Of a DNA stretch of 48,968 nucleotides, positions 1 through 48,968 are shown piece by piece. Position 1 is the first letter of the stretch. Each line of letters starts with the position of its first letter. The position numbers and the translations under genes were made by a program. The DNA is from Bacteroidaceae bacterium. GTDB lineage: Bacteria; Bacteroidota; Bacteroidia; Bacteroidales; Bacteroidaceae. The notes beneath the pieces were generated by a model. That model ran no database searches and had not been told where the DNA came from. It saw only the letters and a program-made list of their open reading frames with translations. The stretch is taken from positions 1 through 48,968 of the forward strand of contig JAGCFP010000072.1 in assembly GCA_017650045.1 (NCBI GenBank), given 5' to 3'.

Positions 1-231
1 CTGCAGGCCATCGGCTGCAGCCGCCGGTACCTCTCCACTGCAGAAAACCCGTTTCGGCTGCGGCTGCCACCAGTTGGCAGGCGCTGCGGCCCCGTGCGGT
101 CGCGGCTGCCGGCACCTCGCCACGCGCGCGGGTTCTCACGGCTGCAGCTTTTTCCATATTCCCCAGCCCGCAGGCCCCAGCGGCCGCGGCTGTTCACTTA
201 GCGTTACATTAATCCTAAAAAACAATAGCTT
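1..231. other. GC-rich non-coding stretch
   Basis: No convincing gene is seen here. The stretch is very GC-rich and built from recurring GGCTGC/GCAGCC words, in clear contrast to the AT-rich spacers in the rest of the window. It may be the 3' end or spacer of an accessory region that continues upstream of the window. No Bacteroidota promoter (TAnnTTTG) could be placed before the gene at 232. Confidence 0.5.
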
Positions 232-1260
232 ATGAATGGCTTAATCAACAATGACGGCAGCCTACTGGCTCGCTACAACAACGGGCTCCACGCCCAGTTT
301 CACCAACGTATGTACCAGCTCATCACGGCCGAAGACACCGCCGCGCTGAACCTCAGTGCCGACCTGCTCGCAGAGTGGCGCCGGCTGATCGACCTGGAGA
401 TCTCTATCAACCGCGAGGCGCAGGCCTATGTGGAAACCAAGCTCATGGAAGCCAAAGATGCCGAGCGCGACGCGCTCATCACCTATATCTTCGGCGTGAT
501 ACGCAGCCAGGTGGCAGCCCCCATAGCCTCACTCAGTGAGGCCGCCCGCAGGCTCGAGATAGCCATCCGCCCCTACACAGGGCTGCAGAAGGAGGCTTAT
601 GATGCCGAGAGCCTGCACATCATAGGCTTGCTGGAAGACTTTGCCAAGCCACAGCTGGCAGCCGACCTCGGCACGCTGGGCCTCAGCACCGTGGCGCAGC
701 AGCTGCAGCAGCTCAATGAGGAGTACATGGCCCTGCGCGTGAGCCGCACCGAGCAGCGCGCCGACCAGCAGCTGCCCCCATCGAGGGAGGTGCGCCCGCA
801 GACCGATGAGGCTTACTACACCGTGTGCCGCTACATAGAGGCCACCCACCTGCTGGGGGCCGAGCAGCTGAAGGCCACCATAGACACCCTGGTGCGCCGC
901 ATGAACCAGCTCATCTCAGAGCTGCGTGCCACCTACCGCCAGGGCCAGGCGCAGCGCAAGGGGCAGGCACAGGCAGGCACCTCGCAGGGCGGCGGCTCAT
1001 CGGCTGGAGGTGGCGGCAGCAGCACCGGCACCGATGGCGGACAAACGGGTACCGACGGCGACTCTACCCCTACCAACCCCGATGGTGGCGGCACCGATAC
1101 GGGCTCCGACGGTGGCAACACTGATACCGGCACAGGCACGGGCAGCACCGATACCGGCACCGACACTGGTGGCTCTGATACCGGCGGCACTGGCACTGGT
1201 GGCACCGACACCGGCGGCTCTGGCGGCAGCAACGAGAACCCCGATGGCGGCATTGGGTAA
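232..1260 (+). CDS. DUF6261 family protein with Gly/Thr/Asp-rich C-terminal tail
   Basis: The 342-residue product is mostly helical over residues 1-240. Its pattern (conserved LIDLEISINREA and ALITYIFGVIRSQ stretches, then ITxLxxR-type helices) matches what I know of DUF6261, a Bacteroidota family of unknown function. There is no signal peptide or membrane segment. Residues about 245-342 are a low-complexity tail of Gly, Ser, Thr and Asp in short TDTGG/SDTGG-type units, which family members do not normally need and which probably expands and contracts. The next genes downstream are a 40-residue peptide and a fimbrillin-like lipoprotein. DUF6261 genes are common near such surface-protein loci, so a role in a variable accessory locus is plausible but inferred. 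Other long reading frames across 825-1374 are by-products of the repetitive GC-rich sequence. Confidence 0.72.
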   Translation: MNGLINNDGSLLARYNNGLHAQFHQRMYQLITAEDTAALNLSADLLAEWRRLIDLEISINREAQAYVETKLMEAKDAERDALITYIFGVIRSQVAAPIASLSEAARRLEIAIRPYTGLQKEAYDAESLHIIGLLEDFAKPQLAADLGTLGLSTVAQQLQQLNEEYMALRVSRTEQRADQQLPPSREVRPQTDEAYYTVCRYIEATHLLGAEQLKATIDTLVRRMNQLISELRATYRQGQAQRKGQAQAGTSQGGGSSAGGGGSSTGTDGGQTGTDGDSTPTNPDGGGTDTGSDGGNTDTGTGTGSTDTGTDTGGSDTGGTGTGGTDTGGSGGSNENPDGGIG

Positions 1261-1302
1261 CTGAAACTTATTACTAACATTATAAATGAAAGGAACTGAA
1301 TT

Positions 1303-1425
1303 ATGAAAAAAGACCTTTATGAGGCACCCACGGTGCAAGTGATTGAAATGGAGGTGCAGGGCTCTCTGCTGCAAGCCTTGAGCGGCAACGACGATTTTGA
1401 AAACGGCGGCAACCCCTTCTCCTGA
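1303..1425 (+). CDS. 40-residue peptide of a Bacteroidota small-ORF type
   Basis: A short frame of 40 codons starts with MKKDLYEAPTVQVIEMEVQG and ends in SGNDDFENGGNPFS. It sits 42 bp after the DUF6261 gene and 34 bp before the lipoprotein gene, in the same direction. Peptides with the layout MKK-x-Y-x-xP-x-(hydrophobic)-EMExxGxLLxxS-(Asp/Asn/Gly tail) recur in Bacteroides and Prevotella next to fimbrillin-like or DUF6261 genes. I recognise the pattern from memory and know no function for it. It has no signal peptide. The coding call rests on the pattern and on the tight packing between two genes. Possible roles are a peptide cofactor, a leader, or a precursor peptide. None can be chosen from sequence alone. 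Confidence 0.6.
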   Translation: MKKDLYEAPTVQVIEMEVQGSLLQALSGNDDFENGGNPFS

Positions 1426-1459
1426 TGTCTAACGCTTAAACGAAGAAAGGATTCACAGT

Positions 1460-2950
1460 ATGAAAAACTTTAAGACTTTATTTGGCATGGCAGCCGTGGC
1501 TCTGATAGCCGCTGCCTGCACCAACGATGTAAGCGAGGTATTGGCCCCCGAGGCCCCGCAGCAGGGCATACCATTTGTGGCCACCCTGGCCCCGAAGTCC
1601 TTCAATGCCACCACCCGCACGCTGCTGACGGAGAACACCGACGGCACCATCAGCTCTGCCTGGCAGGTGGGTGACGAGATAACATTGAGGTACGGCACCG
1701 ATTACGCAACGGAATCCACCGCCACGGTGACGGAGGTGAAAGAAGACGGCAGCGCCACCATCGAGGCCACCTTAGAGAGTGGCATAACCGACGGTGATGA
1801 AGTGCTTCTTTGGTATGCACCTGGAAGTTTCGCTGACCAAGATGGTGAGCTGAGCAACAAGCTTGATCACCGTTTTGGTAGTGGGAAATTCAAAGTGACC
1901 GGTGGCGTGGCATCGCTTGACGGCAGTGTAACTATGAAGGCAAGTGGTTCCATCTTCAAGTTCACGCTGCAGGACTTAGGCGGCAATGTATTGAATGTAA
2001 AGGAGCTGACCATCAGCACCGAAGGTGTCGAACGTTCCTCCGTCACCCTTGCCTCTGCTGCCAGTTCATTCTACGTGGCCTTCGATGCTTTCGTGGCAGA
2101 AGATTCAGAAGTATGGTTCACTGCCACCGATGAATCAGACAATCCCTACATCGCCAAGGTCACTGCAACGAAAGACGTAGAAGCTGGCTACTACTACCAG
2201 TCCACGCTGAAGATGGCTACGCTGGGCGACCTGATGAACAGCGACGGCAGCTTCAGTGCAGGGGCAGAGGATGGCAAGACCCCTATCGGCGTGATAGCCT
2301 ACCTGGGCAACGATGCCACCGTGGAGAGCACAGAAGATGGTGGCGGCCACGGCCTGGTAATGGCTCTGGAGAACGCAGACGGTAATGTGAAATGGAGCAC
2401 CGACACAGAGACATGGCAGTTCGGTGAGAGTGCCGCAGTCACTAATGTTGAAGCCTTGCTGCGCACCACGGACGTGAGCGGCTACACCAACACCAAGACT
2501 TTGGTAGAGAAGACAGATGCCGGGGATCCCGAGGACCTATTTCCTGCAGCCTATTACGCATGGAACTATTCTGAAAAGCACTCTTCTGCTAAAGCCCCCG
2601 CAGGCACCACAGGCTGGTTCCTGCCAAGTGCGCAGCAATGGGTGAAGATGATGACAGGCCTGGGCGGCATGAGCGTGAGTGACATTAAATGGCTGTCATG
2701 GTTCGATAATAATCACACCGCTGCCGACAATTGGGAGGATGCCCTTAAGAAAGCCGGTGAGGACAACTATGACAGCATGACGGACGCTTACCTATGGTAC
2801 TGGTCGAGTTCCGAGTATAGCCAGCGCATCGCCGTGCACGTGGGTATCGACGCTACCCACACTGGCGGTGATTACGGTTTCCTCGTGGACTACGACGATA
2901 AGGACCGCACGAGTAGCCTCAGTCGCGTTCGTTCCGTCCTCGCCTTCTAA
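1460..2950 (+). CDS. Fimbrillin-like lipoprotein with C-terminal FGE/C-type-lectin-like domain, candidate DGR variable protein
   Basis: A 496-residue lipoprotein. Residues 1-20 are a signal peptide ending in the lipobox AAAC with the acylated Cys at 20, so it is probably shown on the outer surface. Residues about 35-250 resemble fimbrillin/Mfa-type adhesin domains (ATLAPKSFNATTRT start, WQVGDEITL motif). Residues about 375-496 form a DUF1566/Fib_succ_major-like domain: GWFLPSAQQW, then YWSSSEYS, then a closing RVRSVLAF. This domain has the C-type-lectin fold used by diversity-generating retroelement (DGR) targets. In the last 50 codons almost every codon is NNC or NNT, a few are NNG, and none ends in A, as expected if AAY codons in a template had been mutated at adenines. 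No reverse transcriptase or template repeat is present in the window. A non-diversifying relative of the same fold is the main alternative. Confidence 0.75.
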   Translation: MKNFKTLFGMAAVALIAAACTNDVSEVLAPEAPQQGIPFVATLAPKSFNATTRTLLTENTDGTISSAWQVGDEITLRYGTDYATESTATVTEVKEDGSATIEATLESGITDGDEVLLWYAPGSFADQDGELSNKLDHRFGSGKFKVTGGVASLDGSVTMKASGSIFKFTLQDLGGNVLNVKELTISTEGVERSSVTLASAASSFYVAFDAFVAEDSEVWFTATDESDNPYIAKVTATKDVEAGYYYQSTLKMATLGDLMNSDGSFSAGAEDGKTPIGVIAYLGNDATVESTEDGGGHGLVMALENADGNVKWSTDTETWQFGESAAVTNVEALLRTTDVSGYTNTKTLVEKTDAGDPEDLFPAAYYAWNYSEKHSSAKAPAGTTGWFLPSAQQWVKMMTGLGGMSVSDIKWLSWFDNNHTAADNWEDALKKAGEDNYDSMTDAYLWYWSSSEYSQRIAVHVGIDATHTGGDYGFLVDYDDKDRTSSLSRVRSVLAF

Positions 2951-2973
2951 GGCAGCCCCGGCACCCCGCCCAT

Positions 2974-3098
2974 CCGCTCATCCGGCAGTGGGCGCATCGC
3001 GGGCCCCTCGTCCCTCCGCTCATCCGGCAGTGGGCACATCGCGGGCCCCTCGTCCCCCCGCTCATCCGGCAGTGGGCGCATCGCGGGCCCTCGTCCCC
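2974..3098. repeat. Three tandem copies of a 42-bp GC-rich repeat
   Basis: The unit begins CCGCTCATCCGGCAGTGGGC and continues through GCGGGCCC to CTCGTCCC. Copies start at 2974, 3016 and 3058, differing at only a few bases. The array begins 24 bp after the stop codon of the lipoprotein gene. There are no spacers between copies, so it is not a CRISPR array. In the DGR interpretation it lies where cruciform or hairpin target elements are often found, but I cannot show that it has that role. Confidence 0.9.
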
Positions 3099-3191
3099 CG
3101 GGCGCACATAATTTGATAATCACGCAGCGGCTACCCCCCGGGCAGCCGCTGCCTGTTTCAAGTAAGATTCGGCACATTTCAGAAGGAATCT

Positions 3192-3222
3192 TTTGCTTTT
3201 TTCCATTTCATTCGTATATTTG
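3192..3222 (+). promoter_or_regulatory. Bacteroidota-type promoter for the MNT/HEPN pair
   Basis: TTTG (3192-3195), a 19-bp spacer, then TATATTTG (3215-3222), a perfect TAnnTTTG -7 element. Transcription would begin near 3229, which rules out the in-frame ATG at 3113 and supports the start at 3257. Confidence 0.75.
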
Positions 3223-3256
3223 CGGTGAAATAAATAGATATAGAAAGAGACGAAGA

Positions 3257-3571
3257 ATGAGAAGTAAGGCGATAATCAATAGCATCAGCAAAGCTATACA
3301 CAAGCAGGAGCCTGGAGCCACTGCTATTCTCTATGGCTCTCAGGCCAGAGGGGATGCTATGCCCGATAGCGACATTGATCTATTGATTTTGCTGGATGGT
3401 GAGCAGTTGTCTGATGAGCGCCAAGATAGAGTGGTCTCTCCACTTTATGATATAGAATGGGAAACGGGCGTTCAGATCAGTCCTATGGTGATGCTTAGAA
3501 AAACATGGGAGAATCGCCCCTTCAAGACTCCTTTCTATGTAAACGTTATCAATGAAGGCATTGAGATATGA
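3257..3571 (+). CDS. mntA: MNT-domain nucleotidyltransferase antitoxin
   Basis: A 104-residue minimal nucleotidyltransferase. The active-site signature GSQARGDAMPDSDID fits GSx10DxD, with Gly27-Ser28 and the metal-binding pair Asp39/Asp41. In characterised MNT/HEPN modules the MNT protein adds AMP residues to its HEPN partner near the RNase site and so neutralises it. That role is inferred here from family and neighbour. The start is set by the promoter at 3192-3222. The open frame extends upstream to 3113 but that stretch lies before the predicted transcription start. The stop overlaps the next start by four bases (ATGA), which indicates translational coupling. Genes of this pair are often horizontally acquired, and this one sits beside another accessory block. 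Confidence 0.85.
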   Translation: MRSKAIINSISKAIHKQEPGATAILYGSQARGDAMPDSDIDLLILLDGEQLSDERQDRVVSPLYDIEWETGVQISPMVMLRKTWENRPFKTPFYVNVINEGIEI

Positions 3572-3975
3572 AAGAGAGAATGGATGAAAACAGTAAGCTG
3601 CAGCTGATTCAATATCGCATTGAACGTGCCGAGGAGACCCTGAAGGAAGCTGATGTGATGAATAGAGAGGCTTTTTATAATGCGGCGATGAATCGGCTTT
3701 ACTATGCCTGTTTCTATGCAACGATGGCTTTACTGCTGAAACATGACATCTATACTACCACACATGCAGGTGTTAAGACAATGCTTGGACTTCATTTTGT
3801 GGCAAAAGGCATCTTGTCTAAAGAAGATGGAAAGACTTTCAATCGGCTGTTTGAGATTCGCCACAGCAGTGATTATGATGATTTCGTCTATTGCGATAAG
3901 GAGATGGTAGATACATTCTATCCTAAGGCTGAGCAGTTTATTTCTGCAGTAAAGCAGTTAGTGAAGGTAAACTGA
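3568..3975 (+). CDS. hepT: HEPN-domain RNase toxin
   Basis: A 135-residue all-helical HEPN protein of the COG1895 type. Landmarks are the N-terminal helix with AMNRLYYACFYATMALL (about residues 40-56) and the C-terminal RLFEIRHSSDYDDF. Arg93 and His99 fit the Rx4-6H RNase motif, followed by the DYDD segment found in members that are AMPylated by their MNT partner. The start overlaps the MNT stop by ATGA. It is expected to cleave cellular RNA when not modified, either as a growth-arrest toxin or in phage defence. The activity is known for the family and not shown here. A strong terminator hairpin follows at 4026-4055. Confidence 0.83.
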   Translation: MKERMDENSKLQLIQYRIERAEETLKEADVMNREAFYNAAMNRLYYACFYATMALLLKHDIYTTTHAGVKTMLGLHFVAKGILSKEDGKTFNRLFEIRHSSDYDDFVYCDKEMVDTFYPKAEQFISAVKQLVKVN

Positions 3976-4025
3976 TGAGCCCCGCTGCGGCCACACCGGC
4001 GTAGCAGCCGCGGCAGCAAAAAGTA

Positions 4026-4055
4026 GGGGAGAGGTTCCGGCTGGAACCTCTCCCC
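4026..4055. terminator. Bidirectional terminator between hepT and galK
   Basis: A perfect 13-bp stem (4026-4038 with 4043-4055) and a GGCT loop lie between convergent genes. An A-run at 4018-4022 gives a T-tract for the minus strand; on the plus strand the stem is followed by TTATT. Confidence 0.85.
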
Positions 4056-4081
4056 TTATTGCGCTGTACGGATCTACTGGC

Positions 4082-5236
4082 TCAGTCCAGGCGGCGGGCA
4101 CCGTCGGCTATCACCACGTCGTAGATCTTGGCTATCTTGCGGTATTTCTCATAATACTGCTTACGCACCTGCTCCACGAAGGTGCTGTAGAGCTCTTCCT
4201 TCACCAGGTTTATGGTGCATCCGCCGAAGCCTCCGCCCATGACGCGTGAACCGGTGACGCCGCAGTCGAAGGCTACATCGTTCAGGAAGTCCAGTTCTTC
4301 GCAGCTCACCTCGTAGAGGCGGCTCATGCCTTGGTGGGTCTCGTACATCTTCTGGCCCACGGTCTCGTAGTCATCGTGCTCCAGTGCGTCGCAGACGTCG
4401 AGCACGCGCTGAATCTCATCGATGACGTACTGTGCGCGCATGTAGTCTTCCTGGCTCACTGCCTCTTTCACCTCTGCCAGCATCTCAGGGTTGGCATCGC
4501 GCAGGAAGTGCACCTCCGGGTGCAGCTTCTGGATGGCGGCCACCACGTTCTCGCAGCTCTGGCGGCGCTGGTTGTAGGCGCTGCTGGCCAGCTCATGCTT
4601 CACCACAGAGTCTACCAGCACCAGGCGGTAGCCCTTAGGCTCGAAGTGGAAGTACTGGTACTCCAGCGAGCGGCAGTCGAGGCGAATGAGGTGGTTTTTC
4701 TTTCCAAATACAGACGCGAACTGGTCCATGATGCCGCACTTCACGCCGCAGTAGTTGTGCTCAGTGGCTTGGCCCACCTTGGCCAGTTCAAACTTGTCGA
4801 TCTTATTGTTTCCGAAGAGGTCGTTCAGGGCATAGGCGTAGGTACTCTCCAGCGCGGCAGATGATGACATGCCTGCTCCGAGTGGCACATCGCCTGCGAA
4901 GGCAGTGTTGAAGCCCTTCACCTCGACGCCGCGCTTTATCATCTCGCGGCAGACTCCAAAGATGTAGCGTGCCCAGCTGGTGCGTGGGGCGTCTTCTTCG
5001 TTGAGTCCAAACTCTACCATGTCTTTCATGGTAATGGAGTATGCCTTCACCTTGTCGGTGCCGTTGGGTTTCAGTTCGGCCATGATGCCCTTGTCCACTG
5101 CGCCGGGGAAGACGAAGCCTCCGTTATAGTCGGTGTGCTCGCCGATGAGGTTGATGCGCCCGGGTGAGGTGTAAATGGCACCGGTGCTTCCGTCAAAATG
5201 CTTGATGAAGCGACTTCTTACGTATTCTATATCCAT
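4082..5236 (-). CDS. galK: Galactokinase
   Basis: ATP-dependent phosphorylation of alpha-D-galactose to galactose-1-phosphate, the first committed step of the Leloir pathway, in the cytoplasm. The 384-residue length is normal for GalK. It carries the GHMP-kinase signatures: the galactokinase motif GRINLIGEHTDYN at residues 26-38, the phosphate-binding loop PLGAGMSSSAALE at 118-130, the putative catalytic Asp171 in CGIMDQFAS, and the C-terminal GGGFGGC motif near residue 346. It is the last of three minus-strand galactose genes (mutarotase, transporter, kinase). No galT or galE is in the window. A terminator-like hairpin with a T-run lies just upstream of the start (5257-5294), so its expression may depend on read-through. 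Confidence 0.97.
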   Translation of the reverse strand: MDIEYVRSRFIKHFDGSTGAIYTSPGRINLIGEHTDYNGGFVFPGAVDKGIMAELKPNGTDKVKAYSITMKDMVEFGLNEEDAPRTSWARYIFGVCREMIKRGVEVKGFNTAFAGDVPLGAGMSSSAALESTYAYALNDLFGNNKIDKFELAKVGQATEHNYCGVKCGIMDQFASVFGKKNHLIRLDCRSLEYQYFHFEPKGYRLVLVDSVVKHELASSAYNQRRQSCENVVAAIQKLHPEVHFLRDANPEMLAEVKEAVSQEDYMRAQYVIDEIQRVLDVCDALEHDDYETVGQKMYETHQGMSRLYEVSCEELDFLNDVAFDCGVTGSRVMGGGFGGCTINLVKEELYSTFVEQVRKQYYEKYRKIAKIYDVVIADGARRLD

Positions 5237-5256
5237 TGTCGGTTAGTTTAATTGGG

Positions 5257-5294
5257 AAAAAAGAGCATCGGGGGCGATGGGCTCCCCGATGCTC
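5257..5294 (-). terminator. Intrinsic terminator or attenuator between the sugar transporter gene and galK
   Basis: On the minus strand an 11-bp perfect stem (arms 5284-5294 and 5263-5273, 10-nt loop) is followed directly by six T residues. It ends about 20 bp before the galK start. It looks like a full rho-independent terminator lying inside what otherwise appears to be an operon. Confidence 0.75.
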
Positions 5295-5306
5295 AGGGGA
5301 AAAAGA

Positions 5307-6632
5307 TTAGTCAACTTTGATGTCCTTGTTCACGTTCTTACTGCCGATGAGGGCGTAGAAGATCATGTAGGCCAGCACGGCGATCACGATCACGTAGCTG
5401 ATGCGCAGTGAACCCATGGTGGTGCCTACGATAGAGTTCTGGATCAATGGCAGGATGCCACCACCTACAACCATCATCATGAAGATGCCGGATGCCTTCT
5501 CGGTGTACTTGCCCAGACCCTCGGTGGCCAGGTTGAAGATGCAACCCCACATGATGGAGGTGCACAGACCCATCAGCACCAGGAATACGGTGAACAGTGG
5601 CACGTTATTAACGGCGAATGAACCGTTGCTGAAGCCTACCATAGATACGCCGGTGGTAGCAGGCACTACCATAGAGATGAGTACCAGCACGATGCCTACG
5701 CATGACACGGTGAGCAGCTGTGCGCGGCTGGAGATCTTACCGCTGATGAAGCCAGAGGTGAGACGGCCTACCAGCATCAGCAGCCAGTAGAGACCGGTCA
5801 TACCACCGATGATGGCGGCAGCGTTGGCAGAGTTGGCAGGATCGAAGAGGTTGAAGTTCACTTCCTTGCCCAGGAAGTTACCGAAGGTGTTAGGGATACC
5901 CACTTCCATACCTACGTAGCAGAAGATGGCGATGGCGCCCAGCACGAAGTGACGGAAGCTCCAAGGACTGTGCTCATCCTTCACGGCTGCTACCTCAACC
6001 TTCTGCTGACGTGGCTCCTGAATCTTGGCAAAGTAGATCACGATGAATGCTACCACGAAGATGGCGATGGCGCCGAAGAGCATCGGGCTCACTTCAGAAA
6101 TCGTGGTGCTCTTGGTGATGGCACCTACGTAGGCACCTACCATGATAGGAGCGATGGTTCCGGCGAAAGAGTTGCAGGCACCACCGAGCTGCAGCAGCTG
6201 GTTACCCTTGGTACCGCCACCACCGATGAGGTTCAGCATAGGGTTAACCACGGTGTTCAGCATACATACGCAGAGACCGCAAACGAAGGCACCCAGCAGG
6301 TAGATGCTGAAGCCGGGAACGCCAGTGCTGAAGCCAGAGGCGTACTGGATGAGCAGACCTACGATACCTACGGCGATGGCAATCAGCGCAGTCTTCTTGT
6401 AGCCAACCTTAGTCAGCATGTTACCGGCTGGAATACCCATGAAGAGGTAAGCCAGGAAGTTCATAAAGTTACCCATGAAGCCGAGGGCAGGATTGTTGCC
6501 CACTGCATCGTCCATGGTCCAGATGTTACCTACAGGCGCAGCCATGTTAGTAACGAATGCAATCATTGCGAAGAGGAAGAACATGGTAATAATGGCTACC
6601 ATGCTACCGCTTTTTTTCTGTTCTTGTGCCAT
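5307..6632 (-). CDS. gluP: MFS sugar transporter of the FHS (GluP/FucP) type, probable galactose/glucose permease
   Basis: A 441-residue major facilitator protein with about 12 predicted membrane segments. The first spans residues 10-30 and a hydrophilic central loop lies near residues 205-225 (the QEPRQQKVEVAAVKDE stretch), as usual between the two six-helix halves. Sequence character (FLFMIAFVTNMAAPVG start, NPMLNLIGGGGTKGNQLL, ACNSFAGTIAPIMVGAYVG) fits the fucose/glucose/galactose:H+ symporter branch. Placement between galM and galK argues for galactose, perhaps with glucose, as substrate. That is inferred from context, and the gene symbol is provisional. The gap to galM is 45 bp, and a terminator-like hairpin separates it from galK. 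Confidence 0.85.
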   Translation of the reverse strand: MAQEQKKSGSMVAIITMFFLFAMIAFVTNMAAPVGNIWTMDDAVGNNPALGFMGNFMNFLAYLFMGIPAGNMLTKVGYKKTALIAIAVGIVGLLIQYASGFSTGVPGFSIYLLGAFVCGLCVCMLNTVVNPMLNLIGGGGTKGNQLLQLGGACNSFAGTIAPIMVGAYVGAITKSTTISEVSPMLFGAIAIFVVAFIVIYFAKIQEPRQQKVEVAAVKDEHSPWSFRHFVLGAIAIFCYVGMEVGIPNTFGNFLGKEVNFNLFDPANSANAAAIIGGMTGLYWLLMLVGRLTSGFISGKISSRAQLLTVSCVGIVLVLISMVVPATTGVSMVGFSNGSFAVNNVPLFTVFLVLMGLCTSIMWGCIFNLATEGLGKYTEKASGIFMMMVVGGGILPLIQNSIVGTTMGSLRISYVIVIAVLAYMIFYALIGSKNVNKDIKVD

Positions 6633-6677
6633 AATTTTTTGTTTTTAAATGTTTATATTAAAGTTAAATTCTCATCA

Positions 6678-7775
6678 TTATCCAATGACTCCAAACTTGT
6701 AAATGGTCTTCTGGCGGTATTCGTCATCTGGCATCAGCACTGCCGATGGGAAGTGGGCCTTGTTGGGCGTATCGGGGAAGCATTGCGCTTCGAAGCAGAT
6801 GGCGCTGCACGCTGGGAACGTGGCTCCGTGCGTGCCGCTGAAGCCGCCTAACCAGTTTCCGGTATAAAGCTGCACGCCACCTTCCGTGGTGTAAACCTCC
6901 ATGCTGCGTCCGCTGACAGGTTCTGTACAGATGGCTGCCAAGCTGAGTTCACCGGCTTCCACCTTATTTAATACATAGCAATGGTCGTATCCGGTGCCGT
7001 TCTTCAGTTGCTGGAAGTCGGCATCAATGCGCTCGCCAACTGTATGCGGCGTGCGGAAGTCCATCGGTGTGCCCTCCACCTTGAGAATCTCACCGGTAGG
7101 GATGGAAACCTCGTCAATGGGGATATAGTAATCGGCATTGATAGTTACCACATTATTTAATATAGTAGGAGTGGGGTTCGCTATCCCTGCGAGATTGAAG
7201 AATCCATGATTAGTCAAGTTCACTATCGTAGGCTTGTCGGTGACGGCCTTATACTCTATTTCCAAGGAGTTGCTGTCGTCTGCCAGATGATAGCACATTT
7301 CGATGTCCAGATTGCCAGGGAAGCCTTCCTCGCCATCAGCAGAATGATACTTGAAGATAATGGTTTGTCCGTCTGTCTGCTCAGCATCCCACACGCGGGC
7401 ATGGAAACCCGTAGGTCCTCCATGCAGGGAATTCGGACCATTATTGATGGTCAATGAGTATTCTTCTCCGAAAAGGGTAAACTTACCGCCAGCTATGCGG
7501 TTGCCATAACGGCCGATGGTGGTGCTGAGGAATGGTTCAGGACTATGGATGGTTCCCTCGATGGAATCGTGGCTCATGACGACATTCGCGTATTCCCCAT
7601 GTTTGTCAGGCACCATGATAGAAATAAGGGCACAGCCGTAGTTGGTTACAGCCACCTCCATCCCCAAAGCGTTTCTGAGGATGTATAGGTCTGTACGTTT
7701 TCCTTCAATGTCCGCCTGAAAAGCCCTTCTGTCCAAGGCGGACATACCCGTTTCTGCTGGCGTAGTACTCGTCAT
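6678..7775 (-). CDS. galM: Galactose mutarotase (aldose 1-epimerase)
   Basis: Interconverts beta- and alpha-D-galactose so that GalK can use it. The 365-residue length is slightly longer than the minimal GalM because of about 20 extra N-terminal residues. Family motifs are present: GRYGNRIAGGKF, NSLHGGPTGF with a catalytic-region His, LTNHGFFNLAG with a second His, and CFEAQCFPDTPN containing the catalytic Glu. No signal peptide is seen, so it should act in the cytoplasm, unlike the secreted mutarotases of some Bacteroidota. It is the first gene of the minus-strand gal cluster, with a promoter and an inverted repeat just upstream. Confidence 0.94.
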   Translation of the reverse strand: MTSTTPAETGMSALDRRAFQADIEGKRTDLYILRNALGMEVAVTNYGCALISIMVPDKHGEYANVVMSHDSIEGTIHSPEPFLSTTIGRYGNRIAGGKFTLFGEEYSLTINNGPNSLHGGPTGFHARVWDAEQTDGQTIIFKYHSADGEEGFPGNLDIEMCYHLADDSNSLEIEYKAVTDKPTIVNLTNHGFFNLAGIANPTPTILNNVVTINADYYIPIDEVSIPTGEILKVEGTPMDFRTPHTVGERIDADFQQLKNGTGYDHCYVLNKVEAGELSLAAICTEPVSGRSMEVYTTEGGVQLYTGNWLGGFSGTHGATFPACSAICFEAQCFPDTPNKAHFPSAVLMPDDEYRQKTIYKFGVIG

Positions 7776-7801
7776 GACTCGATATTTACCTATATTAGCT
7801 G

Positions 7802-7845
7802 CAAATTAAGTGAAATTCTTTTACTTTCCCAAAACTTTTGGAAAG
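7802..7845 (-). promoter_or_regulatory. Promoter and overlapping inverted repeat upstream of galM
   Basis: On the minus strand a TTTG (7830-7833) is separated by 20 bp from TTAATTTG (7802-7809), one base off TAnnTTTG. A nearly perfect inverted repeat (CTTTCC at 7824-7829, GGAAAG at 7840-7845, with AAA/TTT inside) covers the -33 element, the position expected of an operator for a sugar-responsive regulator. Confidence 0.5.
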
Positions 7846-7962
7846 AATTGAATCAAGGATAGACATTTTTTTATTGTAGTAATCTTATGATTTGTAGAAA
7901 AACACCTTGGATAATTCTAATCTTACCTCTAATCTTTTCTTTCCTAACGTAGAAGTTTATGT

Positions 7963-8046
7963 TCAAAGCTTATGAACATACATCCAAAGGCTTTGAACGT
8001 ATATTCAAAAGCTCTGAACGTACATTCAAAGCTTATGAACTAAGAA
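7963..8046. repeat. Four tandem 21-bp units in the 334-bp spacer upstream of galM
   Basis: Units begin at 7963, 7984, 8005 and 8026, each close to TCAAAGCTTATGAACGTACAT; the last keeps only its first 15 bases. Each contains an imperfect palindrome (TTCAAAGCTTATGAAC type). Spacing is two helical turns. The spacer (7776-8109) otherwise holds the galM promoter and the terminator of the gene at 8110. Confidence 0.85.
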
Positions 8047-8063
8047 TTAGAAGGCAGGAGAAG

Positions 8064-8092
8064 AAAAAAAGTCCGCTGATCAGCGGACTTTT
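8064..8092 (-). terminator. Terminator of the YtxH/holin-like operon
   Basis: A 26-bp perfect palindrome (8067-8092, core GTCCGCTGATCAGCGGAC) is flanked by an A-run (8064-8070) that becomes a T-tract on the minus strand, shortly after the stop of the gene at 8110. Confidence 0.85.
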
Positions 8093-8109
8093 CTGTATTT
8101 ATCAGCAAG

Positions 8110-8358
8110 TTATTTGAATAATCTGCGGATACCCTTGAAGATTTTCAATCCGATCACCAGACCATCAAACATCACCATGCCAGTATTGAAAGCCTTCATG
8201 ATACCGTTCGATTGCCTGGTTACAGGATTTAGAGGAGCAAATAACTGCTTTGTTGAAGAAGTAATCGTACTTTGATGTGAACGGATCTTCTTCAAAACTT
8301 CAGCTTTTTGCTGAGAGATGAGCTCTAAGGTTATTTCATTGTTGGCTGGTTGTGTCAT
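8110..8358 (-). CDS. Small envelope protein of unknown function, YqjK-like by position
   Basis: An 82-residue protein with a charged, coiled N-terminal half (EITLELISQQKAEVLKKIRSHQSTI) and a hydrophobic segment near residues 58-74 (FNTGMVMFDGLVIGLKIF) ending in a basic tail, so probably a small inner-membrane-associated protein. I recognise no family. It overlaps the upstream holin-like gene by 23 bp and is third in an operon of YtxH-like, holin-like and this gene. That order is reminiscent of enterobacterial yqjD-yqjE-yqjK, but the similarity is in layout, not in recognisable sequence. Confidence 0.7.
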   Translation of the reverse strand: MTQPANNEITLELISQQKAEVLKKIRSHQSTITSSTKQLFAPLNPVTRQSNGIMKAFNTGMVMFDGLVIGLKIFKGIRRLFK

Positions 8359-8755
8359 TCTCGTTGATAGTAGCGTTAATGATTTGATCGTTTTCCTCTG
8401 TTTTATCTTTTAGGAATATTTTGGCAAGGAAATTTACCATTGGACTCACGATGAGGCGCTCCCGTTTATAATAGATAAACAGGATGACTAATACCAGGAA
8501 GAGCGTGATAAGTCCAAAACTGACCATCAGCCCTCCTACAAATGGCGCCAAAACGTATGCCAAGGTGAAAGAAAAATAGAACAATGCTACCATGCCAAGA
8601 ACTACCATTATCAGCACTAAGATGAGTGTTGATAGCAAAATGGTAAGTTTCTCGGTCATTTCAAGCCGAATGTAGTCTTTCTGAAGGTCTAGATAGGTCT
8701 TTGCTTCAGAAATCAACTGCTGTATGGATTCGTTGCTCTTATCTCCGAATAGCAT
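8336..8755 (-). CDS. Phage_holin_3_6-type membrane protein
   Basis: A 139-residue protein with an N-terminal amphipathic region (residues 1-40) and two membrane segments (about 43-70 and 75-97) followed by a basic patch, KRERL. This is the layout of the Phage_holin_3_6 / YqjE family. Despite the name, members encoded beside YtxH-like genes are ordinary envelope proteins linked to stress, and no phage gene is nearby. It lies 20 bp downstream of the YtxH-like gene and overlaps the next gene, so the three are surely cotranscribed. The exact function is unknown. Confidence 0.75.
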   Translation of the reverse strand: MLFGDKSNESIQQLISEAKTYLDLQKDYIRLEMTEKLTILLSTLILVLIMVVLGMVALFYFSFTLAYVLAPFVGGLMVSFGLITLFLVLVILFIYYKRERLIVSPMVNFLAKIFLKDKTEENDQIINATINENDTTSQQ

Positions 8756-8775
8756 AGTGGCATTGTTCTTAAAGA

Positions 8776-8979
8776 TTACTCAACTGGATCTGCAACGCTG
8801 GCCAACTCGTCTGCAAGGTCATTAAGGTCTTCCTTGCTAAGTTTGATGCCTTTTTTGCGAAGGATCTCTAAAATCTTAGTGCGAGTATCAGTTCCCTTTT
8901 CTGGTGCAAACAAGACACCAATGAATGCTCCGACAAGAGCTCCACCTAAAAAGGTGGCTAAAACATTAAATCCTCTCAT
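8776..8979 (-). CDS. YtxH domain protein
   Basis: A 67-residue protein. Residues 6-26 form one membrane helix with small-residue motifs (GGALVGAFIGVLFAPEKG), the hallmark of YtxH/gas-vesicle-like stress proteins, followed by a short cytoplasmic helix. It is the first gene of a three-gene minus-strand operon with a clear promoter at 9013-9042. Relatives are induced by general stress in other bacteria. The biochemical role is not known. Confidence 0.82.
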   Translation of the reverse strand: MRGFNVLATFLGGALVGAFIGVLFAPEKGTDTRTKILEILRKKGIKLSKEDLNDLADELASVADPVE

Positions 8980-9012
8980 GATATAACTCCTTTCTTTCTA
9001 AGTTTGATTTAG

Positions 9013-9042
9013 CAAAGATAGGACTTTTTTAATTGATGCAAG
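9013..9042 (-). promoter_or_regulatory. Promoter of the YtxH/holin-like operon
   Basis: The minus strand has CTTG (9039-9042), an 18-bp spacer and TATCTTTG (9013-9020), a perfect TAnnTTTG. It lies 34 bp upstream of the first start codon. Confidence 0.7.
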
Positions 9043-9061
9043 CGTTTTTTATTGCTTTTTT

Positions 9062-9091
9062 TTTGATTATATAATATTCTTCGTAATTTTG
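9062..9091 (+). promoter_or_regulatory. Promoter of the SPOR lipoprotein gene
   Basis: TTTG (9062-9065), 18 bp, TAATTTTG (9084-9091). It is divergent from the YtxH promoter, the two -33 elements being about 20 bp apart. Confidence 0.75.
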
Positions 9092-9109
9092 TAACCAAAT
9101 AAAACATTT

Positions 9110-9613
9110 ATGAATATGAAAAATTTAGCTTTTTTAGGATTGGGTCTTTGCGTAGCATTGGCCTTTACGTCATGTAAATCAAGTGAGAGTGCCTATAAGA
9201 AGGCTTATGAGAAGGCAAAACAACAGGAATTGGCACAAGGAACTGCCGTTCAGCAGCAGACTTCTGCACCAGCAGCCGTAGTTGCTCCAACGGAATCTGC
9301 CACTCCAGTTTCTTCTGCTGATGTTCGTCAGGAAAAGGTCACCATTGTGGCAGGTACTGGCAACTTGCAGGATTATAGCGTGGTTTGCGGTAGTTTCGGT
9401 GTGAAGACGAATGCAGAGAACCTGAAGAGTTTCTTGGATAATGAAGGCTATAGCGCGATCATTGTCTATAACGCTGACAGGAACATGTATCGTGTGGTTT
9501 CTGAGACATTCTCTAACAGAGATGCAGCCGTGAGAGCTCGTGATGCCTTTAAAGCTAAGTATCCTAACCGTCAGGATTTCCAGGGAGCTTGGTTGTTGTA
9601 TAGGATGAACTAA
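9110..9613 (+). CDS. SPOR-domain lipoprotein
   Basis: A 167-residue lipoprotein. The signal peptide ends in a lipobox FTSC with Cys22 as the acylated residue. Residues about 25-85 are a Gln/Ala/Pro-rich linker. Residues about 90-165 form a SPOR domain (DYSVVCGSFGVKTNAENL ... MYRVVSETFSNRDAAVRARDAFK), which binds peptidoglycan stripped of stem peptides at division sites. It is a likely septal or envelope-maintenance protein. The start is ATG at 9110; an in-frame ATG at 9116 would also work. It has its own promoter and terminator, so it is a single-gene unit. Confidence 0.88.
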   Translation: MNMKNLAFLGLGLCVALAFTSCKSSESAYKKAYEKAKQQELAQGTAVQQQTSAPAAVVAPTESATPVSSADVRQEKVTIVAGTGNLQDYSVVCGSFGVKTNAENLKSFLDNEGYSAIIVYNADRNMYRVVSETFSNRDAAVRARDAFKAKYPNRQDFQGAWLLYRMN

Positions 9614-9639
9614 GGCCTATTTTATTATATATAATGTGT

Positions 9640-9675
9640 ATCATCGCCCAATATTGGGCGATGATTTTAATATTT
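9640..9675 (+). terminator. Terminator after the SPOR lipoprotein gene
   Basis: A 26-bp perfect palindrome (9640-9665, half-site ATCATCGCCCAAT) followed by a T-rich stretch. Confidence 0.8.
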
Positions 9676-9709
9676 TTGAGAGTCAAATTGAAAATATTTC
9701 TATATTTTC

Positions 9710-9740
9710 TTTGATTTTAATTAAATAGTATCTAATTTTG
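9710..9740 (+). promoter_or_regulatory. Promoter of the YjbH-like gene cluster
   Basis: TTTG (9710-9713), 19 bp, TAATTTTG (9733-9740). This places transcription start about 50 bp before the ATG at 9799. Confidence 0.7.
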
Positions 9741-9798
9741 CGGTGTTTTATTGCTTTATTAGAATTAATTTTAAGAGAAATTATAGATAGTATTTGAC

Positions 9799-11031
9799 AT
9801 GCAAGAATCTCTATCTCAGAGGATAACAGGATATTGCATTTTGTGTTTCCTCTTTTTTCTGTACTCCATAGATGCTATGGGACAGAATGCAGAAAGTGTA
9901 GTAGATGCCTTGGTAGAATTGGGATTTGAGAATGTCGGATATAGCGAAGTTGAGGATGAGCGAGTGTACATTATGCAAAATAGTGCATACAAACTCAATG
10001 GTGTGGGAATAGGTAAAGCGGTGGATGTTATCCAGTCTCAGGGAATGCCTGATGGGAAAACTTGCCGTATTGTGGTCTTAGACAACAATGTGCCTCAGAT
10101 TTCTCTTGTATGCTATTCAGATAGTGTAACCGACTCTTTGAATAGTGTCAGCCGAAGAGACTGGGAAGTGAGTTATGAATTGGGTGATTCATGGGAACAG
10201 GCCCGGAAGGCTGAAAGAAAAAATAGTTCTTTGTACAAGGTTGATATTGTGATTTATCCCGAGCTTAGATTTCAAAACTTGATAATTACGCAGATTTATC
10301 AGGTGTTGTTTAATCTGAGTCCTACTGTGGAAGTTTCTCTTTGGAAAGGAATGAAACTGGAAGGACAAGTTATCTTCCCTATTAAAAATGAGTATGGAAG
10401 AAATTACCGACAGATAAGGCAAGGTATGATAACCTTATCACAAACTATTCGGTTAGAAGATAATGTATTCCTGACAGGTACAATCGGAACATTTGGAAAC
10501 TTTCGATGGGGTGGTGATTTTAAGGTAAAGTTTATTCCAAAGAAAGATGAGAGGTTTTCTCTTGAAGGCAGGTTAGGGCTTACTGGAACATCGAGATTTG
10601 TAAACTGGCGTTGGAAAGTTAGTCCACTGAAAGTTTTTACGTGGAGTTTTGCTGGCAATTTCTATTGGCCTCAATACAATACACAGTTTCAACTTGCTTT
10701 TGAGAAATACCTGCAAGGAGATAAGGGAGTTCAGTTCCAGATGATACGCCACTTTAGGCATACTTCAATAGGCTTTTGGGCTATGAAGAACTGGGACGCT
10801 TCCAAGAGCGTGAATGGTGGTTTCCTTTTTCAAGTAGCTTTGCCTCCTTATAATCAGAAGCGAAAGGGAAATATTCCTAGAGTGAAGTCTGGTGATTATA
10901 TGGGTATTCGTTACAATGCTGGGAATGAGCGAAAATATGGGCAGACTTATAAAGTAACCCCTTGGGATAATGTTGCAAAAGATAATAGTTTTAACCCAAT
11001 ATTTATTAAATCGGAATTGTTGAATTATTAA
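9799..11031 (+). CDS. YjbH-like outer-membrane beta-barrel protein
   Basis: A 410-residue protein with an N-terminal signal peptide (cleavage near residue 29, after DAMG). Residues 30-60 contain a short alpha/beta motif, SVVDALVELGFENVGYSEVED, repeated in style by YjbH/GfcD proteins. From about residue 150 the sequence alternates as amphipathic beta strands with aromatic ends, as in an outer-membrane barrel. YjbH family proteins act in export or display of exopolysaccharide in Gram-negative bacteria. That function is inferred. It is the first of three genes (this one, a lipoprotein 12 bp downstream, and an OmpA-family protein) behind one promoter, which suggests a shared envelope assembly. 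No glycosyltransferase or capsule genes lie nearby. Confidence 0.65.
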   Translation: MQESLSQRITGYCILCFLFFLYSIDAMGQNAESVVDALVELGFENVGYSEVEDERVYIMQNSAYKLNGVGIGKAVDVIQSQGMPDGKTCRIVVLDNNVPQISLVCYSDSVTDSLNSVSRRDWEVSYELGDSWEQARKAERKNSSLYKVDIVIYPELRFQNLIITQIYQVLFNLSPTVEVSLWKGMKLEGQVIFPIKNEYGRNYRQIRQGMITLSQTIRLEDNVFLTGTIGTFGNFRWGGDFKVKFIPKKDERFSLEGRLGLTGTSRFVNWRWKVSPLKVFTWSFAGNFYWPQYNTQFQLAFEKYLQGDKGVQFQMIRHFRHTSIGFWAMKNWDASKSVNGGFLFQVALPPYNQKRKGNIPRVKSGDYMGIRYNAGNERKYGQTYKVTPWDNVAKDNSFNPIFIKSELLNY

Positions 11032-11043
11032 TTTATTAAAGAA

Positions 11044-11922
11044 ATGAAAAGTAGATTCTTTGGTTTGAGTGCCAAATTGGCATTAGCCGCTTTAGCAGTT
11101 GGCTTTACTTTTACTAGCTGCTATGATTCAGCGAACGAAAATGTAGTAGTTCCTGTAACTCCTGGAGAGGTTGTACTTCCTGCTCCAATGTATGAAATTA
11201 CTGGTTATGTTACGGATTTCTTGACAGGTAACGCAATTGAGGGTGCTGCTGTAACTACTCCTCTCGGTAGCGCTGTTACTGATGGTACAGGTTTTTATAA
11301 GGTAACCAGTGCTTCAGCTGTAAGTGGTCAGGTAGAGATCGCAGCAGCAGGTTATCAGACTGCTAAGTTTAATTTGACTATTACAGAAGTAAAGACAGGT
11401 ATGTCTTGCTATACTGTAAATGCAGGTTTGAAGAAGATTGGTTATGTTGATGGTGTAGAAGTTATTCAACTTGGTACTGGCCTTGAGAAAGAAGTGATTA
11501 CTGAAGGTCTGGAAGCATTGGTTAACGAGGAAGATGCTGAAGTAACTAAGGAAGTAACTCTGAAGTTCAAGAAGGGTGCAAGATGGAACAAGGCTGTCAC
11601 CCGTGCTGATAAGGAGGCTTTCTTGGCTTACATCAAGGCTCTGAGAGGTATTGATTATGTTGGTGATGTATTCCCACGTTATGAAGTTACTAAGGAGATT
11701 ACTCTTCCAGCTAATGCATATGTTAGTAGCATTATCCTCTATACCGAGTTCTTTATTGAGAGTTATTTAATGCCAGGTGATGACGAAGCTAATGTTATCG
11801 ATCGTGCTTTCCGCAATTACATTGAACCTCAGTTCGTTGCTATTGATCATGGTCACAGTCACGATCATTCTCATTCTCATGGTCATGGAGGTGATAACGC
11901 TGGTGGTGGTACAACAGATTAA
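11044..11922 (+). CDS. Lipoprotein with carboxypeptidase-regulatory-like domain and His-rich tail (DUF3869-like)
   Basis: A 292-residue lipoprotein with lipobox TSC at Cys26. Residues about 52-120 look like a carboxypeptidase regulatory-like beta-sandwich (YEITGYVTDFLTGNAIEGAAVTTPLG ... GFYKVTSA). The rest is a mixed domain that I associate with DUF3869, a Bacteroidota family of unknown function. The C-terminus has DHGHSHDHSHSHGHGG, nine His in about 20 residues, a probable Zn/Ni/Cu-binding segment, then a Gly/Thr tail. It lies between the YjbH-like and OmpA-family genes and is probably cotranscribed with both. No enzyme motif is seen. The DUF3869 assignment is from memory and is less certain than the lipoprotein and His-tail calls. 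Confidence 0.68.
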   Translation: MKSRFFGLSAKLALAALAVGFTFTSCYDSANENVVVPVTPGEVVLPAPMYEITGYVTDFLTGNAIEGAAVTTPLGSAVTDGTGFYKVTSASAVSGQVEIAAAGYQTAKFNLTITEVKTGMSCYTVNAGLKKIGYVDGVEVIQLGTGLEKEVITEGLEALVNEEDAEVTKEVTLKFKKGARWNKAVTRADKEAFLAYIKALRGIDYVGDVFPRYEVTKEITLPANAYVSSIILYTEFFIESYLMPGDDEANVIDRAFRNYIEPQFVAIDHGHSHDHSHSHGHGGDNAGGGTTD

Positions 11923-11982
11923 TGTTCTAGATTAATTTTGTTAGTAAACTCCTTGGAATTTAATTTTTAATTGAAAAGTAAA

Positions 11983-13143
11983 ATGAAAAGTAAATTAATT
12001 ATATTATCTTTAGCATTGGCTGCTACGACAATGTCTGTATCAGCACAATCAACTAGAGAGAAATATACCTCTGAGGGCAGCAAGAATATCTTCATCAGCG
12101 CTACAGGTGGTGTCTCTCTGGTAAATACTGGTAAGGATGGCAAATTTGGTGATCCTGCTCCTCATGTGACTTTGTCAGTTGGTAAGTGGTTTAATCCTGT
12201 AATTGGATTGCGTTTGCAGGGTGGTGCTTGGAAGGCTAATTATAATTCTAAGTATAATCATATTTCTATTACAGGTGCTCCCGGAGCTGAACAGAGCTAT
12301 AATAAGAATATTGGTATTGCTCGTTTGGATATGTTGTACAGTTTGACTAATGCACTCTTGGGTTATAATCCAGATCGTAAGGTTAACATATCAGCATTTG
12401 CAGGTCCTGGTTTGACTTTTGCTAAGACCGTTCATCAATCAGCTTATCAATTGGATGGTAGCGGTAATGGCTATAACAAGGTTCCTGTAAGTGATAATAA
12501 GCTTCGCTCATTTGTAAATGGTTCTGTTGGTCTGTTGGCCAATTTCTATGTAAGTGATGCTGTTTCTATCGATCTTGAGGCTCGTGGCGAATTAGCAGCT
12601 TCATATCTTGGCTATCAGTCAACTGCTCGCACGATGGGTGGTCTTTACTTTGGTGCTGGTCTGACTTACACCTTTGGTGGTCGTGAGTTCATGCTTGCTG
12701 CTGCTAAGGTTGACAACTCTGCTCTCCTCGATGAAATCAATCGTCTGCGTCGTGAGTTAGAAGAGTGCCGTAATCGTGCTCCAGAGGTTCGCACTGTAAC
12801 TGAAACTGTAACTGTTAAGGAAGCTGTATTTAATAAGACTCCTATCTTCTTCAAGATTGGTAGCTACAAACTTGATAGCTATGCTAAGGCTACAATCAAG
12901 TTGGTTGCTGAAGGTATCAAGCAGAATGGTGGCACTTTCAAGGTTCAGGCATATGCTGATAAAGCTACTGGTAGTCCAAACTTCAACCAGAAGTTGACAG
13001 ACAATCGTGCAAAGGCTGTTTACGATGCATTGGTTGCTGAAGGTGTTCCTGCTAGCCAGTTGCAGATTGTATCTAACGGTGGTGTTGAGAACTTGTTCAC
13101 TGAGAACGAGACTACACGTGTCGTAATTATGGGTGTTGATTGA
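11983..13143 (+). CDS. OmpA-family outer-membrane protein
   Basis: A 386-residue protein with a signal peptide ending MSVSAQ (about residue 22). It has an eight-strand-type N-terminal barrel region (about 30-230), a short coiled linker (LLDEINRLRRELEECRNR) and a C-terminal OmpA_C domain (about 270-386). That domain has FFKIGSYKLDSYAK and the peptidoglycan-binding helix LTDNRAKAVYDALVAEGV. It probably anchors the outer membrane to the cell wall. The ATG at 11983 is chosen over an in-frame TTG at 11971. It is third in the cluster with the YjbH-like and His-tail lipoprotein genes and is closed by a terminator at 13172. Members of this family are often abundant. The codon usage here is visibly plain and T-ending, as in highly expressed genes of this genome. 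Confidence 0.88.
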   Translation: MKSKLIILSLALAATTMSVSAQSTREKYTSEGSKNIFISATGGVSLVNTGKDGKFGDPAPHVTLSVGKWFNPVIGLRLQGGAWKANYNSKYNHISITGAPGAEQSYNKNIGIARLDMLYSLTNALLGYNPDRKVNISAFAGPGLTFAKTVHQSAYQLDGSGNGYNKVPVSDNKLRSFVNGSVGLLANFYVSDAVSIDLEARGELAASYLGYQSTARTMGGLYFGAGLTYTFGGREFMLAAAKVDNSALLDEINRLRRELEECRNRAPEVRTVTETVTVKEAVFNKTPIFFKIGSYKLDSYAKATIKLVAEGIKQNGGTFKVQAYADKATGSPNFNQKLTDNRAKAVYDALVAEGVPASQLQIVSNGGVENLFTENETTRVVIMGVD

Positions 13144-13171
13144 TTTGATTGATCAATTAATATAAATAAGG

Positions 13172-13202
13172 AAAAGGGTATTCGTTTTCGAGTACCCTTT
13201 TT
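13172..13202 (+). terminator. Terminator after the OmpA-family gene
   Basis: A 13-bp stem (AAAAGGGTA with TACCCTTTT, extended by four inner pairs including one G-T) and a TTTT loop, followed by T residues. Confidence 0.85.
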
Positions 13203-13246
13203 CATATTATAAGGTATTCTTAACTTATAGTATGAATAATAAATGT

Positions 13247-13254
13247 TACTTTTG
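13247..13254 (+). promoter_or_regulatory. Probable -7 element of the ruvX-def promoter
   Basis: TACTTTTG is a perfect TAnnTTTG located 14 bp before the ATG at 13269, giving a nearly leaderless transcript. The expected -33 box is weak (CTTA). Confidence 0.5.
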
Positions 13255-13268
13255 TAGCAAAATTGTAT

Positions 13269-13688
13269 ATGGGAAGAATTTTGGCAATTGACTATGGTAA
13301 GAAACGTACAGGAATTGCAGTGACAGATGTCCTTCAGCTTATTGCGAATGGCCTTACTACGGTTCCTACTAATGAACTACAGGCTTTTCTCCTGGATTAT
13401 GTGAATAGAGAGCCTGTGGATAAGGTTATTATTGGTCTACCTAAGCAGATGAATAATGAGGATTCGGATAATATGAAGAATATTTCACCATTTGTTCAAT
13501 CTTTGTCTGCTAAATTAAGTATTCCCATAGAGTTTTTTGACGAGCGGTTTACATCTGTCATAGCACAAAGAGCCATGATAGACGGGGGATTAAAGAAGAA
13601 AGCTCGACAAAATAAGGCATTGGTTGATGAAATCAGTGCAACAATAATACTTCAATCATATTTAGAAAGTTTGAAATTTAGACATTAA
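13269..13688 (+). CDS. ruvX: Putative pre-16S rRNA nuclease / Holliday junction resolvase RuvX
   Basis: A 139-residue YqgF-family RNase-H-fold nuclease, involved in 16S rRNA 5'-end maturation and proposed to act on recombination junctions. Conserved acidic motifs are present: [15 protein letters not shown] at residues 4-18 with the first catalytic Asp8, [17 protein letters not shown] with a second acid, and [11 protein letters not shown] with the third. Length is normal. An ATG at 13269 is preferred to the in-frame TTG at 13263. It is followed 11 bp later by def and then by a TPR gene, probably one operon. Confidence 0.92.
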
Positions 13689-13699
13689 GAGATATAAAA

Positions 13700-14257
13700 A
13701 TGATTTTACCTATTTATGTATATGGACAGCCAGTCTTGCGAAAGGTTGCAGAAGATATTACTCCGGATTACCCAAATTTGAAGGAGTTGATAGTTAATAT
13801 GTTTGAAACAATGGATCATGCGGATGGTGTAGGTTTAGCTGCTCCTCAGATAGGCCTTCCTATTCGTGTTGTGGTGATAGATTTGGATGTGTTATCTGAC
13901 GATTATCCAGAGTACAAAGGTTTCAGAAAAGCATATATTAATGCACATATACATGAAATGTCAGGAGAAGAAGAAAACATGGAAGAAGGCTGTTTAAGCC
14001 TGCCTGGAATCCATGAGAATGTCAAACGCTTCAATAAAATACATGTGACCTATATGGATGAAAATATGGTGGAACATGATGAGGTGGTTGAAGGGTATCT
14101 TGCTAGAGTTATGCAACATGAATTTGATCATTTGGAGGGTAAGATGTTTATAGACCATATCTCACCTCTGCGTAAACAGATGATTAAAGGCAAGTTGAAT
14201 GCCATGTTGAAAGGTAAAGCTCATTGTAATTATAAGACAAAAACGGTGCGTATATAA
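13700..14257 (+). CDS. def: Peptide deformylase
   Basis: Removes the N-formyl group from nascent proteins. It is an essential metalloenzyme. The 185-residue protein has all three family motifs: [10 protein letters not shown] at residues 43-52, EGCLSLPG at 96-103 with the metal ligand Cys98, and QHEFDHLEG at 139-147 with the two His ligands and the catalytic Glu141. The insertion of about 15 residues between the first two motifs (the [12 protein letters not shown] region) is usual in Bacteroidota. The TPR gene starts 3 bp after the stop, so the two are coupled. Confidence 0.97.
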
Positions 14258-14260
14258 TAA

Positions 14261-16297
14261 ATGATAAAAAAAGTATTGATAATGCTGTGTTTGCTCCCGA
14301 GTTTCTTGTCGGCGCAAATAAATACAGATCGTGTAATGACCATTGCACGAAATGCTCTGTATTTTGAAGATTATGTATTATCCATACAATATTTTAACCA
14401 AGTTATTAACGCCAAGCCTTATCTTTACGAACCTTATTTCTATAGGGGAATGGCTAAATTCTATCTTGATGATTATCAAGGAGCTGAAGAAGACTGTTCT
14501 TTAGCCATTCAGAGAAATCCATTTGTTGTAGGAGCTTACCAAGTACGAGGTTTGTCGCGAATCCGCCAAAGCAAGTATGATTTAGCTATTGAAGATTATT
14601 CGTCGGCATTACGATTTGATCCTGAGAATGTGTCTTTGTGGCACAATCTCGCTTTATGTCATCTTCAGAAAAAGGATTATAGTGCAGCGAGAGAAGAATT
14701 AGGACGATTACTTGAAGTCTCTCCAAGGTATACTTCTGCTTATTTGATGAGAGGGGAGGCATTCTTACATGAAAATGATACGATAGCTGCCATAAATGAT
14801 TTTAATAGGGCGATAGAATTGGAACGATTTGAGCCTAATGGTTATACTGCTCGTGCGATGGTTGAACTACAGCAAGCTAAATATAAGGAAGCCGAGGAAG
14901 ATTTTGATCAAGCCATTCGCTTAAGTGTTCGTAATGCCAGTAATTATATAAACCGTGCATTGGCAAGGTTTCATCAAAACAATCTAAGAGGTGCGATGAG
15001 CGATTACGACTTAGCCCTTGATATTGAGCCTGGTAACTTTATAGGTCATTATAACAGAGGTTTGTTGCGTGCACAAGTAGGTGATGATAATAGGGCGATT
15101 GAAGATTTTGATTTTGTCTTAAAGATAGATCCAGACGACATGATGGCAACTTTCAATAGAGGTGTCCTTCGCTCCCAAACGGGTGATTATCGTGGAGCAA
15201 TTAGTGATTTTTCTCATGTCCTTGAGGTTTATCCCAATTTCCTCGCTGGTTATTATCAACGTGCAGAGGCACGTAAGAAAATAGGTGATAGGAGAGGTGC
15301 AGAGCAAGATGAGTTCCAAATTATGAAAGCTCAGATTGACCAATTGAATAATCCTACTCAACAAAATAGTGGAAGTAATGATGAAGTAGCCTCCAATGGC
15401 AACACTGATGGTGAGAAAACAAGGAAAAGGAGTGATAGAAATGTAGAGAATTATCGAAAAATAGTAATTGCAGATGATTCGGATTCTCAGAATGAATATG
15501 CCAACGTCTCTCGTGGAAGGGTGCAAGATCGTGATGTACAGATTAGGCCAGAACCACTTTTTGCTTTAACATATTATGAGAAAGCAAATGATTTGAAACG
15601 TAATGTGCATTATCATCATTTTATCGATGAATTGAATCATCGAAATCTGAATTCAGAGCACTTGCTAATTTCTAATCGTGAGGCTCCATTAACAGTTGGC
15701 CAAGTTAATTATCATTTCTCAGATATTGATAAAAAATCAGCGGAGATTGCAGAAGGGAAGGCTGGCGTTGTCTTGCAATTTTATAGAGGTATGGATTTTT
15801 ATCTAGTTCAAGACTTAGATAATGCTGAGCAAGATTTTACGAAATCTATAGAAATCGATAGTGATTTCTTCCCTGCCTATTTTATGCGGTCTTTAGTACG
15901 TAATAAGAAATTAGAATATAAAAAAGCTCAAGCGAGTGTGTCTCCTCGTCAACTCAACGAAGAGGGAATAATAAAGGATGAAGTTTCTTCTACAGATTAT
16001 GATTTGATCAAAAACGATTTAGATAAGGTTATAGAGTTAGCTCCTGATTTTGTATATGCCTATTTTAATCGTGGTAGTTTGCAAATATCCTTGGGTAATT
16101 ATCGGGCAGCATTGGCCGATTATGATTATGTGATAGAAATGCGCCCAGAGTTTGCTGAAGCTTATTACAACAGAGGTTTGACGCATATTTTCTTGGGTAA
16201 TAATAAGCAAGGTATATCTGACTTAAGTAAGGCTGGTGAGCTGGGTGAAGTCGAAGCATACAACGTAATAAAGCGTTTTTCTTCAATTGATGAGTAA
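14261..16297 (+). CDS. Secreted tetratricopeptide-repeat protein
   Basis: A 678-residue protein with a signal peptide (residues 1-18, ending LLPSFLSAQ). It has about eight TPR units in residues 30-345, each with the A-x(4)-F/Y-x(2)-A-I pattern spaced 34 residues apart (for example [45 protein letters not shown]). A charged, low-complexity linker (about 350-430, [10 protein letters not shown] and KTRKRSDRN) follows, then three or four more TPRs at 490-670. It is a periplasmic protein-protein interaction scaffold, and no catalytic motif is seen. It lies downstream of def with 3 bp spacing. The function is unknown, and similar TPR proteins next to def are a general Bacteroidota feature as far as I recall. 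Confidence 0.82.
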
Positions 16298-16336
16298 CTA
16301 TTTGCAGAAATAAGCACAAAGTTGAAAAGATTTCGC

Positions 16337-16344
16337 TATTTTTG
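16337..16344 (+). promoter_or_regulatory. -7 element of the thrS operon promoter
   Basis: TATTTTTG matches TAnnTTTG 30 bp before the thrS ATG. No clear TTTG is seen at -33. It overlaps the in-frame TTG at 16342, which supports starting translation at 16375. Confidence 0.5.
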
Positions 16345-16374
16345 CGTCTCGAAACTAATTATACATTTGTAAGT

Positions 16375-18321
16375 ATGATAAAAATAACATTTCCAGACGG
16401 CTCTATTCGTGAATATAACGAAGGAGTAACAGGTCTGCAGATTGCAGAAAGCATCAGTTCACGTTTGGCACAGGAAGTCCTTTCTTGCGGAGTGAATGGT
16501 GAGACTTATGATTTGAATCGTCCTATCAATGAGGATGCAAAGGTTGTTCTGTACAAGTGGGAAGATGAAGAGGGTAAGCATACGTTCTGGCATACAAGTG
16601 CTCACTTATTGGCAGAAGCTTTGCAAGAACTATATCCAGGAATTCAGTTTGGTTTTGGTCCTGCGATAGAAAATGGATTTTTCTATGATGTAAAGCCTCA
16701 AGGAGAAACTGTAATTAGAGAAGGTGACCTTCCTGCAATTGAGCAGAAAATGCAAGAATTGGCTTCTAAGAAAGAAGCGTTAGTCCGTAAAGATGTTTCT
16801 AAGGCCGATGCGCTTCAGTTCTTTAAAGCTACAGGGCAAGAATATAAATGCGAACATATTGCAGAAGACTTGGAAGACGGAACAATCTCCACATATACTC
16901 AAGGTGCTTTTACCGATCTTTGCCGTGGCCCTCATCTGACTAATACAGGCGCGATTAAGGCCATAAAGTTGACTGGTGTTTCTGCTGCTTTCTGGCGTGG
17001 AGATGAGAAGAGAGAACAACTCACTCGTATTTATGGTATTACATTCCCTAAAAAGAAAATGCTCGATGAGTATCTCGTAATGCTTGAAGAAGCTAAAAAA
17101 CGTGATCATCGTAAGATTGGAAAAGAAATGGATCTTTTCATGTTCAGTGATACAGTGGGTAAGGGCTTACCAATGTGGTTGCCTAAGGGCACTGCATTAC
17201 GTATTCGCCTTCAAGATTTTCTTCGTCGCATACAGTCTCGCTACGAGTATCAAGAAGTGATGTGTCCTCCTATTGGAAACAAGTTGCTTTATATTACTTC
17301 AGGACACTATGCACATTATGGTAAGGATTCTTTCCAGCCTATTCAAACTCCAGAAGAAGGTGAGGAATACTTCCTGAAACCAATGAATTGTCCTCATCAC
17401 TGTATGATTTATAAGAATTCTCCTCGTTCATACAAAGATCTTCCTTTGCGCATTGCAGAGTTTGGTACTGTTTGTCGTTATGAGCAGAGTGGTGAACTTC
17501 ATGGATTGACTCGCGTACGAAGCTTTACGCAGGATGATGCACACATTTTCTGTCGCCAAGATCAAGTAAAAGATGAGTTCTTACGTGTAATGGATATTAT
17601 TTCTATCGTGTTCAAGTCTATGAACTTTGAGAATTTTGAAGCGCAAATTTCACTTCGTGATCCTAACGATCATGAGAAATACATAGGCTCTGATGAAGTT
17701 TGGGAAAAGGCGGAAAGAGCTATTATCGAAGCTTGTGAGGAGAAAGGATTGCCAGCTAAGATAGAATATGGAGAAGCTGCATTCTATGGTCCAAAGCTTG
17801 ACTTTATGGTGAAAGATGCTATCGGACGTCGTTGGCAATTGGGTACCATTCAGGTGGATTATAATTTGCCAGAGCGTTTTGAATTGGAATATACGGGTGC
17901 AGATAATATGAAACATCGTCCAGTGATGGTACATCGAGCTCCGTTTGGTTCTATGGAACGTTTCGTTGCTGTCCTTATTGAACATACGGCAGGTAAGTTC
18001 CCATTGTGGCTTGCTCCAGATCAAGTGGCTATTCTTCCAATTAGCGAGAAATTCAATGACTATGCCAATGAAGTTAAGGCAGCATTAAGGAAATTTGATG
18101 TTCGCGCTTTGGTTGATGACAGAAATGAAAAGATTGGTCGCAAAATCCGTGATAATGAATTGAAACGTATTCCATATATGCTTATAGTCGGAGAAAAAGA
18201 AGCCGCAAATGGTGAAGTTTCTGTTAGAAAACAGGGCGAAGGCGATAAAGGCATCATGAAATATGAAGATTTTGCAAAAAAAATCTGCGAAGAAGTCGAT
18301 AATATGATAAATAAGTGGTAA
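16375..18321 (+). CDS. thrS: Threonine--tRNA ligase
   Basis: Charges tRNA-Thr with threonine. The 648-residue protein has the full architecture: an N-terminal TGS domain (about 1-62, [15 protein letters not shown]), an editing domain with [16 protein letters not shown], the class II catalytic core with [11 protein letters not shown] (zinc-binding Cys and His), GPKLDFMV, and [17 protein letters not shown] (motif 3), and an anticodon-binding domain (about 540-648). The ATG at 16375 is chosen over an in-frame TTG. It heads the classic thrS-infC-rpmI-rplT order. The 121-bp spacer before infC may hold a leader, but I could not define one. Confidence 0.97.
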
Positions 18322-18442
18322 ATTTGCACGCAATTTTACCGTAATAGGTTTTTCCTGATTTGAGGAAAAGCTGATTGCATATAATAATGAAGGAATTAAT
18401 ACGGTTATAAGACAAAGAAACAAACAGGTATTTAAACTTTTA

Positions 18443-19099
18443 ATGAAGAAAGAAAACGTTAAAGACCAGTATCGGGTCAATGAACAGATCCGTGCTAGGG
18501 AAGTAAGAGTTGTAGGTGATGACATTGAATCCAATGTATATCCTTTGGCAGTTGCGCTGAAGATTGCAGAGGAGCATGATTCTGACCTTGTGGAGATTTC
18601 TCCCAATGCAGTTCCCCCCGTTTGTAGAGTCATTGACTATTCTAAGTTCCTTTATCAGCTGAAGAAACGTCAGAAAGAACAAAAAGCCAAGCAGGTAAAG
18701 ATTGAGGTAAAGGAAATTCGTTTTGGACCTCAAACAGATGACCATGACTATAATTTCAAGTTGAAACATGCTATCGGTTTTCTGGAAGATGGTAATAAAG
18801 TGCGTGCCTATGTGTTCTTCAAAGGACGTTCCATTTTATTCAAGGAACAGGGGGAAGTGCTTTTGCTTCGTTTTGCCAATGACTTGGAGAATTATGCTAA
18901 AGTAGAGCAGTTGCCAGTATTGGAAAAGAAAAAGATGACTATTGTCCTAGCTCCTAAGAAAGAAATCGTAAAGAAACCTGGTCAGCGTGCTGCTGAAGCT
19001 GCTAAAGGTATGCAGAAATCTGCAGCAGAAAAGCAAGTTGTGAAGCAGGAAAGGAATGAAACTAAGGCAGCTGAGACTAATAACGAAGAAAATGTATAA
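18443..19099 (+). CDS. infC: Translation initiation factor IF-3
   Basis: Binds the 30S subunit, keeps it free of 50S and proofreads the start codon. Residues 1-80 are IF3_N ([19 protein letters not shown] ... [22 protein letters not shown]) and residues 85-175 are IF3_C ([22 protein letters not shown]). A C-terminal extension of about 40 charged, Ala/Lys/Glu-rich residues goes beyond the usual 180 and is typical of Bacteroidota. The start is an ordinary ATG, so the AUU-based autoregulation of E. coli infC is not available here. It precedes rpmI by 52 bp. Confidence 0.97.
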
Positions 19100-19151
19100 T
19101 GCCAAGGTATAGTGCATTATCATAATATTTAATAATTTACTAATAAAAGAG

Positions 19152-19349
19152 ATGCCAAAAATTAAGACTAACTCCGGTTCTAAAAAAAGATTTGTTCTTA
19201 CCGGAACAGGTAAAATTAAAAGACAGCATGCTTATCATAGTCATATTCTGACTAAGAAGACTAAGAAGCAGAAGAGAAATTTGTGCTTATCTACTTTGGT
19301 TGATAAGGCTAACCTTCGTCAAGTTAGAGAGCTTCTGGCCATTAAGTAA
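19152..19349 (+). CDS. rpmI: 50S ribosomal protein L35
   Basis: A 65-residue, highly basic ribosomal protein with the family signature [20 protein letters not shown] and the [22 protein letters not shown] core. It binds the large subunit near the exit region. It lies between infC and rplT in the conserved order, with a 97-bp gap before rplT. Confidence 0.97.
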
Positions 19350-19446
19350 GCCGTTTAAAGAAATTTAATTTATTAACCGAATGCATTAGCTCCGAAGATC
19401 TCTCTATAAAAAGGTGAGGCGCTAACATTCAAAAACAAATGAAACT

Positions 19447-19794
19447 ATGCCAAGATCAGTTAATCATGTTGCTTCTCGTGCGAGAAGAAAGAAAATTTTA
19501 AAGTTGACCAGAGGTTACTTTGGTGCAAGAAAGAACGTCTGGACCGTTGCCAAGAATACTTGGGAGAAGGGTCTTACTTATGCTTATCGCGATCGTAAGA
19601 ACAAGAAGCGTAACTTCCGTGCTTTGTGGATTCAGCGCATCAATGCTGCTGCTCGTCTGGAAGGTCTTTCTTATTCTAAGTTGATGGGACTCCTGCACAA
19701 GGCGGGTATTGAAATCAACCGTAAGGTGCTGGCAGATCTGGCCGTTAATCACCCAGAAGCATTTAAGGCTATTGTGGATAAGGCTAATGCTTAA
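19447..19794 (+). CDS. rplT: 50S ribosomal protein L20
   Basis: A 115-residue ribosomal protein that binds 23S rRNA early in 50S assembly. It has the family signature [26 protein letters not shown] and the C-terminal [20 protein letters not shown] domain. In other bacteria L20 represses its own operon through an mRNA structure. The 97-bp spacer before this gene could serve that purpose but shows no structure I can recognise. A strong terminator and then a 6S-like RNA gene follow. Confidence 0.97.
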
Positions 19795-19813
19795 GTATTA
19801 AATTAATAATTCA

Positions 19814-19847
19814 AACGGGGTTGTCGTCAATGATAACCCCGTTTTTT
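19814..19847 (+). terminator. Terminator of the thrS-infC-rpmI-rplT operon
   Basis: Stem AACGGGGTT / AACCCCGTT (19814-19822 with 19835-19843) followed by a run of T residues. Confidence 0.88.
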
Positions 19848-19866
19848 GTTAATTATGTATTTTTTA

Positions 19867-19898
19867 TTTGCTAGTTTAAATAAAAAAGTGTATTTTTG
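19867..19898 (+). promoter_or_regulatory. Promoter of the 6S-like RNA
   Basis: TTTG (19867-19870), a 20-bp spacer, TATTTTTG (19891-19898). Transcription would start near 19905, just before the closing stem of the RNA. Confidence 0.8.
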
Positions 19899-19904
19899 AA
19901 AAGA

Positions 19905-20143
19905 GAAAAAGAATAGCCGCGTCGATTGGATCGGGAAACTCATCAAATTATTAAGAAATACCGAGACTAGCTTCGTTTCTCAATGGCGGGCCACGCTCCT
20001 TCGGGAGTAACCTTGAGTCGGTGGATTACAAAGAGGGCGAGCACTCAAAACATGTCATTCGGAGTTTCATCTTCAATCAAATATCGATGCGGCTTCCTTA
20101 TAAATTGAGGACGGGAATCATCCTTTGATTTCTGTCCTTTTTT
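19905..20143 (+). ncRNA. ssrS: 6S-like RNA (Bacteroidales-1 type)
   Basis: A non-coding transcription unit of about 240 nt with its own promoter and terminator. It folds back on itself: AGCCGCGTCGAT (19915-19926) pairs with ATCGATGCGGCT (20083-20094) with one G-U, and GAAACTC (19934-19940) pairs with GAGTTTC (20062-20068). A terminal hairpin CTCC-TTCG-GGAG lies in the middle near 19995-20010. A long irregular hairpin with an internal open region is the form of 6S RNA, which traps RNA polymerase holoenzyme. The position directly downstream of rplT is the published context of the Bacteroidales-1 RNA motif, as I recall it. The 5' end is inferred from the promoter. No open reading frame with coding character covers it. 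Confidence 0.78.
20109..20143 (+). terminator. Terminator of the 6S-like RNA
   Basis: A 12-bp stem with two G-U pairs (20109-20120 with 20126-20137) and a 5-nt loop, followed by six T residues. Confidence 0.8.
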
Positions 20144-20202
20144 ATAATATCGTTTGTCGATTGGGTATTACACTTTTCGATTTACGAGTGAGACTGAAGC
20201 AC

Positions 20203-21006
20203 ATGAAAGTTAGATTTATGAGTTTGGGCAGTGGTAGTAGCGGAAACTGTTACTACTTGGGCACTGAAACATATGGCATTTTGATAGACGCAGGGATTCC
20301 TGTTCGCGCTATCAAAAAGACTCTGAAGGATGTTGGTATCGGAATAGAGTGTATAAGGGCAATCTTAATCACTCACGATCATGCAGATCATATAAAGTCT
20401 GTAAGTCCTTTAGGAGAGAGGTGTTTTATCCCTGTCTATTCAACTGTCAAAATTCATGATGGCATCAATCGTAGCTATTGTGTAACAGAGAAGTTGAGTA
20501 CCTGTGTGCGCTATCTAGAAAAGCAGCACCCTATTAAATTGGCCGATTTCAACATTGAAGCCTTCGAAGTACCTCATGATGGGACAGATAATGTGGGATA
20601 TTGCATTACCATTGAGGACAAGACATTTTGCTTTGTTACAGACTTAGGAGAGATCACTCCATTAGTTGCTGAATATATCCAGCGAGCCAACTATCTTATT
20701 ATAGAGTCCAACTATGATGAAGAAATGTTGGAGATGGGAACTTATCCTGATTATCTGAAAAAAAGGATTGCCAGCAACATTGGTCATTTGAGTAATCAAG
20801 TTACTTCCAAGTTCTTGGCTGAACATATAGATACCCACCTCAAATATATCTGGCTTTGTCATTTAAGTAAGGACAATAACCATCCTGATTTAGCATATAA
20901 AACCACAGAATTGGCTCTGCGTGATAATGGAATACTTGTTGGAAAAGATGTGCAATTATTTGCCTTGCGCAGGAATGTACCTACAATGCTCTACGAATTT
21001 GAGTGA
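20203..21006 (+). CDS. MBL-fold metallo-hydrolase (YycJ/WalJ-like)
   Basis: A 267-residue metallo-beta-lactamase-fold protein. It has the N-terminal MSLGSGSSGNCYYLG strand-loop of the YycJ branch, the metal-binding THDHADH motif near residue 60, then PHDGTDNVGY and a downstream Asp in TDLGE, and a late His in CHLSKDNNHPDLA. YycJ-like enzymes are probable DNA or RNA 5'-exonucleases, linked to cell-wall and repair phenotypes in Gram-positive bacteria. The substrate here is unknown. The ATG at 20203 is chosen because the longer frame back to 20125 runs through the terminator of the 6S-like RNA. Confidence 0.88.
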   Translation: MKVRFMSLGSGSSGNCYYLGTETYGILIDAGIPVRAIKKTLKDVGIGIECIRAILITHDHADHIKSVSPLGERCFIPVYSTVKIHDGINRSYCVTEKLSTCVRYLEKQHPIKLADFNIEAFEVPHDGTDNVGYCITIEDKTFCFVTDLGEITPLVAEYIQRANYLIIESNYDEEMLEMGTYPDYLKKRIASNIGHLSNQVTSKFLAEHIDTHLKYIWLCHLSKDNNHPDLAYKTTELALRDNGILVGKDVQLFALRRNVPTMLYEFE

Positions 21007-21039
21007 AATGGATTTTATTTGAAAAAAAATAGCGGAATG

Positions 21040-21071
21040 TTTGGTAGATTCAAAGAAATGAGATACCTTTG
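21040..21071 (+). promoter_or_regulatory. Promoter of the tRNA pair
   Basis: TTTG (21040-21043), 20 bp, TACCTTTG (21064-21071). It lies 26 bp upstream of the mature tRNA-Lys 5' end. Confidence 0.75.
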
Positions 21072-21097
21072 CACCCGCAATCCGAAAGGAAACGCAT

Positions 21098-21170
21098 GCA
21101 CCCTTAGCTCAGTTGGTAGAGCAACTGACTCTTAATCAGTGGGTCCAGAGTTCGAGCCTCTGAGGGTGTA
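21098..21170 (+). tRNA. tRNA-Lys (anticodon CTT)
   Basis: A full 73-nt cloverleaf. Acceptor GCACCCT pairs with AGGGTGT (G-U at the first pair). The D arm is GCTC/GAGC, the anticodon stem ACTGA/TCAGT with loop CTCTTAA (anticodon CTT), and the T arm CAGAG-TTCGAGC-CTCTG. The discriminator is A. CCA is not encoded. It lies 7 nt from the next tRNA, so both come from one transcript. Confidence 0.95.
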
Positions 21171-21177
21171 CAAGTAT

Positions 21178-21249
21178 GGTGGTATCGTCTAAGGGCTAGG
21201 ACACATGCCTCTCACGCATGCAATCAGAGTTCGAATCTCTGTACCACTA
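21178..21249 (+). tRNA. tRNA-Glu (anticodon CTC)
   Basis: A 72-nt cloverleaf. Acceptor GGTGGTA pairs with TACCACT (G-U at the first pair). The anticodon stem is CATGC/GCATG with loop CTCTCAC (anticodon CTC), and the T arm CAGAG-TTCGAAT-CTCTG. The D-arm region TCGTCTAAGGGCTAGGAC is typical of tRNA-Glu. CCA is not encoded. Confidence 0.95.
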
Positions 21250-21291
21250 CTCAGAAAGAAGGCCGTTTATCTTAGAAGATATTCGGCTTTC

Positions 21292-21322
21292 TTTGTTTAT
21301 TTTAGGTTTATTCGTATCTTCG
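21292..21322 (+). promoter_or_regulatory. Promoter of fbp
   Basis: TTTG (21292-21295), 19 bp, TATCTTCG (21315-21322), a common one-base variant of TAnnTTTG, just 7 bp before the ATG, so the transcript would be almost leaderless. Confidence 0.6.
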
Positions 21323-21329
21323 CAGAAAA

Positions 21330-23333
21330 ATGAGCACTATGGAGCATACTACATTCACATATGAGGAGCTTTCTGAAGACCTGCGCTTTTTGCAGCAGTT
21401 GTCACACGCTTTTCCAACAATTGCAGATGCCAGTACTGAAATTATAAATTTGGAGGCCATCCTCAACCTGCCTAAAGGTACGGAACATTTCCTCTCTGAT
21501 GTACATGGAGAATATGAAGCATTCCAACATGTGCTTAAGAATGCTTCGGGTACCGTGAAGCGTAAGGTGAAGGAAATCTTTGTACACTCTTTGCGTGATA
21601 TGGAGATGAAAGAACTATGCACCCTCATTTATTATCCTGAAGAGAAATTACAGTTAGTAAAGAAAGCTGAGCGTGATATTGATGATTGGTATCAGATAAC
21701 ACTCAATCGTTTGGTGCGTGTCTGTCAGAACGTCTCCTCTAAATATACTCGATCTAAAGTGCGTAAAGCCCTGCCTTCAGAGTTTTCTTATATTATTCAG
21801 GAGTTGCTACATGAGTCCACCATTGAACCCAATAAGCAGGCCTATACTGATGCTATCATCAAGACTATTATTTCTACGCGTAGAGCAGATGCTTTCATCA
21901 TAGCTATGTGTCAGCTGATTCAGCGACTTACCATTGACTCGCTCCACATTGTTGGGGACATTTATGATCGTGGGGGCGGAGCACATATTATTATGGATAC
22001 TCTGTGTGACTACCATCACTTTGACATACAATGGGGAAACCATGATATCCTTTGGATGGGAGCAGCCTCAGGAAACGATGCCTGTATAGCCAATGCCATA
22101 CGCACAGCCTTACGTTATGCCAACATGGCTACACTGGAAGATGGATACGGTATCAATTTATTACCTTTGGCAACTTTTGCTATGGAGACCTACAAGAATG
22201 ACCCTTGTACCCAGTTCCAGTCGCGTACCAGTATCAGTGATGAGCATTTCGACGAAAAGACACTACGGCTCTTCGCGCAGATGCATAAGGCTATTGCCAT
22301 CATCCAGTTCAAACTTGAAGGAGAAATTATCATGCGTCGCCCAGAGTTTCATATGGACCATCGACTCTTGCTGAATTTTATTGACTATCAGGAAGGGACT
22401 ATTAAACTAGATGGACGTAAGTATGCTCTGACAGATACCAATTTCCCAACCATTGATCCTGCTGATCCTTATCGCCTTAGCACAGAGGAACGCGACATCA
22501 TGGATAAGATTCATGCCTCGTTCATCAACAGTGAGAAGCTCCGTAAACATATGCACTGTCTCTACTCTAAGGGCAGTATGTACCTTGTGACCAATGGTAA
22601 CCTGCTCTTCCACGCTAGTATTCCTTTGAATGCTGATGGAAGTTTCAAGCATGTGCGTATAGGCAAAAAAGAATATTGGGGACGCAAGCTGTTAGATAAG
22701 ACAGATCAGCTCCTTCGTACTGCCTATTTCGAAGTAGAAGGAAAACCTGAGAAACTTTTTGCCCAAGACTACGCTTGGTATTTGTGGTGTGGTCCTGATA
22801 CTCCTTCGTTTGATAAGAGTAAGATGACGACTTTTGAGCGTTACTTTATTGCAGATGAGGAAACATATCATGAGGAGAAGGGCTACTACTATGTTCTTCG
22901 TAATGAGCAGGAGGTATGTGATAACATCCTGCGTGAGTTTGATGTGGAGCCTGGACCTCATTCACACATTATTAATGGGCATGTGCCAGTGAAGACCCTC
23001 AAAGGGGAAACACCTGTGCGTGCTGATGGTAAGCTTATCGTTATTGACGGAGGCTTCTCAAAAGCATATCAGCCTCAGACTGGTATTGCAGGATATACAC
23101 TGGTTTATCATTCGCATGGTTTCCAGTTGGTGCAGCACCAGCCCTTCGAGAGTCGTCAGAAAGCCATTGAAGAAGGACAAGACATCAAGTCGTCCACCTC
23201 GCTGGTGGAGTATGCCCAGAATCGCGTGATGGTGCGTGATACCGATAAAGGGCGCCAGTTGCGCGTGCAGATATACGACCTTCAGAAACTGCTGGCTGCC
23301 TACCGCATGGGACTACTCACAGAAAAGGAATAA
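21330..23333 (+). CDS. fbp: Fructose-1,6-bisphosphatase, class III
   Basis: Hydrolyses fructose-1,6-bisphosphate to fructose-6-phosphate, the committing step of gluconeogenesis. The 667-residue length fits the class III (FBPase_2) family, which is built on a calcineurin-like phosphoesterase fold and is unrelated to class I. Metal-site motifs are SDVHGEYEAF (about residue 55), GDIYDRGGGAH (about 210), WGNHDILWMG (about 232), and late INGHVPVKTLKGETP with VIDGGFSKAYQ. Bacteroidota commonly carry this class. Translation may start at 21330 or at the ATG at 21339 (MEHTT). It is a single-gene unit, closed by a hairpin at 23360. Confidence 0.95.
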   Translation: MSTMEHTTFTYEELSEDLRFLQQLSHAFPTIADASTEIINLEAILNLPKGTEHFLSDVHGEYEAFQHVLKNASGTVKRKVKEIFVHSLRDMEMKELCTLIYYPEEKLQLVKKAERDIDDWYQITLNRLVRVCQNVSSKYTRSKVRKALPSEFSYIIQELLHESTIEPNKQAYTDAIIKTIISTRRADAFIIAMCQLIQRLTIDSLHIVGDIYDRGGGAHIIMDTLCDYHHFDIQWGNHDILWMGAASGNDACIANAIRTALRYANMATLEDGYGINLLPLATFAMETYKNDPCTQFQSRTSISDEHFDEKTLRLFAQMHKAIAIIQFKLEGEIIMRRPEFHMDHRLLLNFIDYQEGTIKLDGRKYALTDTNFPTIDPADPYRLSTEERDIMDKIHASFINSEKLRKHMHCLYSKGSMYLVTNGNLLFHASIPLNADGSFKHVRIGKKEYWGRKLLDKTDQLLRTAYFEVEGKPEKLFAQDYAWYLWCGPDTPSFDKSKMTTFERYFIADEETYHEEKGYYYVLRNEQEVCDNILREFDVEPGPHSHIINGHVPVKTLKGETPVRADGKLIVIDGGFSKAYQPQTGIAGYTLVYHSHGFQLVQHQPFESRQKAIEEGQDIKSSTSLVEYAQNRVMVRDTDKGRQLRVQIYDLQKLLAAYRMGLLTEKE

Positions 23334-23359
23334 ACTTATTTGTTATATTGTGTTGTTGT

Positions 23360-23394
23360 GATATGCCATGTCACCCATGGGGACATGGCATATC
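23360..23394. terminator. Bidirectional terminator after fbp
   Basis: A 13-bp perfect stem GATATGCCATGTC / GACATGGCATATC (23360-23372 with 23382-23394) lies between the convergent fbp and surface-repeat genes. It lacks a long T-run on either side. Confidence 0.65.
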
Positions 23395-23395
23395 A

Positions 23396-24565
23396 TTATT
23401 TTGTCACTTGGAAGTTACCCATGGTGAGTGCCGTGCCAACTTCGACAAAGAGACCATCATGCAGCAGATGACTATGACGATAGGTGTAGCCACGCTCATA
23501 GCCTCCCGTTAGGAAAAGGGATGCTTTTGGGGTGCATTGGTATTCTAAGTTCATTCGGGCTTGTAGATTGTAGAGGCGATTCAATACCTCATGCTCACGG
23601 AAGGTATCGATGTGCTGCCAACCTAAATCTCCACTGATTTCTAATGCCTTGGCCAAAGGAACGGCCAAGCCAGCTCGATAGGTGAAGGCTGTGTTGAAGG
23701 GGTGCAACTCACGATATTTGGTACCAACTCCCAGTATGGTGTAGAAGGTGTGGCTCTTGAAGCGTAGTCCTACATTGAATAAGGTGGAGCTTCCTCCACT
23801 TAGAAACAGCTGTATGCGTGTAGAAGGGTTGGCATTGATGAGTCCGAGCTGTAAGCCACGCAGATGGCTGGCGTGGAAATTGAAAAGCCCTATTTGGAGT
23901 CCATGCATGGATGAGGCTGCCAGATTAATCAATCCCACTTGCACGCCTGTCATTTCCTCAGCAGCGATGTTCAGAAGGGCAGAGGCTTGAATGCCCATCG
24001 TTTCCTCTCCACTTATGTTAAATAGTCCAGCCACTTGTAAGCCATAGACGGGTTCGCTGCTGATGTTGCTAATTCCAGCTAATTGTATGCCTTTCGACTC
24101 ACCACTGATAATGTTCAGCAGTCCGCTGGCTATAATGCCTTCTTGTCCATCGCCCACGATGTTCACACCACCAGTCACTAAGAGGCCTGTAGCCTTGCCA
24201 CCAACCACGTTGACCAGTCCACTGACTGAAAGACCAGTTTGATCACTTCCTATCACATTGGTGATGCCTGCAGCCTGCCAACCCCGCATGTCTTCACCTA
24301 CTACGTTGAATAGACCGCTCAGTTGCAGGCCGTTCACGCTGCTTACCGTGGTGCTTCCCAGTACATTCAGTCCGATGCCTGTCAGTTGATTCATCTTTGA
24401 GTTTAGACCCACGTTCAGCAGAGTCTTCCCGCTCACTGTATCAACGCCTTGCGTAGCGATACTTGGCCATAGCGAGAGATTGATGCCTCCTATTCCTGTA
24501 GTCTGGGCATCAGTTCTCAGCCAGATGATGCATAGTGCCAACCATATAAAGATACTCTTTCTCAT
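23396..24565 (-). CDS. LA_2272-like surface-repeat beta-solenoid protein
   Basis: A 389-residue protein with a signal peptide (residues 1-20, ending LRTDAQ). Residues about 50-250 consist of about nine units of 21-23 residues with the pattern G-(hydrophobic)-Q-(hydrophobic)-(A/S)-G-L-x-N-(hydrophobic)-(hydrophobic)-G, for example GLQVAGLFNISGEE and GVQVGLINLAASS. This matches the LA_2272/LA_2273 surface repeat and should fold as a regular beta-solenoid. The last 130 residues look like outer-membrane beta strands with aromatic ends (HTFYTILGVGTKYREL ... SLFLTGGYERGYTYRH), closing in FQVTK. Its role is unknown, probably on the surface. It has no close operon partner. Confidence 0.78.
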   Translation of the reverse strand: MRKSIFIWLALCIIWLRTDAQTTGIGGINLSLWPSIATQGVDTVSGKTLLNVGLNSKMNQLTGIGLNVLGSTTVSSVNGLQLSGLFNVVGEDMRGWQAAGITNVIGSDQTGLSVSGLVNVVGGKATGLLVTGGVNIVGDGQEGIIASGLLNIISGESKGIQLAGISNISSEPVYGLQVAGLFNISGEETMGIQASALLNIAAEEMTGVQVGLINLAASSMHGLQIGLFNFHASHLRGLQLGLINANPSTRIQLFLSGGSSTLFNVGLRFKSHTFYTILGVGTKYRELHPFNTAFTYRAGLAVPLAKALEISGDLGWQHIDTFREHEVLNRLYNLQARMNLEYQCTPKASLFLTGGYERGYTYRHSHLLHDGLFVEVGTALTMGNFQVTK

Positions 24566-24635
24566 AAACTGCTTTTTGGCATTAGACGAAGCAACCTCCT
24601 CTTGAGTTGCAGGGGAGGTTGCTTATTGGGGGCTT

Positions 24636-26282
24636 TTATTGATACAAGTATCGTTTGATGGATTTCTTCGGAGTTTTCTCGAACTCTTCGTGATAGACTA
24701 TGATTTTGGCGACTTGGCAATAGGACGGAATGTGTGTGTTCAACTCAATGCGGTTCTGCTCCATCTTTGTGTTGATGGCTGCATCGCTTATTCCTTCCAT
24801 GTTGGCCAGGTCAAAGTCGGGGTAAACCAAGGCAACGAGCTTACCATCGCGTTGCACTACGATACTCTCTGCAACATAGGGCAGATCATTCAACTGCGCC
24901 TCTATCTCCTCAGGATAGATGTTCTGTCCGTTGGCACTGAGTATCATATTCTTGCTTCTGCCTCGTATTGTGATGTTTCCTTCGAAGTCCATTGTTCCTA
25001 AATCACCTGTCCTCATCCATCCGTCATCAGTGAATGCAGCCTTAGTAGCTTCTTTGTTCTTATAATAACCCAGGAACACATTGTCTCCCTTCAGCAAAAT
25101 CTCTCCAGCTTCATAGGCAGGGTTTGGAGAGTCAATCTTTATCTCCATACGAGAGATGATCTTACCACAGGTGCCTTCCTTGAAGCGTTCATAGGGAACG
25201 TAAGCTATCAGTGGTCCACATTCAGTCATTCCATAGCCAACAGTATAGGCAAGGTTGATGCGTTGCAGGAATTTCTCCACTTCTTTGTTGAGCGCTGCGC
25301 CACCAATAACAATGCTGATGAAGTTTCCTCCGAAGGCATCCACCACTTTCTTTCGAATAGCGGCATACACCTTGTCGCTGATGTAGGGCAGGCTTAGCAT
25401 GAACTTTGCTCCCAAGCTTTCGAGTTTAGGCATCACTTCCTTCTTGATGATCTTCTCTACTACCAGTGGAACGGTAATGACGAGGTTTGGACTAATCTCT
25501 GCAAAGGCCTGGAAGATGATCTTAGGACTTGGTACACGTGTGAGGAAGTACACATGACAACCCACGCAGAACTCAAACAGGAACTCGAAGGCTAGTCCAA
25601 AGCAATGAGCCAGAGGGAGCATACTCACAAGCTTGTGTCCAGCACGAAGGTCGATACTGTCCATAGCGAACCTGACGTTCGACCACAAGCTGCGGTATGG
25701 GAGCATCACACCCTTCGACTGGCTGGTAGTTCCAGAGGTGTAGCTCAGCACAGCCAGTTCTTCTTCTTTGTCTTGGTGATAGTGCACGTGTTCAGGGCGG
25801 AAATTCTTTGGATATCGCTGACCAAACATGGCATTGAGGTTCTCGCGTGCATACGTCAGTTTCTCTGAACGTGACACGAGGACAGAGAAATCCGTCAGCA
25901 GGATGATTCCCTCCAGATGGGGCATCATGGACTCATCCAGATTTTCCCAAACCCTGTCACCAACGAACAGAAAACGGGCGTCGCAATGGTTGACGATACT
26001 ATGTATGTTGTCCGCTTTGAATTCATGGAGGATGGGTACCACAACTGCTCCGTAGGTTATTGTTGCGAGGAAAGCCACACCCCAGTGGGCACTGTTCCTA
26101 CCGCAAAGAGCTATCTTGTCTCCAGGCTTTATTTTCACAGCCTCGAACATGATGTGCATTTTCTCGATTTTCCGGGCTACATCCTTAAATTGGAGTGTTG
26201 CTCCTTTGTAGTCTGTGAGCGCATCCAGGTTCCAGTTGTCCTTAATGCTGTTCTCTAAGAGAAGATTAAAACTCTTATTCAT
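24636..26282 (-). CDS. AMP-dependent acyl-CoA synthetase / fatty acid--CoA ligase
   Basis: Activates a carboxylic acid, probably a long-chain fatty acid, as acyl-AMP and then transfers it to CoA or a carrier protein. The 548-residue ANL enzyme has P-loop YTSGTTSQSKGVMLP (about residues 170-185), the A5 motif GYGMTECGP, the A7 motif MRTGDLG, the hinge RGRSKNMILSANGQNIYPEEIE, and the C-terminal catalytic Lys region TPKKSIKRYLYQ. The ATG at 26282 is chosen because the TATTTTTG promoter element lies between it and the next in-frame ATG at 26339. A 34-nt hairpin (24589-24624) lies between this gene and the surface-repeat gene. Substrate cannot be read from the sequence. Confidence 0.9.
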   Translation of the reverse strand: MNKSFNLLLENSIKDNWNLDALTDYKGATLQFKDVARKIEKMHIMFEAVKIKPGDKIALCGRNSAHWGVAFLATITYGAVVVPILHEFKADNIHSIVNHCDARFLFVGDRVWENLDESMMPHLEGIILLTDFSVLVSRSEKLTYARENLNAMFGQRYPKNFRPEHVHYHQDKEEELAVLSYTSGTTSQSKGVMLPYRSLWSNVRFAMDSIDLRAGHKLVSMLPLAHCFGLAFEFLFEFCVGCHVYFLTRVPSPKIIFQAFAEISPNLVITVPLVVEKIIKKEVMPKLESLGAKFMLSLPYISDKVYAAIRKKVVDAFGGNFISIVIGGAALNKEVEKFLQRINLAYTVGYGMTECGPLIAYVPYERFKEGTCGKIISRMEIKIDSPNPAYEAGEILLKGDNVFLGYYKNKEATKAAFTDDGWMRTGDLGTMDFEGNITIRGRSKNMILSANGQNIYPEEIEAQLNDLPYVAESIVVQRDGKLVALVYPDFDLANMEGISDAAINTKMEQNRIELNTHIPSYCQVAKIIVYHEEFEKTPKKSIKRYLYQ

Positions 26283-26308
26283 TATTGCACGTTTTTTTTG
26301 TTTCTGTG

Positions 26309-26340
26309 CAAAAATAGGGAATAAATAGGAGGTAGGCAAG
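26309..26340 (-). promoter_or_regulatory. Promoter of the acyl-CoA synthetase gene
   Basis: On the minus strand CTTG (26337-26340), 20 bp, TATTTTTG (26309-26316), which matches TAnnTTTG. Confidence 0.6.
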
Positions 26341-26375
26341 TTTATTAGCGTTTTTTTATGTTTGCTAATGTGGTA

Positions 26376-27104
26376 TTATCTCTTGACAGTGCTACGTTCA
26401 TTGAGGTAATTCAGAAATTCATCCTTATAGCTGTCGCCCACTGGGATGTATGTCTTGCCAAAAACGATGCGGTTGTGTTCCACTACTCTGATCTTGCTTT
26501 TCTGGACAATGTAGGAGCGATGTACCCTCATGAAGCGCTGCGAAGGCAACATCTCTTCCATGCTTTTCATGCTCATCAGTGAGAGCAGAGGCTTCTCATG
26601 TCCTTCTTCATAGATCTTGATGTAGTCTTTTAGTCCTTCGATGTAGAGAATGTCGTCCAACATGACCTGTACCTGCTTATATTCACTTTTCACAAAGATG
26701 CTCTGCACCTCTTCTGCAGCTCCTTGTTGTCCTTGCTCCACCAACTTGAACCATTCCTGGGCTTTCTGTGCTGCTTGCAGGAAGTTAGGGTAGGAGATGG
26801 GTTTCAGCAGATAGTCCAGCGCATTCACTCGATAGCCATCTATGGCATATTGGTCGAAGGCAGTGGTAAATACGATACGTGTCTGTGGAGGAACCATCCG
26901 CGAGAAGTCAAGTCCATTTAGTTCTGGCATTTGGATATCCAGAAAAAGCAGGTCGGCAGGAGTCTTTTGCAACTCTTGCATGGCCTGTATGGCACTGTTG
27001 TAGCTACCCACCAGCTCCAAGAAAGGGGTTTTCTTGACGTAGCTGGCCATCAGTCCCAATGCCAAGGGCTCGTCATCTATTACTGCACATCTGATGTTTG
27101 CCAT
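26376..27104 (-). CDS. LytTR-family response regulator
   Basis: A 242-residue regulator. Residues 4-120 are a receiver with the acidic pocket Asp10-Asp11, phospho-acceptor Asp56 in LLFLDIQMPELNG, and the conserved Thr and Lys (FTTAFDQYAIDGY ... DYLLKPI). Residues about 140-240 are a LytTR DNA-binding domain (FVKSEYKQVQVMLDDILYIEGLKDYIKIY ... FMRVHRSYIV). It is encoded 107 bp after the LytS-type kinase gene and has its own promoter in that gap. The pair follows the MacA-MacB-TolC genes on the same strand, so control of the pump is the natural inference. The target sites are not known. Confidence 0.93.
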   Translation of the reverse strand: MANIRCAVIDDEPLALGLMASYVKKTPFLELVGSYNSAIQAMQELQKTPADLLFLDIQMPELNGLDFSRMVPPQTRIVFTTAFDQYAIDGYRVNALDYLLKPISYPNFLQAAQKAQEWFKLVEQGQQGAAEEVQSIFVKSEYKQVQVMLDDILYIEGLKDYIKIYEEGHEKPLLSLMSMKSMEEMLPSQRFMRVHRSYIVQKSKIRVVEHNRIVFGKTYIPVGDSYKDEFLNYLNERSTVKR

Positions 27105-27144
27105 AATTCTTACTCCAAAAGAGAGGGTATACCTTTTGCTGTTG

Positions 27145-27176
27145 CAAAGATAAGCCTTGCCAAGTGAAAAAGCAAA
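27145..27176 (-). promoter_or_regulatory. Internal promoter of the LytTR regulator gene
   Basis: On the minus strand TTTG (27173-27176), 20 bp, TATCTTTG (27145-27152), a perfect pair of elements in the gap between kinase and regulator. The regulator can therefore be made separately from the pump operon. Confidence 0.7.
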
Positions 27177-27211
27177 AAATGGGAGATTTTTGAAGGGAGG
27201 AAAACTCTTGT

Positions 27212-28333
27212 TTAGTCTAGCGACAAGGCATTTTTGGTATTAATCTCCAAGGAAGAGACATATTCTGTGCCATCATCACTCAGGCCATAGTGCCACACAT
27301 AACTGCCTGGGTACATCAAATCCAAGCGTTTCTGCACCTGTTCCAGTCCTATGCCACTACCACTCTTGTCATATCCCACCTTGCGATGGTTGCTGTTCTT
27401 GATCTCGCAGCGCACATAGCCCAGTTTCTCACTGAAGAAGATTTTGATGTAGCTTGGCTCTGTGGGTGATATCCCATGCTTGAAGGCATTCTCCACCAGT
27501 GAGATAAAGATCAGTGGTGCAATGGGTGTCTGGTTATTCTCACGCATGTCGTAGGTCGTCTCTATGGTAACGTTTGATGAGAGACGAATGCGCATCAGTT
27601 CGATATAGCTCTTCATGAATTGCATCTCCTTCTCCAGCGTGGTGTAGTTTTGCTTGTTGTCATACAGTACGTGGCGCAGCAGTTGGCTCAGTTCATGCAC
27701 AGCTTCCTGAGCTTTCTCACTGTCGAAGGCTATCAGGGCGTAGATGTTGTTCAGCGTGTTCAACAGGAAGTGAGGATTGATTTGGCTACGCAGTTGCTGT
27801 AGCTCAGTCTCTACACGTTGCTTTTCAGCTTCACGTTTGCTATTCTCCAATTCGCTCCAAGCCTCAATCACTCTGACTACAGCTGTGATGGTGGCCACCA
27901 GAGCCATAACGAAGAAGTCGCGCCCCATAATCATGCTTATCGACCATCTTCTGGCCATTGGGTTAGGACGCATGTAGTCGCGATACTCAAAAGGTACCTG
28001 GTCTCTCCATGATATCAGCATGCGTTCGAACTCTATCTGGTGTAACAGTCCCGAGAGAAACGAGGCAATGAGTATCAACACCAGCAACTGTAACACGTAC
28101 ATCCAGAACTTTCTCCGAAGCAGCAGGCGTGGAATCAGCAGGTTGTTGTTCAGATAGAAGAAAATGATGTAGATGATGTAGTAGGGAGCAGTGTTCCAAA
28201 CATAATCAGAAAAAGTAACATCCATTCCACCCCGTGTCATCATTAAGTAGGGGAAGAAGAACAAAATACCCCACATCACCACATGGATGATGATGGTTAA
28301 GTAGTCTCTGATGGATAGTTCTTTCTCGTTCAT
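27212..28333 (-). CDS. LytS-type sensor histidine kinase
   Basis: A 373-residue membrane kinase of the His_kinase (PF06580) group. It has four predicted membrane segments in residues 11-32, 48-65, 76-98 and 137-157 with short loops, and no periplasmic sensor domain, so the signal is probably sensed in the membrane. The cytoplasmic part starts with a coiled coil (about 158-182), then QLRSQINPHFLLNTLNNIYAL with phospho-acceptor His188, and an HATPase_c domain (VENAFKHGISP, SGSGIGLEQVQKRL). It is separated from the upstream permease gene by a 65-bp gap that contains a hairpin (28350-28379), and the LytTR gene follows. Confidence 0.92.
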   Translation of the reverse strand: MNEKELSIRDYLTIIIHVVMWGILFFFPYLMMTRGGMDVTFSDYVWNTAPYYIIYIIFFYLNNNLLIPRLLLRRKFWMYVLQLLVLILIASFLSGLLHQIEFERMLISWRDQVPFEYRDYMRPNPMARRWSISMIMGRDFFVMALVATITAVVRVIEAWSELENSKREAEKQRVETELQQLRSQINPHFLLNTLNNIYALIAFDSEKAQEAVHELSQLLRHVLYDNKQNYTTLEKEMQFMKSYIELMRIRLSSNVTIETTYDMRENNQTPIAPLIFISLVENAFKHGISPTEPSYIKIFFSEKLGYVRCEIKNSNHRKVGYDKSGSGIGLEQVQKRLDLMYPGSYVWHYGLSDDGTEYVSSLEINTKNALSLD

Positions 28334-28349
28334 ATCTGTTAAACTTTAA

Positions 28350-28379
28350 AATCTCTCCCCCTGCTCCAGGGGAGAGATT
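28350..28379 (-). other. Hairpin between the MacB-like permease and kinase genes
   Basis: An 11-bp perfect stem (28350-28360 with 28369-28379) and an 8-nt loop. On the minus strand it is followed by TTTAAAG, too weak a T-tract for a confident terminator. It may set the kinase at a lower level than the pump by partial termination or RNA processing. Confidence 0.5.
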
Positions 28380-28398
28380 CTGCATACATTATTATCTT

Positions 28399-29619
28399 TT
28401 ACTCGTATCTCAGTGCTTCGATTGGATCCAGATTGGCTGCCTTCTTGGCAGGATACCATCCGAAGAACATACCTATCAGTACGCATACGCCAAAGGCAAG
28501 CATCACAGAGCTTGGTGAAATGGAAACTGCTACTTGGTCAGAGAACATTTCAACCAAGGATCCCAGTCCGTAGCCACAGATGATGCCTATGAATCCTCCC
28601 GTGAGGCAGATAAGTACGGCTTCTATCAAGAACTGACTTAGGATGTCTATGCCACGAGCGCCAACTGACATACGCAGGCCAATTTCCTTAGTGCGCTCTG
28701 TCACACTCACATACATAATGTTCATGATGCCAATACCACCTACCACCAGTGAGATACCTGCGATGGCTGCCAAGAGCATGGTCATCATGCCTGTCACAGT
28801 GTCAATGGTACTCATGATTTCTTCCATAGAGCTCAAGGTGAAGTTGTTCTCGTCAGTATCCTTCAGTCTGTGGTTTCTGCGAAGCACCTCCTCTATCTCG
28901 TTCATGGCAAGTTGGGTGTCAGCCTCCGTTGTTGCACTGCACTGTATGCCTTGCAAGTGGCTTTGTGAGAGCATACGCTTCATCACAGTGGAAAATGGTG
29001 CCAGCACGATTTCGTCTTGGTCCATACCCATACTGTTGGTACCCTTGCTAACCAGCACGCCTACCACTCTGAAAGGAATCTGGTTCACACGGATGGTCTT
29101 GCCAATGGGGTCTTCATTAGGGAAAAGGTTGTCCACGATGGTCTTTCCCAGCACCACCACTTTTGCTGCTGTCTTCACGTCCTGTTCGCCAAACATCTCG
29201 CCTTCAGCCATTTCCAGTTGGCGTATCTGCAGGTAGTCTTGACTACAACCTGTCACAGAAGCAGGGTAGTTGTTGTTGCCTGCCACCAGTTGGCCTGAAC
29301 TCGACACGCTGGGGCTCACATAGGTCACGTGGGCACACTCATTGCGTATGGCCTCATAGTCTTCCATCTTCAGGGTCTGCATGGAACTGGCATCCATACG
29401 CTGGCCACCACGACGCTCGCCACCTGGGCTGATCATGATCATGTTTGAACCCATCGACGAGATCTGTTCCTTAATCTGGTCTTGTGTTCCCTGTCCAAAG
29501 CCCAACATAGCTATCACTGATGCAATACCGATGATGATACCCAGCATGGTAAGCAGTGAGCGCGTCTTGTTGTTATAGATGGCCTTCAAGGCTATTTTGA
29601 AAAGATTCGTAATATTCAT
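28399..29619 (-). CDS. MacB-like ABC transporter permease
   Basis: A 406-residue type VII (mechanotransmission) ABC permease. One membrane helix lies at residues 16-40 (LTMLGIIIGIASVIAMLGFGQG), a large periplasmic MacB_PCD domain spans about 41-235, and three helices of the FtsX domain lie at about 280-400 (GISLVVGGIGIMNIMYVSVTERTKEIGLRMSVGA is the conserved core). The ATPase is a separate gene 61 bp upstream, unlike E. coli MacB where the two are fused. With the adaptor and TolC genes it should form a tripartite exporter of peptides, toxins, lipids or drugs. The substrate is not evident. Confidence 0.92.
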   Translation of the reverse strand: MNITNLFKIALKAIYNNKTRSLLTMLGIIIGIASVIAMLGFGQGTQDQIKEQISSMGSNMIMISPGGERRGGQRMDASSMQTLKMEDYEAIRNECAHVTYVSPSVSSSGQLVAGNNNYPASVTGCSQDYLQIRQLEMAEGEMFGEQDVKTAAKVVVLGKTIVDNLFPNEDPIGKTIRVNQIPFRVVGVLVSKGTNSMGMDQDEIVLAPFSTVMKRMLSQSHLQGIQCSATTEADTQLAMNEIEEVLRRNHRLKDTDENNFTLSSMEEIMSTIDTVTGMMTMLLAAIAGISLVVGGIGIMNIMYVSVTERTKEIGLRMSVGARGIDILSQFLIEAVLICLTGGFIGIICGYGLGSLVEMFSDQVAVSISPSSVMLAFGVCVLIGMFFGWYPAKKAANLDPIEALRYE

Positions 29620-29680
29620 AATTTCTTACAATTTACAATTTATATGCCAATTGTCAATTTTCAATTTGCTGCTTTGCAGC

Positions 29681-30430
29681 CTATCCTTGATCGTCAGGCA
29701 CAGGCAGTGAAGCCAGTGTCTCTGCAGCATTCAGGATGTTATTATTAACCACATCGTCCTTTATGAGACCATCGCGCAGGGTGATGGTACGACTGCTATA
29801 TTGGGCAATCTCAGGGTTGTGGGTCACGAAGATAATGGTACGTCCCTCAGCATGCAGCTTCTGGAAGAGCACCAAAATCTCGAATGAGGTGCGGGTATCC
29901 AGGTTACCAGTGGCCTCGTCTGCCAGTATCACGGCAGGGTTGTTCACCAAGGCACGGGCAATGGCCACGCGTTGCATCTGTCCACCACTCATCTGGTTGC
30001 TCTTATGCTCCAGACGGTCGCCCAGCCCCACAGCCTTCAGGGCCTCGATGGCTCTGCGCTTACGCTCTGAAGCTGAGACAGAAGGGTTGTACATCAGTGG
30101 CAGTTCTACGTTCTCCACAGCAGTGGTCTTGGCCAGCAGGTTGTAGTTCTGGAACACGAACCCGATCTTGCGATTGCGCAGTATGGCACGCTGTGAGCGA
30201 CTCATGGTGCGCACTGGCGTTCCATCGAGTATATACTCACCACTGGTAGGAGTATCGAGGCAACCCAGTGTATTCAGCAAGGTCGATTTGCCAGAACCCG
30301 ACGATCCCATGATGGTCACAAATTCACCTTCGTTGATGGTGAAGCTCACACCCCTCAGGGCACGCACCACCTCATCGCCTACGATGAACTTGCGCTTTAC
30401 GTTCTGTAATTCTATAACTGGTTTACTCAT
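29681..30430 (-). CDS. MacB/LolD-type ABC transporter ATPase
   Basis: A 249-residue nucleotide-binding subunit. Walker A is GSSGSGKST (residues 42-50). The Q-loop is in FVFQNYNLL, the signature is MSGGQMQRVAIARAL, Walker B is VILADEATGNLD, and the H-loop is FVTHNPEI. The LNTLGCLDTPTSGEY segment is typical of the MacB/LolD/FtsE group. The start is ATG at 30430, with an alternative TTG at 30445. It works with the separate permease gene 61 bp downstream and lies 35 bp after the adaptor gene. Confidence 0.94.
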   Translation of the reverse strand: MSKPVIELQNVKRKFIVGDEVVRALRGVSFTINEGEFVTIMGSSGSGKSTLLNTLGCLDTPTSGEYILDGTPVRTMSRSQRAILRNRKIGFVFQNYNLLAKTTAVENVELPLMYNPSVSASERKRRAIEALKAVGLGDRLEHKSNQMSGGQMQRVAIARALVNNPAVILADEATGNLDTRTSFEILVLFQKLHAEGRTIIFVTHNPEIAQYSSRTITLRDGLIKDDVVNNNILNAAETLASLPVPDDQG

Positions 30431-30465
30431 AATGATCAATTTCAATAGTCAATGTTCAATGTTTA

Positions 30466-31644
30466 TTAGAATGGGCCGCCAGGACCACCGCCAGGACCGC
30501 CAGGACCACCGCCCATACGGTTCATCATGCCATTCTCACGAAACATCGAGGTAGCTTCTGTCACTACTTCAGTGCCTTCTTCCACACCACTAATTTCAGT
30601 CATGCCATTACCACTCATGCCTGCAGTCACTGCATGTGCTGTATAAACAGTACCTTCCTTGGTCCAAACCTTCTGTGGAGCATCCACGTCGTTGATCTGA
30701 GAAGCACCCATCTCAGGGGTTGGAGTGAAGCGCAGGGCACGACTAGGAACTACCAGCACATTTCTCTTCTCCTGCTTGTAGATGGTCACGTTGGCTGTCA
30801 GTCTTGGCTTCAGCTTCAGGTCATTGTTAGGAGCGTTGATCACTACCTCGTAGGTCACCACGCTGCTGGTAGTGGTAGATGAACTGCTGTCGCCCAGGCG
30901 AACTTGTACTACCGTACCCTCAAAAGTCTCATCAGGATAAGCATCCACAATGAAGGTAGCGCGCAGACCTTCTTCAATACCACCTATGTCAGCCTCGTCT
31001 ACATCCGCAATCACGCGCATCTGCGTCAAATCAGCAGCGATGTTAAACAGGGTAGGAGTGTTGAAACCTGCAGCCACTGTCTGTCCCTCTTCCACAGCCT
31101 TGTTGATTACCACACCGTCGATAGGAGAGTAGATGGTAGCGTATGAAAGGTTGCGCTGAGCCTTGGCCAGATTGGCTTGGCTCTGCTCAAACTGAGCCTT
31201 GGCATTCTGATAGTTGTACAGACTCTGGTCGTACTCCTGATCGCTGATCAGCTGCTTGTCGTGCAACTGCTTATTACGGTTGTAGAGCTTCTCCTGGTAC
31301 TCGTAGCTGGCCTTTGAACCATTATAGTTGGCCTGAGAGCTACGAAGGTCGCTCATCAGTGTTACCTTATCCATCTCAGCGATAAGCTGACCCTTCTTCA
31401 CTTCAGAGTTGTAGTCCACGTAGATGCGGTCGATGATGCCACTCACCTGTGTACCAACTTCCACCTCTGTCACAGGCTCAATGGCGCCTGTTGCAGTGAT
31501 CGACTCAGAAACATCTCCTCTGGTCACTGGAGCTGTCATCACGCTCATTTTCTGTGTCTCAGATGGACTTCTGAAGAACCAGAACCCGATAAGCAGCACA
31601 GCCACTATGGCTACCACTGCCCAAATAATCTTTTTCTTATTCAT
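30466..31644 (-). CDS. MacA-like periplasmic adaptor (HlyD/RND-MFP family)
   Basis: A 392-residue membrane fusion protein. It has one N-terminal membrane anchor (residues 4-24), a lipoyl/barrel-sandwich region (VEVGTQVSGIIDRIYVDYNSEVKKGQ, residues about 60-85, and the return half near 190), a coiled-coil hairpin (about 95-175, rich in Gln/Asn/Lys) that docks on TolC, beta-barrel and membrane-proximal domains, and an unusual C-terminal Gly/Pro/Met tail (about 372-392, GGPGGPGGG). It should bridge the inner-membrane ABC subunits to TolC. The tail is low-complexity and may be dispensable. Confidence 0.93.
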   Translation of the reverse strand: MNKKKIIWAVVAIVAVLLIGFWFFRSPSETQKMSVMTAPVTRGDVSESITATGAIEPVTEVEVGTQVSGIIDRIYVDYNSEVKKGQLIAEMDKVTLMSDLRSSQANYNGSKASYEYQEKLYNRNKQLHDKQLISDQEYDQSLYNYQNAKAQFEQSQANLAKAQRNLSYATIYSPIDGVVINKAVEEGQTVAAGFNTPTLFNIAADLTQMRVIADVDEADIGGIEEGLRATFIVDAYPDETFEGTVVQVRLGDSSSSTTTSSVVTYEVVINAPNNDLKLKPRLTANVTIYKQEKRNVLVVPSRALRFTPTPEMGASQINDVDAPQKVWTKEGTVYTAHAVTAGMSGNGMTEISGVEEGTEVVTEATSMFRENGMMNRMGGGPGGPGGGPGGPF

Positions 31645-31701
31645 ATCCTTAGTTTTTATTTTTTAATCTTTAATTATTGAATTTTGAAATGATGCTCAGC
31701 A

Positions 31702-33123
31702 TCAATCCAACGTGATATTCTCGCCTGCATAGAAGTTCAGCAGTTGCTCATTCATGATGGCAGTGTACTTAGCCTGCAGTTTCTGCTGTTGTGCAGAGAG
31801 CAGGTTGTTACGCTCTTGCAGCAGTTCGATGGTATTTTTCATACCCAGGTTAAACTGTTCCTGCGTCATCTCGTAGCTGGTCTGTGAGCTCTCTAAGTTG
31901 GCACTGGCAGCCACATACTGCTTCTGAGCCGTATTGGCGTTCTGCCACAGATTCTCAATGTTTCTGTACAGTGTCTTCTGTGCATCCTGCAGAGCCAGTT
32001 CCTGCTGATTCTTCTGAATCTTGGCCTTCTCAATGTTGCTCTTGGTCTGACGCTTGTCGAAGATAGGAATGCTCAGGTTCAGGCTCACGTTGTTGCTTTC
32101 ATTTCTCTTCACCTGCGTGCCTAAGCCTGTATTAATGCCACTCATGGCGTTGGTACCAGCGCTGGCGCTCATACTCAGTGAAGGCAGGTAACCTGCTTTC
32201 TGAATCTTGATGTTCAAGTCAGCTGCGTCAATGTTCTTCTGAGCTGACAAGATCTCAGGACGATTTGCTAAGGCTGTCATATACACATCATTCTTTTCAG
32301 GCAGCAGTATCAGCACATTCTCATCGCTCAACTCAGGCATGTAGATGTCCATCTCCTCATCGCCCTCGATCTCCAAGAGCTGCTTTAACTGCAACTTGTA
32401 GTCTATCAGCTGTGCCTCTACATTCACCAGCGTGTACTCGTCTTGGCTTACCTGTGTCTGCAGCTGTGCCAAGTCCACCTTAGAGATGCTACCAGCCTCA
32501 AACATCTGCTGACCACGCTCTAAGTTGGCACGGCTCAGTTCCAGATTGGCCTCATTTACCTTTACGGCTTCAGCAGAGTAGAGTATCTGGATATACATCT
32601 GAGTGATGCTCTGAATAATGCTGTTCTCGCTCTCCTCCACGTTCAGGTCGCTGATTTCTGCGTTCACCTCGTTCTGCTTCAGCGTGTTCAGACGACGTCC
32701 GTTGAACAATGTCCAGTTCAGGTTCACGCTGGCGTTACTGCTATAAGAAGTCTTATTAGAGGTGGTAGAGATACCTTCACCTGTGAAGCTCATAGAGCTC
32801 TGTGCCCAAGGGCTGTTTCTCAAACTTCCGCTCAGACTTCCAGTGATGCTTGGCAAGAAATCAGCCTTAGCTGTCTTCACGTCAATCTCGCTACTGGCAG
32901 CGCTCAGACGGTTGCGACGAATGGTGATATTCTGCTGCAGTGCATAGTCAATGCAACTCTGCAGGGTCCATTGCTGTGGTCGCACGGTCTGAGTAGTGCC
33001 TTCGCTTGCGGCTTGCTCCGTGCTCACTTCCTGAGCCATCAGTGTGGTTCCGCACAGCAGGCAAGCCATCATCCATGTCAATCTTTTTACCTTCATATTA
33101 CTCATGATTTTAATTGTTGTCAT
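31702..33123 (-). CDS. TolC-family outer-membrane efflux protein
   Basis: A 473-residue outer-membrane channel component. The signal peptide ends in TTLMAQ near residue 31. Two OEP domains follow (about 55-260 and 280-465), each with long coiled helices such as SNIEKAKIQKNQQELALQDAQKTLYRNIENLWQNA, which form the periplasmic tunnel of the trimer. It leads the operon, and adaptor, ATPase and permease genes follow on the same strand. Three in-frame ATGs (33123, 33105, 33096) are possible. The last gives the most compact signal peptide (MKVKRLTWMM). The promoter lies at 33144-33174. Confidence 0.92.
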   Translation of the reverse strand: MTTIKIMSNMKVKRLTWMMACLLCGTTLMAQEVSTEQAASEGTTQTVRPQQWTLQSCIDYALQQNITIRRNRLSAASSEIDVKTAKADFLPSITGSLSGSLRNSPWAQSSMSFTGEGISTTSNKTSYSSNASVNLNWTLFNGRRLNTLKQNEVNAEISDLNVEESENSIIQSITQMYIQILYSAEAVKVNEANLELSRANLERGQQMFEAGSISKVDLAQLQTQVSQDEYTLVNVEAQLIDYKLQLKQLLEIEGDEEMDIYMPELSDENVLILLPEKNDVYMTALANRPEILSAQKNIDAADLNIKIQKAGYLPSLSMSASAGTNAMSGINTGLGTQVKRNESNNVSLNLSIPIFDKRQTKSNIEKAKIQKNQQELALQDAQKTLYRNIENLWQNANTAQKQYVAASANLESSQTSYEMTQEQFNLGMKNTIELLQERNNLLSAQQQKLQAKYTAIMNEQLLNFYAGENITLD

Positions 33124-33143
33124 ACTATTTCATTTTTCTGATG

Positions 33144-33174
33144 CAAAGGTAGTGCTGCAGCGCTTTGCATAAAA
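33144..33174 (-). promoter_or_regulatory. Promoter of the TolC-MacAB-like operon with overlapping inverted repeat
   Basis: On the minus strand a T-rich -33 region (33171-33174) lies 19 bp from TACCTTTG (33144-33151), a perfect TAnnTTTG. An 8-bp perfect inverted repeat, ATGCAAAG (33141-33148) and CTTTGCAT (33163-33170), covers the -7 box and the spacer, with a GCTGCAGC palindrome inside, as expected of an operator. Confidence 0.6.
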
Positions 33175-33310
33175 ATAGAATCGACCAATCGCCCAATTTT
33201 ATCGACGAACGGGCATGTTTTTTGATTTTTGCAGCATTCAAATCATATTTTTACCCCTTGAAAAATGCGTTTTTGTCCCTAATAAGAGAGGGGATAGTGT
33301 TGGTATTTAG

Positions 33311-33347
33311 GGGTGTAAACTGTAAAGGGTGTAAATATGAGCGGTTG
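33311..33347 (+). repeat. 37-bp dispersed repeat, copy 1
   Basis: Begins GGGTGTAAACTGTAAAGGGT and ends ATGAGCGGTTG. Identical over 37 bp to the copies at 34408 and 39023, and differing by one base from the inverted copy at 39290. It lies in the 342-bp spacer (33124-33465) between the TolC operon promoter and the toxin-like gene. The rest of that spacer is AT-rich and shows no gene. Confidence 0.92.
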
Positions 33348-33465
33348 TGATAGTTGGTGTTTTATAAAAAATGAGTAGTTTTGCAGCGTCAAAATAAAAT
33401 GACGATAAAAAACCGCAACTTAAAAGTTGCATATTCCAAAATAAAACTATAGATTTGCAAAAACT

Positions 33466-34023
33466 ATGACATTCGAAAGAGTTATTGAAGGGAAAAATCA
33501 CCTGTGGGCTGTAAGAGATCTGGCAAAGCCCAAGAATGAATTGGCATTGCTATTTGATTCGTGGAACGACTTTGGTTACCTGATGGAGTTTTTCATAGAG
33601 AATATAGATGATCTTAGGAACTTCTTTCATATTGAGCGCATCAGTGAGGCCATTGAAGACACAGTGGATGATGCAGAGCAACTGGAAAGACTGATTCTTG
33701 AAATGCCCTATTCAGAGAATTTGGATGAGCTTTTCAAACCATTGGGGGCAGCAGACCTAAGCCTGAGGCAATTGACACGAGAAAAAGCCCGAAATTGGAA
33801 TAGAACAGGGCATGCCAGCTGGTTGAGAGTCTATGCCATCCGTTTGGAGAAAGATGTATTTGTGATTACAGGAGGAACTATCAAACTAACCAAGACCATG
33901 CAAGAGCGCCCTCATACTTCCGAACAGCTGCAACGGCTGAATCATTGCAGGCAATACCTCTTAGAGAATGGAGTTTTTGATTCAGATAGTTTTATGACTT
34001 TAACACAGGAGGATGAAATATGA
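33466..34023 (+). CDS. Putative toxin of a type II-like toxin-antitoxin pair
   Basis: A 185-residue cytoplasmic protein with no membrane segment. The N-terminal half is acidic and helical (NDFGYLMEFFIENIDDLRNFF). The C-terminal half has SWLRVYAIRLEKDVFVITGGTIKLTK followed by ERPHTSEQLQRLNHCR, which recalls the beta-sheet core and terminal helix of RelE/HigB-type mRNA interferases and is the part I would expect to be the active domain. It overlaps an XRE regulator gene by ATGA, the toxin-first order typical of higBA-like modules. The toxin role is inferred from context and partial resemblance. I cannot name catalytic residues. The two genes lie between direct copies of the 37-bp repeat. Confidence 0.62.
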   Translation: MTFERVIEGKNHLWAVRDLAKPKNELALLFDSWNDFGYLMEFFIENIDDLRNFFHIERISEAIEDTVDDAEQLERLILEMPYSENLDELFKPLGAADLSLRQLTREKARNWNRTGHASWLRVYAIRLEKDVFVITGGTIKLTKTMQERPHTSEQLQRLNHCRQYLLENGVFDSDSFMTLTQEDEI

Positions 34024-34331
34024 AATCTAAGGCAGTTCAGTTTTTAGAGTCCCATCAGTCTGGCGATACCTCTGCTTTTGAGGCTGATGCCCAGTGGAGG
34101 AGGGAAAATGCTTCATGGCTCAAGCGTTCACGCTCTGTAGCCATGGCTATCATAGATTATATGCAAGACAACGGCCTTTCTCGAAACGACGTAGCTGAGA
34201 AACTGCAGGTTACTCCTCAATACGTCAGCAAGATACTATCAGGTAAAGTAAATTTCTCATTTAAATCTGTCGCTGAGATAGAAGAGCGTTTGGGCGTAGA
34301 CTGTTTTCGTGCTGCTGCAGTTGGTGTCTGA
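34020..34331 (+). CDS. XRE-family HTH antitoxin/repressor
   Basis: A 103-residue protein with a helix-turn-helix at about residues 51-80 (GLSRNDVAEKLQVTPQYVSKILSGKVNFSFKSVAEIEERLG), the form seen in HigA-like antitoxins. The start overlaps the preceding stop by four bases, so the two proteins are made together. It probably neutralises the upstream protein and represses the pair. A hairpin terminator (34373-34406) follows, then a 37-bp repeat copy. Confidence 0.82.
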   Translation: MKSKAVQFLESHQSGDTSAFEADAQWRRENASWLKRSRSVAMAIIDYMQDNGLSRNDVAEKLQVTPQYVSKILSGKVNFSFKSVAEIEERLGVDCFRAAAVGV

Positions 34332-34372
34332 CCGTTGGCGCTAATCCGCACGAATTTTCAAGTAAAAAAGCA

Positions 34373-34406
34373 GGGGAGACCATGTGGCCTCCCCGCACTA
34401 TTTTTA
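34373..34406 (+). terminator. Terminator of the toxin-antitoxin-like pair
   Basis: Stem GGGGAG...CTCCCC (34373-34378 with 34389-34394) extended inward by three pairs after one mismatch, then a T-tract ending at 34405. A 37-bp repeat copy begins 3 bases later. Confidence 0.6.
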
Positions 34407-34407
34407 G

Positions 34408-34444
34408 GGGTGTAAACTGTAAAGGGTGTAAATATGAGCGGTTG
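34408..34444 (+). repeat. 37-bp dispersed repeat, copy 2
   Basis: Identical over 37 bp to copy 1 and in the same orientation, so copies 1 and 2 are direct repeats bracketing the toxin-antitoxin-like genes (33466-34331). Confidence 0.92.
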
Positions 34445-34485
34445 TGATTTGCCAAGGGGGGCGTTCCACGAGGGGTAGAGTAAAG

Positions 34486-35130
34486 CTATTTAAGTACATA
34501 CCCATTTCCTTCTTTGTAGATTGCAAGTTTCTTGTCGGCTTGAAGTAAGCTGTTGAGTTTACGAATGTAATTATATAAGGTGTGTATGTCTAAGTCTCTA
34601 TTTCCGTGCTTTAGCAACTTTTCCTTACTTACCACATTCCCCATGTCAAGGTAGAGACGTGTAAGGAGTTCGAACTCTAAAGGGGTGAGTTTTTTTAGTC
34701 GCATATCCCCCCTAAATAGTTCCCTGCTTTCAAGATTCAGCTTCAGGGTACCTATCGAAATGAAGGAGGCATGTGGCACAGCATAGCGTCTGACGAAGGC
34801 TGCCATTTCTTCCATATCGAAAGGCTTTTTCAGATAGTTCACAGCACCTTGGTTTAATGCGCGTTCTACCTCTGCGAGTTCCGTATGTGAAGAAATCACA
34901 ACGATGGGTACTACAGAAGAGGCTGCCCGTATTTGAGGAATGATATTGATCCCATCATCGTTACCTATCTCTATATCAAGTAAGATGACACTTGGTTGAT
35001 AGGCTTTCACTACATCAGTAACGGCTGTCAGTGCATTTTGATAATGCACATCCATCCCATGCTCCTTCAAGACAGTCGTCGCTACCTGACTGAATACCAC
35101 ATCATCATCTATCAATAAAACTTTTATCAT
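34486..35130 (-). CDS. OmpR-family response regulator
   Basis: A 214-residue regulator with receiver residues 1-115 (Asp8-Asp9-Asp10 acidic cluster, phospho-acceptor Asp52 in VILLDIEIG, SSHTEL and KKPF signature). A short winged-helix Trans_reg_C domain spans about 125-214 (LTPLEFELLTRLYLDMGNVVSKEKLL, DLDIHTLYNYIRKLNSLL). It follows the kinase gene after 7 bp. OmpR-type regulators bind direct repeats about 10-11 bp apart, and exactly such repeats lie at 36582-36608 in front of the divergent barrel gene, the likely target. Confidence 0.93.
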   Translation of the reverse strand: MIKVLLIDDDVVFSQVATTVLKEHGMDVHYQNALTAVTDVVKAYQPSVILLDIEIGNDDGINIIPQIRAASSVVPIVVISSHTELAEVERALNQGAVNYLKKPFDMEEMAAFVRRYAVPHASFISIGTLKLNLESRELFRGDMRLKKLTPLEFELLTRLYLDMGNVVSKEKLLKHGNRDLDIHTLYNYIRKLNSLLQADKKLAIYKEGNGYVLK

Positions 35131-35137
35131 ATCCTAT

Positions 35138-36502
35138 TCAGTTTATGGGGAATATACAGGTAAAAGTGCTACCTTTCCCTTCCTCACTCCTTACGTTTAT
35201 CACACCTCCATGAGCCTCCATCACATACTTAGAGAATGCTAAGCCCACACCATAGCCACGCTGATGTTTTCCTTCTCCACGAGGCACCTGGAAGAACTGA
35301 TTGAAAATCTTTTTCTGGTACTTTTGTGGGATTCCCCAACCATTGTCTTCTACCTCTACGACTGCCATCTGGCCCTCTTGTCTTATCCTGATGCCAACTT
35401 TTACCCCATCGTCTGAATACTTCAAAGCATTTTCTATCAGATTGCGAAAAACGTTTGTCAGATACATGCGGTCTCCATTAACCATCAGCTGAGGTGTTTC
35501 TGCTTCAATACTTAGTTGGTGTGGTTTAGCTGCGTATTGTGGTGCGATACCTTCAACTGCTTGTTGTGTTGATGCCACCAAGTCTGTGAGTTCCTTTTTC
35601 AGCATCACTTGCTGGCGATCCTGTCGTGCTGTAAGCAGCAGAGCCTCGATGTCACTTACCATATTTTTACTTTGCTTTAGTGTGACCTCTGTTAGGGACT
35701 TACTATCTTCATCGGGTAGTTTCTGTTTCAGGAGGCCCATAAGTAAAATAATGCTGTTCAGTGGAGCCTTCAGATCATGTACCGTACCATTCACGCTTGC
35801 CTCACGTTGTTTGAATAGCTTATCCTTACGCCTAATAGTGATGAACAGCCATACCACGCAGCCAGCCACTATCAGTACCATCAATATGGAGGTGCCCAAT
35901 ATTTCAGTCATCTCGCGCAGGAAAGTAGAGAAGGGCAGGTCAGTCTTCACCTGTATGAACTGTGTGGCTTTCAGTCCGATGGGAAAGAGCCTCGTCTCAT
36001 AGACCCTGTTCTTTGTCGTAGGCAGATTACCCCTGCTGTCCATCTCCAATGTATCACGATTGTAGAAGTATATGCGATATCTGGTGTTCAGCTCTGCTTC
36101 CTTCAGTAAAACTTGGAAGATGCTGTCCAATTTTATAAGATTTAGGAAATTGCCATCTGATATGAAATTATCTTGTTCTAATTGATTTATCAAGTCAGTC
36201 ATATTCATGCCAACATTGTTCTTTTTTAAAGAAACCATGTCTAAAGTATCTCCCTTTAAACTTTCCCTCTCTTCAGGAGTCATTTCACTGGCTTTCTTGT
36301 AAATGAACTTGGGCTTATTCGGATCTTTAGGAGGAGAATAAGAGCGAGTTGATAGTTCTTTCTGAATGCCATCAGAGGTAATGTCTTCTAATGTTTTCAC
36401 CATTCGCAGAGTGTAATTATGATAAGCGTTGCCTATCCACAAAGATTGTAGAATAAGTAACACAAATGTTGCAAATATTGATATGACAATTGCTTTCCTC
36501 AT
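35138..36502 (-). CDS. Two-component sensor histidine kinase
   Basis: A 454-residue kinase. Membrane helices lie at about residues 5-24 and 201-223, enclosing a periplasmic sensor of about 175 residues with no domain I recognise (it contains the PxDPNKPKFIYKKASEMTPEE segment). HisKA has phospho-acceptor His242 in VHDLKAPL. HATPase_c has the N box FRNLIENALKYSDD, G1 DNGWGIP, F box IFNQFF and G2 GYGVGLAFSKYVMEAHGG. It is cotranscribed with the OmpR-type regulator and divergent from the barrel gene at 36669. The ligand is unknown. Confidence 0.93.
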   Translation of the reverse strand: MRKAIVISIFATFVLLILQSLWIGNAYHNYTLRMVKTLEDITSDGIQKELSTRSYSPPKDPNKPKFIYKKASEMTPEERESLKGDTLDMVSLKKNNVGMNMTDLINQLEQDNFISDGNFLNLIKLDSIFQVLLKEAELNTRYRIYFYNRDTLEMDSRGNLPTTKNRVYETRLFPIGLKATQFIQVKTDLPFSTFLREMTEILGTSILMVLIVAGCVVWLFITIRRKDKLFKQREASVNGTVHDLKAPLNSIILLMGLLKQKLPDEDSKSLTEVTLKQSKNMVSDIEALLLTARQDRQQVMLKKELTDLVASTQQAVEGIAPQYAAKPHQLSIEAETPQLMVNGDRMYLTNVFRNLIENALKYSDDGVKVGIRIRQEGQMAVVEVEDNGWGIPQKYQKKIFNQFFQVPRGEGKHQRGYGVGLAFSKYVMEAHGGVINVRSEEGKGSTFTCIFPIN

Positions 36503-36581
36503 TATATATGATGGTATTTAAAGTACAAATATAAAGATATAATACAATCTTTTTTTAATAGTAATCGAAATAATGGTTTTA

Positions 36582-36608
36582 ATTACAAAAAGATTACTAC
36601 TTGATTAC
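36582..36608 (+). promoter_or_regulatory. Three ATTAC boxes at 11-bp spacing, probable response-regulator site
   Basis: ATTAC occurs at 36582, 36593 and 36604, exactly one helical turn apart, in the 166-bp divergent spacer between the kinase gene and the barrel gene. The inverse, GTAATC, occurs at 36561. The array ends about 22 bp before a degenerate -7 element (TAACTTG, 36631-36637) for the barrel gene, the position of an activator site. A TATATTTG element for the kinase gene lies at 36526-36533 on the minus strand. Confidence 0.6.
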
Positions 36609-36668
36609 AAATAGTTCAAAAAGTTTATTGTAACTTGCATAAAAAAGTAATAGGAAGGAGGTGTTAAT

Positions 36669-38990
36669 ATGAAAATTGAGATTCTAACAGATCAAAAATT
36701 GTCGCTACTTAATGGTGGTTACTGGATAATGAAAAGGTATATAATACTGATTATCAGTTTTGTAACTTTCCAAGTACAAGCTCAGACCACATTTACAGGC
36801 ACAGTGCTGGAAGAAGAGCGAAACCCGATAGGTGCCGCACAAGTGGTGATAGCACAGAATGACTCTGTTTTGAGAGTGGTACTGACAAATACTAGAGGAC
36901 GCTTCGTACTCTCCGAATTGCCAGAAGGGAACTACACCATCAATCTTTCGGCCTTTGGATATTCAGAAATCAACCAGCCTCTCTTTATCACTGACAAAGG
37001 AAAGGCTACTTTCGTGATGGCTAGGGAGATGAGTAGACAGATTGACGAAGTGGTAGTTACAGCCAATCGCAGTGACCATATTACCCGAACTGCTACAGGC
37101 ATGATCTATCAACTCTCTGAAAAGGCCAAGAATAGTGGTGATCCTTTCGTTGCCTTACAAGAGATTCCACAACTGATAGTGAATAGTGGTTTGCAATCTG
37201 TTAAGATGGAAGATCAGAGCACTCCCTTGATACTGATAAACGGTGAGAGCGTGAACACTGGTATTGCTCCCATTGATCCCAAGGACATAGAATCTGTGGA
37301 GGTGATAGATGTGGTAAGTGCGCGATACCTCCGCACAGGAGCTAAGAAAATTTTAAACATCAAACTGAAAAAAGATCGTGCCCCCTATCAATACCTACAA
37401 GTAATGGAGCGGTTTGATATACCTGTGCAGAACATGAATGCCCTTTATTTTGAGGTAGGAAATGCTAAGTATTCTTTATACGGACGATTGGCTGGTAATT
37501 ACATCTTTGACCAGACTTCAGAATATAGGCAGATACAAGAAAGCGAAAACTATCATAAAGATGCCCAACAAGAATCTAATAAAGATGACAAGATGGGATT
37601 AGGAGAACTGCAGTTCAAGTGGATGCCCACTGCGAAAGACTATTTTGTGACACATGTATATGCACGTCTCAACGATACCAGAACTGAGGCAGAGGGAAAC
37701 GGTAGTATAAAGACCAACGAACGTAGTCTTTTCCAAATGCAGGAGTTAGCGAAAAATCGCTCTGATATCTATACGGCCACCTTGTTTCACAAGCATACCT
37801 TTGCTTCACAAAACACTCTCGAAACCACTCTGGCATTCAATCACAATTATAATCGTAATTCCAACCATCGTACTGAAGATTACTCAAATTATCTATATAA
37901 CAAAGCGTTTTTGTATAAGAATCAGCGTACATCGGGCACATTGAATATAGACTATTCTTATACATGGAATGATGTAAACAGCCTCAATATCGGGAGTGCT
38001 ACTGATTTCAAGAACGACAACATTGATCAAGTAAGTGAGGGCTACCCTGTGTTTAAGCATCGTCAGTGGAACGAATACCTTTATGGTACTTTCAGCAGTA
38101 CTGTTAAAAAGCTAAACTATATGCTCTCATTGGGCTATGAAAGTATCTGGTTGAAAGCGGGGGAGACATCCCACCATTATTTCAAACCACGCATTGCCTT
38201 AAGTGCCAATTATTCTTTTAGTCCTAATCATTCAGCCCTTTTCTTTTATAATTTGACTAACGAGGCTCCTTCCGTGGGATTGCTAAATCCTTACAACACA
38301 TCAACTGACTCGTTGGTTATTAGTCGAGGGAATCCCTACCTGTTACCTGCACAAGACCATCAACTAGGCTTGTCCTACACGTTCAACAAGAAAGGCTATT
38401 ATTTCAGTCCTGCTATATCCTATCACCATACCAAGGACTTGATTGAACCATACGGTTATAGCGAGAAGGGAATCTATACAAGTACTTATCGTAATAGTGG
38501 CAACTATCAGCAGTTGCATCTTCGTCTCTCCCTTAACAAAAGGTTCAAGAACTTAAATATCAGCATGAACACAGAACGAAGTTTCTATTACTTCGAGCAC
38601 CAAGATGCAAAGAAAAGTTGGGATATTAATATTGACTGTAATTATACTCTTAGTAAATGGATGTTCCTTCTAAGTGGGAACTTTACCAATTATAGTTTCT
38701 CTGCCACCACCAAGACTAAGCATTTCAACCTTAGTTATTCATTATTGCAGGTACAATATAATTTCACAAGCAACTTTTACATTGCTGCTGCAGTTTACAA
38801 CTTTGCAGGCAGTCTCAGGAGTAGGACAACCATAGAAACTAATGGATACAGAAGTGTTACTTACCTGAGAGAAAAGGACTCATTTTATCCTTGGATTTTG
38901 CTGCGCTACACTATCCGTAAGAACCCCAACAAGCGCATGAAGGAAAACAAGACTGTAACAAGTAGAGAACAGGGTATACAATTGAGATGA
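36669..38990 (+). CDS. TonB-receptor-like outer-membrane beta-barrel protein with a GG-leader-like N-terminus
   Basis: A 773-residue protein. Residues 21-39 (from Met21) are an ordinary signal peptide (MKRYIILIISFVTFQVQAQ). Then come a carboxypeptidase-regulatory-like domain (about 40-125, TFTGTVLEEERNPIGAAQVVIAQ), a plug-like domain (about 125-240) and a large barrel rich in aromatic strand ends (about 240-755). This fits the OMP_b-brl_3 / TonB-dependent-receptor-like group, and no TonB box is obvious. Residues 1-20 precede the signal peptide and resemble a double-glycine leader (Leu, Leu, Leu at -12, -7, -4 and LNGG). The ATG at 36669 has a perfect Shine-Dalgarno, AAGGAGGTG, rare in this phylum. 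The alternative start is 36729. Its neighbour, a divergent two-component system, probably controls it. Confidence 0.8.
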   Translation: MKIEILTDQKLSLLNGGYWIMKRYIILIISFVTFQVQAQTTFTGTVLEEERNPIGAAQVVIAQNDSVLRVVLTNTRGRFVLSELPEGNYTINLSAFGYSEINQPLFITDKGKATFVMAREMSRQIDEVVVTANRSDHITRTATGMIYQLSEKAKNSGDPFVALQEIPQLIVNSGLQSVKMEDQSTPLILINGESVNTGIAPIDPKDIESVEVIDVVSARYLRTGAKKILNIKLKKDRAPYQYLQVMERFDIPVQNMNALYFEVGNAKYSLYGRLAGNYIFDQTSEYRQIQESENYHKDAQQESNKDDKMGLGELQFKWMPTAKDYFVTHVYARLNDTRTEAEGNGSIKTNERSLFQMQELAKNRSDIYTATLFHKHTFASQNTLETTLAFNHNYNRNSNHRTEDYSNYLYNKAFLYKNQRTSGTLNIDYSYTWNDVNSLNIGSATDFKNDNIDQVSEGYPVFKHRQWNEYLYGTFSSTVKKLNYMLSLGYESIWLKAGETSHHYFKPRIALSANYSFSPNHSALFFYNLTNEAPSVGLLNPYNTSTDSLVISRGNPYLLPAQDHQLGLSYTFNKKGYYFSPAISYHHTKDLIEPYGYSEKGIYTSTYRNSGNYQQLHLRLSLNKRFKNLNISMNTERSFYYFEHQDAKKSWDINIDCNYTLSKWMFLLSGNFTNYSFSATTKTKHFNLSYSLLQVQYNFTSNFYIAAAVYNFAGSLRSRTTIETNGYRSVTYLREKDSFYPWILLRYTIRKNPNKRMKENKTVTSREQGIQLR

Positions 38991-39022
38991 GTTTCACAAT
39001 TATCCCCTACCTATTTTTTTGG

Positions 39023-39059
39023 GGGTGTAAACTGTAAAGGGTGTAAATATGAGCGGTTG
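39023..39059 (+). repeat. 37-bp dispersed repeat, copy 3
   Basis: Identical over 37 bp to copies 1 and 2. It directly follows a T-tract just downstream of the barrel gene and forms the left arm of an inverted-repeat element. Confidence 0.92.
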
Positions 39060-39289
39060 TATTTGCGGCTGCGCACAGAAAATTTTGCGCCTGTGCGCTC
39101 GCGCAAATGTTCCTGCGCACAGTAGAAAAAATGGCCTCCCTCACGAGGGAATTTTTACGCCCTCACGAGGAAAGTCAAATTTCATGGTGTGGGACATTAA
39201 TGCTCACAGTTGTGAACATTAATGCCCACAACTGTCAGCATTAATTTTTGTAGTTAGGAAAATTTTTTTTCCTAGTTAGAGAAAAAAAT

Positions 39290-39326
39290 CAACCGCTCAT
39301 ATTTACAGCCTTTACAGTTTACACCC
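39290..39326 (-). repeat. 37-bp dispersed repeat, copy 4 (inverted)
   Basis: The reverse complement of copies 1-3 with one substitution (GGC for GGG in the second GGGTGTAAA-like half). It contains the same three TTTACA words. Confidence 0.92.
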
Positions 39327-39340
39327 CTGTAATATGCATA

Positions 39341-39375
39341 GGAAAAACTAACTGTCTTGTGCAGTTAGTTTTTCC
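39341..39375. terminator. Terminator downstream of the DASS transporter gene
   Basis: A 14-bp perfect stem (39341-39354 with 39362-39375, GGAAAAACTAACTG arm) and a 7-nt loop, with A/T-rich arms that can serve either strand. It lies just beyond the stop of the minus-strand transporter gene. Confidence 0.75.
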
Positions 39376-39393
39376 TTTATAGCAAGTTTTATT

Positions 39394-40917
39394 TTACAAC
39401 CAGCCGTGACTGCCTAAGAATATAAGCATCAGGTAGCCCAGTATCAGACCAATGAAGCCCATGATGAGACCCATCTTCATCATGTTGTTCTGACTGACGA
39501 AGCCTGTACTGTGAGCCATCGCATTGGGTGGGGTACTGATGGGTAACACCATAGCCATGGATGAGCTCAGAGCAATGCCTATGAGTAGGGTGGATACACC
39601 ACCAAAGCCATTGAGCTTATCGCCCATGCTGGTGCCCACAATGGCAAGGATAGGTACCAAGAGGGTGGCTGTGGCAGTGTTGCTGATGAAATTGGACAGC
39701 ACATAGCACAGCAGGCCTGAGCCCACGATGATGGCCAGTGGCGACCAGGTGCCAAATGGGATGGATTCTATGAGGTGCATGGCCAAGCCTGTTTCCTCAA
39801 GGGCCACACCAAGGGCGAAACCTCCTGACACCATCCAGAGCACACTCCAGTTGAGCTCCTCCAGATCGCGCTTACCAATGACGCCTGTCAAGGCGAACAC
39901 AGCCACAGGAATCATGGCCACAGCATTGGCATTCACACCTGTGTATTTATCTAAGATCCACATGGTGACTGTGACACAGAAGGTGATGTAAACCACCCAG
40001 TCGCGCCAACTCTGTTTGTGCTCATGCTTTATGTTGAGAATAATGGTCTTTTGCTTAAATGGGAAGATGTAGAGCAACAGTACCCACGCAATGAGCAGTA
40101 TCACTATTACGAAGGGGAACATGAAGCTCATCCACTCGCCAAAGCCAATGTTGAGGTTCAGACCATCGGGATTGTTCAGATAGCGCAGCGCGATGGCGTT
40201 GGGAGGGGTACCGATAGGTGTTCCAATACCACCTAAGTTGGCTGCAATGGGGATAGACATCGCCAATGCAATCTTACCCTTACCATCAGCTGGGAGCGAC
40301 TTCATGACGGGGGTAAGGAAGGTAAGCATCATGGCAGCTGTGGCCGTGTTGCTGATGAACATGGAGAACCAAGCTGTAAGCAGGATGAAGCCCAGCAACA
40401 CAAAGCGACTCTGGGTGCCAAAGGGACGCAACATCCACTTGGCCAACGTGGCATCGAGGCCACTCTTGGAGGTAGCAATGGCCATGATGAAGCCTCCGAT
40501 GAACAGCATGATGATAGGGTCTGCAAAGCTGTTGAGGATGGATTTGTAGTGGATGAATTCGCCCAAGGCTTGTGTGGGAGCATCGTGGCGCATGAACCAC
40601 AGAGAACTGTCGCTACACGTAAGCAGCAGGAGCACCACAATGCCCATGGAGGTTGTCCATGCGGGTACGGGTTCAAGGAGCCACATCAGGGTAGCAAAGG
40701 CGAAGATGGCTATCACGCGCTGCTCTACGAGCGTGAGCCCCTGGATGCCAAACGACTGTGGGGGTATCAGCAACAGGGTGAAGGATACAATGGTAACAAT
40801 GAGCAACTTAGCCACTGTGCTCGACACACGGAAGGTCAGGCTCTTGCTCTCTCTGCGTTCGCGCTTCCGCCGTTGATACTCCTCGAACATGTGGAAGCCA
40901 TGAAAGTTTTTAAACAT
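39394..40917 (-). CDS. DASS (SLC13) family anion/dicarboxylate transporter
   Basis: A 507-residue membrane protein with about 11-12 helices in two inverted halves. Each half has the paired family motifs: FISNTATAAMMLTFL with PIGTPPNAIA in the first, and FISNTATATLLVPIL with PISTPPNAMAHSTG in the second. These SNT and TPPN loops bind sodium and substrate in VcINDY-like transporters. The N-terminus is an unusually basic cytoplasmic stretch (EEYQRRKRERRESKS). The substrate could be succinate or another C4-dicarboxylate, or sulfate; the family does not settle it. Its 5' leader carries a cobalamin riboswitch (41000-41190), so it should be repressed when B12 is plentiful. Confidence 0.92.
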   Translation of the reverse strand: MFKNFHGFHMFEEYQRRKRERRESKSLTFRVSSTVAKLLIVTIVSFTLLLIPPQSFGIQGLTLVEQRVIAIFAFATLMWLLEPVPAWTTSMGIVVLLLLTCSDSSLWFMRHDAPTQALGEFIHYKSILNSFADPIIMLFIGGFIMAIATSKSGLDATLAKWMLRPFGTQSRFVLLGFILLTAWFSMFISNTATAAMMLTFLTPVMKSLPADGKGKIALAMSIPIAANLGGIGTPIGTPPNAIALRYLNNPDGLNLNIGFGEWMSFMFPFVIVILLIAWVLLLYIFPFKQKTIILNIKHEHKQSWRDWVVYITFCVTVTMWILDKYTGVNANAVAMIPVAVFALTGVIGKRDLEELNWSVLWMVSGGFALGVALEETGLAMHLIESIPFGTWSPLAIIVGSGLLCYVLSNFISNTATATLLVPILAIVGTSMGDKLNGFGGVSTLLIGIALSSSMAMVLPISTPPNAMAHSTGFVSQNNMMKMGLIMGFIGLILGYLMLIFLGSHGWL

Positions 40918-40999
40918 TGTTCAGAATGTTTTGAAAATGTGTGATTAATCTTTTCGTACCGTGTGCCTAACCCACGAGACGGCACGGCCTTTAATGAAT

Positions 41000-41190
41000 G
41001 GCAGGTCTTCTGACTGACTCTCTCCATGGCGCCTTCCCGACTTTCCTCGCGCAGAGGGGGTGTCAGTGGCAGTGAGTGTGTGCCAAGGAGTGTTTCTATT
41101 GAGCTTCACAGCAGCGGGACTGTCCAGGATTCTCACCTGATTCCCTTTTAATCCAATGCAGCGACAGACTACACCAGAACCAATTCTGTG
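41000..41190 (-). promoter_or_regulatory. Cobalamin riboswitch in the leader of the DASS transporter gene
   Basis: Read on the minus strand the element has the conserved cobalamin-riboswitch blocks in order: GGATTAAAAGGGAATC-A-GGTG, the B12 box GAATCCTGGACAGTCCCGC followed by TGCTGTGAAG (plus coordinates about 41104-41145), then TGCCACTG, GAGGAAAGTCGGGAAGGCG, and the 3' block AGTCAGAAGACCTGCC (ending about 41000). About 80 nt of leader separates it from the start codon and contains a hairpin (GTGCC ... GGCAC, about 40952-40985) that could be the expression platform. It is transcribed from a perfect promoter at 41193-41223. The 406-bp spacer 40918-41323 is filled by this regulatory region. Confidence 0.88.
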
Positions 41191-41192
41191 TG

Positions 41193-41223
41193 CAAAGATA
41201 GTGCAAGGCGAGAGAAATACAAA
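41193..41223 (-). promoter_or_regulatory. Promoter of the riboswitch-transporter transcript
   Basis: On the minus strand TTTG (41220-41223), 19 bp, TATCTTTG (41193-41200). Confidence 0.8.
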
Positions 41224-41323
41224 AAGATTTTATCTTTTTATTTCAGAGATGTGGCTTATCTTCATGAGTTTACTCATAAAGAGGTGTAAGGTGCCTATAT
41301 CCCTTGCTAGTTTTCTGAAGATA

Positions 41324-41995
41324 TTATAACTCTAATAGCTTTGAAGCATCGGGGATGGTGAGGATACCTCGAGCATAGGTCAGCAGCCCTTGCTTCTGAA
41401 GAGAGGTCAGCATGGCAGAGATTCTGCTGAAACTCTCGTTGGTAAAACTGGCAAGGTCTGTCTTCTGGATATGGAAGACTTTTTCCCCTTCTGCACGTTC
41501 CACATGGTGTAAGAAGAAGGCTGCCAAACGACCTTCAGGAGTAGGAGCAGGGGGGCTCCACAATCGACGACTCAATTCCTGCACTTGGGCACTCATGATG
41601 TTTCGATAGTTCATGTCCACTATGGGATACGCATTCAGTTCCTCGAGAAGGAAACGCTTGTGCATGACCATGGTACTGGCCTTTGTAGTGGAAAAGTAGG
41701 AGGAACGATAAACGGTATCTTTGCCAAACAAGGAAGATAACTCGAAGATATAAGGCGCAGTGAAAGTCTCCTCTACCACCATGGGAACGTCCCCTTCTAC
41801 CTTAGTGCGTTTGGTGATGGTTCCATCGAGAATGAAAGTCAGTCGTTTACACAGTTCACCTTGCGCTGCCAAGAGGGTTTCAGGTTCACAATTGTCAAAG
41901 TGAAACGTCACTTTTCCAAGGATGTTGGTAAAGTCTTTCAGCGTGAGCCCCTGGAACAAGGGGAGTTGCAAAAGCTTGTCGTACACAGTTGCCAT
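41324..41995 (-). CDS. Crp/Fnr-family transcriptional regulator
   Basis: A 223-residue regulator with a cyclic-nucleotide-binding-type beta-roll at about residues 10-125 (LPLFQGLTLKDFTNILGKVTFHF ... ELCKRLTFILDGTI). A dimer helix and a C-terminal winged helix (about 150-220, GEKVFHIQKTDLASFTNESFSRISAMLTSLQKQGLL) follow. No Fnr-type Cys cluster is visible at the N-terminus, and the canonical cAMP-binding RS pair is absent, so the effector is unknown. It is transcribed toward the riboswitch region. A TATCTTCG -7-like element (42028-42035, minus strand) lies 33 bp upstream of the start. Target genes cannot be inferred with confidence. Confidence 0.88.
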   Translation of the reverse strand: MATVYDKLLQLPLFQGLTLKDFTNILGKVTFHFDNCEPETLLAAQGELCKRLTFILDGTITKRTKVEGDVPMVVEETFTAPYIFELSSLFGKDTVYRSSYFSTTKASTMVMHKRFLLEELNAYPIVDMNYRNIMSAQVQELSRRLWSPPAPTPEGRLAAFFLHHVERAEGEKVFHIQKTDLASFTNESFSRISAMLTSLQKQGLLTYARGILTIPDASKLLEL

Positions 41996-42110
41996 GATCG
42001 TATTCTCTTTCCATTATTACTATTATGCGAAGATAAAAAAAATAGTTGGGAAAGGATGTAAACCCACCTGCGTTTTTGTATTTTTTTATTTTTATTCAAA
42101 AAAAATGCAT

Positions 42111-42118
42111 TATCTTCG
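42111..42118 (+). promoter_or_regulatory. -7 element of the marC promoter
   Basis: TATCTTCG, a variant of TAnnTTTG also used before fbp, 18 bp before the ATG at 42137. No clear -33 TTTG. Confidence 0.4.
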
Positions 42119-42136
42119 CAGCGTAAAACTAAATTG

Positions 42137-42748
42137 ATGAAAGAAAGTATGATGGAAATGTTAAGCAAATTTGATTTTCTGGAGATGATAAGCGCGTTCA
42201 TTGTGCTTTTTGCTGTGATTGATATTTTGGGTTCTGTACCTATTATCCTGAACTTAAAGGAGCAGGGCAGACCAGTAAATGCTATGAAAGCTACATTGTA
42301 TTCTCTCGTTCTGATGCTGGCTTTCTTTTATGCAGGTGATTTGATTCTCAAGTTGTTCAATGTGGACATCCAATCATTTGCTATTGCTGGTGCTCTTATT
42401 ATCTTCCTCATGTCGCTCGAGATGTTGCTCGATGTACAGATATTCAAGAATACAGGCCCTATCAAGGAGGCCACGCTGGTACCGTTGGTATTCCCTTTGC
42501 TGGCAGGAGCAGGTTCTTTTACCACCTTGCTTTCACTGAAGGCAGAATATTGGGACATCAATATCCTGGTGGCTCTGTTTTTGAATATGGCATGGGTGTA
42601 TGTCGTGGTACTGTCTACGGATAAAGTACAGCGTATACTGGGAAAAGGGGGTATTTACCTCACCCGTAAGTTTTTTGGCATTATCTTGTTGGCCATCTCC
42701 GTGCGTCTTTTCATGTCAAACCTCTCAGCCCTGTTGTCGCAGTTTTGA
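42137..42748 (+). CDS. MarC-family integral membrane protein
   Basis: A 203-residue protein with six membrane segments, matching MarC/UPF0056. It has the N-terminal FIVLFAVIDILGSVPIIL helix with its Asp/Pro kink and the conserved central motif ATLVPLVFPLLAGAGSFTTLLSL. The family was once linked to multiple antibiotic resistance, but that link was withdrawn and the function is unknown. The ATG at 42137 is preferred to the in-frame TTG at 42134. It is a single-gene unit with its own terminator, upstream of the glucan operon. Confidence 0.9.
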   Translation: MKESMMEMLSKFDFLEMISAFIVLFAVIDILGSVPIILNLKEQGRPVNAMKATLYSLVLMLAFFYAGDLILKLFNVDIQSFAIAGALIIFLMSLEMLLDVQIFKNTGPIKEATLVPLVFPLLAGAGSFTTLLSLKAEYWDINILVALFLNMAWVYVVVLSTDKVQRILGKGGIYLTRKFFGIILLAISVRLFMSNLSALLSQF

Positions 42749-42777
42749 TTGAGGTGAGAAATCGCTGATACAAGTGT

Positions 42778-42822
42778 AAAGTGCGTTTTTGAGTCTAAAA
42801 GGCAAAAAAATGCACTTTTTCT
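42778..42822 (+). terminator. Terminator of marC
   Basis: A stem of about 12 bp with an AAAGTGC arm and its complement GCACTTT (42778-42790 with 42804-42817), ending in a T-run. Confidence 0.75.
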
Positions 42823-42916
42823 TTTGAATACCCGTCTTTTATGCTTATTTTTGACAATGAAAGGATAATATGTCCTTTTGTGAAGTACATTGTTAATCTT
42901 AAATATATGCACATCT

Positions 42917-44857
42917 ATGAGTTACTTGCGATTTGACAAGACCTTGATGATCAACCTAGAGGAGTCTCTGCCAAGAGAGATTCTGAGAACTAACAAGTCG
43001 GGTGCTTATCACTGTACAACGATCGTAGGGTGCAACACGCGAAAGTATCACGGACTCCTCGTGATACCCGTACCAAATTTGGATGATGAGAATCATGTGT
43101 TGCTCTCTTCACTTGACGAAACGGTGATACAGCATGGGGCAGAGTTCAATCTAGGCTTACATAAGTATCAAGGCAATCATTTTAGTCCAAACGGACATAA
43201 GTATATCCGCGAGTTTGATTGTGAGAAGATTCCTGCCACCACTTTCAGAGTGGGTGGCGTGGTGCTGCGTAAGGAAATTGTTTTCGAACACCAGCAGAAT
43301 CGTGTGCTATTGCGCTACACTCTGATGGATGCTCATTCTCCTACGACCTTGCGCTTCCGCCCATTCTTGGCATTCAGAAGCGTACGCGAATATACCCATG
43401 AGAACAGACAAGCCAGTCGTGACTATCAGTTGGTGGAGAATGGCATTAAGACTTGCATGTATCAGGGATATCCTGAGCTCTACATGCAACTGAACAAGAA
43501 GAATGAGTTCCACTTCCAACCTGATTGGTATCGTGGCATAGAGTATCCAAAAGAGCAGGAGCGTGGTTACGACTTCAACGAAGACCTCTACGTGCCTGGT
43601 TACTTTGAGGTGGACATCAAGAAGGGAGAAAGCATCGTGTTCTCTGCTGGTGTTACGGAAGTGAATACCCGTACCCTAAAGCAGAAATTCCAAGCTGAGG
43701 AGGAAGACCGCACCCCACGCGACAGCTTCTATCACTGCTTGAAGAATGCTGCCCATCAGTTCCACAACATTCAGGATGGCGAGCACTATGTGTTGGCTGG
43801 TTATCCTTGGTTCAAGTGTCGTGCACGCGACTTGTTTATCGCACTGCCTGGTCTGACCTTGGGTGTGGATGAAAAGGATCAGTTCGACGAAGTGATGAAC
43901 ACGGCTCAGAAGGCTATCAGGCAGTTTATAGCTGGAGAGGCGATCTCTTACAAGATTTATGAGATGGAGCATCCTGATGTGTTGTTGTGGGCCATCTGGG
44001 CATTGCAGCAGTATGCCAAGAACGTGTCGCACGAGGAGTTCCGCAAGAAATATGGCCAGTTGCTGTTTGATATTATTGAGTTTATCTTGGCACGCAAGCA
44101 CAGCAACCTCTTCCTGCATGACAACGGACTGCTCTTTACCAATGGTACTGAGCGTGCTGTGACATGGATGAATTCCACAGCTAATGGACGGCCTGTGATT
44201 CCACGTACTGGCTATGTGGTAGAGGTTAATGCGCTGTGGTACAATGCCCTTAAGTTTGTGTCAGAGATGGCACGCGAGGAGGGTAATACAATGGCCGCTG
44301 ACCAGTTGGAGGTACAGGCACAGCTCACAGGTACTTCATTTGTGGAGGTGTTCCGCAATGAGTATGGTTACCTATTCGACTATGTGGATGGGTATATGAT
44401 GGACTGGAGCGTGCGTCCTAACATGATTTTCACTTGTGCTTTCGACTATTCTCCGCTCACCAATGCGCAGAAGAAGCAGGTGCTTGACATCGTGACGAAG
44501 GAATTGCTCACTCCTAAGGGACTGCGTACACTGAGTCCGAAGAGTGGTGGCTATAACCCTAATTATGTGGGTCCTCAGATACAGCGTGACTATGCCTACC
44601 ATCAGGGTACAGCATGGCCTTGGCTGATGGGTTTCTACTTTGAGGCTTATCTGCGCATCTACAAGATGAGCGGGGTATCTTTCGTGGAGCGACAGCTTAT
44701 TGGTATGGAAGACGAGATGACTCAGCATTGTATCAGTACGCTTCCTGAACTGTTTGATGGAAATCCACCATTTACAGGGCGTGGAGCCGTATCGTTTGCT
44801 ATGAATGTGGCAGAGATGCTGAGACTCTTGAAGCAGTTGAGTAAGTATAACATGTAA
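42917..44857 (+). CDS. Glycogen debranching enzyme (amylo-alpha-1,6-glucosidase type, GH133)
   Basis: Hydrolyses alpha-1,6 branches of glycogen-like glucans. The 646-residue protein has an N-terminal beta-rich GDE_N domain (about 1-240, starting LPREILRTNKSGAYHCTTIVGCNTRKYHGLLV) and a C-terminal (alpha/alpha)6 barrel (about 265-646). The barrel motifs are WFKCRARDLFIALPGLTLG, VEVNALWYNAL and AYHQGTAWPWLMG with the expected acid residues. This is the short archaeal/Bacteroidota form, not the TreX/GlgX form. The start is ATG at 42917, with an alternative TTG at 42890. It leads a three-gene operon with a GT4 enzyme 18 bp downstream and GH57 12 bp beyond that. Confidence 0.93.
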   Translation: MSYLRFDKTLMINLEESLPREILRTNKSGAYHCTTIVGCNTRKYHGLLVIPVPNLDDENHVLLSSLDETVIQHGAEFNLGLHKYQGNHFSPNGHKYIREFDCEKIPATTFRVGGVVLRKEIVFEHQQNRVLLRYTLMDAHSPTTLRFRPFLAFRSVREYTHENRQASRDYQLVENGIKTCMYQGYPELYMQLNKKNEFHFQPDWYRGIEYPKEQERGYDFNEDLYVPGYFEVDIKKGESIVFSAGVTEVNTRTLKQKFQAEEEDRTPRDSFYHCLKNAAHQFHNIQDGEHYVLAGYPWFKCRARDLFIALPGLTLGVDEKDQFDEVMNTAQKAIRQFIAGEAISYKIYEMEHPDVLLWAIWALQQYAKNVSHEEFRKKYGQLLFDIIEFILARKHSNLFLHDNGLLFTNGTERAVTWMNSTANGRPVIPRTGYVVEVNALWYNALKFVSEMAREEGNTMAADQLEVQAQLTGTSFVEVFRNEYGYLFDYVDGYMMDWSVRPNMIFTCAFDYSPLTNAQKKQVLDIVTKELLTPKGLRTLSPKSGGYNPNYVGPQIQRDYAYHQGTAWPWLMGFYFEAYLRIYKMSGVSFVERQLIGMEDEMTQHCISTLPELFDGNPPFTGRGAVSFAMNVAEMLRLLKQLSKYNM

Positions 44858-44875
44858 AGCACAGGAGGAACGAAG

Positions 44876-46144
44876 ATGAAAGTTTTAATGTTTGGTTGGG
44901 AGTTCCCTCCTCATATTTTGGGTGGCCTTGGTACAGCAAGTTATGGATTGACTAAGGGCATGTCTCGTCAAGAAGACTTGGATATCACCTTCTGTATCCC
45001 TAAGCCATGGGGTGATGAAGATCAGAGTTTCTTGAAAATAATTGGAATGAACAGCACACCTGTGGTTTGGCGTGATGTGCAATGGGATTATGTGAAGCAG
45101 CGTTTACCATATATGGATCCTCAGCTTTATTATAATCTGCGCGACCATATCTATGCTGATTTCAACTATATAGGTACCAATGACTTGGGATGTATAGAGT
45201 TCTCTGGGCGCTATCCTGAAAACTTGTACGAAGAGATCAACAATTACTCCATTGTGGCTGGAGTGGTGGCACGTCAACAGGACTTTGACATTATCCACTC
45301 TCACGATTGGCTGACTTATCCTGCTGGTATTCATGCCAAGCAAGTGTCTGGAAAACCATTGGTGATCCATGTGCATGCTACAGATTTCGATCGCAGTCGT
45401 GGTAACGTAAACCCAACGGTCTATGCGATTGAGAAAAATGGTATGGACAATGCAGACCACATTATGTGTGTGAGTGAACTGACGCGTCAGACGGTCATCA
45501 ATAAGTATTACCAAGACCCACGCAAGGTTTCAACTGTACACAATGCCGTTACACCTCTGCCACAAGAGATTCTGGACATCGTTCCGCAGAAGAAACCTAA
45601 TGAGAAGGTGGTTACCTTCCTTGGTCGTCTGACTATGCAAAAGGGTCCTGAGTATTTTGTGGAGGCTGCAGCAATGGTATTGCAACGAACCAATAATATC
45701 CGCTTCTGTATGGCTGGAAATGGTGACATGATGGATAAGATGATTCGACTGGTAGCAGAGCGAGGCATCTCTGACCGTTTCCACTTCCCAGGCTTCATGA
45801 AAGGTAAGCAGGTATATGAGGTGCTTAAGGCCAGTGATGTATATGTGATGCCATCAGTGTCTGAACCATTTGGTATTTCTCCATTGGAGGCTATGCAGGT
45901 AAGTGTACCTACGATTATTTCTAAGCAATCAGGTTGTGCGGAAATACTTGAGAAGTGTATCAAGGTGGACTATTGGGACATCCATGCCCTTGCAGACGCG
46001 ATGTATGCCATCTGTAACTATCCTGCACTCTATGAATACCTGCGCGATGAGGGTAAGAAGGAGGTAGATGCCATCAAGTGGGAGGATGCAGGCCTGAAGG
46101 TACGCAAGATTTATGATGAAGTGATCAAGAATTATAACAAATAA
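44876..46144 (+). CDS. Glycosyltransferase family 4, probable glycogen/glucan synthase
   Basis: A 422-residue GT-B enzyme. The N-terminal donor-side start MKVLMFGWEFPPHILGGLG resembles starch/glycogen synthases, with the KxGGL loop replaced by the ILGGLG form. The C-terminal half has VTFLGRLTMQKGPEYFVEAA and the E-x7-E motif in SEPFGISPLEAMQVSVPTI. Placement between a debranching enzyme and a GH57 enzyme supports elongation of alpha-1,4-glucan from UDP- or ADP-glucose. The donor sugar is not decidable from sequence. The Asp-His pair in IIHSHDWLTYPAGI is typical of the family. Confidence 0.9.
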   Translation: MKVLMFGWEFPPHILGGLGTASYGLTKGMSRQEDLDITFCIPKPWGDEDQSFLKIIGMNSTPVVWRDVQWDYVKQRLPYMDPQLYYNLRDHIYADFNYIGTNDLGCIEFSGRYPENLYEEINNYSIVAGVVARQQDFDIIHSHDWLTYPAGIHAKQVSGKPLVIHVHATDFDRSRGNVNPTVYAIEKNGMDNADHIMCVSELTRQTVINKYYQDPRKVSTVHNAVTPLPQEILDIVPQKKPNEKVVTFLGRLTMQKGPEYFVEAAAMVLQRTNNIRFCMAGNGDMMDKMIRLVAERGISDRFHFPGFMKGKQVYEVLKASDVYVMPSVSEPFGISPLEAMQVSVPTIISKQSGCAEILEKCIKVDYWDIHALADAMYAICNYPALYEYLRDEGKKEVDAIKWEDAGLKVRKIYDEVIKNYNK

Positions 46145-46156
46145 ATAACTTAAGAT

Positions 46157-47536
46157 ATGAGAACAATCTGTCTTTATTTTGAGATACATCAGCCAATGCT
46201 TCTGAAGCGTTTCCGCTTCTTTGATATTGGTACCAATCATTATTATTATGATGATTATGCAAATGCTGCCCACATTGGTGAGGTGGCAGAACGCTCTTAT
46301 ATCCCTGCCTTGACCACGCTGATTGACATGGTAAAGGAAAACAATGGTGCTTTCAAGGTAGCTATTGGCATCTCTGGCGTGGCTTGCGAACAGATGGAAC
46401 AGCATGCTCCCGCAGTGATCGAGTTACTGAAGGAACTGAATGATACGGGGTGTTGTGAAATTATAGGGGAGCCTTATGCACATGGTCTTTCTGCATTGGC
46501 CAGCGAACAGACTTTCCGCAATCAGGCAGAGAGGCATCGTGCCTTGATGAAGCAACTCTTTGGGAAAACTCCTAAGGTGTTCAGGAACTCAGATATGCTT
46601 TATGATGATGAAATAGGTGCCATTGTGGCTGATATGGGCTTTAAGGGTATGCTGACTGAAGGCGCTAAGCATGTGCTGGGTTGGAAGAGCCCTCACTATG
46701 TATATCATTGCAACATGAATCCAAAGTTGAAACTGTTGTTGCGTGATTTCAAGTTGTCTGACGACATCAGCTTGCGCTTCTCTAACTCAGAGTGGAACGA
46801 GTATCCGTTGTTTGCTGATAAGTACATCCGCTGGATTGATGAACTTCCACAGGATGAACAGGTGGTGAACATCTTTATGGAACTGGGTGCTTTGGGTCTG
46901 GCTCAGCCCCTTTCTTCCAATATCCTTCAGTTCCTTAAGGCTCTGCCTGCTCAGGCTAAGGAAAAGGGTATCACCTTCTCTACACCAGTGGAGGTTATAA
47001 CGAAGTTGAAGTCTGTTTCTCAGATTGATGTTCCTTATCCGATGACTTGGGTAGATGAGGAGCGTGATACCAGCTGCTGGTTGGGTAACTCCATGCAGCG
47101 TGAGGCATTTAATAAGTTGTATAGTCGTGCTGAACGTGTGCTGCTTTGCCAGGACCGTCGTGTGAAGATGGACTTCGACTATCTGCAGGCTAGTAATAAC
47201 TTCCGTTTCATGACCACGAAGAACAATGGATTGGGAATGGATCGTGGTATTTATGAGTCTGCTTATGATGCATTTACCAACTATATGAATATCTTAGGCG
47301 ACTTCATTAAGCGTGTGGATTCTCTCTATCCAAGTGATATTGATAATGAGGAGCTCAACTCTCTGCTGACGACGATTCGTAATCAGGATCATGAGATAGA
47401 GGAACTGCATAAAGAACTGAACAAATATAAGAATCAGCTTCCTGTCGAAGAGGAGAAGGTTGCAAAACCTGCCAAGAAGGCTGCGAAACCAGCAGCTAAG
47501 AAACCTGCTGTAAAGAAGGCAGCGCCAAAGAAATGA
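46157..47536 (+). CDS. Glycoside hydrolase family 57 protein with a histone-H1-like Lys/Ala/Pro tail
   Basis: A 459-residue GH57 enzyme, alpha-amylase or glucanotransferase type, acting on alpha-glucan in the cytoplasm (no signal peptide). Motif 1 is FEIHQPML with His11, and a second region is EIIGEPYAHGLSAL (residues 101-114). The stretch VFRNSDMLYDDEIG at 141-154 lies where GH57 members carry the nucleophile Glu, and here shows Asp146. I recall Bacteroidota relatives with FRNTELIY, but could not check. Residues 430-459 are a basic PAKKAAKPAAKK-type tail resembling histone H1, unusual for an amylase. It is the last gene of the GDE-GT4-GH57 operon. Confidence 0.87.
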   Translation: MRTICLYFEIHQPMLLKRFRFFDIGTNHYYYDDYANAAHIGEVAERSYIPALTTLIDMVKENNGAFKVAIGISGVACEQMEQHAPAVIELLKELNDTGCCEIIGEPYAHGLSALASEQTFRNQAERHRALMKQLFGKTPKVFRNSDMLYDDEIGAIVADMGFKGMLTEGAKHVLGWKSPHYVYHCNMNPKLKLLLRDFKLSDDISLRFSNSEWNEYPLFADKYIRWIDELPQDEQVVNIFMELGALGLAQPLSSNILQFLKALPAQAKEKGITFSTPVEVITKLKSVSQIDVPYPMTWVDEERDTSCWLGNSMQREAFNKLYSRAERVLLCQDRRVKMDFDYLQASNNFRFMTTKNNGLGMDRGIYESAYDAFTNYMNILGDFIKRVDSLYPSDIDNEELNSLLTTIRNQDHEIEELHKELNKYKNQLPVEEEKVAKPAKKAAKPAAKKPAVKKAAPKK

Positions 47537-47562
47537 TGTTTCTATGGTAGGGTAGAAAATAG

Positions 47563-47596
47563 AAGAGGGTGTGGCTTTTGGCACACCCTCTTTTTT
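47563..47596 (+). terminator. Terminator of the glucan operon
   Basis: An 11-bp perfect stem AAGAGGGTGTG / CACACCCTCTT (47563-47573 with 47582-47592), an 8-nt loop and a T-run. Confidence 0.88.
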
Positions 47597-47612
47597 ATTG
47601 TATTCTTTACAG

Positions 47613-48968
47613 TTATTCAAATGTGGTATAAGTGATACGAAGCTGCAACGGATTATCTGGTCCTCCGATAAGTTTGGCATAAGTAGGTTCCAAATTATGT
47701 TCCACTGTATCCATGATATAAGCGTCTGAGTAGTTGTCAGTATGGCCCGTATAAACCACAGGAATTAATAGCAGTTTATTATCTTCTTCCCATTTGGCTT
47801 CCATTTCTGTGGTCCATGTGCCAGCCTTGGCTTTCTCCAACTCCTTCTCCTTCAGTGTAGTAGTAATGAGACGGGCAATGTTGGAGAATGTATAAGTGTT
47901 ATTAGAAGAAGCATTATGATTCTCTATGTATGTCAGGATATTATCTCTCACATTAGCTCCTTCAAAGAAATCCTTTACGTCTTTGGCACGAATCAGTAAT
48001 AATGATGAAGGAACCTTCATATTAACTACATACTCATTTTCTTGCTCATAGTTCGTAATCACCATGTTCACAGAGTTGATAGTGTCGTTTTTAAGCTCCT
48101 CTGCAATCTGGTCGTAAGGAATATGTATGGCAGTGAAGATGCCAGCAGGTGATTTAACATAGCTATTTCCTGTTTCAGCCACCTTCGATTCAAGCAAGGA
48201 TGAGTTGGTAAACTTATTGGCCTGAATGACTTCCTTAGTAGAAGCGAATACGATTTGCGTACTCAAACCAATGGAGTCGGATCCTGCTACTCCAGATTCA
48301 TCAGTCACTTTCTTTACGAGTTTAATGCCGTTTTCGTCTGTGTAGTGCGCCATCAAAGACATGGACAGATTCACACGGTCAACATACAGAATGGTTCCAT
48401 CGCCAAAGTCATTCTTCAGATAAACCCCAGGGAAGACATGCTTAATGAATTCCTCAGAGTTCTTGAAATACTCTGGATGGCTCTTACTAAGATCATAAAT
48501 GCGTTGTCCTTCTTCTTGCTTCAGTTGGAAAACAATATGCGGATAGTATAAGGCGATAGAAGCGTGTTGCTCAGCAGGAACAGTGGCATCATAGGCAGTA
48601 TATGCCTTCGTTCCAAGAAGAGCCGACTTGTCGTAATATTTCTCTACATCTATATTGGTGTACCTGAAATCACGATTCTTAGGATTGCGATCTTGTATCC
48701 ATTGGTCATTAAGCAGATAAGCGCTCATACGACAGGCATTCAAGGAATCCCCAAACCAAGTACTGTAATAAACTTCTAGTTCGAAACCTCTTACACTGTC
48801 GTCCACCAAAACACCAGTGGCTTTTCCTGTGGCTTCATCATAAGAATAGACATCCGGGAAACTATAGTTGTCCAGACAGTTCAGCTCTGTCAGAAAACTT
48901 GCTTCATAATAGCCAAAGTTAGGGTCACTGTATCGTCCGATGTAGCCTTTGCTAGATCTGGCATATAC
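47613..48968 (-). CDS. DUF4270 family protein, 5' end beyond the window
   Basis: The frame is open to the right-hand edge, so this is the C-terminal part of a longer protein. About 451 residues are visible; the TTG near 48809 that could serve as a start is internal. The first visible residues (SKGYIGRYSDPNFGYYEASFLTELNC) and the WFGDSLNACRMSAYLLND and YTGHTDNYSDAY segments match the Bacteroidota family DUF4270, secreted or lipoprotein beta-rich proteins of unknown function. The signal peptide is outside the window. The DUF4270 gene often lies next to glycogen or glycan genes, a recollection rather than something shown here. The downstream terminator (47563-47596) separates it from the convergent glucan operon. 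Confidence 0.78.
   Translation of the reverse strand, partial: VYARSSKGYIGRYSDPNFGYYEASFLTELNCLDNYSFPDVYSYDEATGKATGVLVDDSVRGFELEVYYSTWFGDSLNACRMSAYLLNDQWIQDRNPKNRDFRYTNIDVEKYYDKSALLGTKAYTAYDATVPAEQHASIALYYPHIVFQLKQEEGQRIYDLSKSHPEYFKNSEEFIKHVFPGVYLKNDFGDGTILYVDRVNLSMSLMAHYTDENGIKLVKKVTDESGVAGSDSIGLSTQIVFASTKEVIQANKFTNSSLLESKVAETGNSYVKSPAGIFTAIHIPYDQIAEELKNDTINSVNMVITNYEQENEYVVNMKVPSSLLLIRAKDVKDFFEGANVRDNILTYIENHNASSNNTYTFSNIARLITTTLKEKELEKAKAGTWTTEMEAKWEEDNKLLLIPVVYTGHTDNYSDAYIMDTVEHNLEPTYAKLIGGPDNPLQLRITYTTFE

Follow-up and report, generated by a model that had tools for sequence, protein, structure and literature searches.

The window analysed here, by which we mean the whole stretch of 48,968 nucleotides, is contig C79 of a 2.27-Mb genome in 93 contigs, which is 76.62% complete with a contamination estimate of 0.64%. 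In the codes used below G000 is this genome, other G numbers are compared genomes and L numbers are loci in genomes. The gene under study encodes a lipoprotein-like protein, and the following features belong to it:

1460..2950, + strand: lipoprotein-like gene of 496 aa (MKNFKTLFGMAAVALIAAAC...), an open reading frame and the putative target gene
2222..2947, + strand: C-terminal FISUMP-like domain (LGDLMNSDG ... VRSVLAF), from hhalign and BLASTP against the L067 target
2798..2815, + strand: conserved 5' flank YWSSSE, with YW[ST]SSE present in the window gene and four relatives
2816..2923, + strand: candidate variable region core of 36 codons, none ending in A, from codon counts
2924..2947, + strand: conserved 3' end RVRSVLAF, from sequence comparison with relatives

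Positions 2795-2950 hold the last 52 codons of the open reading frame, stop codon included, and the last 51 residues of the product are WYWSSSEYSQRIAVHVGIDATHTGGDYGFLVDYDDKDRTSSLSRVRSVLAF, followed by the stop. The product carries a lipobox-like ...LIAAAC at its N-terminus, which we take as the mark of a lipoprotein, and the candidate variable region (VR) sits at the very end of this lipoprotein-like frame, just as the original prediction had placed it and as is expected of the target genes of diversity-generating retroelements (DGRs). The DNA of the 5' flank, TACTGGTCGAGTTCCGAG, is identical in the window gene and in L061, and L060, L061 and L062 each have 20 or 21 of the 24 bases of 2924-2947; if the window gene is a DGR target, this 3' end would be the place of the homing-initiation site. 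A Pfam search of the window protein gave nothing above the cut-off and detected no Mfa_like domain, and the NCBIfam model TIGR02145 (FISUMP) matches it at 20.9 bits, below the curated cut-off of 41.65. PDB 4eps_A is matched by a profile built from the domain (E=1.9e-4), chiefly in the portion that precedes the variable end, and the AlphaFold2 model of the protein, with a mean pLDDT of 35.1, is of too low quality to search for related folds. A 42-base tandem repeat (2973-3097, three copies, 95% matches) follows closely on the stop codon, and beyond it genes for an NTP_transf_2 nucleotidyltransferase and a HEPN protein stand side by side (3257-3975), which we take to resemble an MNT-HEPN toxin-antitoxin pair. 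In L067 the corresponding downstream position is taken up by the template and the reverse transcriptase.

Three DGR-type reverse transcriptases of the same genus were identified by the motif GNLTSQ, which together with similar motifs we take to be a mark of DGR reverse transcriptases. L067 is the cassette in G154, L053 and L076 stand for the cassette in G153, and both genomes belong to the genus of the window. In L053 and L067 an N-rich template reading lies ahead of the reverse transcriptase and a matching variable end lies upstream; template and target differ at 27 positions in L067, 25 of them at a template A (ungapped), and at 21 positions in L053, 19 of them at a template A (gapped). The window domain aligns with the L067 target by BLASTP (2e-13, 29% identity) and by hhalign (98.7%), so domains like it are diversified by DGRs in this genus, and in this point the original prediction is supported. 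Like the window gene, the DGRs of G154 and G153 combine a FISUMP-like target domain with a VR that has no NNA codon, the likeness resting on tested homology for G154 and on the ends YWSSTE...RVRPLLAF for G153. In both verified cassettes, however, the template and the reverse transcriptase follow downstream on the same strand, whereas neither was found for the window gene.

Of 157 same-genus genomes, 25 contain a match to a DGR reverse transcriptase profile at E<=1e-30. Among 35 loci found with the profile and inspected, 16 have a GNLTSQ-like motif and eight more a variant of it; the remaining 11, which include fragments, count as DGR-type on their profile score only. We considered co-occurrence of the domain with a DGR reverse transcriptase across the genus as a further line of evidence and set it aside, as only four of the 12 genomes that carry the domain, counting G000, show such a match and the association is not significant (p=0.10). 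A stretch of the L067 cassette had no match in plasmid records.

The third-base counts given in the original prediction are exact: forty-codon stretches with 34 codons ending in C or T, six in G and none in A are present at the end of the gene. When 12,412 forty-codon stretches in 36 open reading frames chosen as likely genes were scanned, at least 34 NNY codons with no A-ending codon were found only there and in the repetitive tail of another gene (232-1260), which means that the pattern is rare and not unique. The latter gene encodes a DUF6261 protein (9.1e-41) whose long tail of Gly/Thr/Asp repeats imitates a VR in its third-base composition. As a control for chance we resampled synonymous codons for the same residues, drawing either on window-wide codon usage or on the usage of the gene's own upstream part. 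Over the 51 residues the NNY count has p = 0.0018 under window usage and 0.0008 under the gene's own, and the lack of any NNA codon has p = 0.0001 and 0.00065, respectively. For the last 44 codons, those after SSSE, zero NNA codons stand against 5.9 expected (p=0.0007, gene's own usage) and 38 NNY codons against 30.0 expected (p=0.0003). The original prediction had worried that GC-rich codon use throughout the gene might mimic the signal; since zero NNA keeps p=0.0007 under the gene's own usage, this use is not the explanation.

Alongside the window protein we scored 31 further proteins or fragments, which makes a set of 32. This set omits G016d and a fifth G164 member, and it has a start point that is off for G016c and G187d, a short upstream part for G077 and a G160 entry that overruns the usual end. 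Zero NNA was found in five of the 32, namely the window gene, the DGR VRs of G153 and G154, G016b and G042b. At p(NNA)<0.05 the number rises to 12, among them G156, G007 and G187e, for none of which a DGR link has been shown, and G060a and G153np, whose genomes carry a DGR-type reverse transcriptase elsewhere; the codon signal alone is therefore weak. Raised NNY was likewise seen in G156 (p=0.0047), whose genome has no DGR reverse transcriptase match, and in G060a (p=0.0000), whose genome has one, and the same-genus relative L013 has seven NNA codons in the region. The window core contains no Asn and six NNG codons, so a pure AAY template would not explain it. The signature of randomised AAY codons that the original prediction read here is present as a deficit of NNA beyond chance, with the six NNG codons not fitting a pure AAY template, and the lack of A-ending codons at the end of the window gene is suggestive of a DGR but not diagnostic.

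The original prediction proposed to look in the genome for a DGR reverse transcriptase and for a near-copy of the variable end that differs where the copy has A. An RVT_1 search of the genome found one reverse transcriptase, at G000:C64:25047-25673 (L001), which PADLOC assigns to type UG26 of the DRT class at 521 bits. UG26 is a defence-associated class of reverse transcriptases, and with this score and no GNLTSQ-like motif at its locus we rejected the enzyme as a DGR reverse transcriptase. With a DGR reverse transcriptase profile, A1, built from the three same-genus enzymes, the best match in the genome was 27.5 bits, on the UG26 enzyme itself, and none reached 1e-30; this match was listed in one of two A1 searches, both at E<=0.001, and is not DGR-level either way. 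The 76.6%-complete assembly thus yielded no DGR reverse transcriptase, its sole reverse transcriptase being of UG26 type.

Nor did a template emerge from blastn of the assembly or from an A-tolerant ungapped scan. The blastn search with 2741-2950 in the window's own genome returned the query itself and six short matches of at most 30.1 bits, while the same kind of search within the loci of two known cassettes recovered the templates of their VR-TR pairs at 129 and 87 bits. The three best short matches (C64, C89 and C84) were rejected as templates because no A-rich near-copy surrounds them, and the other three score 26.5 bits each. The L061 VR, used as a blastn query in this genome, found the window gene only and no near-copy. 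The A-tolerant ungapped scan, which covered 142 overlapping DNA sources, found the L067 template but missed the indel-bearing L053 template, and it found no template for the window VR. In 399 sampled genomes of the family, no more than two candidates per genome being scored, the DNA of 2741-2950 matched only itself at E<=0.001. Viral contigs held no relative by peptide patterns and no exact match to two 20-base stretches, and phage records gave no match. As the genome is only 76.6% complete, the absence of a reverse transcriptase and a template is no proof that the strain has neither.

The closest relatives found are L013, from the same genus, and L060, L061 and L062, and the same-genus genome G070 encodes the gene family of the window. 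In all four pairs with the window gene, amino-acid divergence is greater in the variable region than upstream of it. A first test of third bases seemed to favour a DGR (window-L061 p=0.02, window-L062 p=0.008), and we dropped it as evidence for the window gene because the effect vanishes when only NNY-NNY codons are compared. Restricted in this way, the window gene shows no third-base freezing against L061, L060, L013 or L062 (p=0.50, 0.19, 0.93 and 0.24), and the three pairs among L060, L061 and L062 show none either (p=0.30, 0.10 and 0.15).

A DGR reverse transcriptase was not found in three of the four nearest-relative genomes, G070 (82% complete), G158 and G159. The fourth, G160, which is the genome of L062, has a DGR-type reverse transcriptase in a phage-like region, accompanied by its own target: at L141 6957-9599 (G160:C1) a target ends in a 113-base repeat, a second copy follows at 88% identity, and the reverse transcriptase comes next. 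We do not take this DGR as the source of the L062 variable end, as it sits among genes that we presume to be phage-like and its own target adjoins the repeat copy; the A-tolerant scan of the sampled DNA found no template for L062. A second copy of the VR-type sequence in G159 (C106:3364-3430, L138 1501-1567) was also rejected as a template, because it is truncated to 67 bases and contains just two AAC codons. This piece lies within a 71-aa open frame, and the gene that adjoins it is presumably pectate-lyase-like, judging from its translation.

Of the 19 pairs put through the NNY-NNY test, eight were positive and combine conserved third bases with changes at bases 1-2; they comprise every one of the six G016 pairs (p 0.0010-0.0152), the G042a/b pair (p=0.023) and the G187a/b pair (p=0.003). 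The other 11 were negative, namely the window gene with each of its four relatives, L060, L061 and L062 with one another, G187c/e and three pairs of G164 paralogues, which vary in the region without a DGR signature. The family therefore holds DGR-shaped members as well as members that vary without the signature; by codon composition the window gene resembles the former, and the pair tests cannot place it. The cleanest signature is that of G016 (99% complete), where four variable ends of FISUMP-type lipoproteins lie on two contigs:

L111, 14869 and 13024, - strand: G016 variable ends, third bases frozen and bases 1-2 varied
L112, 951 and about 2813, + strand: G016 variable ends, third bases frozen and bases 1-2 varied

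No template was found in G016 by blastn, and its reverse transcriptases match the DGR profile weakly, at best 39.5 bits. In G042 (99% complete), two paralogues whose variable ends are DGR-like lie next to each other at L113 (G042:C7), one of them with a fimbrillin-like Mfa_like_1 domain, and the best reverse transcriptase match of this genome to the DGR profile, 36 bits, is not DGR-level. In G187 (56% complete) there are six family members, the signature being shown for a/b only, and no reverse transcriptase matching the DGR profile; G301 has one family member and a DGR-type reverse transcriptase. These results suggest that DGR-shaped lipoproteins occur in several genomes of the family in which no DGR reverse transcriptase is detected, and the paralogues of G016, G042 and G187 are cleaner test cases than the window gene.

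On the evidence above we consider it probable that the 3' end of 1460-2950 is a DGR variable region, current or former, whose core is remote or lost. What speaks for it is the homology to a verified target, the lack of NNA codons, as in two verified VRs, the DGR profile matches in the genus, the frozen third bases of other family members and the raised amino-acid divergence of the region in all four window pairs. Against it stand the unfrozen third bases of those pairs, the NNA codons of L013, the G164 paralogues that vary without a signature and the weakness of the codon signal by itself; the reverse transcriptase and the near-copy that would complete the original prediction of a DGR were not found in the assembly. 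In this scheme an error-prone DGR reverse transcriptase would have copied an A-rich template repeat, mostly of AAY codons, in the past and possibly still does so, and the mutated copy would have been written into 2816-2923 with the conserved ends as anchors. The variable region would then encode the outward face of a tip domain of FISUMP type (C-type-lectin-like) on a fimbrillin-like surface lipoprotein. We infer past mutagenic retrohoming from a template of this make-up and, for the tip of the window protein, a corresponding fold, surface exposure and ligand binding. The core, that is the reverse transcriptase and the template, would not be beside the gene and may be remote, in the unassembled quarter of the genome; alternatively it may belong to a mobile element that this strain does not have, or it may have been lost, with the target left as an orphan.

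It is also possible, though in our view rather unlikely, that diversifying selection acts here on an ordinary binding domain of FISUMP type and that no retroelement was ever involved. Its variation would then come from contact with ligands, phages or antibodies, and the scarcity of A-ending codons from a make-up rich in Asp, Tyr, His, Ser and Gly combined with local codon bias. In relatives such as G164a-c, L013 and L060 the C-terminus does vary strongly and shows no DGR signature, and the unfrozen third bases of the window pairs, the missing reverse transcriptase and template and the raised NNY of G156 and G060a all agree with such a domain. Resampling of the same residues still gives p=0.0007, however, and sister members of the family show a clear DGR pattern.

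A narrower form of this preferred reading, and not exclusive of it, is that the gene is the target of an active remote DGR that diversifies it in trans now, with the reverse transcriptase and template in the unassembled 23% of the metagenome-assembled genome or upstream of position 1, past the contig end. We regard this as unlikely, even though the genome is incomplete and in 93 contigs, the gene starts 1460 bases from the contig end, DGR reverse transcriptase profile matches are found in other genomes of the genus, and remote targets are described in the part of the literature on T. denticola that was available to us (PMC4891356). No DGR reverse transcriptase was found in G070, G158 or G159, and that of G160 comes with its own target. 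L067 has its core downstream on the same strand, whereas the downstream side here holds the tandem repeat and the presumed MNT/HEPN-like pair. An assembly or binning artefact, in which a contig foreign to the bin would make the missing reverse transcriptase and template uninformative, is highly improbable: the genome is fragmented and incomplete with a contamination estimate of 0.64%, but that estimate is low, the contig is 49 kb long and carries what we take, from translations, to be housekeeping genes, and same-genus G070 encodes the same gene family.

A more speculative proposal, which we put forward as doubtful, is that the family maintains a standing stock of DGR-type targets in genomes where no reverse transcriptase is resident, that is FISUMP pilus-tip-like lipoproteins that would be diversified in trans by a passing mobile DGR core and then frozen as a heritable repertoire, with G016, G042 and the window gene as examples. 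If the window gene is a relict or a target served in trans, surveys that start from the reverse transcriptase will miss it. The interest of the locus lies mainly in the several genomes of the family that have DGR-shaped targets and no detected DGR reverse transcriptase.

Our search, outside which fall most subscription papers and every bioRxiv preprint, found no paper that joins 'FISUMP' with 'diversity-generating retroelement', although 'Fib_succ_major' does appear in DGR papers. In the portion of their report that we could consult, Ye and colleagues list a gut-metagenome lipoprotein, SRS014459.31157, with Mfa2 and a C-terminal Fib_succ_major domain, as a DGR variable protein (PMC4159848). 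It resembles the window protein in being a predicted lipoprotein whose variable end is probably a C-terminal FISUMP domain, but it came from a DGR search, whereas the window gene has no template found and a FISUMP model match below the cut-off. According to the sections available of a review, type V pilus tip pilins of Bacteroides are diversified by DGRs (PMC12632263). The window protein would similarly be a tip-like surface lipoprotein, and a sister protein in G042 has Mfa_like_1, yet the window protein itself yielded no Mfa_like domain. DGR targets left without a reverse transcriptase and template are already known, and the window gene, on the reading preferred here, is a further case. From the parts of the T. 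denticola study accessible to us, the closest precedent is that of isolates lacking reverse transcriptase and TR, whose target genes are described as likely leftovers (PMC4891356). These too are targets of VR type, lipoproteins in many cases, and their genomes have no detectable reverse transcriptase or TR; the VRs of these targets were compared with the TRs of sister strains, whereas the window gene was compared with distant relatives only.
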